Part shown: piece after piece, positions 1 through 64,000 of the stretch
How positions within the stretch are numbered: the first letter of the stretch is position 1
How the letters are laid out: each line of letters starts with the position of its first letter
NCBI GenBank assembly: GCA_037903355.1
Contig: JBAJFE010000011.1
Coordinates: 2,737,001 to 2,801,000, forward strand
DNA: 64,000 nucleotides
Source of the DNA: Trichuris trichiura
Taxonomy: Eukaryota; Nematoda; Enoplea; Trichinellida; Trichuridae
Direction of reading: 5' to 3'
Made by a program: the position numbers and the translations under genes
The notes under the pieces: model-generated
Told to the model about the DNA's origin: nothing
The model's database searches: none
Seen by the model: the letters and a program-made list of their open reading frames with translations, nothing else

Positions 1-61
1 GGCGCCATTATGTGATATCAACGTTATTTCGTCGCGTACCTTTCGTGCAAGTACATTTCAA

Positions 62-10481
<10,420 letters not shown>

Positions 10482-10895
10482 CTTGTTGAGAGACGGCTGA
10501 CTTTACCGCGTGTTATTCAGTGCCTCTTTATTTCGTAAGTCCAACTTGGTAGACGTTCGGTAAGGCGCGGAAGACTCGTTGATTTTTTTCTTCGGTCTTC
10601 ATCTTGCTTGTTCCTTGTCAGTCTGCGTTTGGCATTTTAGCTTGCGCTGGGCTGAGTTTTTTCCTGTGATAACCTTTTTTGCTTGCTTGCTTTTTTATTC
10701 TCTCTCTCTTTTCTCTCTTTCTCTGTCTCCGTTTGGCGCTCATTTTTATCCTTCAAAAAGCACATTCCGCCTTTGGTGTCGGATATGCCTGTTGTTTTTC
10801 ACCAGCGCTGTAAAATGAAAATGGAAAGTTGGTCAAAACGAAGTTTATTTTTTTAGGAGTAAAAAGCGTTCCTCAACTACCCAAGCGTTCTCCTG
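10482..10895. other. Convergent intergenic region, capicua and dehydratase copy 1
   Basis: No gene is seen. It holds the 3' ends of two convergent genes. A TTTATT at 10844-10849 reads AATAAA on the minus strand and is a good poly(A) signal for dehydratase copy 1. A pyrimidine-rich TCTCTC tract lies near 10698-10732. The duplicated segment begins at about 10738. Confidence 0.6.
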
Positions 10896-12212
10896 TTATT
10901 TGCATTTTGTAGAGAGATATTGTTGGAGTAAGCTTTGCAGACGTTCAATGCTAGCCTCCGGGCTGGAGCGTCTCTTGAAAGCGAGCTGCGGATGGAGGCC
11001 GATCAGAAAGGAATGGTCGTCCACAAATTCGGTGCCCGGAGTGTTGCCGTTGCGCAGGAACTGGAAATGCTCAGCGGCCGGCTGCTTTTTCAGATCGCCA
11101 ACGACTACAGGACGCGTCTCAACGCCTTTACTTTCCAAGAAGTCGACCAGATGTTGCTTAGTGAACTTTGATTCGCGACTGACCGTTATGGGAAGAAACA
11201 TCCAACACGGTTGGGCCTTCGGGTGCCATTTCGGCAGGCTCAGTTCGGGAACGACGCTTAGGAACGATTCCATACGGCGGAACTTGTCGTTTCGGCTGGC
11301 GGCGAATTCATTCTGACGTCCAAGCTGTATCTGGCCAAAAGCGCCTTGCAGTTCGGTTGGTCTTACATTGAAGCCCCAATTGACGAATTGGAAACGTGTG
11401 TCTCTTCCGTATAGCGTTGGCACTTTGCTTTGCATTTCTCGGCTCCAACCATGAGCTCGCAGAATGCGTAGATAGTCAGCTGTTTGATCGTCATTTGTCA
11501 CAACCATGCCTCCTTCCATAGTAACCAAGTGGTGAGAGAAAAAGAAGGAAAAAGCGCCCATCAAACCAAAGGTACCTACATGTTTGCCGTCGTAGCGAGT
11601 GCATAGCGACTCGCAGCAGTCTTCGAGCAGTACGAGTTGGTATTTTTTGCAAAGTGCCATAATGGAGTCCATGTCGCACGGGTTTCCCAAAAGATGGACA
11701 AGGAACAGGGCTTTGGTCTTAGGGCTGATTGCTTGTTCAATTATTTCGGCAGTTGTATTCAGCGTTGACGGATCGACGTCGACTGTTTTGACGATCAGAC
11801 CAGCCATAACGGCTGACCATATCTGTGTGGGCCACGTAAGCGCTGGTATTAGTATCTCGTCGCCTCGTTTCAATTTTTCGCCTCCGGGAGTGACGCAGGC
11901 AAAACAGGCGAGCAGATCCGCTGACGATCCACTGTTGACCATTACTGCATGCTTAGCGCCAACAAATGAAGCGAAACGGTTTTCAAAGTCTTTAACTTTT
12001 CTACCCATTGTAGTTTCCATCCGAAGAAGAGAGTCGAGCACATTGATTACTTCATCGCTTCCGTATGTTGGTATGCTCATGGGATACCAATATCTGCTTT
12101 CTTTGACGTTCAATGTCTGCTGTTGACTGAGAGAATCTTCTATTATGCTTGACAAGAATTGCCGCTGTTCCGTGTCACAAAATCCGGGAAAATGAGCTTT
12201 GTGATTTTCCAT
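10896..12212 (-). CDS. ColD/E1-like nucleotide-sugar 3-dehydratase, DegT/DnrJ/EryC1 family (copy 1)
   Basis: A 438-aa fold-type I PLP/PMP enzyme of the DegT/DnrJ/EryC1/StrS family. The phosphate-site NSGSSADL (residues 93-100) and the cofactor aspartate in LLEDCCES (D198) are present. The usual Schiff-base lysine in the S-x4-K-x5-EGG motif is replaced by His227 ([14 protein letters not shown]). That swap defines the PMP-dependent 3-dehydratases ColD (GDP-4-keto-6-deoxymannose) and E1/RfbH (CDP-sugar). The cysteine cluster that binds [2Fe-2S] in E1 is absent, which favours a ColD-like reaction. The frame is open further upstream (to 12371), but that extension is frame-broken in copy 2, so the ATG at 12212 is preferred. 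No intron is seen in the CDS. Such enzymes are mainly bacterial O-antigen genes, so horizontal acquisition is likely. The exact substrate is unproven. Confidence 0.88.
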
Positions 12213-13191
12213 TTGTAGTCCAGTATTGAGTTGGCAACGAGATATTTCCTGTTGACGTCCTGCCAGCCGGAGTGTAACTTCGCAAAAGCAACAAAAAAAT
12301 GAAGTCTCCTGAAGTCGTTTCCCGTTGGGCGACGCGTCTTTCGCCGCTTTTAACAGAAGTGATTGTGGCAACGCGTTGTCGCAAAGTGTAACTTTTGTGT
12401 CCGGTGACTGTGATAGCGGTTGGGCGGCTGGCAGCGAGTAAGCGTTATCCGTTTATTCGTAAATCAGAAAAGAGCGAATGCTAACGTGCGTAATTAGGCA
12501 TCGTTAGCGTAGTACCGTTTATTTATTTGGAGAAAGAAAACTAGCTGCTGCTACATGCGCACACAGCGACAAGAGATTAGCAGGTTTAAATCTAAGATTT
12601 TAAAGTTCGCGGCTACTGTAGTGGCCTTTTATGATTTTCAAGACAGCAGTAACCTTCGAATGGAGATATTGTCGATTGCGCTGGTTTTCGTGCGAATGGT
12701 TTTGGTAAACAGCGACATCTGCGCAGTGCCATCTTTTTCATCTACTTACTAACGTCATTATCGTTGGCCTAATCTTGACAACATGCTGTCGCTGTTGACC
12801 CTATGCATACCGGCTGGCCCATCAACCTGGCTGTATTGGGTAGGAAAGTTTCGTTCGCTGTGTGCTTTCAACTAAGTGAGTATTAGCCAAGGACGGTAAT
12901 TGTTCATTTGCATTTTACCTCCGTTCGAACACATAGACTTGTAAGCGGTTTTGTTTGTCTCAGGCGACGCACAAATGTTTTTCCAGTGGTCGATCGTTCT
13001 TCTCGACCGATCACTGTAATTCTAATTGTTCAATGCGTTTCCACTTCAAACTGCAATCAATGCATCTCTTCTTGTTTATTCAGCTGTTCTCTTTCAATTT
13101 GTTTTGGCTGTCCACCGAGGCCAACGGTCGAACTATGTCGACCGCTGACCTTTGACATTCAGGTGGCAATATCATTTAGTATTGTTAATGT
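12213..13191. other. 5' flank of dehydratase copy 1
   Basis: No independent gene is seen. It should contain the promoter and 5' UTR of the minus-strand dehydratase. About 256 bases at 12393-12648 are specific to this copy and start only about 180 bases upstream of the start codon. The remainder matches the flank of copy 2 with scattered substitutions. Confidence 0.55.
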
Positions 13192-13196
13192 TCTGA

Positions 13197-13616
13197 ATAA
13201 AATGTTTGCGGCTTTGCTACCCGTTCGTTAGTTAAAAACGTTTACTTCTCAAACGTATAACCCGCGAAGCTTTCGGGTCACACCGGGGCCCGTCATCAGC
13301 GCTAAGTGCGCCGCCGTCGGGTCGGTCATTATGTTAGCAAGTCGCCGCCGTCGTGGAAGGTCGGTTGGGTGCTCGCTGCAAAGTCTGACTGACTAGGTGG
13401 GACCAAAGCCCGACGGGTCAAGGATCGACCTGACGGCTGAGGTTCCCGCCACAGTCGGTCGGACGGAGCGGCTTGCTAACATAATGACCTACCCGACGGC
13501 GGCGCACTTAGCGCTGATGACGGGCCCCGGGGTGGTCCGAAAGCTTCGCGGGTTATACGTTTGAGAAGTAAACGTTTTTAACTAACGAACGGGTAGCAAA
13601 GCCGCAAACATTTTAT
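13197..13616. mobile_element. 420-bp terminal-inverted-repeat element (MITE/foldback type)
   Basis: The two ends are inverted copies of each other for roughly 150 bases each: the left arm begins ATAAAATGTTTGCGGC and the right arm ends GCCGCAAACATTTTAT, with a few mismatches further in. The unpaired middle is about 120 bases and has no ORF, so the element is non-autonomous. A possible 5-bp target duplication TCTGA flanks it (13192-13196 and 13617-13621). It lies exactly where copy 1 homology stops and shortly before copy 2 homology starts. Confidence 0.85.
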
Positions 13617-13686
13617 TCTGAATAACGCACCCGTTAGAAAGGAGGAGAAAAAGAAAAGAGAAAAAGAAGAATTAATTTTAATGTTC

Positions 13687-15894
13687 TGCTCATTTTTATT
13701 CTTCAAAAAGCACATTCCGCCTTTGGAGTCGGATATGCATGTTGTTTCTCATTAGCGCTGTAAAGTGAAAATGGAAAGTTGGTCAAAGCGAAGTTTATTT
13801 TTTTTAGGAGCAAAAAGCGTTCATCAACTACTCAAGCGTTCTCCTGTTATTCGCATTTTGTAGAGAGATATTGTTGGAGTAGGCTTTGCAGACATTCAAT
13901 GCTAGCCTCCGAGCTGGAGTGTCTCTTGAAAGCGAGCTGCGGATGGAGGCCGATCAGAAAGGAATGGTCGTCCACAAATTCGGTGCCCGGAGTGTTGCCG
14001 TTGCGCAGGAACTGGAAATGCTCGGCGGCCGGCTGCTTTTTGAGATCGCCAACGACTACAGGACGCGTCTCAACGCCTTTACTTTCCAAGAAGTCGACCA
14101 GATGTTGCTTGGTGAACTTTGATTCGCGACTGACCGTTATGGGAAGAAACATCCAACACGGTTGGGCCTTTGGGTGCCATTTCGGCAGGCTCAGTTCGGG
14201 AACGACGCTTAGGAACGATTCCATACGGCGGAACTTGTCGTTTCGGCTGGCGGCGAATTCATTTTGACGTCCAAGCTGTATCTGGCCAAAAGCGCCTTGC
14301 AGTTCGGTTGGTCTTACATTGAAGCCCCAATTGACGAATTGAAAACGCGTGTCTCTTCCGTATGGCGTTGGCACTTTGCTTTGCATTTCTCGGCTCCAAC
14401 CATGAGCTCGCAGAATGCGTAGATAGTCGGCTGTTTTATCGTCATTTGTCACCACCATACCTCCTTCCATAGTAACCAAGTGGTGAGAGAAAAAGAAGGA
14501 AAAGGCGCCCATCAAACCAAAGGTACCTACATGTTTGCCGTCGTAGCGAGTGCATAGCGACTCGCAGCAGTCTTCGAGCAGTACGAGTTGGTATTTTTTG
14601 CAAAGTGCCATAATGGAGTCCATGTCGCACGGATTTCCCAAAAGATGGACAAGGAACAGGGCTTTGGTCTTAGGGCTGATTGCTTGTTCAATTAGTTCGG
14701 CAGTTGTATTCAGCGTTGACGGATCGACGTCGACAGTTTTGACAGTCAGACCAGCCATAACGGCTGACCATATCTGTGTGGGCCACGTAAGCGCTGGTAT
14801 TAGTATCTCGTCGCCTCGTTTCAATTTTTCGCCTCCGGGAGTGACGCAGGCAAAACAGGCGAGCAGATCCGCTGACGATCCACTGTTGACCATTACTGCA
14901 TGCTTGGCGCCAACAAATGAAGCGAAACGGTTTTCAAAGTCTTTAACTTTTCTACCCATTGTAGTTTCCATCCGAAGAAGAGAGTCGAGCACATTGATTA
15001 CTTCATCGCTTCCGTATGTTGGTATGCTCATGGGATACCAATATCTGCTTTCTTTGACGTTCAATGTCTGCTGTTGACTGAGAGAATCTTCTATTATGCT
15101 TGACAAGAATTGTCGCTGTTCCGTGTCACAAAATCCGGGAAAATGAGCTTTGTGATTTTCCATTTGTAGTCCAGTATTGAGTTGGCAACGAGATTTTTCC
15201 TGTTGACGTCCTGCCAGCCGGAGTGTAACTTCGCAAAAGCAACAAATAAAATGAAGTCTCCCGAAGTCGTTTCCCGTTGGCTGACGCGTTTTTCGCCTCT
15301 TTTAGCACGAGTGATCCTGGCAATGCTTTGTCGCAAAGAGTAACCTTCGAATGGAGATACTGTCGATTGCGCTGGTTGTTTTCGTACGAATGGTTTTGGT
15401 AAACAGCGACATCTGCGCAGTTCCATCTTTCTCATCCACTTAATAACGTCATTATCGTTGGCCTAATCTTGACAACATGCTGTCGCTGTTGACCCTATGC
15501 ATACCGGCTGACCCAACAACCGGGCTGTATTGGGTAGGAAAGTTTCGTTTCTTTATGTGCTTTCAATTAAGAGAGTGACAGCTAAGGGCGCTAATTGTTC
15601 ATTTGCATTTTACCTCCGTTCGAACGCATAGACTTGTAGACGGTTTTGTTTGTCTCAGGCGGTGCACAAATATTTTGTCAATGGTCGATCGTTCTTCTCG
15701 ACCGATAACTGTAGTTCTAATTGTTGAATACATTTCCAGTTCAAACTGCAATCAATGCATCTCTTCTTGTTTATTCAGCTGTTCTCTTTCAATTTGCACT
15801 GGCTATCCAGCGAGGCCAAAGGTCGAACTATGGCGACTGCTGACCTTTGACACTCGGGTGGGCGATATCATTTAGCATTGTTAATGTTCTGAGG
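13687..15894. repeat. Tandem duplication unit, copy 2
   Basis: The second direct copy of the dehydratase-containing unit. It begins with the CATTTTTATTCTTCAAAAAGC block and ends at TTGTTAATGTTCTGA, after which the sequence diverges. The coding part is far better conserved than the flanks. It lacks the 256-base segment of copy 1, with the junction near 15341 at a short shared GTAAC/TAAC sequence. Confidence 0.85.
13847..15163 (-). CDS. ColD/E1-like nucleotide-sugar 3-dehydratase, DegT/DnrJ/EryC1 family (copy 2)
   Basis: A 438-aa paralogue of the gene at 10896-12212. It differs at eight residues by my reading (I140T, I157L, Q243K, L to P in the VPTxYG segment, and four changes within the last ~25 residues). 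All expected active-site features are kept: NSGSSADL, the DCCES aspartate, and the His227-His228 pair in place of the PLP lysine. No stops, frameshifts or introns are seen, so both copies look functional. Upstream of this ATG the reading frame differs from copy 1 because of small indels, which supports the start used for both. A minus-strand AATAAA (13794-13799) provides a poly(A) signal. Substrate and sugar product are inferred only. Confidence 0.88.
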
Positions 15895-16755
15895 TTATCC
15901 GCCGTCAAATTTTTTGGTTTACCAAACACGACCGTAATAGGGAATGCGAAAGGTCAGCGCTATGATAACGAGTCTAAATTGTTTAATTTTGAGGCTCCCT
16001 TGCTTGATTCATTTTTACAACCGCCTGTAGATTATGGACGTTGTAGTATGTGCCCATATTTTCTCTACATGAGATGCGCAGTTAGTTTTTATTTTATATT
16101 CGTAAATGGCAGGCAGGCGTGAAAACTGACTGACGTAAGTGATGTTTTGCAGTTTGCGTTTGCGAAATAGCGTGTATTTGTTCATCTTGTCGCTTTGCAA
16201 CGCAGGATTTGTCTAATAAAAACTGAAGAAGGCGTTTTTTCACGCCCCGCTTCCCAATGTGTTTCGGTTAGCTGTACGTAAATACCCGAAGATGCGTAAT
16301 AGGCGATGGGTGTCCTGAATGGGTTCACGTCAACTTTATTCCAAACGCAACTTTGTTGACGTTGTTAAACATTGCGCAATTGAATAACCGATATTACTGA
16401 AAGACTACAGTAATTTAGAAGTTTTATTTTAAATCAACTCGCCTATTTTGCTTGTTTAACAGTGCGCGAATTCAGCATGCTACCAACAGCTGTGTTCAAC
16501 TACTGCCAAGTTGCTGTAGTGGCGTAGAGCAATGAAATAGCAAATATGGAAGGAGATACCATCCTAGAAAGAATTATTTCTGCTCCCCTTTTCTTGAGGG
16601 TTCCATTTATTTTGTTCTTTTGATCATTCCGGCCAAGTATCGTTGCGACCTCCTTTGAGTGATTTGTTGTGCAATTTTTTTAACAGAAATGAGTCTCTGA
16701 TGTCAGTTGATAACGAGCAAAAGTTTCTTGAACTCATCATTCAGCAAAACGTTAC
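15164..16755. other. Intergenic between dehydratase copy 2 and LTR element
   Basis: The first ~730 bases match the 5' flank of copy 1 (end of the duplication at about 15894). The remainder, 15895-16755, shows no recognisable gene, only short ORFs without domains. The retroelement insertion site GTTAC is at 16751-16755. Confidence 0.55.
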
Positions 16756-16953
16756 TGTTGTAACTTGGGCGCGCGTGAGAAAGTCAGCCAACGTGAAGAA
16801 CGTTTACTCGTGAACGCAAGTCAGAGAGAGCGACAAAACGACCTACTTCTCGAGCTACTGACAATGACACTCCCAACACCGTGTCGTCCTGATTCGCAGG
16901 AGACCCAACGTGCGTGATAAGGAAGAGTAGTTTAAGTGCTGCTATATACAACA
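16756..16953 (-). repeat. 3' LTR of the Ty3/gypsy element
   Basis: 198 bp, plus strand TGTTGTAAC...ATACAACA, with the canonical TG...CA ends. It is identical by eye to the other LTR at 21291-21488. Confidence 0.95.
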
Positions 16954-17019
16954 CCTTCCCGCTGTAGATAGTCGAACGCGGATTTGTTATTGAGTTACAA
17001 TGCGCGATACCCCGTCGGG

Positions 17020-20000
17020 CTAATATGACAGTCGTCGTGGCGGACGCCTATTTCTAGAAGAACGACGAACAACTGTCGGCGTTTGTCTACCAAGTGCGTG
17101 GTTTGGATGGTCTTTGTGCGGGATGCGTTCCTCTGGGGTCGCATCCTTAGCGGTTGGAGGTAGTAAATCAAACGTGTCGAAGAGGGGGAGATCCGAATCC
17201 GCTTCGGTATTCCGTGCGACCGCGAGCCGTGACCGAATCTGATTTGCGTGTCTTCTCCACACTAGTCCGTTGACGCATACGTCATATAAGCAGTTTCCAT
17301 GACGGCGAAGGACTTGTGCAGGTGTCCAACATGGTTTCGTAATCGACCGTCTGTAGTCGCGAACTATAACGGCTTCACCTGGGAAGAACTCGCGTTTCTT
17401 GGCTCCGTGGTGCCTGTTAAACTGTTCCTGCATAGCGCGATCGCGCTCAGAGCCAACAGGTTGACGACTTGGGCGAAGTAAGCTCAACGACGTCCTGAGT
17501 GGTCGACCGAACAAGGCTTCCGCTGGGGAAACGTTGTTGATAGTCGGATTTGGTGTGGAACGATACGCAAGAAGAAACGTTTGCAGGTCTTCTATGGTTT
17601 CGTTTCTCCCTTTCATTTTGTGAAGTGCGCGTTTGAACGTATCTACGAAACGTTCAACTTGGCCATTGGATTGTGGGTGGAACGGCGGAGACTTTAAGTG
17701 TTGAATTCCATTTGCGTCACACATCTCTTGGAATTCTGCAGAGCTAAACTGTGTGCCGTTATCAGTGACAATGACTTCTGGTATGCCGAAGCGAGAAAAT
17801 ACTTCTTTGAGTAATCTCACCGTAACTCTAGCTGTTGTCTGGTCCGTCATTAATATTTCAGGCCATTTTGAATAAGAATCAACAATCACTAAGAAATGGT
17901 GACCAAGAAAGGGTCCAGCATAATCAATGTGGACTCGTGCCCACGGGCGTGGAGCTTTGGGCCAGGGACAAAGCTCAGTTTTGATCGGCGACTTTGCTGC
18001 TTCGGCACAGCGTTGGCAGCTGCGGACGACGTTTTCGATGTCTAAGTCAATTTTTGGCCAGTATGCGTGGCTGCGAGCTATTGCTTTCATGCGTGAAACT
18101 CCTGGATGTCCCTCATGCAGTTGCCGCAGCACCTGCCGTTGGAGTGTTGACGGAATAACAACACGTTCCCCATACATGAGGCAATCATCGACCAAGGAAA
18201 GAGAACTTTTCCGATCGAAGAATTTTCTAAGTTCTGGACTGCAACAATGTCGAGGCCAGTTGCTTCTAAGGGACTTGATAACGCGTTGTAAAAGCCAATC
18301 TTTGGCAGTTTCCTCAGCAATTAATCGTGCTGTCACTGGTAATGCACGAATTGACTCTCTCAGAACTTGTTGTACTTCAGCTTCGATCACTGGAATGCCA
18401 ACTTCTTCGTCTTTTGGTTGTGGCGCAATGAGCCTAGATAAGGCGTCTGCCTGTCCAAAAGAAGAGGTACGGCGATACTGCACTGTGAAATTGTAGGCAA
18501 GGGCCATCGTTGCCCATCGTTGAAGACGGCTTGCAGTGTACACAGGGACCCCACTTTTTGATCCAAAAATTGCGAGTAGCGGTTTGTGATCAGTAAGAAG
18601 CGTAAATCTGCGTCCGTGGATCATCTTGTGAAATTTCCGCAGAGCAAAAATCAAGGCCAGCGCTTCTTTCTCAATTTGACTGTAGTGTGTTTCTGCTGAG
18701 GTGAGTGTACGAGAAGCATGCGAGATAGCTTTCTCTGATCCGTCAGCGTAACGGTGTGATATAACTGCCCCAAGGCCGTTATTAGAAGCATCCGCTGCAA
18801 CAATGATCTCCTGGCGAGGGTCATAATGAGCCAAGAGTAAGTCGGAGGTGATGATGGAGATGACTTGGTCAAACGCTTGTTGACATCGAGGTGTCCATTC
18901 AAATCTGGCGTCTTTGCGAAGGAGTCGGTCAAGAGGTGCTCTGACATCGCACAGGTTCCGGATGAATTGGCCGTAATGGTTGACCATCCCGAGGAACGAG
19001 CGAAGTTGTGAAACATTTGTAGGAACTGGCATACGAGTAATAGCTGCCGTTCTGTTTGGGTCCGGACGGCGACCGTTCTTGTTGATTATGCAGCCGAGAT
19101 AATTGACTTCGGGCATAGCAAACTGACATTTGCTCAGCCGAATGTGAAATCCCCATTCCGCAATTCTTTGGAGAAGGGCGTCCAGGTTCCGTTTATGGGC
19201 TTCTTCTGTTTTTCCGACCACAATAACGTCGTCCAAGTATGCGACTACTCCATGTAGACCAGCGATCAAGGTATCCATAATTTGTTGAAATATACCTGGT
19301 GCTGACTTTACGCCAAAAGGAAGGCGGTTGTAACGGTACAAACCGCGGTGCGTATTAAGTGTCAAGAGTTCTCTTGACTCTTCACTTACTTCGATCTGGA
19401 GATAGGCATCAGAGAAGTCAATTTGGGAGAATACTGTTCCACCGTTGAGAGTTGAGAAAATGTCCTCAGGTGTCGGCAAGGGATACTGATGCATTTCGAG
19501 AGCATCATTCAATCCTGTAGAGAAATCTGCGCAGAGCCGCAGGCGACCGTCGCGCTTCCTTACTGCCACTAAAGGTGCAGCCCAAGCGGAGTAGTTAACC
19601 TTTGAGATTACACCTGACTTTTCAAGACGATCAAGCTCCGCTTCTACTAGTGGTACGACAGCGTATGGTACCGGTCGCTTTGGGCGGAACACTGGTTGCG
19701 CGTCTGGCCGTAGGCGTAGGGATGCCTTGGCGAACTTACAGTGTCCTAGGCTGTCACTACAAATTTCAGGATAGCGGCGGTAGACGTATTCACGAGCGTT
19801 TGACGCACTTAAGGCATGTATCTCAGGACTGCAGATCAGTGCCCGTTCATCCTCCGGCTGTAAGTCAGACTGTAGGCTGTTCAGCGGTTGGTCGTACAGA
19901 CCAAGTTTGAAGATCCATTCTGCTCCGAGTAGGTTATTTGAGCTAATGTCTGACACGTAGCACGTTCCTGAGACGCTGTGAGTGCCGAAAGAATATGCAC

Positions 20001-21258
20001 ATCTAAAGCTACCTCGTAGTGGAATAGTGTCACCATTGTATGTCGTAGCTCTGACTGAAGAAGTGTCGCTAAGTGGCGGTGAGCCAAGTTGCTTCCAGGT
20101 CTGCACAGAGATGATCGTCAGATCAGAACCGGTGTCAATCTGGAAGGTGACTGCCTTCTTGTCTATGTTCACTGAGATATGACGCCTGTAGACATTAGAA
20201 CTGACCGAAGACAATTCATACGTGGAACTGACTCTTGGCGTTGTTTTTGCGCCTCTGTGTTGAAATTTCTTTCGCAAACTTACTTTCCTCTTAGGAGAGG
20301 GTAAGGTTTTAGCAGGTGGACAGAAACCTTCTTTGTGCCCCACGTCTCCACATCTGGTACAGACATGCGACTTATAAGGGCAGAAGCGAGTGTAGTGCCA
20401 TGCTCCACAGAGCCAGCAAGGCGTCTTGGGCTTACGAGCAGGCTGTTTGTCTGGTGAGCGATCGCACTGAGTGAAAGAGCTTCGAGAGTTCCGTTTTGCT
20501 GCCACTTTGTCAACTTCCAGAGGGTTACTTCCAGCAGACTGTTGAACCATTTCTGTATCATACTTAAGGTTGCGAAGGTGATTACATTCGTCCACGAGTT
20601 TGGCTATCGTGACATTTGGCTCCGTCTCGATTTTGTTTAGAAGCTTCAGTCGAACAGCTGCGTCATTCGGAGACTGAAGACCGCATACAAAAATGAGACA
20701 TTTAAAATTGTCCTCACTGAGCGTGCCCAATTGGAAGCGCTGACATTCGCGATTCACGATTCCGCCATATGTGATGTAGTCATCATGCGCGTTCTTTGTT
20801 AAATTCAAGCATCGATAGCGTGCGTTGAAGAGTGAACGCTGCTGTCCGAACATCTGCGTGAGAATGTTAACTGTCTCGTCAAAGCGAACATCACGAGGGT
20901 GACGCGGCAGAATGTAGTCAGCGTACTTCTTGTGTACGTTTGTCCGTAACTTGCGTAGCAGCAACCGAACGCGTGCTGCATCATCGAGCTCAGCGGCTTC
21001 AATGTTGAAGAAGTCTTCGTAGCGTGAAAACCAGGCTTCGAAAGTGTCCTCTGTGCTAGGGTCGTAATCAAATTCTGAGATGCTTGCTGCCAGCGTGTCC
21101 AGAGTAGGATGCGAACGAACCATGTTTTCGGTGGACGCTTGAGACAGACTGAGCCGTTGTAAAGTTTCGGCGAACTGTTCCTGAAGCTGGGCAACCTGTT
21201 GCAGGGTTTGCTGCTGTGTAGCGAGGATCGACTGCAGGTCCGCTTTCGAGTGTGCCAT
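17020..21258 (-). CDS. Gag-Pol polyprotein of the Ty3/gypsy element
   Basis: One uninterrupted frame of 1412 aa from the first ATG (21258). It is open 10 codons further, but without an ATG. In order: an N-terminal gag region with a glutamine-rich coiled segment; two CCHC knuckles near residue 290-325 (the first, CWLCGAWHYTRFC, has one residue fewer than the canonical spacing; the second, CTRCGDVGHKEGFC, is canonical); an aspartic protease (FQIDTGSDLTIIS); reverse transcriptase with the YLDD box; RNase H with the LTDHKPLLAIFG segment; an integrase with an HHCC zinc finger and the catalytic core (VIVTDNGTQF); and a C-terminal tail. There is no gag/pol frameshift, so both are made as one polypeptide. 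No env-like ORF is present. No disabling mutation is seen. Confidence 0.95.
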   Translation of the reverse strand: MAHSKADLQSILATQQQTLQQVAQLQEQFAETLQRLSLSQASTENMVRSHPTLDTLAASISEFDYDPSTEDTFEAWFSRYEDFFNIEAAELDDAARVRLLLRKLRTNVHKKYADYILPRHPRDVRFDETVNILTQMFGQQRSLFNARYRCLNLTKNAHDDYITYGGIVNRECQRFQLGTLSEDNFKCLIFVCGLQSPNDAAVRLKLLNKIETEPNVTIAKLVDECNHLRNLKYDTEMVQQSAGSNPLEVDKVAAKRNSRSSFTQCDRSPDKQPARKPKTPCWLCGAWHYTRFCPYKSHVCTRCGDVGHKEGFCPPAKTLPSPKRKVSLRKKFQHRGAKTTPRVSSTYELSSVSSNVYRRHISVNIDKKAVTFQIDTGSDLTIISVQTWKQLGSPPLSDTSSVRATTYNGDTIPLRGSFRCAYSFGTHSVSGTCYVSDISSNNLLGAEWIFKLGLYDQPLNSLQSDLQPEDERALICSPEIHALSASNAREYVYRRYPEICSDSLGHCKFAKASLRLRPDAQPVFRPKRPVPYAVVPLVEAELDRLEKSGVISKVNYSAWAAPLVAVRKRDGRLRLCADFSTGLNDALEMHQYPLPTPEDIFSTLNGGTVFSQIDFSDAYLQIEVSEESRELLTLNTHRGLYRYNRLPFGVKSAPGIFQQIMDTLIAGLHGVVAYLDDVIVVGKTEEAHKRNLDALLQRIAEWGFHIRLSKCQFAMPEVNYLGCIINKNGRRPDPNRTAAITRMPVPTNVSQLRSFLGMVNHYGQFIRNLCDVRAPLDRLLRKDARFEWTPRCQQAFDQVISIITSDLLLAHYDPRQEIIVAADASNNGLGAVISHRYADGSEKAISHASRTLTSAETHYSQIEKEALALIFALRKFHKMIHGRRFTLLTDHKPLLAIFGSKSGVPVYTASRLQRWATMALAYNFTVQYRRTSSFGQADALSRLIAPQPKDEEVGIPVIEAEVQQVLRESIRALPVTARLIAEETAKDWLLQRVIKSLRSNWPRHCCSPELRKFFDRKSSLSLVDDCLMYGERVVIPSTLQRQVLRQLHEGHPGVSRMKAIARSHAYWPKIDLDIENVVRSCQRCAEAAKSPIKTELCPWPKAPRPWARVHIDYAGPFLGHHFLVIVDSYSKWPEILMTDQTTARVTVRLLKEVFSRFGIPEVIVTDNGTQFSSAEFQEMCDANGIQHLKSPPFHPQSNGQVERFVDTFKRALHKMKGRNETIEDLQTFLLAYRSTPNPTINNVSPAEALFGRPLRTSLSLLRPSRQPVGSERDRAMQEQFNRHHGAKKREFFPGEAVIVRDYRRSITKPCWTPAQVLRRHGNCLYDVCVNGLVWRRHANQIRSRLAVARNTEADSDLPLFDTFDLLPPTAKDATPEERIPHKDHPNHALGRQTPTVVRRSSRNRRPPRRLSY

Positions 21259-21290
21259 GTTGTGAGAGTTCTGTAACCTCGTCGCCAAAT

Positions 21291-21488
21291 TGTTGTAACT
21301 TGGGCGCGCGTGAGAAAGTCAGCCAACGTGAAGAACGTTTACTCGTGAACGCAAGTCAGAGAGAGCGACAAAACGACCTACTTCTCGAGCTACTGACAAT
21401 GACACTCCCAACACCGTGTCGTCCTGATTCGCAGGAGACCCAACGTGCGTGATAAGGAAGAGTAGTTTAAGTGCTGCTATATACAACA
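21291..21488 (-). repeat. 5' LTR of the Ty3/gypsy element
   Basis: 198 bp matching the opposite LTR base for base by eye. It should contain the element's promoter, reading leftward. It is directly flanked by the duplicated GTTAC at 21489-21493. Confidence 0.95.
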
Positions 21489-21493
21489 GTTAC

Positions 21494-22503
21494 AATCCTT
21501 TTTCTTTTTATAAAGGGCTCATTCTGTAACCGCTTAGCGCGTTTTCCGACTTTACATCGTGGCGTGCTCGCTTTAGTAAGAATCACACTTCCAAGCGAAG
21601 GCATTCATGAAATTATAAAACAGTAGCCATTCATTTGATTTTTTTTTCATTGACCATTGTTTAATGAGTAACTCATCTGCGGATAACCAATTCATTTAAT
21701 TTTAGCTACTTTTGACACAGTAACCCGTTAATCCTGTATCATACAATGCGCATGATATTTTTCTTCGCCTTTTTTGGACCTCATCATCAGAAACGGTAAG
21801 CGTGGTTGCACTGCTCGCGGATACAAGTAGGAATGCGCGGTTAAATTGTTTCTGTTTCCGCTGTCGCATCTTAAAAGAAAAGACGATCACAGCTGTTGCA
21901 TCCTGCGGTTCAGTAACTTCAACAGTGACAGATAGTATTCCAAAAGGCGCAGTGAGTGACTGTATTTTCGGAGAACGTTTTTGGGGTCTTTTCTGTTAGG
22001 TGCTTGAAATACGGTAGGTCAAATTAAAGTCACGTTTTGTACCCGTAAGCAAAATCTACAGCGACTTCTGTTTAGGCTGCGCGCTGCCATTTCGCCTGGC
22101 GCAACCTGATTTTACTTCCGCCTACAGTACTCCCCAGCGCTGTATGCTGCAACAAGTCCGAGAAGCTCCTTTTTTTCGAGCTCGGCCTGTTAATGAGTCA
22201 AAAGCTTTATTTCATATCACAGAAAACGTATTCGTAACTTCTGACATTTCCTTGCCTCGTCGTCAGCTAAATGAATTGAGAACATTCACTCGTCAAAAGA
22301 GTCGAAAAGTTTTTAACAAACCGATCCTGCGAAAAATAACCATATCATCTTCGCGTAAGAACGATGATACGCAAGCACGCATTTTGTTCGTTGTCAGCGG
22401 CGAGAACCCACGTAATGCTAAAATGACTGTACATTCTTACCTGAGTGCATTATTTGTTTGTAGTTTACTGTATTGGTAAGCCAGAGGTTGTATTCCGCTA
22501 GAA
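21494..22503. other. Intergenic region upstream of rpS5
   Basis: No supported gene. A 111-codon plus-strand ORF (22144-22479) has no recognisable domain and ends just before the rpS5 start. The promoter and 5' UTR of rpS5 are expected at the right end. Confidence 0.5.
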
Positions 22504-23470
22504 ATGGCGTTCTACGATGCTACAATGGACACTGGCGAACAACAGGTGTTTCCAGCCAGCGAACTACTGAATATCAAACTTTTCGGCAAGTGGCCTTTAG
22601 ACACGGTAGACATAAATGACATTAGCCTCAACGTAAGTATTCCAGCAGTTTATTCTCCTAGGCAGTTGGGTAGCGTGTTAAAATGTAATCGTGCGTACAT
22701 CCTTTTTTTTACAAACTGTGAAACTGAAAAACAGTTGCGCGCTCGGCCAAAAACCTTTTATCTTTCAGGATTACATTGCCGTGAAAGAAAAGCATGCGAA
22801 GTACTTGCCTCATTCGGCAGGCAGATATCAGACGAAGCGTTTCCGGAAAGCGCAGTGTCCCATAGTGGAACGTTTAGTCTGCTCGCTAATGATGCACGGA
22901 CGAAATAACGGTAAAAAGCTGCTGGCAATGCGCATTGTTCGTCACGCTTTCGAAATTATTCATCTGCATACAGGCGAGGTAAGATCACATTTCCCGTATA
23001 CGTGCATAGTTTTGGTTAGCTAGTTTTTCTTCGCCTTTTGTGGCTATACGTAAGGCTTTGCAAACGCTTTTACCTTCCGTCAAAGCTCTGGCAAAGAAAT
23101 GCGCGCATTTTAGAACCCCGTGCAAGTTTTGGTCAACGCAATCATTAATAGTGGTCCCCGGGAAGACTCGACGCGCATAGGGAGAGCTGGTACGGTGCGT
23201 CGGCAGGCAGTCGATGTGAGTCCTTTACGTCGAGTCAACCAGGCTATATGGCTTTTGTGTACCGGCGCTCGGGAATCTGCATTCCGTAATATTAAGACAA
23301 TCGCAGAATGCCTGGCTGATGAACTGATCAACGCTGCAAAGGTTGGGTCGGCTTTCTACCTCCATTGCTCTCTAACTGACGCGTGCATTTTTGTTTTCAA
23401 GGGCTCCAGCAATTCCTATGCCATCAAAAAGAAAGACGAGCTAGAACGTGTCGCCAAGTCGAATCGTTAA
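22504..23470 (+). CDS. rps5: 40S ribosomal protein S5 (uS7)
   Basis: A small-subunit ribosomal protein of the head domain near the mRNA exit and E site. Four exons: 22504-22632, 22769-22978, 23114-23341, 23402-23470, giving 211 aa, with all junctions GT-AG and phase 0. The sequence is nearly invariant against animal S5: [73 protein letters not shown], ending ERVAKSNR. The N-terminus is a few residues longer than in mammals. The start is the only ATG that fits before the conserved block. An AATAAA poly(A) signal lies at about 23512. Confidence 0.98.
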
Positions 23471-25335
23471 CTATCTTTGCAACTGCTTTTCTGTTGCCTA
23501 GCAATTGCAGGAATAAAATAGTGGCTGGACACTCACTCAATTCAGGCGAATTTCTCTTTGAGCGATTAGCATTAGACAAAGGACGCAACAGCAGTAATCA
23601 TAATGATGATAATAATCATATTTTAATCTACCTTATCAGCCCTTAGTGCCTTGAAAACAAACAAGGTTGGTAAGTAGTGGTGTTTTTATTCTACTTGTTT
23701 TTTCTTACTCCCACTGCCGCGCGCTCTATCCGAACAGATTTTCTTTATGTGGAACCATTTGCAGTTAACGTGTTCTCATTTGGGAAACCATATGACCACC
23801 AACCGACTGTTATAGTCTGTTCAACTTATTGTCACCACGTTAAACTCTTCCTGCTTAAAGGTTTGCTGTCCTAAATCGCTTGAACCTATCAGCCACGCTT
23901 TAAGTATTGCCGGCGTAAGAAATGCGTTTGGCCAAGGTTATATTATCCCAGGGGAATGCAGGTAACGCAAGTCTACAGTAGACGCCGTACTCATTGAAAT
24001 GCCATTACTTCAATGAGATTGCAAGCCGAAGAATACAACACTGTTTGCCTGCTGAGCTGGAAATCATTTTCCATTAGCGCGCGCTCGGCAGTCGGAATGA
24101 TTTGCCTTTCTTGTGAGCGCTTGCTCGTAATTGGAAAAATGGGTGCTCGATGTTGTCAGCATTTTCCCGCGCTTCGCTGATTGCTTGTGTCAGGGTCGTC
24201 TCTTAGAGCGCGTAATGCTGCGGTTGACGTATTGTTGCTGTTGTTTCGCGTAGGTTAATTCTTGTTGCCTTGTTGAGGTCATAAATCACTACTATTTTTT
24301 TTTAAAAAAAAGCGTTGGACGGGAATTGTTTTACTGTGGCCAACTTTGAGCACTTCGTTGGCCACAAATGCTTGCTAAGTGGGACGCGCGAATTTTGCCG
24401 AATGAATCTTAATGATAGCTGTTTCATCAAAAAACCGTAAAGGCTTACTCATCCTCATCGTCAGTATGTTTTGTTCCATCAAGCGTTAATTATTCCTTCA
24501 TTTATCGATGCTATTTTTGTTCGTGTTAACCTTGAACCATAAGTAAAGCTGACTATTACTGTGAATTGCATCGATTCGAAAGCAAGTTCAAAAGAAGTTG
24601 ACAAAAAACGAGAATTCTTGTTTGAACCACTGTAGATGGTTTCCAAAGAAGTGACTTATGCTAATTTTTAGCTTTGGCGGGGCATCAATCGATGAGCGAT
24701 GAACCGAAATGGTTACGTGCTCAACGAATTAGCAAAAGGGAATTGATGTGTAACATTCCGTTACTGAACTGGCATTTTTGCATACCCGAGTTGGCTCTTT
24801 TTCAATAAAGTTATTTCAAGCGGCTGCAACTCGATTTTTATTGAGTAATTTTAATTCCGTTTGCGCTTGGTTCTCCTTGTCGTAAACAAAGTAGCAGTGT
24901 TGGCAACAACATGCTTAGTTGGAAAGTCCTTATTAGCTTTTCTTTCATTGGTCATTTGAGCTTGACGATCGCTTGTTGCGTCAACTCTTCAGCTGGTTAT
25001 AGACACCGTATAGGTAGCTAGACAACATAACGATGTGACATAGCATCACTCTGATCGATTAAATAATCCGGACTGCTGCAGCCCTACTGGTTTGCTCCTA
25101 TTGTTTCATTGTTCGCGTAAGTTAATACGGCAGTGAAGAGTGGACGCGCTGATCGCCAAGGATGAAGAGGTCGTAACGTTAGCAGAGCACTTATTTACCG
25201 AATGGCATTTACGGAGAAGTACAAGCGGAGGAAAGAAATCCGATGGCATTGTGTTCATACTGGTCACATGACGCGGTGCTGCGAATTTGCAAGTGTAATT
25301 TGCTGAACAGCTTCCGTATATAGTAGGTTGTCATT
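23471..25335. other. Intergenic region, rpS5 to acetyltransferase
   Basis: The rpS5 poly(A) signal is near 23512. The rest (about 1.8 kb) has only short ORFs with no domain. A T8A9 tract near 24293-24311 and an isolated AATAAA near 24804 are visible. No RNA gene was recognised. The right end presumably holds the promoter of the acetyltransferase gene. Confidence 0.45.
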
Positions 25336-25986
25336 ATGGGCAGCGGTGAGTACATTCTGCAGGTGGCCAAAATGGATAATCTGATGGAATTGGTCGACTT
25401 TGTTCTAAACAATTATCTGCCACGCGAGCCGTTGTACGACGCTTTAGGTACAACCAAAGAAAGGGATAGGCCGGGAGTAACCAGTCTGGTGGATGTCACC
25501 TTACGAGATTCCGTTTCCCTCTTCTTCCGTGACAAAGGGGGTAAAATCGCAGCTTGCATCCTAAATTCGTTAGTAACCGTTGAGAGCGGTTCGGTCGAGC
25601 CTCAGCAGAGACTGACCTATTCTCCAACCTTTTTGAAGATCAGCAGTTTTCTGAACACTGTGAAAGATCATCTTGATCCGTCCGTATTGGCCAATGCCAA
25701 TTTTTACATGGAAGTGACGCTGCTGTCCGTGTCGCCTAAGTCAACTGGCAGAGGTTTGGCGAAGAAGTTGATTGAAGCAAGTTTGGAAAGGGCGAAGCAA
25801 CTTCAGTGCGCTTTTGTACTTGCCGTAGCGACGGGATTCAAATCGCAAACATTGTTTGCCAAATGCGGCTTCGAATGCGCGTACGCTGTACCCTATAAGG
25901 ACTACTTGGACAGCAATGGAAAGCAGTTGTTCGAATGCCGCAATTCCGAAGACGATTCCGCGAAGTTGATGCTCAGGCGAGTTTGA
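25336..25986 (+). CDS. GNAT N-acetyltransferase, arylalkylamine/dopamine NAT-like
   Basis: A 216-aa single-exon protein of the GNAT fold. Motif A is clear: a hydrophobic strand MEVTLLSVSP followed by STGRGLAKKL (residues 136-145), the R/Q-x-x-G-x-G/A acetyl-CoA pyrophosphate loop. The C-terminal FAKCGFECAYAVPYKDYLDS segment resembles the invertebrate arylalkylamine N-acetyltransferases that acetylate dopamine, serotonin and related amines. By family, it is a cytosolic enzyme using acetyl-CoA and an amine. The start ATG is followed by a conserved short N-terminal strand, and length is close to the family norm. A poly(A) signal AATAAA lies at about 26217. The amine substrate cannot be told from sequence. 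Confidence 0.8.
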   Translation: MGSGEYILQVAKMDNLMELVDFVLNNYLPREPLYDALGTTKERDRPGVTSLVDVTLRDSVSLFFRDKGGKIAACILNSLVTVESGSVEPQQRLTYSPTFLKISSFLNTVKDHLDPSVLANANFYMEVTLLSVSPKSTGRGLAKKLIEASLERAKQLQCAFVLAVATGFKSQTLFAKCGFECAYAVPYKDYLDSNGKQLFECRNSEDDSAKLMLRRV

Positions 25987-27603
25987 ATGGTGCGTCGCAT
26001 TTTTAGTATTGCTTTTAATGTTTGATCTCACGTTGATGCACCGACGAGCAAAGTTGTTTCAACAAATTCTCAAAAGCATTCCGCTGTTCTAGCCTGCGTA
26101 TAACTTTTCCGCGGTTGTATCGCTTAGGCAGCATAGTGATACGACAAGAAGACCATCAACATGACTTTGCAACTCATTGATCGTCCGTCACCGCATGTGG
26201 CGCTCTTTTAAATTTAAATAAAATTTTTTTTGCAAGTCGGAAAGAAGTTCTGTTATAGAATTCAGTCAGTTGCAACTTGCTTTAAATAGCGCCTATGGCA
26301 TGGTCTGCCATCGATGTATTGTTGTCGCTCTCCTCGGATGGGTTACGGGAATGGCGAACCTGTGTTTAGCAGTCGTTATAGGATAATATTTGAAAAGCAA
26401 CTTTTTGTTGTAAGGTTTGGGATCAACGAGCAATGCTGATCTTCCTGCATCGCGTCCATTAGTGTAGGTAATCTATTAAGTAAAATGGACTGGTTTTGCT
26501 ATCCGTCCCAGTTGTGCAGTAGCGTTTTTCGACTCACCCGGATCTCGATTCTCGTTGCAAAGACGACCGGTTCTGCCGGTGGTATGACAGGCAGTTTCTC
26601 ATTTTTGTTGAGCCTAAATTGTTTTCCAATGAACTTTCGGCAGCGATCCTGTTTCGTGAACTTTCGAATCTCAAAAAAGGAAATTGTTTACGGCCTAAGT
26701 TAAAGCTTAAGGCCGTCTAAGCGTTCGGCGTAGTCTCCAGCGAAACAGTTATTCGAAAAATGCTGTTTATGCTCTCTTTTCAGCGTTGATGAGAGAATAA
26801 TCAAAGCGTTGCTTTGCGAGGACTAACGAAAAATAAAATCAAAAACCACTAACAGCATTGATGTTGATTCGCGTTAGCTTGTTAGCAATTACTACGGCTG
26901 GAGAAATTTTTTTTCCGGCGACAGAGATAATCGATCAATTGTTCGAAATTTTTTAAATTTCATCGCAGCTTCTTCGTTTAGCATTTTGTCAGCGCCTAAA
27001 ATCTCTTGGGCAAAGTTCTTTCGAGCATTTGTAGTGCGGCTGTTATACTAACATGAGTATCAATACTTTGATTTTAAATTGAACTGACATTCAAGTTTGA
27101 GAAATGTAGACTCCAGTGTGGGCTCATATTTTTCATAGAAAAAAATTCGCTCTTTCGCAGTCGCTCAATTAGGCAATGTTGATACGGACCAAAATTGTGT
27201 CACGTTTGACGGCTGCCCATTTTGCTTATTTGCCAAAGCCTCGGATGCAAATTGTGTAAGCTTGCGTAAGCATAAGTGAGTATAGCTCGCAGGTACGTTG
27301 CGGCGTCTTCCGCAGAACGGCACTACTGCAAGCGGGAACGACGATTGAAAATCAGGTTTGCCCTTACCGTCGTACGGTGAAGTATTAATATGAGTATTAT
27401 ACAGCTATAAAAGTTGTCTTATTTTACGCATAATGTGCGCGCCAATAGGGCTGCTTGCATTTTTTCGCCTTTCTTAATCTTGTTTTGCTTTATTGTATCG
27501 CTCTCTCGCCGTATTGTCAGTTTGCTACGAAAATAATGCACTCAAAGTGACTATTTATTGTTTACTTTGTTTTTTCTTCTTTCTTCGTAACGGGTTTTTT
27601 ATA
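25987..27603. other. Intergenic region after the acetyltransferase
   Basis: An AATAAA at about 26217 ends the upstream gene. No other gene is supported in about 1.6 kb; only short domain-free ORFs are present. Confidence 0.45.
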
Positions 27604-27699
27604 TTTTATTCTGAAATTTTTGCGGGATTTTGAACCCGTTATTCATTAAATGTTTAATGAATAACGGGTTCAAAATCCCGCGAAAATTTCAGAATAAAA
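27604..27699. repeat. 96-bp near-perfect palindrome
   Basis: Two 47-base arms around a 2-base centre, with a single mismatch by eye. The left arm starts TTTTATTCTGAAATTTT, and the right arm is its reverse complement ending AAAATTTCAGAATAAAA. It could fold into a long hairpin or cruciform and may be a very short MITE. It reads AATAAA outward on both strands, about 360 bases downstream of the kinase stop codon, so it could serve as its poly(A) signal. Confidence 0.85.
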
Positions 27700-27968
27700 G
27701 TTTACTTCGTTAGTGATTAAGCTTTCTTGCGGCTGAAACTGTTTTGTGCCTAATAAATATGGATAAGCTTTTTTCCGATGGCCAAGTGGGCTCGTAAAAG
27801 CTGCGTAGGCAGTTGGCAAGGCAAAACGAACAAAAACTGAACCCGCCGTGGTTATTATCGTCCACTTTTTTGAAAGTAATCTCTTGTTTGCTTCTTCCGT
27901 GAAAAGCTGCTCGAAGTTATTGGTGGAACGCAAACGAGAATGGAAAAATGGCAGAATTTTAAAAATGA

Positions 27969-29755
27969 TCATTCGCGCTCTGCCGGAAAGAGATCGTTCG
28001 TTCCTCTTACAGTTTCGTCAGTCGCATCATCCAGGTGGAACTGCTCAGAACTTCTTAGCAGGTCGTCACTTTCAAACATCGGATTCAGCGTCAGTACGTC
28101 GAATCCTTTTGCAACTTCTTCCTGCATTTTGCGTATGCACAGTCTTTGCAGTTTCCCGTACCTGGGTTCATCCGTATAACTGAAAGTCCAATGCGCGCAG
28201 GCGTCTCGAGCGCATTATGTCATTTGATTCAGATTACTTACCTTAGGGATAGTACGTGCTCGCCGAAATGTTTCAGCCATCCAGCGCCTGGTGGAGCTAT
28301 GGTCCCTTGGCGGAAACTGCTTTCTTTGTAGCGTATAATTTCTTTGCGCGACAAGTTTTTCGGCCAAGGCAACTTACCACTGACCAGCTCACATAGCATG
28401 TAGAAAAGCGACACAAGATCGTCAGCCATGCTCTGGTCCTGAAGGGAATTGACTTAGGCAAAATGACATGACTAACATGGCAACTAACATGACGTCATAC
28501 TTCGTTTGCTAGAGCTCTAATGGAGGCGTAGTGCGGCGTTCCGCAGAAGCCGACTGACTTTCTCGGCGGAAGCAGCGATCCGTCTTTGTATCGAATCCTT
28601 CGCGCTAAACCGAGATCGATAATGTAAATGAAGTTCTTGTTGTCATTTAAGCCTAGGGCTATGTTTCCCTAGGAAAGATTGGCGTGAATGGAAAATGGAA
28701 CGTCTTTCCGACAAAAATCCTACCGGTTTGACGTCGCGATGAATAAAGCCGGTGCTATGCAAGCTTTTAAGGGCTTGAACACATTGGCGACCAATGTTAG
28801 CCGCTTTGCCGGCATCGATGGGAGCATAGTCGTGGCTTTTCTGGATAATGTTTAATGATTGACCCAGAAGATCCATGATGATATACTCAATGTTGTCATC
28901 ACCAATTTGGTAGCCATGCATTTTGGGACAACGAACATTGCCTGAGCATATTTTTAGTAGGAAAAAAAGCATACTACGGTACGCGTACCTCCTTGGTGCC
29001 TCATGACGTGCACTTCCCATTCAATATCGCTGCAGTTCGCTGATTCTTTCTTTTTCTTTCCGACCTTTATGGCCACCTGGTGATCTGTCCTCGTTTCCGA
29101 GATCAATTTGTAGACCGTGCCGAACGACCCGTGTGACACTATGCATCCCTTAAAAAGGCAAAATTAATTATACCGTCTTTAAATTTCGTAACTTCGGGGA
29201 GCAGAGCAAGCAGGCTCGTAACTTGTTCAGTTTGTAATATGTTTTAATAAATTGCTCCATTCAGTTCACTTAACTGCAGTGCAATTCTCAGTGGGACTTT
29301 TACAACTTGTTATTGCGTCAAAGCGTTCTTTCGTGGTGACCGATAAATTCAAATTTGAAAGTTTGAATTTGCATTTGAGCCTTCCTTTTCGGCGCTTATC
29401 TCGTCTCTGCTCGCTACGCTCAGCTTTGCGAGTTGAATGAGCGTCAGAAACGATGAGTTTACTGCTAATACTTTGCTACTTCGTTTGGGAGGTTTTGTTG
29501 CATTAGAAATTTTTAAAATGATAGTTTATATGGCAGACGACCATTCGAAAGCGGTTAATAGGTTTGCTTTTGTCGGCGAGATTATAGGGCCACACGGGAT
29601 ATCTCTGTGTTCAAGCGCTGTATGTGGTCATGTTACATTAATATATAGAAAATGAACTGTTTGCTTACCACTTTCCACGTGTCAGCAACGACTCGGTTCA
29701 AGGACGTTAATGCCTTGACAAGCAGAGGGTCTACCTTCTGCTCTGCTTTCGTCAT
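27969..29755 (-). CDS. CK1/TTBK-family protein kinase (nematode-expanded type)
   Basis: Six exons on the minus strand: 29755-29669, 29148-28989, 28941-28724, 28668-28501, 28438-28242, 28179-27969. All phases agree, total 346 aa. Kinase landmarks: P-loop VSHGSFGTVY, VAIK lysine (about K57), IIMDLLGQSL hinge, FIHRDVKP catalytic loop (about 150-155), GFCGTPHYASI after the activation segment, and SMADDLVSLFYMLCELVSG for the helix F region. Two oddities: the first P-loop glycine is replaced, and the metal-binding DFG reads DLG (about 173-175). The HRDVKPGN lysine and asparagine are kept, so catalysis is possible. Family placement rests on the CK1-type GTPHYAS motif in place of APE and on layout. 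Nematodes carry many such kinases, often sperm-expressed, so no single orthologue is claimed. Confidence 0.88.
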
Positions 29756-30155
29756 CTCAATACCTTTCCGTTTTCTGTAGCCGTTGGATGGAAGAACAGT
29801 GACAGATGAGCTTTGACAACAATTTACTTATTTTAAACTTGACCTAACAGAGCTTAAAGTGCAGCTGTATAAGTATTGAATGGTTAGCGTAGACCTTTTG
29901 ACTTTTCGAAGCAGATGCTTATTTTTTGAATTTCAAGAAAGCATTTCGGTAGAACGTTCACTTTGTGGCTTCTAAACAACCCTTTTTCGATTAAAAACTC
30001 TTTGTTTAGGGCTAATTGTAGGCGGTAACCTGCATATCCTTTTGTAACGGTTGTATGCTTTTGAACACCGTTCGCAGGATGTAACCAGAGTTTAAGGTAG
30101 TCGCAGCTTACGCGAGGGGGAGAATGAATAAACAAAGCGCTTAAAGTGACTAACT
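29756..30155. other. Divergent intergenic region, kinase and Ig protein
   Basis: About 400 bases between the start codons of two divergently transcribed genes, likely holding both promoters. An 83-codon minus-strand ORF here has no recognisable domain. No motif was identified. Confidence 0.5.
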
Positions 30156-30994
30156 ATGCTAAAAAAGAAGGTCCATTTGTTTTTATGCTTTTTCGGAGTT
30201 CGATTGATGATGACGGTTGTCGGTCAAAATGAAGAAACCGCTCAGGAGGAAGAAGAGTGGCAAGAATTGCCGGTCAATAAGCTGACGAAAATGTTGAAAT
30301 TGGTTAAAGAAACGGAGAAAAAGCAGACAAAGCAGGAAAAATGGGCCAAAGCCGCGAAAGACAACTTTTGGAGAAAGGAGCTGAGAAAAGTTTCCAAAGT
30401 ACTTGTTACCGAAGGGGAAGAACTGAGGCTGGTTGAGGGCAGCACGATATATTTGTCATGCGAAGAGAGAGAGTTAACCATTGACGAAGAAAGGCATGAA
30501 GCTACGCGGTTTTTCTGGCTGCGCAATGGAGTTGTACTGGAAGAGGAAAGTATAATAGACATGACGAGAATTAACTTCACAACACCGCAACGTATGACAA
30601 TATATCCCGCTGAACCTGGCGATAGCGGCCGATACGCGTGTTACTACGATGCTGGCGTTGCTGGACAAATCACTCTGGAAATACTGCCCGTTGCGAGTGC
30701 AATTTGGGAGGGGTTTAAAATTGCCGGTATTATGGTAATTTCCACAGTACCTGCTTACCTAATTCTTATACTAGCTAACAGATCAAAAGTCGAAGCCTTT
30801 GAAGTGAGCCTTTGTCAGTTTACTTCCCGCAGCAGTACACGCATTCCTTCTAGGAGATAATACAAGAAAAGGAAGAAAAGGATTTAGATTTGGACGATCG
30901 GGTCGATCAGATCATACTTGTTTTGGAGAAAGATAATGAAGACCTCAAGACTAAAAGGCGTAGGGTTGTTCCGGAAGAACCCGAAGAGGTTTAG
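30156..30994 (+). CDS. Secretory-pathway single-Ig-domain type I membrane protein
   Basis: Two exons (30156-30803, 30854-30994) encode 262 aa. The N-terminus has a basic start and hydrophobic run (residues 6-23) consistent with a signal peptide. It is followed by an acidic EEEEW stretch, a lysine-rich probably coiled segment (about 41-80), one Ig-like domain with Cys102, Trp121 and Cys162 in DSGRYACYY, a potential N-glycosylation site NFT (140), and a transmembrane helix (about 186-207, ending in a basic NRSK). The cytoplasmic tail is highly charged with a DRVDQIILVLEKDNED helix. The layout is reminiscent of basigin/neuroplastin-type or other small Ig receptors, but I do not recognise an orthologue and assign no function. 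Confidence 0.75.
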
Positions 30995-31591
30995 AACGTA
31001 GCCATCGTTAAAGGCAGCTTTCTGCGCATCACCAATTTAGGAAATAACAGTTGCATACAGCCCTCGGTTGTGCGTCAACCAAAGCTGACAGCTGTCCCTG
31101 CAATGTTCATCATTGCTTTAATTTTAGTACTTTTAAACATTCTGCATCAAGAACTTTTAATATCACCTATTGTAGGATATATATTTGGCAAGTAAATGCT
31201 ATTCCGCCGACTGGCCAGCGACTTAATGCTCTTTATAAATATTGCTTGCTAAACCGGCGGGGTGATTAACAGGTTTTTGCAGGCATCTTTTAAAGTATGG
31301 AAGTCAAATTTTTGAATATCCTTTCCTCGCTTTCTTTCCCTTAATAATTTCTGCCGTTTTTTTCTATCTACGGTAGGGCGTCGCGTGCATATCCAGCAAG
31401 AAATAGTCGTCAGCGCGAAGCGAAATGTTGGCAACGTTTTATAATAAATTCAGGTAGCAAAGGTTCCTTTCGGTATGTCGGTCGCCTAAGTCGTCGACGA
31501 GTGGCGGGAAAAAGAGCGAATGCGGACAGCACCACGCAGCAAGTTCTATGAAAGCAAGTGAACGAGACAAAAAAGGGAAAGTCGTCAACGT
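30995..31591. other. Intergenic, convergent with the KLF gene
   Basis: About 600 bases between the 3' ends of two convergent genes. Only short ORFs without domains are seen. Confidence 0.5.
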
Positions 31592-34500
31592 TCAATGATA
31601 AACCGTCGGGTCAGACCGGGAGTGCTGCAACGGCATGTGTTGATTGACCGCCGTGGCAGCGGCGGCCGCGGCCACCATGGACGTTGGATCAAGACTTAGA
31701 TGGCGACTGACGCGGCTTTTGGGTTGATGGCGGCGCATATGCAATGCCAAATGGTCGGAACGGGCAAAACAGCGGTCGCACAACTTGCAGCGAAACGGTT
31801 TGGCACCGGTGTGCTTACGGTAATGGCGCGTGAGCTCGTCTGACCTGGCGAATCTCCATTGGCAGTTTGGCCATTGGCACATGTAAGGTTTTTCACCTAA
31901 AATTCAAATATCCGTTCAACTGTTGATCAACAAGAGACAATTGTTGGCATAGTAATCCTTTGTCAGCGCGGAGTCAAATTTAGCTACCGTTGACGTCTTC
32001 AAGGGACAGCACTTTTCCCATTGAAGAGATTTCTTAAGTTTAGTTTAGTTTAGCAAGTCTTAGACTAGGTGAAATGAAATCCGGATTCTTGTGAACGCGT
32101 TTGTAAGCGAGTTTCCTTGTATGGGATATTCGGTATTGCATCGTTTTTCGTTGAGCAGACTTATCTTGACAACAGTAAGTAAGTAACTGGTTTCAATTGA
32201 CGAACAAACCAAAGGATAACAAATGAATGAGCAGTTGTCAGCAGAAAATGAGAACGCTGAGTGCGTAAACTTGTAGTAATTGCTAAGCTTTCGGAACGAA
32301 CTTGCGCGCGCGTAACTGTACCTATAAACACGTCACTTTTTTTAAACTGACAACTTTTCATCACTCCTCGTCCGTTGTTCGCGCTTTTGTTTTTTTAAAT
32401 TGCGCACGGTAGCGACGACTGCCAACAAGAATTAAGTTTTTTTTAAAGAAAAATTACGCACCTCTCCAACGCGTTATCAGTTACGCCTTTTTAACAGCTG
32501 CTCTTTGTTAGGAGTTGAAGAAGTTTCCAAAAAGTTGGGCAATTAAGGAAGAAACGAAAAATAGACGGCTAGTCGCAGTCCGCTTTCGCGTGTTAAATGT
32601 AGGAAGCGGCGATCGAGAATCATTGTCTCCTTGAAAGTAGTCTCCAATGCCTTCGATGGGTCAGTGACTTTACGCGCTCAATTCAATCGAGGTCGAACTC
32701 GGCGGCTTCGTGATCGGCCGATGCGCTTTGGCTTTTCTTTTCGTCTTATCGCAATGTCTGATCGAGTTGTAAATTTTCTTTACTGGCAACGTTTTTCGAC
32801 CTCTTTCGCGAGTTCGCCAAACCACCAACGCGTCTCAATCTCCTCCCACGTTTCGGCGCGTTAACATCCGAGCAATTGAGAATCCTTACTTTGCTATCTA
32901 CTTCAAGGCACTACCAACACAACCGGCAGCAACGTGAAGCAACGGTCAGCTTTCGTGCCGCCATAATGGTTACCCTTTCTGCCGAATCCAACTGCTTTTA
33001 TTTTACTTCATTGCTACGAAGTGCTTTCAGTCGTACTTGACGGCTACAGCGCAATAATTGCAAGTCCAATAGGTCCGTCGTAAAGTAGCCGTAAAACAAC
33101 GAACGGTATTAATTTGAAGCAATGAAAAAAGGTGGTACAGCCGAGCAACGACTGGCAGTAGAATAACAACGTTCCTAAGTATATGCAATAAGGATTATGA
33201 ATGCTCAGGGAAAAGAGAAGTACATTTTGCAATACCTATTATGTTGCCTGTATTTTTTGCCCTTTAATACGTTCACACTGCGTGAAAAGCCGTAGCGAAC
33301 AAATAAATGTATTTGTTATTGCATACGTTGAGCTTTTAAATCTTTACTCTAGTTTACGAGTTTACGCTGATGTATAGAAGGTGCAGAAGAGCCATTGAAT
33401 GAGTGATGCGTATTGCTAACACCCTTTGCGAAATGTCCACCATCTTTGACTGTCATAAAATGGCAGTGCTCTATGAAAGCAATGAAAAACAGATGGTTGT
33501 TATGGCGAACCGTCGTCAGCTTGGGAAAGAGGCGAAATGAGGCACCTGTCAAAAAGATTTGAAAGTTAAAGAACTCTTGTTTGACCAAGTCTTCGGTGGT
33601 AACAAACGCCTGACGATGTCGGCTTACTTTGAGCGCCAAAGTGAGCTTTGTAGGACAAACGTTTGCGCGACAACTGTTCTTTGGCGCGGAACTTCCGCCG
33701 GACGAGGTGGTAACAAATGGGACTACGCTCAGTGGTAGTTTCCCAAACATGCGCGACTTTCCCATACGGTTCGCCGTTAGTTGATGACACGGGCATTTCC
33801 GAAACCGTTTTGTCATCTACATTCGAAGCACATGCGCGCGCGTAAAGCAAAATGCTCGTCATCTCACTGTCCATGGAACGCTTCCGGCAATTTCTATGTG
33901 TTCTTCTCCTTAAACTTTTGTCGCAGACATCTACTTCTCATTTTTCCGAATTGACTGGCGCGCTTGAAACTCGCCTACTGTCGCTTCTCGACTTTATCAG
34001 TGAAAAAGAGGGGAGTCGAACTTGAATTCAAAAGTACAGCACCCCCAAGCGGATAGATCGCGAGTAAACAGCTGAAGATACTAAACGCCTTTTAAATAAC
34101 GTAACCTAAATCGTCTATTGTCACATTTTACAATAGCCCAATATTATCAGTAGCAGCGTGCTCCTACCTGTGTGAATTCGCTGGTGCGCTTTCAGGTGCG
34201 AACTCTTCGTATACACCTTAGTACACCCTGCAAGCATAGCAAACTTGGGAGACAAAAAGGCGTTGGATCCGTTGGGTGTTACCTGGATAATCGCAAAAGT
34301 GGATACGACGTTTTTCCAACTCTGGATTGCTTCGTCGTTTTGACTTTGTGGCACCAGCTTCTCGACCGTGCCAAGCGGACGGCGGGAAAAAAACTTTCCG
34401 GTCAATGCCCGGCGGCAGGCAAGCCATTAGGGTTGTATTTGGCAGCGGACTCCATGCGTGAAAATCTCGAAGATCCTTCAATTCGTGCGTCGCAAGTGCG

Positions 34501-37254
34501 CACTCCTGAAGCCTTGGATGGTCGGGTGATGGTTCACCGTCACATTTTTTGTCCATAGCCCCTTTGAGTGCGTCGAATTCGATTGGTTGCCTCCTTGGTT
34601 GACAGTTCGCCATTTGAGGCGAACTTAGAGCTGTAAGCGTCCAGTCGGCGCTTGGAAACTTCCATGCCTGCGGTGACGCCTCTTCGGTGGTTTCCAACTT
34701 AATGCGAGGTGACGATTCTTGGGGTTCCGTCTTTACGCTGTAGTCGCTTACGGATACCGACTTGGCACCTTTAATCCCGTTTGGGCACTTGGTCAGCGGA
34801 GCAACACCGACGGGACTTTTCAGCTCCGTTAGCACGTAGGGGCAAGTGAAGGTGTCCCTTAGTAGGCTGTACACGTCCGGCACGTTAGCTACGCTAATGG
34901 AGCTAAGTAGACGGCCGGACAATTGAGCTCCTTCGGCAGCATTGCTGACAGGCGTGGCTGACACCCAAGAGGAGCCGCAGATAGCGCTGACCGACGAAAA
35001 TCTACCGGCCACCCGGGGCTGATCGGCATTGCGGAAAAACTCTTCAACGTGTGAGGCGCTTTCCCGACGCGGTTTTCTCTGTTCAGCCGCGTTGCCGCTA
35101 AGATATTCCTTGAACTCGTCCTTCTGAAATTTGGGAATATGACTATTCGCTCTAAGCGTAGCGTCAAATTGATACGTTGCGTCTAACTGACATATACTAC
35201 CCTTAAAGAACAGCCACAGCTTCTATGGTGGCTCATCTCCATAATTGGAGCGTCTGTTATGTAAATGACTTCATTAAATCATACTTTATGAATTTATAAG
35301 CAAGCAGTTGACGCCGGATGGAGATTTCCGAATGCCCTTTTAGGATAGGTATTCGCTAACAGCAGGGTAACATTGTTTGACTTTTGAAATTTGACTATTG
35401 ACAGCCGTGACTGTGAAGCACTTCCGGCATGGTAGCGCAGTGGGAGCTATTCATGCTCCGAACGAGCAACAGCGGACGTTTTCGTGTCATAAGTAAGGGG
35501 GGGGGAGGTTTACAACAGCGAAGAGCTGCTATCAATTTTCCATCTTATCTTTTTGTGCCCTTTCTTCGCTCACCGCGCTACGAGGAAGGACGCGCCGGGC
35601 TAAACCGGTTGTACGTCACTTCTGCTCCCGCTGAGGGCAAAAAGTGCCCGTCTGTCCGTTACTTCTTCTTCTTCTTCTTCTTTGCCTGTCTTGCTGTAAC
35701 TTTACGGCCGTTCGCTTGGTTTACGTTGGGGCGAAACGAAAACAAGTTGGCCGGTGAAACAAGCGAAGACCGAATTAACTTCTAATAGGCAGCCGTTAAA
35801 CGCCCGTGACGGCTTTGCAGCAAAACTCTGGAGCAAATGACCTCCATATTGCTTGTCCATTTTCCCTTTAAGCTTTCCAACTCTTCGGAGCAAACGAGTA
35901 TTTGTCAGGCGGCAGCGCGTATGGCTCAACTGAAGCGGATACCTTTTCCTTGTTCACCCTAACAAGGCCGTCGTTGTAAGGCAACGCGTCGAATTTCTTC
36001 TCTTGCCGTTAGGAGCAACCCTTTGGGGCAAACAGGTTACGTTTGGCGCCCAAAAATACGAAGGCGCTCCGTTGAAGGGTCGTCAAACTTTCGACGCTGG
36101 CCAAGTTTGCATTCATTGAAAGGGCACGTGGCGTTGAACGCGTACAAAAGAGAAAGTATCAGTTGTTGCCGCGCCGATGATCAAGATTCACCTCCCACTG
36201 TTGTTGGCAACTTAAAGCTCTTCGGGCTGCTTCAACTTGGCCTATCAAGTTGCCTTTCTCACCCTGCGACGGCGAGTGGTGATTAATGACCATCGACATG
36301 TGTTGTCAGCAATTAACACCAACAGACGCAGCCGCTGAGGCGCCCGAATTTACAATAGCCGATGTATACCCTACGCTTTTTGAAGTTTCGCTTAAGTGGG
36401 CCCTTTTCTTGATTTCAAAAATAACCTTAGGCGTATGGTAAAGCATGGTCGCGCAGAAAGAAGTAGCTGTACCAATGACCCCATGTGACCCTCCTTTTAT
36501 GTTCGACGCGCTGCTTCCATACAATCGAAGTGGTGACACGCGTCCATGCGCAACTGTCTTGAAAGCGTCGCAGAAGCAAGCAACAACCGGTAGATGTAAT
36601 GTTTTTTTGTAGAAAATTTGTTTTCGTATGCAAATTCTTAAGGTACCCGATAGACAGAGAGGCGCCCAAGACGCGCCAGCCTGCTCTCTTTCGAAACGTT
36701 GCTTGCTGTTGTTGAAATTTAGAAAGAAGTATTTTTGACGAAGTTCAGCTTGGCAGACCATTATTGGTTCCGACGTGAGCCGATGGTCTTACTTTGTACA
36801 GGAAGCGGGATCAATGCGTAAACCAATATGAACAACGGATTGAAGCTTAAAGGCCATTTTTTCTCCAGCTATGCAAATAAGCCTTGGGAGTCGACGGAAG
36901 CAACGGATCATACCAGTGTCAATGCTTAAGGACTACGGTAGGTAGCTGCCGGTATGTTTGCCGTTGAATGGAGGCGGAAACTTTGTGATAAGACTTTTTT
37001 GCCCTCCTTCGACCGAGTTTTGCTTAGTCCCGCGACGTGCTGGTCTCGCGCGCGCGCGCGTGCGCGCCCTACAACGCGACAAGGGGGGTGGGAACCCTAC
37101 AGGAGGGGTTGGCCATTGGCCATTTGTGACTGCACATTTTTAAAAACTGACCAAGCGGTTGCTTTCTCACCTTGAAATCCGGTGCGGTCGCTTGGTCGTT
37201 GAAAACGTCGTCTTCCTCGGCTAATTCGACCGTTGCAGCTGATATGCCGTCCAT
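31592..37254 (-). CDS. klf: Krüppel-like transcription factor
   Basis: Four coding exons: 37254-37171, 35123-34283, 34227-34168 and 31896-31592, phase-consistent, total 429 aa. The three C2H2 fingers are typical KLF: finger 1 ([19 protein letters not shown]) is split across exons 2 and 3, and fingers 2-3 ([20 protein letters not shown], then [14 protein letters not shown]) are in exon 4. KLFs bind GC-rich/CACCC promoter elements in the nucleus. The N-terminal ~300 residues are acidic and Ser/Pro-rich with a TEPQES/KLE-type segment and no further domain. The protein continues about 35 residues past the last finger with a poly-alanine run, whereas many KLFs end at the fingers. Introns are long (about 2.0 and 2.3 kb), unlike the neighbouring genes. 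Which KLF subgroup it belongs to (1/2/4 versus 5/6/7) was not resolved. Confidence 0.92.
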
Positions 37255-38056
37255 GGTTTTCCAAAAAGGGCGTCGTCAAACCGGGAGGGCTTTGCTGGTT
37301 GCGAAGGTGGCGGCGCGCGGGCAGCTACTTGCAGTCTTTTGATTTCCACTCTGGCGTGATTGTTCATTCACCGGAGTGACAGTAGCATCATCAATGAAAA
37401 GTGAGCCGCCGGCGCGCTGCCCGACCGGCCCGCAGTTGCCCATGAGGTCGCTGCGGTCGATCTGGCTTGGTGCCCCTCCATTGGTCGACGGGTGGTCGCA
37501 TATTGCAGGGTGCCGCCGACCAAGTTGGAAAACTGTCAGCGAATGGCCTACAAAACTTCTTTCCTTTTCCGGCGCTAATGAGCAGCGGGACCATCTCTAC
37601 GCCAGGGCGACTGGTTTTGGGTGATTTTCAAAAGTCCAAATCCTATCTTTCCACCCCTTTTTCTTTTTCTTTTTACAAAACTGAAGTGAAATCCCGGTTT
37701 GTATCTTCCTATCTTCCACAGAGCGGGACATATCCCTTAATTACCGGAAGAAGCAGTTTACAATTGAAAAGATGTGTCCACTTGTGTATGCAAAAGCCTC
37801 CGCGTGTTTCCCTCTGTCTGTTTGCGACGTCGCCAATGCTAATGTTCCATTTGGGCCAGCGAACAACGCAACTGGGTCGCCTGCAATTTCGTTCTGGCTT
37901 TGTCGGTGCCGAGAAGATGAAAAAGACCCGCGGCGATCATTGGCAACAGGTGTACTCCGGCTAAGGGCGAAACCTGAATGAAGACGGCGGCAACAACCCA
38001 AAATGCGAGTCGAATTGTCAACTTTTCGGGTTGACTTCACTTGTTTTGAATAACTT

Positions 38057-38346
38057 TAGCACCTATCACTTCGGTTGAGTCCGTTCTGACTTATGAATGG
38101 CTCTTGGCGAGACTGGTTCGGCGTCGGGCTCTTCTTCTCGCCGCCATTCATCCGTCCCATTCGTTCAATGAAGAAGACGCATCGTTGTTCGATTGTGACG
38201 GGAGCACGTTCACCCTGAACCCACGTTGTCCTAAGGGTATTCGCTACGATTTTGCTGCCTGCATTATACAAATGGGTCCAAAGACCTGCTGTTATCAAAG
38301 CAAAACCGCCATGGCAATGATGATGGACCTAGTGCATATCTGCTAA
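38057..38346 (+). CDS. Possible cysteine-rich exon (weak candidate)
   Basis: An open frame preceded by a plausible acceptor (TTGAATAACTTTAG) and ending in TGC TAA. Its last 50 residues contain six cysteines, including FDCDGSTFTLNPRC and GPKTCCYQS, vaguely like small secreted cysteine-rich domains of nematodes. No upstream exon with a start and signal peptide was found, and the pattern does not match a family I can name. It could be chance. Confidence 0.2.
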
Positions 38347-39498
38347 AGGAAACGTCCTCTGTAACATGGAGAGCAACTGCCTATTCAACTGTTTAGCGCC
38401 TCACCGGAAGCTCACCTCCATTGTTGCGTCCTACGAATCAATATAACTTCTCCGCTTTTGGAATACGTTATATGCTTACAAGCCGCCAGTACTGACAGCT
38501 ATTTGAGCTGATGCTGGGCTTGCTATTATGATGTAAGATTGCGTGCGTATACGGAAAGTAGTTGGTGGAGAGCGGTAGAATTCTGAACTTCGCTTTCCCG
38601 TAAAAGCTTTTGCGCGTTTCCTATTCCGCCGAAAGAACTTGAGAAGTTTTGCCAAGACGGTGTTTCATTAACTGCGCGCCAGCGGCTATGTAGACCGAGA
38701 AATCTGCGTATGGTTGGTTAATGTGTTGCACATTAGTTCAGTGCGCGCTCAATGAATAGAGATTTGTTACCCACTGCAACTTGCCGTAAAATAGAGAATA
38801 ACGACAAACCGCTATGCCCGTAGAGTTTGTTTAACGAGACAACGGCAGAAGCAGCAGGTGGTTTCTACTATCGTTTTTTATCCAATGTACGTGTGCAAAT
38901 TCACTTTGGCTGAAAATGCATGATCTGCATTCTGTTTCGTTGGACGATCGCTTGGATGGAAGAGCGAGTTTTCATGGCGGGTGCCAAGTTGTCAAAAACG
39001 ATAATCAGCAACGTGATCGTAGCAACGCTAGCACCGTTTTGTGTCATTTCCTGAAGAAGCGGCAACTTTGCTGTAGGAAACCGGGAAAGCGCAATGGCCC
39101 ATATCTGCTTGTCAAGGAACAAGTCGGGTCCGGTTCTGAGCGACATGCCGATTCTGCACTTTGCTTCTGCGAATTTGACGCGCGCGCCCAGGCACACGCT
39201 CTTTTATTTTTAAGCCTTTCTCGCGCGGTGAACATGAACGTCGCTTCTGACATCCATAAAACAAGCGAACGATGGCTGACAGAGAATTTAACAAAATTGC
39301 GATTCTTTCTGCCAAGTTGACGATGCGTCGTTGCTAACGCGTGTAACGTTTTTGCTCTTTAAGCACTTTGCTGCACAAGTGCGGAATGCACATTGTAACG
39401 CTGCTTTTGTTTTACCAGATATGCACTAAGTATGTCTATCATTAACAGGCAAACGTTTTTGGCACAACTTGAACGACTGATGCAAGCGTAAAATTTTG

Positions 39499-39548
39499 AA
39501 TGTCTTAAGCAGCATGTTAATGGAATGTCTTAAGCAGCATGTTAATGG
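39499..39548. repeat. 25-bp unit tandemly duplicated
   Basis: Two perfect adjacent copies of a 25-base unit (AATGTCTTAAGCAGCATG, then TTAATGG). This is a simple local duplication with no evident function. Confidence 0.9.
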
Positions 39549-41621
39549 ACGAAACTGTAACGAACCATTGAAAAGCGGCCGAATAAATAATCAGTTGACG
39601 ACATTATGAAAAATGAATTCCGGCATCCGCTGCGTTTTCGTACGTACGCAGAAGCGCTGTTTTGCTGGCAGCACGAAGCCAGCCAATTTTTGCGGCGTGT
39701 TAGCCAGAAAGGCCGCTCTCTTTCATTCGTAAAAAGATATTCACATTTTTCCATAGTACGCACATTGTTATGCTGAATTTTTCGTTGGCTTCCATGCTTT
39801 CCTGCGAAGCATTGACTGACGTTGCTTACTAATAGGGATAGGTAGGATGGGCTTTTTTGAATTTTCAGCAGACCACAACGCCTAGAAATTATTCCGAAGC
39901 CAAGACTATATAGAACAATGCATTTCTTTTGTTTTTTGGATCAGTTTTTGGTAGGTACGGTTAGATTACGCAGCTTTGCTCAACTTCAATTTCCATGGTC
40001 GTACAAAACAACATAAAGGATACTCTGTTCATGAATAGCTCTTGTTTTTGTCAGCTGCAGCATTTCTAAGTTTGGGAGATTCAGTTTTTCTTAGAAAAAA
40101 ATAAAGCAGTTTGACGCAAAAAAAGAAACGTAAACAACACGCGCTCGTATGCCAGCGTGCGCTGTACAGTGGTATATGAAGTTTCAAAGCTTTCGGTTCA
40201 AGTTATGAAGCTGTGTTAAAGAGAAACGCTGCCTCGATCTGTCCCAGAGCTTTTTCTTTATAATATGGCACAAGTAATACAAAATAGCAGACCGTTTTGC
40301 GTATAGAATTAATTTTTCGGCCAACGAGGCAGTCTAAGCGATTCAGTTGGTATATTTCTCTTAATGACACTGTGTCGGCTAAATTATTGCTAAAAAAGCT
40401 GACTTAACAAATCGCAGCTTCGCTTAGCAAATCGAAGTCCGTTTATATCATGTACAGTAGAATTTCATTCTTGTTCTCTGGTCATTTACTTAGGCGGAGT
40501 TCGTTTTGAAGTCCAGCACGTAAACCTGACTGAATGATATTTAAACGATGCAGTATGCTCCTGTTTGGTGCAAAAATGTAATAGTCTTGTTGACGTCACT
40601 TGGTCAAGGCTGTGAACTGTCTACTTCTACACCATGTTTAAAATTTTGCAACAATCAAATTTCTGCCAAGTAAACTATTCAAAAAGCTGGAAGCAGAAAT
40701 GCGTCGATAAACGTAGAATAGTTCATGTATAAACCTGCACATCAAAGAGTCATTTATTACAGTAATTAAAACTTCATGTTTTGCTTGCATTATCACGAGA
40801 AAAAACAGCTTGATGTCGCTTTCTTTACTTGCCTGCAAATAATACAATAATCCTGACAATAACCGGGTTTTTTGCGTAATTTTACAGCAGGACAAACAAT
40901 ACAGACTATAGATTTTGTGCGCGTCATTTTTGCTCGCTAGCACTGCGCGGCAGTGAGGGTCAGCCACTCTTCCATTGATTTCGCGCAGGAATAGCAAGCT
41001 TTACAGCGAAAGCTTACTAGCAGCTACCTGCCTTGTCGTACTGTATATCTATAGGTAGAACAGACCTGGTTTTGTCCATATTACTTTGTTCGTAAAAGTA
41101 GATCAAGAACCGTAAGCGTGCATTTTATGGTAGTATTTAAAAATTGAGTCGTTAATTTTTTACATTTGAACAACGTGAGTTAAACTGTAATGAGTAATTT
41201 TTTGTCTGTTTGAATTTTGAATAGAAATTCTCTGTTAAGCCTTACGCAGAAAGTAAACGAGCGCAGACTTACGATGAATAAAACAAATTCTTGGACAATG
41301 CACCCTGAGCATCATTACCGTACGAATAAATTAATCTGCATTTTAAACCAGTTGATTTGCTTGTTCACCTGTTAGGTAGGCTATTGTTTTTTCCCATAAA
41401 ACCGCGGATAATTGTCTAGGCGCATTGTCGTTGAGCTGGTGCCATCTCTTTGACGGTTAAGTTGCTAAATTTCGCAACTTTCCTTGGAAAACTCGTTTTA
41501 CTCAATAATATTCTATCCTTCCGCTGGCTTTCTGTTACTTTGAAATATTGTTCTAGCAATCTGTTTTTTGATGTAGATTCACATTGCATCCTGCTGATAT
41601 AATTAAGTTCTGTTACAGGCG

Positions 41622-41840
41622 ATGGTTTGTCTACCGTGCATTTTGCTTCCAATAGCTCTGATAGTGTACCTGAAAATAATCCAGCCACTTCTGCTGATGA
41701 TTTTGCCAGCCAGTTGGCGATCGAAAGTTGATGGATGGCTGTATCCCACTTGTCCTTTGCAGCAGCCTCCGGTGGCGAAGCAAATTGAAGAAACTGAAGA
41801 CCACGCTAAATGTGATGAAAATACGAAAAAGAATATTTAA
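41622..41840 (+). CDS. C18orf32/UPF0729 small membrane protein homologue
   Basis: A 72-aa protein starting MVCLPCILLPIALIVYLKI, the signature N-terminus of the UPF0729/C18orf32 family (MVC-PC-hydrophobic helix). It is followed by a P-rich linker and a charged lysine-rich tail, and its length matches the family (about 76 aa in mammals). The family is ER- and lipid-droplet-associated; the N-terminal hairpin-like helix fits this. An acceptor-like CTGTTACAG directly precedes GCGATGG, so a non-coding first exon is likely. A minus-strand 90-codon ORF overlapping the start is a shadow. Confidence 0.8.
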   Translation: MVCLPCILLPIALIVYLKIIQPLLLMILPASWRSKVDGWLYPTCPLQQPPVAKQIEETEDHAKCDENTKKNI

Positions 41841-42853
41841 ATCGGTGCATTATGCGGGGCGGCGCATACGCTCTTAGTCGACGTCTGATTCTTATCGTTA
41901 CCTTTCATATTTACCTGCTCTTTTTGTCATAATAATTAAAATAATATAATTAGCTGCTGTATTGCTCACTATTGCGTGCGTAATGTTGGCTTGAAAGTCA
42001 GAGCGTACCTACACGCGCATGTCGCATTGGACGGTGGTGAATCTATTAGCGCTTTGTTTCGCTGTAGCAGTTTTAAAACCGGCGGTTAGTCATTCGAATT
42101 TTCAGCAGGCTTCTCAGGTTTAGTATTTGTATACGTTTGTTCTCTCAAATCGGTAAAAGTAGTTGTTTTATGATTCATTCATTTATCACTACAGCAAGTA
42201 GATGCATTAGAACTGAACAAAAGTTTGTTGAAAATAATTTTTTTAAAACGCCTATGCAATATCTTGTAAAAACGTCAAATGTACGACGCATGAAGGCCTG
42301 ACGCATAGCTTTAAACTTGAGAATCATTGAAAGCCTGCTTATCTTTCTACTTGACTATCAGTTTACGCAAAGGCTTACTGTATAAACGACTTGCCGAACT
42401 CCGATTTGCGGTTGTTAAAGAGACTAACTTTTGTAGCTGACATGTCAGCTAGTCTGTTTTTTCGGAACGACGTCATATGCGGAGGCTTGCGTTTTTTTGT
42501 ATTAGGAGATAGTTTGCAAACAAATTGTTTAAAACTTTGACTAGCGTACTTACAGTTATCTAAACTACGCAAAGCTTATTTGAAGGATATTTACGAAATC
42601 GAATTTGAAAATTGCTGTTTAGAAAAACCTTATGAAGATGTTTTAAGAAACCTGAACATCGCGCCATACTGTATCCTATTCACACTTGGCTGCTTGAAGA
42701 CATCCGCTTCTGAGATAAATTTGGTTGGTATGAGTTGTGCGTTCTTCGGTTATTTGGTTGATTCAGAGCACCGGGGTTAACTGCAATAGTTTTTTGCATG
42801 GTTGTGTTGGAAACACAAGTACAACTGCTTAGTTGTCCGCTTAATTCACCAGC
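41841..42853. other. Intergenic, C18orf32 homologue to ankyrin gene
   Basis: About 1 kb of AT-rich sequence with short ORFs only. No domain, RNA gene or repeat was recognised. The promoter of the ankyrin-GH20 gene is expected at the right end. Confidence 0.45.
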
Positions 42854-45800
42854 ATGACTGAGACACTTGAATTGTGGAAGACTTGCATTGATTCGGAACG
42901 AATAGATGTTCTGCGTTCGTCCCTGGATGCTCTAGGTAAAAGTCCTCATTTTGATTGCTTCTAATCGTGTTATCATTTTTTTGCCTTTTTTATTACTACG
43001 TAAGTAGTCCTCGGTTCAAAGCAGGTTAACCGAAATTGCACTAACGCTGCGCTTTCTGCCCGTAGCGCTTCTAATCGCATGTATCCGCTGGTATTTCATA
43101 GGAAGATTGAGTACCCGTGTGATAGCAGTTTATTCTGATCTCTTTTTGTAGGCCAAGAAACCAATGTCGGCACTTTGCTCAATTCCCTTTGCACGGAAGA
43201 GGGTACCTTGCTGCATCATGCCGCCAAAGTACTGTATTTTCATTTTGATTGACTCTACTGCAGGCAGGATAATTTTAGAAAAACTGTATTGACTCGTTGA
43301 GAACTCTACTGGCGTCGGATTGCGATCCGACGATTGTAAACGAAGACGGCTGTACCGCCTTTGACTTGTCCACTACGGCCGAAGCTAAGCAGGTTTTCAA
43401 TCAGTGTCTGTTGCATGCGGTTTCGAAAAACCGGTGAGTTGAACTTTTCGCACCATTTTTCAATGTAACCAATGCACAGGTTTCTGTTGTCTAGTTGTAC
43501 GTTTTCAGATTCGATCGAATTGCCAAACTTTTGGAATCTGGCTTGCCTGTCGACCTGGTGGACTCTCCAACCACTGGCAATACTGCTCTCCACTGGGCGG
43601 CAATGTACTCAAGTGTTCATATTGTTCGGTAATGGTCACTTTGGTTAAAAGATCGTCCGGTGAAAGTTTGCATAAATTGCGCAGGTTCTTGTGCGAAGCC
43701 GGCTTTGGTGTCAACGCGCAAAACACTGCTGGCGATACTCCTTTGCATGAGGCTATCAAAAGGGGCGATTTGGAAGTAGTGAATGCTCTGACGGAATTTG
43801 GCGCCGATTGGTCCATTCAAAACAATCTCGGTTTCGATTGCAACGAACTAAGCAAAGAGAGGACCATTGATAGCAAGATTTCGGTTCCAGTTATGGGGCA
43901 GATCTTTAATGGCCATGTCAAGACTGACGAAACGGAAAGCGGCAGTTCCCTTACAGTACTTTCGGACGTTATGGTATTCCAATTTGAAAAAAAAGAGTAA
44001 ACTAGTCCGCTGAACTCCTTTTAGGGCAATGATGCTTCGCAAGTCCCAACTATGAATGGTAATGGCCATGTTGTCATCACGCCGCCGGCAAGTCTAACGT
44101 CCGAACAGAGTTTACAAGCAAAAGTAGTCGAACTAAAAGCTGACGAATGGTATCGTATGCTTTGGCCTCAGCCGCAGCAGTTGTCCATACATTCCGATTC
44201 GTCTCAAGCATTTTCCATGGTTGATCCAAAGTTGAAAGTCTATTTCTTCTCGAACAGCACCAGCAGCGCCAAGGATGTAATGAACGTATGGCAAGTGCTG
44301 AGCGGATTGTGGAAAATACTGAAAGTCGAAGTGGAATTCAAACACGACGTGCCAAGTTGGAAATTCGACTTTGCTCATCCGTCCGTCGTTTGCGGCGTAT
44401 TGCCGTACAGATTTGTTCGACGCGAAAGTTACGACATAACGGTTAAAGAGAAGGTGATTGAATTGATCGCTTCGGATCTGGTCGGTTTGGGCTACGGTAT
44501 TCACGCTCTTGTTCAAATGGTTCGTCTTTGTCTTCTCGGAGAAACGGGACCCGTTCAAGCGTCGCTTCCCCTATTGCGTATACGCGATTGGCCCTCTCAA
44601 AGAATACGCGCACTTTTGCTCGACTTCTCCGGATGTCGAGTTTACATGCCGGAAACGATTGGCCAAATTGTTGTACGTATGGCTCATTTGAAGGCCAATC
44701 ATTTGCTCATAAGATTTGAAGTGCGCATTCAAGATAGCTTCGCGCTACCTTTTGAACCGCAGAAGTTATTTGATCTTAACCGAATATGCGAATCTTTGCA
44801 AGTCCAATTGGTGCCGTCAATAGATTTGAACTGTCCCGAAGTTGACGTTGACCGGTGCTGCTCAATCGTCAGTCAATTTTGCTCTGCTTTTGGCGGTAAG
44901 TACTTTGTTCCCATTTGAACTTCCTTATCGAAAGTCAGTATGCAGCATTAGACATTTGCTAAGCATTGGTGGTGAAGTTCAACATTGTTTACCGAAACGA
45001 CGCATTTTTCTCCGTCCTGCCCGCGTCTACATTAGTTCGTAAATAAGTAACGTCCATTTCTATATGGTGTTGTTTACGTAAGCTAATTGGACGAGTGGTA
45101 AAGTAATCAAGGAGACAAGCTTTAGTTATCATTAGGCAGCATTTTGTAAACTGAGTTTACATCGCGTAATCGACATTGTGCCATTATTTACATCGGTAGC
45201 CGAGTTAGCGTCTTTTTCTTAATTTGCGTACTCCAACTCCGATGAGAACACTCTTTTATACATAGCATCACTTTCATTCTGATTTCTTGTTGAAAAATTT
45301 CGAGCTGTGCCGAAAGTATAGTGTTCTTGTCCAGCGGCTGTGGTAGCAACTTAAAATGCCCTTACGTGAGCGCATACAAGTAAATTTGCCTTTGAAACTT
45401 TAAATGGAAAACTCTTTTCTTATCTTTTCTGTGAAATTGCTTTTATCATCGCCCCAATAAGGCAAGCAAAGTTTCAAGCGACTTTCTGTAGATTAGAGCT
45501 ACTTGTCGGTGTGTTTTTGCAAATTTTTTCTTTCCCCGTCATACGGCAGTAAGATAGGCGTCTAACCACGCGCCGCCTAATTGGGTAGGCGTTTTATAAA
45601 TTTAGCTGACCAGGCGAGCGTCTGAAAGCAAACTTACATTTTTTTTTGCAACTTTGAAGCGTGCTTTTACGCGAAAGTTTATAAATTAAAAAATAAATGG
45701 TCATTTCTGGAACCCTTCCTATGACATACAGTACGATAACTGAATGCAGGTACAATAACAGAATAATTTTAATTCTTGTTGCTCACAGCCCTCCGTTGGG

Positions 45801-47729
45801 CACGGGAAAATGTACGCTGCATACGCTTAAGACGAAAATGAATTCGTGTTTTTCTAATAAGAGACTATGTCTAGCGGGAATCAACTTCTAGTTGACCGAT
45901 TGCCCTATCTGAAAGTGGCGGGAAAAAAGCAACGCTTTGCTGGTCCTGTTAGTTCAGCTTGGCATCATTTTTCGCCTAAGCTTAGGTAATGTACGCTCGT
46001 TGGGACTGACCGACAGGAATTTGAATGTTTCCGTTGCTTCTCCTGCATTCCAGCTATCGTACTGTACATTGTGGGACGCGTTTTAACAAGGTTTAAATAG
46101 ATGTTATCTTAGGTTTCCTCAAGCTGGAATTTTTTCTATTGGGCGTCCCATCATCATCGTACCGTAGCCTGGTGACCTCAGCGAAAAAAATGCAGCTTAC
46201 AGTCAGCTAACTCTCCCGTTCTGGTCTTACTTAGAAGCCCAGCCTAGCCTTCCGCTTATGCTAGGGCAGAGCATGCTGGCTAGTAGGGAACCTGCGAGCC
46301 GTTAAAAGAGTAATACCTGCGCGGAGTTGGGCACTTTTCCAGATGTAACCGTTATTAGCCGATTTGCGATTTTTAAAGGACGAACTGTCGGTTGAAGTGT
46401 ACTGTTTTTTAGCGCGTAAAAGTTTTTTTTGAACGCTTACCGATTAGGTGTAAAAAATCACTAAATTAGCAGCTTTTTAGAAGTGAATTGCATTCACATT
46501 GGACCAACGCTTGGTCAGTGTTTGTTACGAAATTTGAGCACGTTTTCTTGGTTGCTGGCTCGATATTCTTGCGTCTTTTGGTCGGTTGCTGGTGATGGTG
46601 GCATTTTGGGCATGGAATTGTCGGCGGTTCAAGTTTTGCCTCCTAATTGCGTGCTAATTTTGGAATTGGAGGAATTGGGCAAAATTGAGGCTCAGTCCAC
46701 GTTGGCCAACGTTGATCAACCGGTCTGCCTAAGTTTACGATCCGCTCGGCCGGGATATTTTTGCGAAACGGCTGAAATTTTGGCGTCCAATTGCGCTCTT
46801 TTGAAGAAGCTGTCAAAGCTTGCCAACTGCCTTGGTACGGTGATATGCGATTATTCAACGGGATGCGAAATTGTGCCGCACTCGTTGTCCTTTCTACCCG
46901 CCGTGACGGCTCTTGGAATGGCTTGGAATTGTCAAGTCGATTTGGATCAGTTCTTTTCCTTACTTCCATTCATTGCCGCCGACCATTTGACCAACAGTCG
47001 ACAAATGAGCATTCTGTTCGAAACGATTCTAAATATGGCGGCCATCGAGCGCGGTCTATCGCTAACCATGGGCGATCGCGGCTCCGTCGTTTCCGTCTTT
47101 GTTCAAATTCTGCTCAATCCAGACTGCCTGGAATTAGGCAACTTTTCGCCCGTTGTTTTTAAGGTAAACCCTATTTCGTATTCGACGCTTTCCCGCCATT
47201 TTACTTACTTTCAGAAAGCTCGCATCGAGCTTCAGCGATGCCATGATCGTCTTGAAGTGGCAAAGAAGGCTATGCCTTACAACTACGAGTTGGCATTGTG
47301 CGTTGCCGAAGTACAACTAGTCATTGACATGATGATTCTAGGAGCCAGGTGACCACTACCACCTTTTTGCTTTGTCATTTGACCGTTCGTTATTTTATTG
47401 TAGGCTTGGACAGGCGCTTTGCATAGTGGGCACCAATCCGCGAAACGACTGCGGCGTCAATGTTGCCAATTTCGGCGTCAACAATTTGTCGTCAACAACT
47501 CGCACCGATCTGGCGAACAGGTAATGCAAGTTAATTCGCTTTCGGGAAAAAGTTGGAATCTAAAATTGGGCCCATTTTTAGGCTGCTTGAAATTCGGGCT
47601 CGCTTCCAGCACGCTTGGTTGTCTCGCAATTTGCCGGTTACGTTGTCCGACGCTTTAAAGATGTTCGATAATCTTTTCCGCAACTTACTGCCACCGTCGT
47701 TGCAGGCTTTTGGGGAAAATTTGCTCTAG
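42854..47729 (+). CDS. Ankyrin-repeat protein fused to a degenerate GH20 hexosaminidase-like domain
   Basis: Ten phase-consistent exons: 42854-42935, 43152-43228, 43279-43433, 43509-43628, 43685-43955, 44025-44895, 46481-47163, 47215-47348, 47404-47520, 47582-47729. Total 885 aa. Residues about 30-230 hold ankyrin-type repeats (GTLLHHAAK, NTALHWAAMYSSVHIVRFL, DTPLHEAIKRGDLEVVNAL). From about 330 on, the sequence resembles the hexosaminidase D-type GH20 fold: LPLLRIRDWPSQRIRALLLD, CESLQVQLVPSIDL, then CIHIG (about 529-533), VFWSVAGDG, VLPPNCVLILELEE and GTVICDYSTG. After HIG the catalytic Asp-Glu of active enzymes is missing (HIGPTLGQ), so activity is doubtful. The 1.6-kb intron before exon 7 joins in frame. 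No signal peptide is seen, so the protein is probably intracellular. The GH20 call is by pattern, with low overall identity expected. Confidence 0.72.
44896..46480 (+). other. Long intron of the ankyrin-GH20 gene
   Basis: A 1585-base GT-AG intron (GTAAGT donor, TTTTTAG acceptor). The join restores frame across the HIG motif region. Only short ORFs lie inside, and no nested gene or repeat was recognised. Confidence 0.65.
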
Positions 47730-47925
47730 CCCAATTTTGACCACACCGTTACTGATTCGCCTACCTTTGGCGTACCATGTTGTTGTCTTTTTTAAAACCG
47801 GGTAAAAAATGTTGGGCAAATGACAATCGAAAAAGTTCTTCTCCTTCTCGTTATTCTTCGTTGAATACCGCTTTGTAATTTGCGAATCACCAACGTACAA
47901 TAAGGTGCAATTTACAGACCGATCG

Positions 47926-48929
47926 ATGGACGAATATCGTCAAACATTTGAAAAGCGTTGTCGCGGAAGTCGCAGGTAGGCCAACTGTCTCGTTGTTCAA
48001 TTGAATACTGCCATTTTGGATATGTCAATTTTTTCGTCAGATATAGCGCCGACAATATCCCCTTTTTGGAAAAGTACGTTAAGGTGCAGTGCGAAACGGG
48101 CGGTTACGATCTGGATGCCAATCTCACCTTGCTTAAATTGTACCAACTAAATCCGGGCTGCTTTAGCGACAGTATCGTCACCAGAATTCTATTGCTTTGC
48201 CTAAAGGCATTGCCTAAGACTGATATGCTCTTGGCTAAGTGTCTTATCGACAATGACCGCGTCGAGGTGAGTGCTCGGCTAAGTTAACAAAGGCAAAGTT
48301 TCATAAATAGACTTTGCGAAACTTTGCAGACAGAAAATCCCAATACGATCAAAATGGTTTACGACCTTAGCGAACTGTTGGAAACGTGCAGCCTGAAGAA
48401 AGTTTGGGTAAATACATCTTCCATTCCGCAAGGAAGCGCAATATGCAGATTTTTTAACAATTTATTTTCAGGAAAATATGGAGACGCTACTTGCCTCAGT
48501 CGACATTGTTGCCGGTTTTCGAGAGGCAATTCGAGCCTGTACGTTTCGCTACGTGAACAACGTTGTTATTTGCGCGTTAACTTTTTCTAGTTGCCGCTCG
48601 CATTATTGATATAACGTATCAAAACATAGAGGTGACTCTGTTGAAAGATCTGCTCGGAAACCCTGACAGTAAGCATGCCTGAAGAGCGTCATTCAACTTT
48701 TCGCTTAGCTTACCGATTCAGACGAAGGTTTCGATGATCTGGTAAAGAAACACGGATGGAAACTGAATGGAGACGTAGCCTTTATCACAAATCACGAAGC
48801 TACCATTAAATGTCGAAGCATCGAAGAGAAAATTGAATTATCCGGTTTGTACATAGCCTATTTGCGAAGATATATGTCGCACTTTCTTTTGCAGACATAC
48901 AGCATATTATTCGGAAAATGTTGGCCTGA
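47926..48929 (+). CDS. eif3k: Eukaryotic translation initiation factor 3 subunit K
   Basis: Seven small exons (47926-47975, 48041-48266, 48330-48407, 48472-48538, 48591-48668, 48722-48844, 48895-48929) give 218 aa, the same length as mammalian eIF3k. Matching blocks: RYSADNIPFLEKYVKVQ, YDLDANLTLLKLYQLNPG, DLSELLETC, FAARIIDITYQNIEVTLLKD and KKHGWKL. It has HEAT-like plus winged-helix (PCI-like) architecture and is a non-core subunit of the eIF3 complex in the cytoplasm. The N-terminal ~16 residues diverge from vertebrates, so the first exon is the least certain part. A poly(A) signal AATAAA lies at about 48970. The gene starts only about 200 bases after the ankyrin-GH20 stop, in the same orientation. 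Confidence 0.95.
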
Positions 48930-49162
48930 ATAGTGAGTGTCAGAAATTGTTATTTTAAATATAAAAAGTGAATAAAAGACGCCCACAATATCGGCGGCAA
49001 ATGTTTTGATACTTTGCCCCTGCGAGCAAAGGGTCAATGGTATTCCCTTGGCATTGCATAGTTATCGCTTTTGTCAAACGTCAGGCCGTAATTGAAGAAT
49101 CCACAGAGGGACGGATGCTTAGACGCTTAGTGACTATTGATTTATTTTTCTGTCCTATTCCT

Positions 49163-49581
49163 TTGCAGTTTAGTGACGCGCGTTGCATCGTGTCCCCCTG
49201 CGGGAGTAAACATTTCTGATGTCATAGTCAAAGGCTGTTGTATAATAACAAACGAGGAAGCAGTCCCGTCGGAATATGCGTTTTGCAATGTGGTAGCAAT
49301 GCAAAACATCCGTAGCTATTTGCATTTTTGCCTGCGTTGCTACTGCTACTGCCACATGCCAAGGTATTAGCAGTGAAAAGATCCCACTTTCCCGGAAAAT
49401 CATTGTGTACTAACTTGGATGGAAAACCTATGGTAATGAAACAGTTCGAGACGAGCTCAAAGATGAATTACGTATGTTAAAAATTGATTGCGAAGTGGAC
49501 AGCAAGCCATTGGTATATTTCATGGAAGGAAAACAAAAACGTTGGAAAGACGAAGTAGTTTATCTTGCGAGCGATAAATGA
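49163..49581 (+). CDS. Unidentified two-exon fragment
   Basis: Two stretches look coding and join in frame: about 49163-49311 (after a TTCCTTTGCAG acceptor; contains GVNISDVIVKGCC and EEAVPSEYAFCN) and 49444-49581 (acceptor AAACAG after a TACTAAC branch-like site; contains RDELKDELRMLKIDCEVDS and ends KRWKDEVVYLASDK then TGA). The upstream exon with a start codon was not found. The charged second exon does not match a family I recognise. It lies between eIF3k and the convergent acylphosphatase. Confidence 0.3.
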
Positions 49582-49626
49582 CCAAACCGAGGGCACATGC
49601 GCTCACAAAATTTTCACGTGCTTAAA

Positions 49627-49764
49627 TGGGCAACATTGAAATTTACAAGATGCTCATCACTTGGGCCAACCGGATAATATCAGGTAATTTGAATAGGCGC
49701 CTCCTTAAGGACGAAAAAGGAAACGACATATTTGCTGCTATTTGTTGCGGTCAAGGTAAGTAAG
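49627..49764 (+). CDS. Orphan ankyrin-like ORF (45 aa)
   Basis: An ATG-initiated frame reading MGNIEIYKMLITWANRI and later DEKGNDIFAAICCGQG, a spacing resembling one ankyrin repeat and the start of another. It may be a remnant or an exon of an unrecognised gene, possibly related to the ankyrin gene upstream. The repeat is too short for a firm call. Confidence 0.2.
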
Positions 49765-49820
49765 CGTGTATTGCTGCTGCCATACTTACGTTACGTTGCT
49801 GTTAAGCAGTTGGCGATTGA

Positions 49821-50223
49821 CTAGTGCTTAATGTGGAAGTTGTCGAACGTCAAAGACGATATTGAACTCTCGTTGGAAAATTCGGCTTTTTCTATTTTCG
49901 AATGCGGACTGCCCGTCTTTTCTAACCAGTTCTTCCTGAAGGAAAAGGCGACTTTGAGCCGATATCAAAAACGACCGACTTTTCAAACATGGCGTGAACG
50001 CTTTCTCGGGATCCTTCAATGTGACCCTGCACTGTTCCGTCGTGCGTATTTCGACACCAACCAACAACGCTCAGCTCGTCGGCTTTCGATTTCGTAAACT
50101 TTCGAAAGAACACGCCTGCGCAACGTTTGTACGTCAATGCGCTTCGTAATGCAAGACGGAGAAGGCGATACCTTGCACGCGTCCGAATACTTCGAAATCA
50201 AGCGACACCAAGTGCCCGGACAT
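49821..50223 (-). CDS. Acylphosphatase
   Basis: A small cytosolic enzyme that hydrolyses acyl-phosphates such as 1,3-bisphosphoglycerate. Three exons: 50223-50172, 50115-49980, 49935-49821, total 100 aa, the usual size. Family motifs: FEVFGRVQGVFFRK with the phosphate-binding arginine (R22), GWCRNTHDGTVQGHIEG with the catalytic asparagine (N40), and WLEKTGSPHSKI near the C-terminus. Both catalytic residues are present. The start ATG precedes SGHLVSLDFEVFG, matching family N-termini. The second intron is only 44 bases with a weak GTCGGT donor, but the join restores the conserved WLE-GSP block. Plus-strand ORFs across the locus are shadows. Confidence 0.93.
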
Positions 50224-51536
50224 CGAGGACGCCTGTCGAGCACCGTGGTACGAAGCGAATAGCATGCGAACGACGAGCAGTTGCGAAAAGCAGGATGAGA
50301 TGAGAATTTTCATATAACTCAACGTCCAACAACAAAACTTATACACACGCTTCCTGCATATCAGTTAGCAGTTACAGTATTATGTAGTTACGTTGGAAAT
50401 CAGTTGGCAACATTTTGCCCGATTGTTTTGACGACTGCGTTACAGTTGCAATTGCAGCCTCGGCAATTACTTTTACATTAACCTTAGGCAAGGAAAGCTA
50501 GTTTCGCGTAGCGCATTTAAAGCAGCGCCCGGCGCAGAACGGCTAACGCTCGGGCTACCTAATGCTGTCGTAAACACCTTACGAAGCGCGAAAACTGAAG
50601 CGCAGTACTACGTATGTTGTTTTGACTGTTGTTAACTCCACTTTCTTGCGCTCCATTTCGCAAACATGGGTACGATGCCGCTATTGTTTTAATTTTTTTT
50701 TACCGCGCGTGTTTTTTTGGCAACAAAGTTCGTCCGCATGCCGACTAGTTATGCTGAAGCTGTTGTGCGCTGCTTTCGCTGACGTTAGCGACTCGAAATG
50801 GCGACTAGCGAGTAATTACAACCTGCATATCATTTAGTCATTACGGTTAATTTCATTCGTTAATTGCGCGCATTGAGTTCGGCCGGTTGTCGTGCATCAT
50901 TGATCTTATGTCAAGTCTTTTTTTCTTTCCGGACCTGGCAGTTTGTCGATTGACTCGTCTGGCTTGCGCAGCCGATCAATGTTTGCCCATGTTTTCGAAT
51001 TTGTGCTTTTGCCAGCTTCGATTGCGTTTTGTTTCCTCGCAACGAAGCGATGTCCGTTTGCTTCCGATTTTGATGGCTTCTCAGACCTCAAAGGCGCTTG
51101 AAAATGTGCCCAATATTTGTGGATGAGTAGATTTTCCCTTTGCAGATTGGTCCGCGCGCGGACAACCTGAAGGCGTATGAGCATCAATTTCCTCCGGCTA
51201 ACCCGGTGACGTGTCGTCCTGACGATCAATGCTTCGCCCGCTTGGAGTGGTTGTGACTTTTTTCTAGTTGGCCAACGTCCAAGATTCCGTAAGTATTTGA
51301 CATTGTAGACCTGTGCTCTATTAATGGCTACGCCGAAGAAACTGTAAGTCGGCGCGACGGTTTAAAAATTAGACGCCATCAAATTTGGATGACGTTTAAA
51401 AGCGTCGCGACTTCTTCTTGTCGTTGTCTTAAGCGCAGCTGCTGCGGGGGTGCTCAACGCTTACATTTCAAATGTTTCAATTTGTCGTAAGTACGTTGAC
51501 TGGGCGACGACGACCTCCTTTTGCTTGCAGCAAAAA
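50224..51536. other. Divergent intergenic region, acylphosphatase and thioesterase
   Basis: About 1.3 kb likely containing both promoters and the 5' UTR exon(s) of the thioesterase gene: a TTGCTTGCAG acceptor lies six bases before its ATG. Several splice-site-like fragments around 51071-51350 could be joined in part, but no consistent reading frame results. No domain was recognised. Confidence 0.4.
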
Positions 51537-52448
51537 ATGGGCGATACGCTTCGGCAGCAGTTTATCAAGACGTTTCTTGATCTTGAACAGGTGGACGCGA
51601 ATCTGTTTCGCGGCAGACAGTTGATAGCCGCCGTGCCGGATAATCCTCGTGTATATGGTGGTCAAGTAATCGGCCAGGCAATGGTTGCCGCCATGAAAAC
51701 AGTCAGCAACGACTTCTTACCCCACAGTTTGCATTGCTACTTCATAGCGGGCGCCGATCGAAGTGTACCCATTGTATACAGCGTCGATCGCGTCCGAGAC
51801 GGCCGGTCATTTTCGAATAGGTTTATCAAAGCCATTCAAAATGGAGTGCACATATGTACTTGCGACATGTCGTTCCAACGCGGAGCTACAGATTCCATTG
51901 TTCACCAGTGTGAAATGCCTCACGTTCCCGAACCGCAAACTTTGCGTGACATTGAAGAGTTGCGTTCTTCCAGTGACAACTGCAATCCCTTATATCGTAA
52001 TTGCCAAGATAGCACTTGTTTGATGACTTACTTGCCGATGTCCTTCGATGTACGCCCGGTTAATCCGAAGAAATTTTATCTGCAAGAACCCTCCGACCCT
52101 ACGTATATGTGTTGGGTGAAATTTAAGGAAAAGATCGGCGATGATCGTCGGCTGAACTTATGCGCGGCAGCTTTCGTATCCGACTGTTTCATGGTGCCTA
52201 CAGCTCTTATGCCTCATGTAGGTGGTAAATTCAAGTTGGGAATGGTTGTCAGCCTCGATCATTCCATATGGTTCCATCGACCGGATCTTCTTGTTGATGA
52301 TTGGATGCTTTACGAGACGGAGAGCTCGATCGCTGCCAATAGTCGAGCACTTGTTCATGGCCGCATGTGGTCTCGCGATGCATACTTGATCTTTTCCACA
52401 ACACAGGAAGTTTTGATTCGTGGACAAAGATCTCAGAAAGATATGTAG
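51537..52448 (+). CDS. Acyl-CoA thioesterase, ACOT8/TesB type
   Basis: A 303-aa double-hotdog thioesterase that hydrolyses acyl-CoA to free fatty acid and CoA. Motifs: DANLFRGRQLI, VYGGQVIGQAMVAA, SLHCYFIAGADRSVP, DGRSFSNRFIKAIQNG, the second-hotdog VSDCFMVPTAL containing the catalytic aspartate, and VSLDHSIWFHRP..DDWMLYE. The coding region is a single exon. The start used is the ATG of MGDTLRQQ, just after an acceptor-like site; the frame is open upstream without an ATG. Mammalian ACOT8 is peroxisomal with a C-terminal SKL, but this protein ends QKDM with no PTS1, so it may be cytosolic or imported another way. Confidence 0.93.
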   Translation: MGDTLRQQFIKTFLDLEQVDANLFRGRQLIAAVPDNPRVYGGQVIGQAMVAAMKTVSNDFLPHSLHCYFIAGADRSVPIVYSVDRVRDGRSFSNRFIKAIQNGVHICTCDMSFQRGATDSIVHQCEMPHVPEPQTLRDIEELRSSSDNCNPLYRNCQDSTCLMTYLPMSFDVRPVNPKKFYLQEPSDPTYMCWVKFKEKIGDDRRLNLCAAAFVSDCFMVPTALMPHVGGKFKLGMVVSLDHSIWFHRPDLLVDDWMLYETESSIAANSRALVHGRMWSRDAYLIFSTTQEVLIRGQRSQKDM

Positions 52449-53174
52449 CCATCCACTGAAGTAGCAATGGTCAACAACAGGTGGCAATCGCCGTTATCCG
52501 CTTGAGCAGTCTCCGATAAATACCGATACTTATCCGCCCTTATGGCCGAATTTTTAACCTGCAATGTCGTTGTGCGAAGATAGTATTGATTGTTGATGTC
52601 GATTCATCCCCGTGAACATGCTCTGATCAGCGTCTAGTCAATAGTTGAATGAAAATTTCTTCCGCACCAACTTGTGGTCCTTATTTGGAGCGCGTTGTAA
52701 AGCCGTTGCCGAAGCAGAGTGTGACTGACTGGCAGTGCCGTCATTTTGCTTATTTGGCGAATCAAAATGTCAACGTCGCGTTTTAGCGTCTTATTTGAAC
52801 TACCGAAAAGGGAAGGCGCATTGAAGCGCAGCCATTCAACGGAAAAGCAAACAGTGTTTCAAAAAGTTGCGTAAAGGCGGTATTACGCACGCAAACTTGT
52901 CAACAACAACTTCGCAAAACGTTTTCGATCCTTCGCTTCGAACACGGCGGTTGGTAGCGTAGAAAAACTATTGTTTTTTTTCGTATATGGTCAACTAACT
53001 TTCCTTTAGCCTAAGAAGAGCGTACGTTGCTTTTACACGCGTGTTAGCGCATCTCCTTAAAGCGAGTTTAAAGTTCGGTAGTGCATATTTTAAATTCTTT
53101 TCGAAGTTGCAATCGCGTACCGTTTAGGGCTCCCTTTTTTTGCCGCGTAAATGCTAAACTAGATACATGTATCT
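52449..53174. other. Intergenic, thioesterase to palmitoyltransferase
   Basis: About 730 bases without a supported gene. It probably contains the thioesterase 3' UTR and the promoter of the DHHC gene. Confidence 0.5.
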
Positions 53175-54119
53175 ATGGCTGTTGAATCTTTGAAAAGGAA
53201 GCGCGTTTGGCAGGTTCATCAAGGTCAAAACAAGTTTTTTTGCGATGGACGACTGGTGACTTCAAACAGCCTTTCTACGCTTCCGGTCACAATAATGCTA
53301 ATTCTCGTTACGATGACATTTTTCTACATATTCGACGTACCGTATTTTTGCAAAAAGTTCAGTTGCGCCATTGCCGCCGTTGCTTGCTGTCTTACGGCCG
53401 TTTGCGCAATATCTTTATACTTGTCAGCCTTTGCCGATCCAGGCATTCTACCGCGAGCCAATAGCGCGCAATGTGAAGAATTGAATCGTTTTCTGTCGGC
53501 ATCCGGCATTTACGTGCCGAAAAAGGGTGTACTGGTGGCTCCACCTTTTACGGCAATTGAGGATGGTCAAATGGTGCTTATAAAGTTTTGTTCGACCTGC
53601 AAAATATACAGACCCGCGAAGTGCAGTCATTGCAGCGTATGCGACAATTGCGTCGAACGTTTTGATCATCATTGTCCCTGGTTGGGCAACTGTATTGGTC
53701 GAAGAAATTACGCATCATTTTTTCTTTTCATCTCCTGTCTGTCCATGCTTATTGTTTTTGTGCTGACGTGCGAGGTGGTACGAATCATCGACGAGTGCGA
53801 CAGCTATGGAAAATTTGTTGCTCAAAACCCGTTCAGCACAATTGTTCTTTTTGTCACTTTGGTTACGTCATTACCTGTTGTCAGCTTGACGGCATATCAC
53901 GCCTATTTGGTTTGCGTCAGCGCATCGACATGCACCGATTTAAAACAGCTAATCGATCCAAATCCATTGCACGCACCCGTCTATCTTAGGCTTGACTTAA
54001 CGTGGAAGAGATGTTGGAAAAATTGTGTGCTCGTTTTCTGCGAATCGTTACCGCCCGGAATCGATTTTCGAGCCTACGTACAGGAGGAGAAAAATACTAA
54101 CATTGAGCTTGCACGCTGA
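53175..54119 (+). CDS. DHHC palmitoyltransferase, ZDHHC9/14/18 class
   Basis: A 314-aa integral membrane S-acyltransferase that attaches palmitate to protein cysteines at Golgi or plasma membrane. An N-terminal WQVHQGQNKFFCDGR segment typical of the ZDHHC9/14/18 group leads into two TM helices (about 38-56 and 64-86), the DPG motif (88-90), and the cysteine-rich domain CSTCKIYRPAKCSHCSVCDN with catalytic DHHC at 164-167 (RFDHHCPWLGNC). Two further TM helices follow (about 183-203 and 222-245). The TTxE motif after TM4 is only partly kept (STCTD). The gene is intronless. The ATG used starts MAVESLKRKR; an upstream ATG is in another frame. A poly(A) signal AATAAA lies at 54286-54291. Confidence 0.95.
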   Translation: MAVESLKRKRVWQVHQGQNKFFCDGRLVTSNSLSTLPVTIMLILVTMTFFYIFDVPYFCKKFSCAIAAVACCLTAVCAISLYLSAFADPGILPRANSAQCEELNRFLSASGIYVPKKGVLVAPPFTAIEDGQMVLIKFCSTCKIYRPAKCSHCSVCDNCVERFDHHCPWLGNCIGRRNYASFFLFISCLSMLIVFVLTCEVVRIIDECDSYGKFVAQNPFSTIVLFVTLVTSLPVVSLTAYHAYLVCVSASTCTDLKQLIDPNPLHAPVYLRLDLTWKRCWKNCVLVFCESLPPGIDFRAYVQEEKNTNIELAR

Positions 54120-55094
54120 ACTTTAAAATATTGTCAACTCCTTGCACTACGCCAAATAAGCGTGCTGGCGGCTCATTGCTCTTCTGTGACGACGTTGAGC
54201 ATGTTAGCCTGCCTTACCATACGGCCGAATGAAGCACCGACGAGAGAAATGCGTCGTCGATTCTTCAACTGTACTTTCGAGGCAAAATAAAACGCTACTC
54301 TGTTTTTCCCTCTCAACAAGGACCGTTCTACCGTACCTTACATGATAGATAGGTAAGCTTGTTTTGGACTATTGGATTTCGAAAAAAATGCTTCCAGGCG
54401 GGTGAAGCGAAGAAGCAGAAAAAATCAGCAGGTACGAAAATGGCCTATTTTGTTTTTAAAAAAGTGTTGTTTAAATGATTTTTGAAGAACGTTAAAGCCT
54501 ATCGTCAGTCGGAAGCCGTTCACCGAGCCTAGCGAAGATTGGTCGAAGGGCGCCAAGGTCGAAGCCCGCTCAACAACGTAGTTAGGAGCTGCATTCTCAC
54601 TTGACCTACGTTTTGCAGGGTCACTCAAAACCAGATAGACTACGTTCTTATTTTCCAACGTCATTGAAAGTGATTAAAGTTTTTTCCTTTACTGACGAGC
54701 CCACAGAAGTTTCCTTTGCGTCGACCACGCATTTTGGCAATGCCAAATTTCTGATAAACATACTTTTTCCATTAGTGATGTGTTACGTAAGCTCGTTGCA
54801 GATTCCGCTGGCGAAATGAGGAAAATCGTCGAGGCAAGACGTCCCTTACGTCCTCTGAAGAAGCTGAAACACGTACGCATTTTCTACCTTTGCGGTTAAG
54901 CTATAGGCGAAAATTGATTAACCTCTTAAGTTTCGCGCTTTGCGATAGCGCTAAGGCAAAGCTTTCCTCTTTTTTTTACTTATCATTTTTGCTCCACTTC
55001 GAAGCTGCGGTTAGCGACTTTACACGTAGCGACGTCATCCGTCGTCCCTGTGACGTCATGAAGAAGTTTGCCTACTGCCATTAAGCTTCCGGTG
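54120..55094. other. Convergent intergenic, DHHC gene and ROS1-like receptor
   Basis: The DHHC poly(A) signal is at 54286-54291. The rest shows only short ORFs without domains and should contain the 3' UTR of the receptor gene on the minus strand. Confidence 0.5.
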
Positions 55095-58000
55095 CTAAAT
55101 TTTTAAGGAAAATTCCTTTTGGGGCAAGTTTTCGTACTTCCCTTGCTCAGCGGGTTGAGGGCGATCCGTTCGTTCGCCCGAACCACCGCTGCTTCTTTTG
55201 TGACGACGAGGAGGTCTGGAAAAGGACGGCTCCGGAACGGGCGGCGCTTTTGCCTTTTGGGGCTTCACCGTTTCCTCCTCCAACTTGTCGTATGTGCGCG
55301 AACTGGCTTCACTCGATCGGCCGCTGTCTTCAATGTCCATTGCCCAGTTGCGATGACCAGCCTCATTTTCCCGCCTTGCTATTCTTTCGTTCTCTCTGAC
55401 CGAGTTTTGTAAACTACGGATCAAAGGCACTTCGTAAGCGTCGCTTCCCAGGAAGATACTTTCCGTTCCTGAGGAGGATACTTGACTTGGAGGTCGGCTA
55501 AAGCTTGACGTAACAGGAGGCATATTGATTTCTTCCTTGGAAGGCTGTAATACAATCTCTATCAACGGCTAGGCAGCGCTATGATAAGGTAATCGCCTTT
55601 ACCGGACGGGGAACCGGTTCTTTTCTTTTGCGCTTCAGTAATCGAAGGGAACTTCCTCGGTGTCTGTCTCTGCCACTCATAGAATTAGCATCTAAAGTGA
55701 ATATGCTCAGTCTGCCAATACAAGCATATGCAATAATAGCTGACTCTTATTCCTTAGGAATCTGGCGCTGGAACGCGTCGTGCTAACCTGCACAGTTTCG
55801 TCGGATCGCCCTTTGTTGCTATCCTGCTCCGTATCGCCTGAGCTTGAGCCTTCGGCTACTCTGGAACCTACTGCCAAAGTATGCGTAAGGGGAAAAAATG
55901 GAAAGTTTTCATTTTACCGCCAAATTGCGGGAAAGGAAGTTCAGACTGATACTCTGGAAATTCCCTGAGCTTCAACAAGCGATTAAGCAAAACATCAAAG
56001 GTTGGTCGATCGTTAGCTTCAAAGGACCAGCAAGCCATCATTATGTCGAACCTACGAATGATCACAAGTGACGTCAAAGAACTGTGACTTATTCGTTGCG
56101 CGTACATTTCTTGCGGGCAGCTGTCTGGACGCTCAAGGCGACCCCCAATTCTCACGTGGTTGAGCACTTCCCAGTTGGATCGACCAGCGTACGGCTGTCT
56201 GCCAAGGGTTACAACCTCCCATAGAAGAACGCCAAATGACCTGCAACAAAATGAACGCAATAGGGCCCTATTGAATGGCTGCGTTTTTCTATACTGACCA
56301 CACGTCCGACTTTGTGGTAAAAATACCGTCAATCATCGATTCTGGCGCCATCCAACGAACAGGAAGCAGGCCTTGCCCTTCCACCCTGTAGTAGTCTTCC
56401 TCGTATAGATCTCTGGTGAGACCAAAATCTCCTGGAAATTTCGACTCTTCAATGGTCGCTGGGTGAGAACAACGACTCGTACCTATTTTCACCACCCGCA
56501 TTGACGGGTTGCGACTTGTGATCAAGCAATTTCTGGCCGCTATATCCCGATGAACGTGACGGATACTTTCCAGGTAAGTACAACCGCACGCCACATCTGT
56601 CGAAATAGACAACAAGTCCTTAAGACTCACTTGAGACGGCATGCTCTAGAAACAATGTGTAAGTTGTTGCAAGGGCTAATCTAATCTCATTTGCATACTT
56701 CCGTGGCGCGCACGGATCTGAGATACTTGAGCAAATCACCGGCTTCCATTAGTTCAAGTATAATCCAGTGCGGTTCCGTTTCGAAACAAACCCCTCGTAA
56801 GGCGACTACGTTTGGATGATCAAAGCGGCTGTACAAAAAAAACACAATGTCTTCATGAGGACAAAATAGGCGACTAAGTAGCTTACCTCATCAATATGGC
56901 CTCTTTGATAAAGCGAATCTTCTCGGATGCGGGCGAGTTGGGTCTGAGGGTTTTAACAGCTACCGGAAGCGTCTTGCTGCCGAATTTGGGCAAATTGTAC
57001 GCCAAACCCTCGTATACTTCCCCAAAAGCCCCGTGGCCAAGCTCCCTTTTGATTGATATGCAATTGCGTAAAATGTGCGGTAGAGCTGGGCATGGTCAAA
57101 ATTCAGTTAAAAAGGGTCGAGACGTAACCGCTGCGTATTTACCTTCAACGTCGGCAACGGGAATCTGGCCGAGCACGTCTGCGCTGTTGGGTTTTGTTTC
57201 CACGGTTTTGCGCATATTCGACTTGATCTTTGCCGGTTTTGGTTTCAGCCTTCTTCTCCTAACTGAACGGAAAGCGAAAATCGCATTTTCGAAGTACGTA
57301 TGCGACAAAAAAAATTACCAAAGCTCATGCTTTAACATTTGCATAACTTACCGGTGCATATTACTACGATAATAACGACCGCCGCTAAAAGGATGGAAGC
57401 AAAGATGACGAGCGCTATCGTGGAAGTCGACATTCCGTCGGGCGGTTTTGCCCAGTAGCCGACGGCGCTCGTATTGCCGTCCCGAAAGAGGGCGTCCACT
57501 TTAAAGGCGCTGTTGTCGTGCACGCTAAGGCTCGACGGAATCTGCCAAGCGAATGTGGTGGCCGGAAGTTCGCTCACCTTTATCCATTCGGTTTGCTGAT
57601 TGGATCTGCAAAATTTTTTTTGGCCAACAATTTCGATACGAGATGTCAAAACCTGAACGAAACAAGAAAGGCGGAAACCAACTTCAGAATGCCTTCGTTG
57701 TAGACATTCCACTTGAGGTACTTTCCTTCGACCGTATCGACGATGGTTACGTCGGCGGCCATTGCGTTTTGACCGTCTAGAAAGTTGGCCTTTGCGATGA
57801 TGGTTGGAAAAAAAGCTCGTATTTGTGCCGTACCTTCCGTGGACGCTGGCGGCAATAGTTGCACGAAAGTTTCTTTCAAGTTGTACACCTTATTTGCATA
57901 ATTGTACGGCGTAACGTAAAGGGAAATGACGCGAAAAAGATATGTCGAACTTGGCTTGACATCATCGATGGCGTAGGTTTTTGAGCTCTTGTTCGAGCTA

Positions 58001-61000
58001 GTCACATCCTCGTGGAGACGATGCCAATTGTTATCACCAATCTGATGTAAAGGATTATGCTCAAACTAACCTGCCCCAGCGACTTGCCATCCTTACCGTG
58101 CGATATTCCGCATGCAGATCAGCAATTGCGGTGTTAGGAAAGACATTGTACTGAAAAGTGATCCGTGAAGCGGATGTATTAACTCTCGTTGCATCTATCC
58201 GTCCTGGCAGGCCGTAAGTTGTAGCTTGTACTCTGATATGCCGTGGTTTCACCGCTTGCGACTGGTCGGAAGTAAAACCGGTGGCATATACTTGAAACAA
58301 ATATACAGACGATGGTTCCAGAGAATCGCAAGTGTGAGAGCAGACTCGACTATTACAAGATACGATTGTTCCGGATATCTGCTTCCCTCCCTGAAGGAAA
58401 AAGATCTGTATAAGCTACTATGTAAAGCTCTCTCTGTCAAAATGTGTCTACTTGCTGTATAGCGATTTGATAGCGAATGTTTGCCACGGATTCTTTGTCG
58501 CTCAACTCAGGAGGCATCCAGAACAGTTGCACTTTGTCTGGAGCCACGGGAAGTGCTTCCAAATTTTCCGCCAATACAAGATGGGATGTGTACTGACTGA
58601 GTAAGCCTCCAGTATAGATTTGTCGTTGTGTCAAGGCATTCCACCAATGCGTTATGACCTCGTATTCTGTTTGCGTTCGCAAACCGTCCACCGTGAACAA
58701 AGGCGTTTCCGATTCCTGAACAGCTGAACGTTATTGAAAGCAAAGCTGCTGGCGAAAATTATTCCTTACAAGGTGAATACACCCCTCGCACCGTTCCAAA
58801 TCGGTGTAAACCGGTTTTAGCGTCAACTCGTAAGTCGTCGGCAAAGCGGTAACGAAACGGCACCTTTCGGCCTTTTGTTCAAACGACATGGATACTGTGA
58901 CTGAAGTTGGACTGAGCATGGAGACATTGAGATTTTCAGGTACTTGCGGTAGTGTCAGACATTCGCTATCTAAAAAAGCCGGCATGAGACTTAATAAAAT
59001 CCCTTAATCGGCTTCGGTTCCTCGCATACCAGGCATTGGTTGATATTGTTTGCTAACAGAGCGCACTTGCTTCACCTGATCGTAGTCCATTACGGATATC
59101 TGCTTGGAAGTACGATTGAAGACGAATACTTGCCATCCGGACACAATGTATACATTGTACCAATCGAAGCTGAGCGAATTCACTGTACTCATATCGATAC
59201 CTGCGCATTTCAACATGACGAACAAGCATAGGCCGAAACGTGCCGAAAACAAACCAGACAGTTCCTCAGCGGATACAACGGTGTCACAGGTGCCGGCGGA
59301 CGCAATTCCAGCTTTTGTTGGCACGTACATAAGCGGCTGATTGTTGGAAGGTTCCAGGAATCTCAGGGCAAAAGCTCCTGACGAAATGTCACACTTTGAT
59401 TCGCTTAACGTGTGAGTGCCCTCTCGCCACGACTTTAGCAGATGTTTTCCTCCGAAGGAGACCAAGAAATGAGCTACGCTAAAAGCGCAAGAAGAGCTTA
59501 TTCCAAACTGGTCGGCGCAGACGCACTCTGAAATCTTAGCTCTGCGTACTACAAAAGAGAATTTGAACTTTTGAAAAGGCGGCGCGTGAAATTTGAAATT
59601 GCCCTAAAAGCTTCAGCCAAAGAAGACGTAGTTTTCCCGGTAAAGATTGGAATACCCGTCTCTATCGGTCGATAAACAATGGATGGTGTGGTAGAAGAAA
59701 GCTCAGATCTTTTGCTTTGGATTGGCCTATGACGTCATCAGAGCTTTTTTTCGTAAGGGAAAATTTCTGGTATTTGTAGCAAGCGGTAAGAAGACGAAAA
59801 AGAACGCCCCCTACTTCTCTGCGGAAGGGTTTTTTTGTAGGGTAAGCTTCGTGTTTAAAAATTACCTCTCAAAGGGGTCGTACGCAATATCGCTAATTGC
59901 GTAGCCAGGTTGGGTGCTGAGCACTTGTTTCAATTGGGAATCCAAGAACTCGTCCACCGTCCATATCCCGTCGCCTTGCAGATGAAAATGCTTCCTGCTT
60001 CTGCCGGTCAGCAGTACGCGACGGCCAACCCAATCGTAGGTAAGGCTGCCAGCCTCGACGAGGTCGTTCAAAAGGGACATCTTGGCAGAAACAGCAAAAT
60101 ATGATGACGTAAAGAAGGGACTAACAAACCTTCTTCAGCATGACGAAGTCATGAAGTCCTAATTTGACCAGGCTATAGCCATCTGATTCTGAGCGAAGGG
60201 CGAAGAGGCAGTCTTCTCCGTAGGCGACCGCTTCGTAGTGACCGTAGACCGGTTTGGCTAACTCTCGCCTATGCAGCAAATCGTAGAGGTTCAGTTCGTT
60301 CGACGTGACCAGTAGCACGGCGGGAGCGGGAGAGCTTTCTGTAAAACTTTTATCGCTTTTCAAACCTTCAATGTTCTACCTTCTAACAAACCAGAGGTGC
60401 TTATGCTGATTGGGTGCGACAGCTTGCTTTCCCCTTTTCCAAAATTTATGGCCGATACCTGAAATATCAATGACGTCATGGGACGTTATTCCTTCCTATG
60501 CTAGTCGGTATGAACCGTTCGAAGCGTTTAATATTTTCCTACCTGGCAGTATACGTCAGTACCGCGCGGAACATCTTTAATGTAGTAGTGCCATGTACGC
60601 CAATCGATTTCCGTTCCTTTGGCCCAGTATACTCTGCCATTCGAGTTAGTATCGAATTTCCAACAGTAGACCTTGTACGACTTTGGTTGACCGTTCCACA
60701 ACGGTTCGCTCCATGCAAAACGAACCTCAGCGGTAATGTTGTCCGGCGATCGTACGTGCGCGACATTCATGGTCAAATTTTGTGGAGTTCCAGGGAAGGC
60801 GGATGGGGACTTCAGTTGCCTGTGGATGTTTCGTCTTTGCCATAAGGTTATCTCAGTTAGGTCAACCGTGAATTTGTCACTGTGCAATATTGCAGATTGT
60901 ATAGGCATACGCTCCTTGTCCGTTAAAACAACAATCGCCAAAGTTCCATTGCCCTAAATAGGCATCCTACAAGCTCAGCGCGCAAGCATAGAAAGTTAAC

Positions 61001-64000
61001 AGTTTGCGCAATATTGTCATTGCATTAATTCTTATAACCCTAAAAGAAATACGCGTTTCGTTTCGTTGAGGGAGAAACGAGAAGAGACGAAATTGATAGG
61101 CTTTATTTTTGCTCGAGAATTTTTTTGCGAAGTCCCCATTTTAAACTTGCAATTGTTAAACTCTTTTTTTTTATCACTCAACTGCAGTTTCCTAACGGAA
61201 GGCGAAATCTATCACTAACCAACAGCGCGTATTGACACTGCTCATTGATGCATGTAAAGTAGGGAACAAAGCTACTATTAGACATACTGCCTGAATAATG
61301 GGTTAAATTTTTGTAACTCCGCCATTCACCTGAATGACAAAGCGGCCTCCATTAATTCAACATAGTTCTCCTGTGCGCAGTAAAATAAAGCCTGCAAGTA
61401 GCGCGAACTCAAGCGATTAAGAAAAAAGATCACTCTTTGAAGTGAAAGTACTCAACTTTCTTCACTTGAACGAGTAGGTTCATTTATTGCATCCAAGTAG
61501 CAGCAACGTCTAGATCGTTAGCATTGCAAGAATGGCTGACTTTTACGTATTGTTAGTCAGTTTTGCTCATTCATTATTGTATATGTAAAATGATTTTATG
61601 TTACTATACATTTTGAAATGGCTTCGTCGAAACAATAAAATTAACACAGCCGTACGTAGGCTAGTTCAGTTCTTAATAAAGCTTACCAAACCAAGCAAGA
61701 TCAGCAAGTAGGCGAGATGAACAACGTTAGGTTGCATGAAAACCAGTCCAACCAACTTTGCATGTGTGCATACGTTGACGGCACTCGAATGTTATAATAG
61801 TTAGCCGTTGAGCTAACAAACAATGGGCCTTCGTAAAATTCTAGTCTCACATTGTGGTAAACTTGTTTCCTTTTGACGTATAGATTTAACATGAATTGCG
61901 ACACTCAGTGTCAATTCATAGTAGTCATTTGATATGCGTTATTCATATTTTCAAGCTTTAAATTGTCGTTACGTAAAATTGTGAAGCGAATGCTAAGCTT
62001 GTCTATGAAATTTTTAAATTTACCTCTACTTGAACTGACGTGGTTACATTGTAATAGGTGGAGACGGCGTTATCATTGATGGTGTCAGCTTTTTTGGAAT
62101 CGTTCCAATAAAGCGTAGGGACGGGATTCATCTTGCTGCCTTCCTGTGTGCCAATTTCCAAACAGCACTGGGGCGCTTCGAAGGTTTCATATGGCCACGC
62201 TAAGCTCATTAAATTTGTAAGCTGCTATCATTCGGTTATTGATACTTACTTGTCGGCACAATGACAACATGTCGAACTAGGCGCAAAGGAAAGATGGACA
62301 CTTGTCTCAAGTCGTCCTCTAGTCCCAGAAGGTCTCCTTTCGACGTGAGAAGCAGTACTTTTCCATGCAAGTAGATAATTTCTCGTAGGTTTTCCCAAAC
62401 ATTTAAGCTGAATGTAGTCGTCCGTTATTAATGCTGAGCAAGTTATACGGTTACGAAACTTACTGCGAATTTTTCGAGCTGTCAGTTTTTGCAAGAATTC
62501 GTTCGCCCGTTGAAACGACGGAGCAGGTGCGAAGTTCAATGCTATCTTTATTGCGTACAGCGTAAAACATATCGTCGGGATTCATTTGTTCGTCCACTGC
62601 CAAACCGAGCACACTGCAGTCGGGATTGTTGCACGCAAAATACCTGAAGATCATTGACACGATAGAAGACGTTTTCTGTGGGACCAATTCCTTACGAGCG
62701 GTGTCGTTCGCCGGTGAGGTAGATTGAAAATACCTGATCAATTGTCGCGGCTACGACGATGCCATGGCGCGGCAAAAGTTTAAGCCATTGTACTCTTCCT
62801 TCGACAGATATTTGCAACGGGTCGTTTTTCCGTAGAGATTGGCGAAAGATCTGCAAAAGTACGAAGTGAGACAGCGAGTTGAAGTCGCATTAAAAGCCGC
62901 CTACGCCCTGGTCGTTGCTCCAGTATATTTCTTGCCCTATAGGTTCGTATGTCACCGCCTTCACTTTGCTCTCACTTCCTAAGAGCATAGACCAGTCGTC
63001 GCCTGGTTGCTGCCTTACGAGGCTTCCGTTGAAAATCAGATAACTGTTTGGCGTTAAGCCTCTGGTCATATCTGCGCAAGCGTTGCCAAGTATATCCCGA
63101 ACTTAAGCTTAAGCTTATTCGCACTCACGTTCTCCCGTAAACGCATTTGGCTGCAATGTTCTAGCAGCCCCCGATAGATCCACCTGTACTATGCCATGGA
63201 GTTCGGTTAGAACTGCGAGTGTAAAGGCCGTTTCGTTGGATGTTTTAAATGTACTGCCAGAAGCTTCTACCCAACTTGAGCAAATCGATTGGGAAGTGCA
63301 CGTTCTAACCTTGCAAAGGTATCTTTTGCCAGCCGTCAATTCGGTATGCATGTAAGTGTTATCCATAATTTGGGCCTTTCTGAAGATCATGTTGTCATTG
63401 TCTGTTATTTCCACCTCGTATCTGAGCTCTCTCCATTCCCTCGGTGCTGACAATAACGGAGAAGCTTTTGACGTGGCAAAAGGAAGCAGCCCCATGACTC
63501 ATACCTTGAAAAGGAAGTGGCTTCCCTTGGTTCCAAGTTATACGAACTGCGTCGGATAAGAAGAACAGCGACAAGTTGGCAGGTGCCGGAATCACTGAGT
63601 TCAGCGAACTATGAAATCGATGAGACATTACGTCAAACTGTCTTACCGGAGTGCCACATCGAAGGTGACGAAAGCAGCAGATCAGCTAGCTCTCCGTGGC
63701 CAGGCGGAAGTATAAAATTATTCAAGTTTAGTGAACCGGAAGTGGGGTTCACCTCCTCGGAGAACAGGCAGCTATTATCCATTGGTGCCAATCTCTCAGC
63801 GCATGGTGTTGATAGCCAGTAAATGCGGCCGTTGTGCGCGCCAAGCGTTACCACATTGTCGAAAGCACGTCTCGAACCGGGCAGCAGCTTGTCACTTCGG
63901 ATGTCGCTTACGGAGGAGGTGAAGAGATTTATACCATAAATTGTTCGGTTATAGTTGAACAGCAGTGCTTGCGATCCGTAATCGATGGCAAGTTGCATTG
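55095..64000 (-). CDS. ROS1/sevenless/ROL-3-type receptor tyrosine kinase (5' end beyond window)
   Basis: A large type I receptor. Reading leftward from 64000, the ectodomain alternates six-bladed YWTD-like propellers ([20 protein letters not shown]) with fibronectin III modules (for example [33 protein letters not shown]). A transmembrane helix follows (about 57420-57360, [20 protein letters not shown]). The kinase is complete: [11 protein letters not shown] and VAVKTL in the exon near 57065-56888, [12 protein letters not shown] (about 56550), [18 protein letters not shown] split by a short intron (56490-56425), [19 protein letters not shown], and [15 protein letters not shown] (about 56220-56180). 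The DYYR activation loop and [11 protein letters not shown] are typical of ROS1/ALK-type kinases. The tail is Ser/Pro-rich and ends SLKI (stop at 55095). Most introns are short; one of about 1.07 kb spans 60957-62025. N-terminal domains and the start lie outside the window. Confidence 0.93.

Follow-up and report, generated by a model that had tools for sequence, protein, structure and literature searches.

Tandem ColD-type sugar 3-dehydratase genes in the human whipworm and a predicted GDP-linked route to tyvelose

The window, a 64,000-nucleotide stretch of a 2.87-Mb contig of Trichuris trichiura, carries two closely related genes on the minus strand. Copy A (10896..12212) is intronless, has 438 codons, and is assigned to the ColD-type (PMP-dependent) sugar 3-dehydratases on its open reading frame (ORF), its Pfam match, His227 and the lack of the E1 cysteine run. 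Copy B (13847..15163), recognized by its ORF and Pfam match, is a tandem paralogue of copy A with 430 of 438 residues identical. Both ORFs are intact from the ATG and encode 438 residues each. They score 266.6 and 269 bits with the Pfam model DegT_DnrJ_EryC1, far beyond chance with a cut-off of 19.8, which bears out the two intact genes of this family described in a sequence-only reading of the same DNA. No further DegT match turned up when the entire 72.7-Mb genome was searched with Pfam. On the minus strand, each gene is followed by a possible poly(A) signal: the first AATAAA lies 47 nt past the stop of copy A (10844..10849) and 48 nt past that of copy B (13794..13799). A second AATAAA is found 197 nt downstream of the copy A stop, and further ones 147 and 230 nt downstream of the copy B stop.

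Each gene lies with its flanks in one of two tandem duplication units (10738..13153 and 13688..15848), delineated by repeat families D1-D5 and blastn. The main alignment between the units shows 97% identity, and their flank pieces show 85-95% (blastn). Between them is a palindromic repeat (13191..13622) with 155-nt arms that are 96% complementary; this dispersed genomic repeat has 143 matches genome-wide and is no part of the enzyme. The two copies differ at 24 codons and 8 residues, and look to be under selection at the protein level, judging from a pN of 0.009 versus a pS of 0.055 (pN/pS of 0.16). An uncollapsed-haplotype artefact could partly account for the presence of two copies.

The neighbouring genes look animal, in agreement with the sequence-only reading. 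An HMG-box ORF (7172-7405) and a capicua-like piece (9978-10235) lie near the pair, and a rpS5-like ORF is found at 23114-23467; all were named by eye, and the ORFs around the pair are presumed to be capicua and rpS5. Bacterial contamination or a dead insertion would fit genes that are intronless and whose closest non-worm relatives are bacterial or from metagenomes. The probability of such an origin is nevertheless negligible, because the genes sit inside a megabase-scale contig amid animal-like genes, because relatives are present in T. suis (in a 1.14-Mb contig record), T. muris and Trichinella (two kinds) among the matches listed, and because of the pN/pS ratio between the copies.

Both copies contain the motif [14 protein letters not shown], the first His of which is residue 227 counted from Met1. 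In ColD, the aligned residue is the one altered in the PDB entries H188N and H188K. In the alignment, this column is His in 6/6 worm rows, 5/5 ColD rows, 6/6 E1 rows and 64/64 other relatives, and Lys in 7/7 aminotransferase-type rows; the active-site Lys of sugar aminotransferases (ArnB, PseC, perosamine synthase) was not found at column 227 of the worm rows. The replacement of the PLP lysine by His, as initially proposed, is therefore confirmed. GDP-perosamine synthase (PDB 3bn1, 3dr4) shares the fold of the worm protein, but is an aminotransferase that keeps the PLP lysine (K186A in a PDB title) where the worm has His. Its substrate is GDP-4-keto-6-deoxymannose, the same as proposed below for the worm enzyme. 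In the predicted structure, the catalytic loop (residues 225-230) is poorly resolved, with pLDDT values below 50.

The closest known enzyme is ColD (WbdK), the GDP-4-keto-6-deoxy-D-mannose 3-dehydratase of E. coli (PDB 2gms, 3b8x), which, like the worm protein, has His for Lys and no iron-sulfur cysteine run. ColD is the top PDB sequence match with 251 bits, ahead of E1 with 204 bits, and the best match in a fold search with Foldseek, with E1 next; the identity to the worm protein is about 35% in the Foldseek alignment. E1/RfbH, the CDP-4-keto-6-deoxyglucose 3-dehydratase (PDB 3bcx), also shares the His for Lys, the PMP chemistry and the fold, but has four [2Fe-2S] cysteines, a CDP-sugar substrate and the reductase E3. 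The cysteine run C-x-C-x7-C is present in the E1 rows of the alignment and absent from the worm rows, so that the cysteine cluster reported missing in the sequence-only reading is indeed lacking. At 52 columns that separate the ColD and E1 clades, the worms have the ColD residue at 28, the E1 residue at 10 and another at 14. Relatives bear database names such as 'Lipopolysaccharide biosynthesis protein RfbH' and 'CDP-6-deoxy-D-xylo-4-hexulose-3-dehydrase', which would suit an E1/RfbH-type enzyme of the CDP-glucose pathway, as would the use of E1 in bacterial tyvelose synthesis (PMC8987622, in the portion consulted). Against this, the two copies score 286.3 and 285.5 bits with the NCBIfam RfbH equivalog model, under its cut-off of 423.

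The protein searches scored the 7998 best candidates and listed 120. For the phylogenetic trees, rows with a best score below 100 bits were left out before the first tree (120 rows). Removal of 9 out-of-frame or long-branch rows and of 23 more that thinned near relatives gave a final tree of 88 rows. In this tree, the six worm proteins form one clade (100/99), which groups with 37 bacterial or metagenome rows (100/100). Worms, this bacterial subfamily and ColD join with a support of only 93/86, whereas E1 and the Lys-type aminotransferases are separate at 100/100. The worm clade is thus in the same broad clade as ColD, but it groups with a distinct bacterial subfamily whose N-terminal part is longer. 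Grouping the worms with E1 was rejected (p-AU 0.0006), which, with the tree itself, further weighs against an E1 identity. This tree, with ColD, E1 and lysine-type aminotransferases, is the one the sequence-only reading had called for, and it places the worms on the ColD side.

Two Trichinella proteins automatically named RfbH are inside the worm clade: P0003, 62-65% identical to the whipworm protein, and P0004, 52-53% identical. A third, P0149, named GDP-4-keto-6-deoxy-D-mannose 3-dehydratase, resembles P0004 by eye and was outside the tree set. Trichinella has two kinds of the protein, whereas the whipworm has one kind in two recent copies. The gene was likely acquired from a bacterium before the split between Trichuris and Trichinella, as far as the protein comparisons indicate. 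The trees, the relatives in both genera and the pN/pS between the copies support the earlier proposal of a gene acquired, retained and duplicated. The 2022 paper by Zarlenga on gene transfer in Trichinella has cyanase as its subject, in the part available.

Bacterial gene neighbourhoods were examined at 80 loci, the best of 244 relatives found: the 31 nearest and 49 others. A gene of the GDP-fucose-synthase family is adjacent in 26/31 of the nearest loci, in 25 of them at a score of at least 280 bits, and one such neighbour that was tested matches GDP-L-fucose synthases with an E-value of 5e-91. GMD (GDP-mannose 4,6-dehydratase) lies within the examined flank in 12/31. In the remaining 49 loci, a fucose-synthase-like neighbour was found in only 7, and GMD within 1.2 kb in 19. 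Neighbours of either type are frequent among relatives of the worm protein, a further likeness to ColD. CDP-pathway genes do flank some of the nearest loci, which speaks for an E1-type function: glucose-1-phosphate cytidylyltransferase in 7/31, and CDP-glucose 4,6-dehydratase (more than 40% identity) in the flank of 3/31 and adjacent in 0/31. E1 itself is present in 6/31, as a separate gene that keeps its cysteines. In the locus with the highest score (L038), CDP genes are present but no fucose-synthase-like gene is adjacent; in L039, CDP genes occur and the examined flank lacks GMD.

The whipworm genome contains a GMD gene (C5:4291691-4294152) and an animal-type GDP-fucose synthase gene (C7:129334-130129). 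The exons of the latter retain the pieces TCIFPD and EGH, which we take to be the sites of the epimerase Cys and His. The best genome matches to the CDP-glucose dehydratase and cytidylyltransferase models, at 35 and 63 bits, are partial and look by eye like other enzymes, which again argues against the CDP pathway. A score under the cut-off is alone no proof that a CDP gene is absent, because the search works exon by exon and even the best exon of GMD, with 99.7 of 415 bits, stays below the whole-protein cut-off. In bacteria, the CDP-tyvelose pathway (RfbF, G, H, I, S and E) ends in the same sugar as in Trichinella but is CDP-linked, and neither its 4,6-dehydratase nor its cytidylyltransferase was recognized in the whipworm genome. 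On balance, an E1/RfbH-type enzyme is very improbable. The sequence-only reading preferred a ColD-like over an E1-like enzyme; the lack of the cysteine run, the AU test, the bacterial gene neighbours and the gene set of the worm all support this.

Several other hits were rejected as pathway enzymes. Two ORFs on C26 (L019, L020) with weak CDP-glucose dehydratase model matches look like steroid-dehydrogenase-type SDRs by eye, a hit on C1 is UDP-xylose-synthase-like, one at C7:4.19 Mb is GALE-like, and the best cytidylyltransferase-model match (C5:421264-421947) resembles GDP-mannose pyrophosphorylase, all by eye. A 354-aa single-exon SDR ORF (G000:C11:1508053-1508763) was weighed as a possible 4-ketoreductase acquired together with the dehydratase, and rejected. 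Among its 28 relatives listed, those named besides T. trichiura are animal (such as Romanomermis, molluscs, a springtail and brine shrimp), and the name Trichinella does not occur. No PDB entry matches it, and just 1/80 bacterial loci gave a match, of 22.5%. A match of 100% over 354 aa for a protein of this assembly confirms the species as T. trichiura.

The likely substrate of the ColD-type enzyme is GDP-4-keto-6-deoxymannose, from which O-3 would be removed, because of the GDP-fucose-synthase neighbours in bacteria, the worm's own GMD and GDP-fucose synthase, and the weak matches to the CDP models. If the worm enzyme follows the published ColD cycle, as given in the accessible text of PMC8987622, PMP would condense with the 4-keto group, His227 would take the proton and the 3-OH would leave; hydrolysis of the enamine and regeneration of PMP by glutamate would complete the cycle. 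The acquired enzyme would draw off the fucose precursor made by the resident GMD and turn it into GDP-4-keto-3,6-dideoxymannose. If C4 were then reduced without epimerization, the product would be GDP-D-tyvelose, which would serve as donor for the tyvelose caps known in Trichinella. It is fairly probable that both copies are enzymes of the ColD kind, likely acquired from bacteria before the two genera split, that act as GDP-4-keto-6-deoxy-D-mannose 3-dehydratases feeding GDP-D-tyvelose, whereas ColD leads to colitose in bacteria.

Tyvelose is 3,6-dideoxy-D-mannose, a rare sugar that caps Trichinella glycans. A ColD paired with an epimerizing partner of the GDP-fucose-synthase type gives L-colitose, not D-tyvelose. 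The bacterial partner gene is of this epimerizing type, which counts against tyvelose as the product. With the same enzyme and substrate, the resident GDP-fucose synthase could reduce with C5 epimerization to GDP-L-colitose (3-deoxy-L-fucose), and whipworm glycans would carry colitose instead. The adjacent bacterial genes and the TCIFPD and EGH pieces of the animal-type synthase fit this outcome, as does the lack, by eye, of an RMD-like 4-ketoreductase without C5 epimerization, or any other reductase that stood out, among the whipworm extended-SDR hits. It is still judged unlikely, since the sugar of Trichinella is tyvelose and the portions of the literature searched contain no mention of colitose for nematodes. 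Another candidate, the ascarylose of other nematodes, is a 3,6-dideoxyhexose with the opposite C2 configuration; it also calls for a gluco-type 4,6-dehydratase, which was not recognized among the genome hits, and was set aside. Action on another GDP-sugar such as a heptose, or some other repurposing with no link to tyvelose, is rather improbable: the worm's own GMD produces the ColD substrate, and we know of no GDP-heptoses, or synthesis of them, in animals. The Campylobacter route to 3,6-dideoxyheptoses is reportedly GDP-linked and ColD-like. Two points favour such repurposing: the connection with tyvelose depends on the distribution of the gene among worms, and a 2023 paper on these heptoses suggests, in the part consulted, C3 deoxygenation of other sugars.

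A GDP route to tyvelose would explain the capping of Trichinella glycans. In Trichinella, tyvelose is a β-linked 3,6-dideoxy-D-arabino-hexose (PMC8784694, PMC3755266, in the sections available), and in T. spiralis the sources, as far as available, tie it to the muscle-stage larva. Beyond the sequence-only reading, the gene is common to Trichinella, a tyvelose maker, and the resident GDP-mannose pathway likely supplies the substrate. More tentatively, with chances a little short of even, one bacterial ColD-like gene may have been plugged in after GMD in the ancestor of whipworms and Trichinella, creating a GDP-tyvelose pathway undescribed in bacteria that makes the cap sugar of Trichinella; that sugar, or a sister of it, may also be present in whipworms. 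The literature searched, seen in part, reports tyvelose for Trichinella, with no report found for Trichuris; this and the tie to the muscle-stage larva weigh against the tyvelose reading. The same literature did not explain the synthesis of tyvelose in any animal or link a ColD-type gene to its synthesis in worms, and did not name GDP-tyvelose.

With a named gene, substrate and cofactor cycle, tyvelose synthesis in an animal becomes directly testable. The tyvelose reading predicts the nucleotide sugar GDP-tyvelose and a 3,6-dideoxyhexose in the human whipworm. If true, it would show clearly that a single acquired gene, retained in two genera and duplicated, can re-route a pathway that the animal already had. 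To our knowledge, the 3-dehydratase has no host counterpart. Antibodies raised against Trichinella are directed predominantly at tyvelose, and both protective and diagnostic antibodies in trichinellosis recognize this sugar (PMC8784694, PMC3755266, in the same sections).

The two 438-aa genes claimed by the sequence-only reading were both found as open frames of 438 codons on the minus strand, copy A at 10896–12212 and copy B at 13847–15163. Between the copies 24 codons differ, with an amino-acid change at 8 of these. With a simple site count, pN is 0.0088 against a pS of 0.055, so that the copies look protein-constrained, both apparently retained as proteins since their split. The first AATAAA after the stop lies 47 nt or 48 nt downstream in the two copies. 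The duplicated units extend over about 10738–13153 and about 13688–15848. They are separated by a palindromic repeat (13191–13622) with 155-nt arms that are 96% complementary. With 40 of 497 candidates scored, this repeat has 143 matches in the genome, counting both strands, which suggests a foldback or MITE-like element with dispersed copies. The window covers positions 2737001–2801000 in a 2.87-Mb contig of a 72.7-Mb assembly comprising 62 contigs, and the ORFs neighbouring the enzyme genes are, by eye, what we take to be capicua and rpS5. Between the enzyme genes and rpS5, the minus strand has a single open frame of 1432 codons (17023–21318) whose start was judged gag-like by eye, with the appearance of a long retroelement ORF. 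The matches listed for the window enzyme include T. suis and T. muris and none from T. trichiura; its gene could be missing from the annotation, or wrongly modelled, in the public protein set of T. trichiura.

Both copies score 267–269 bits with the Pfam model DegT_DnrJ_EryC1. The closest solved structures are those of ColD (GDP-4-keto-6-deoxy-D-mannose 3-dehydratase, 251 bits), then E1 (CDP-4-keto-6-deoxyglucose 3-dehydratase, 204 bits). A structure search with the AlphaFold model (mean pLDDT 82, below 50 at residues 225–230, which form the catalytic loop) also returned ColD at the top and E1 second. Histidine at the PLP-lysine position, noticed in the sequence beforehand, occupies column 227 in 6/6 worm rows, as well as in 5/5 ColD rows, 6/6 E1 rows and 64/64 remaining relatives; the column is Lys in 7/7 aminotransferase rows. 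In PMC8987622, histidine for lysine is given as the mark of 3-dehydratases and iron-sulfur cysteines as that of E1 and SpnQ; ColD is described there as having no such cysteines, its intermediate being hydrolysed and PMP restored from glutamate. The aligned worm proteins lack E1's C-x-C-x7-C run, in line with the earlier claim that its cysteine cluster is missing, and the NCBIfam RfbH model gives the worm enzyme 286 bits, the cut-off being 423. At the 52 columns that discriminate ColD from E1, the worms side with E1 at 10 and with neither at 14.

In protein searches (best 7998 candidates scored, best 120 listed), identity to the window enzyme is 87% in T. suis, 80% in T. muris, 65% in Trichinella and 53% for a second Trichinella kind. 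The next matches listed, bacterial where named, have 44–52% identity, and no other named animal is among the best 120 listed in each search. The tree suggested by the sequence-only reading, built with 88 rows, places the worms beside ColD. All six proteins from worms group in a single clade (100/99), whose sister group is 37 rows that are bacterial where named (99/92; jointly 100/100), and the ColD clade adjoins this assemblage at 93/86, which we regard as moderate support. E1 and the Lys-type enzymes each stand apart (100/100), and a constrained tree holding the worms and E1 together was rejected (lnL 76 lower, p-AU 0.0006). As both Trichinella kinds fall inside the worm clade, the second being basal, a single acquisition followed by duplication fits best. 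The T. spiralis record P0149 (410 aa), in whose model the expected active-site motif is absent and the C-terminus odd, has the appearance of a wrongly predicted model for a gene of the second kind.

Gene neighbourhoods were sampled at loci from species genomes for the best 80 of 244 relatives found, of which 31 (L038–L067 and L070) constitute the nearest subfamily. A GDP-fucose-synthase-family gene is adjacent in 26 of these 31 loci, with at least 280 bits in 25 of them; one representative neighbour matched GDP-L-fucose synthases with an E-value of 5e-91. GDP-mannose 4,6-dehydratase (GMD) is present in the examined flank of 12/31, within 1.2 kb in 5/31. CDP-glucose 4,6-dehydratase (>40% identity) is in the flank of 3/31 and adjacent in 0/31, and glucose-1-phosphate cytidylyltransferase in the flank of 7/31; a looser threshold added weaker, non-adjacent dehydratase matches (28–30% identity) in L044, L051 and L058. 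Since the fucose-synthase-family gene is adjacent whereas the CDP genes are farther off, the immediate partner points to a GDP-linked substrate, genes of both pathways occurring in some clusters. In the remaining 49 loci, a fucose-synthase-like gene is adjacent in 7 and GMD is within 1.2 kb in 19. Six of the nearest loci (L038, L043, L044, L047, L050 and L058) have an E1 gene with its cysteines, separate from the ColD-like gene and next to CDP-glucose dehydratase in two of them; these sugar clusters therefore contain two different 3-dehydratases.

Six-frame searches covering the whole T. trichiura genome found one GMD, with many exons (contig C5:4291691–4294152), and one GDP-fucose synthase (contig C7:129334–130129), as well as UDP-xylose-synthase-like and GALE-like genes. 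The best partial matches to the CDP-glucose 4,6-dehydratase and glucose-1-phosphate cytidylyltransferase models (35 and 63 bits) were attributed on visual inspection to other enzymes. Because the split GMD, when its exons are scored singly, itself falls short of the cut-off set for the whole protein (best 99.7 of 415 bits), a score under the cut-off is not decisive by itself for the CDP models. With GMD present and the CDP-model matches assigned to other enzymes, the visible source of 4-keto-6-deoxyhexose is, judging from the gene content, GDP-linked and of manno configuration. No 4-ketoreductase for a dideoxy intermediate was recognised by eye among the extended-SDR matches in the whipworm genome. 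On contig C11, an intronless ORF (G000:C11:1508053–1508763) encodes a 354-aa SDR; over these 354 aa it matches a T. trichiura record at 100% identity, from which the assembly is assigned to that species. Further relatives of this SDR occur in Romanomermis, molluscs, a springtail and brine shrimp.

The worm enzyme is predicted likely to act on GDP-4-keto-6-deoxy-D-mannose, which with PMP would lose its 3-hydroxyl to give GDP-4-keto-3,6-dideoxy-D-mannose. Reduction at C4 only would then yield 3,6-dideoxy-D-mannose, that is, tyvelose. Tyvelose is defined as beta-3,6-dideoxy-D-arabino-hexose (PMC8784694), Trichinella N-glycans are capped with it (PMC3755266), and its bacterial synthesis is described as using E1 (PMC8987622). 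We infer that the worm gene supplies the tyvelose step, because the genera holding it, Trichuris and Trichinella, include the one known tyvelose-making worm genus. If the resident GDP-fucose synthase took the last step, with C5 inversion, the product would be colitose instead of tyvelose. The counter-evidence weighs more on the tyvelose claim than on the enzyme claim: no report of tyvelose in Trichuris was found in the open-licence literature searched, and the unrecognised reductase, the CDP genes in some nearest clusters, the 10/52 E1-type columns and the moderate ColD join also lower it. The same literature yielded neither a tie between such a gene and tyvelose in worms nor the term 'GDP-tyvelose'. 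In databases, automatic names are already attached to the Trichinella proteins, so that the gene is on record, though its meaning seems not to be.
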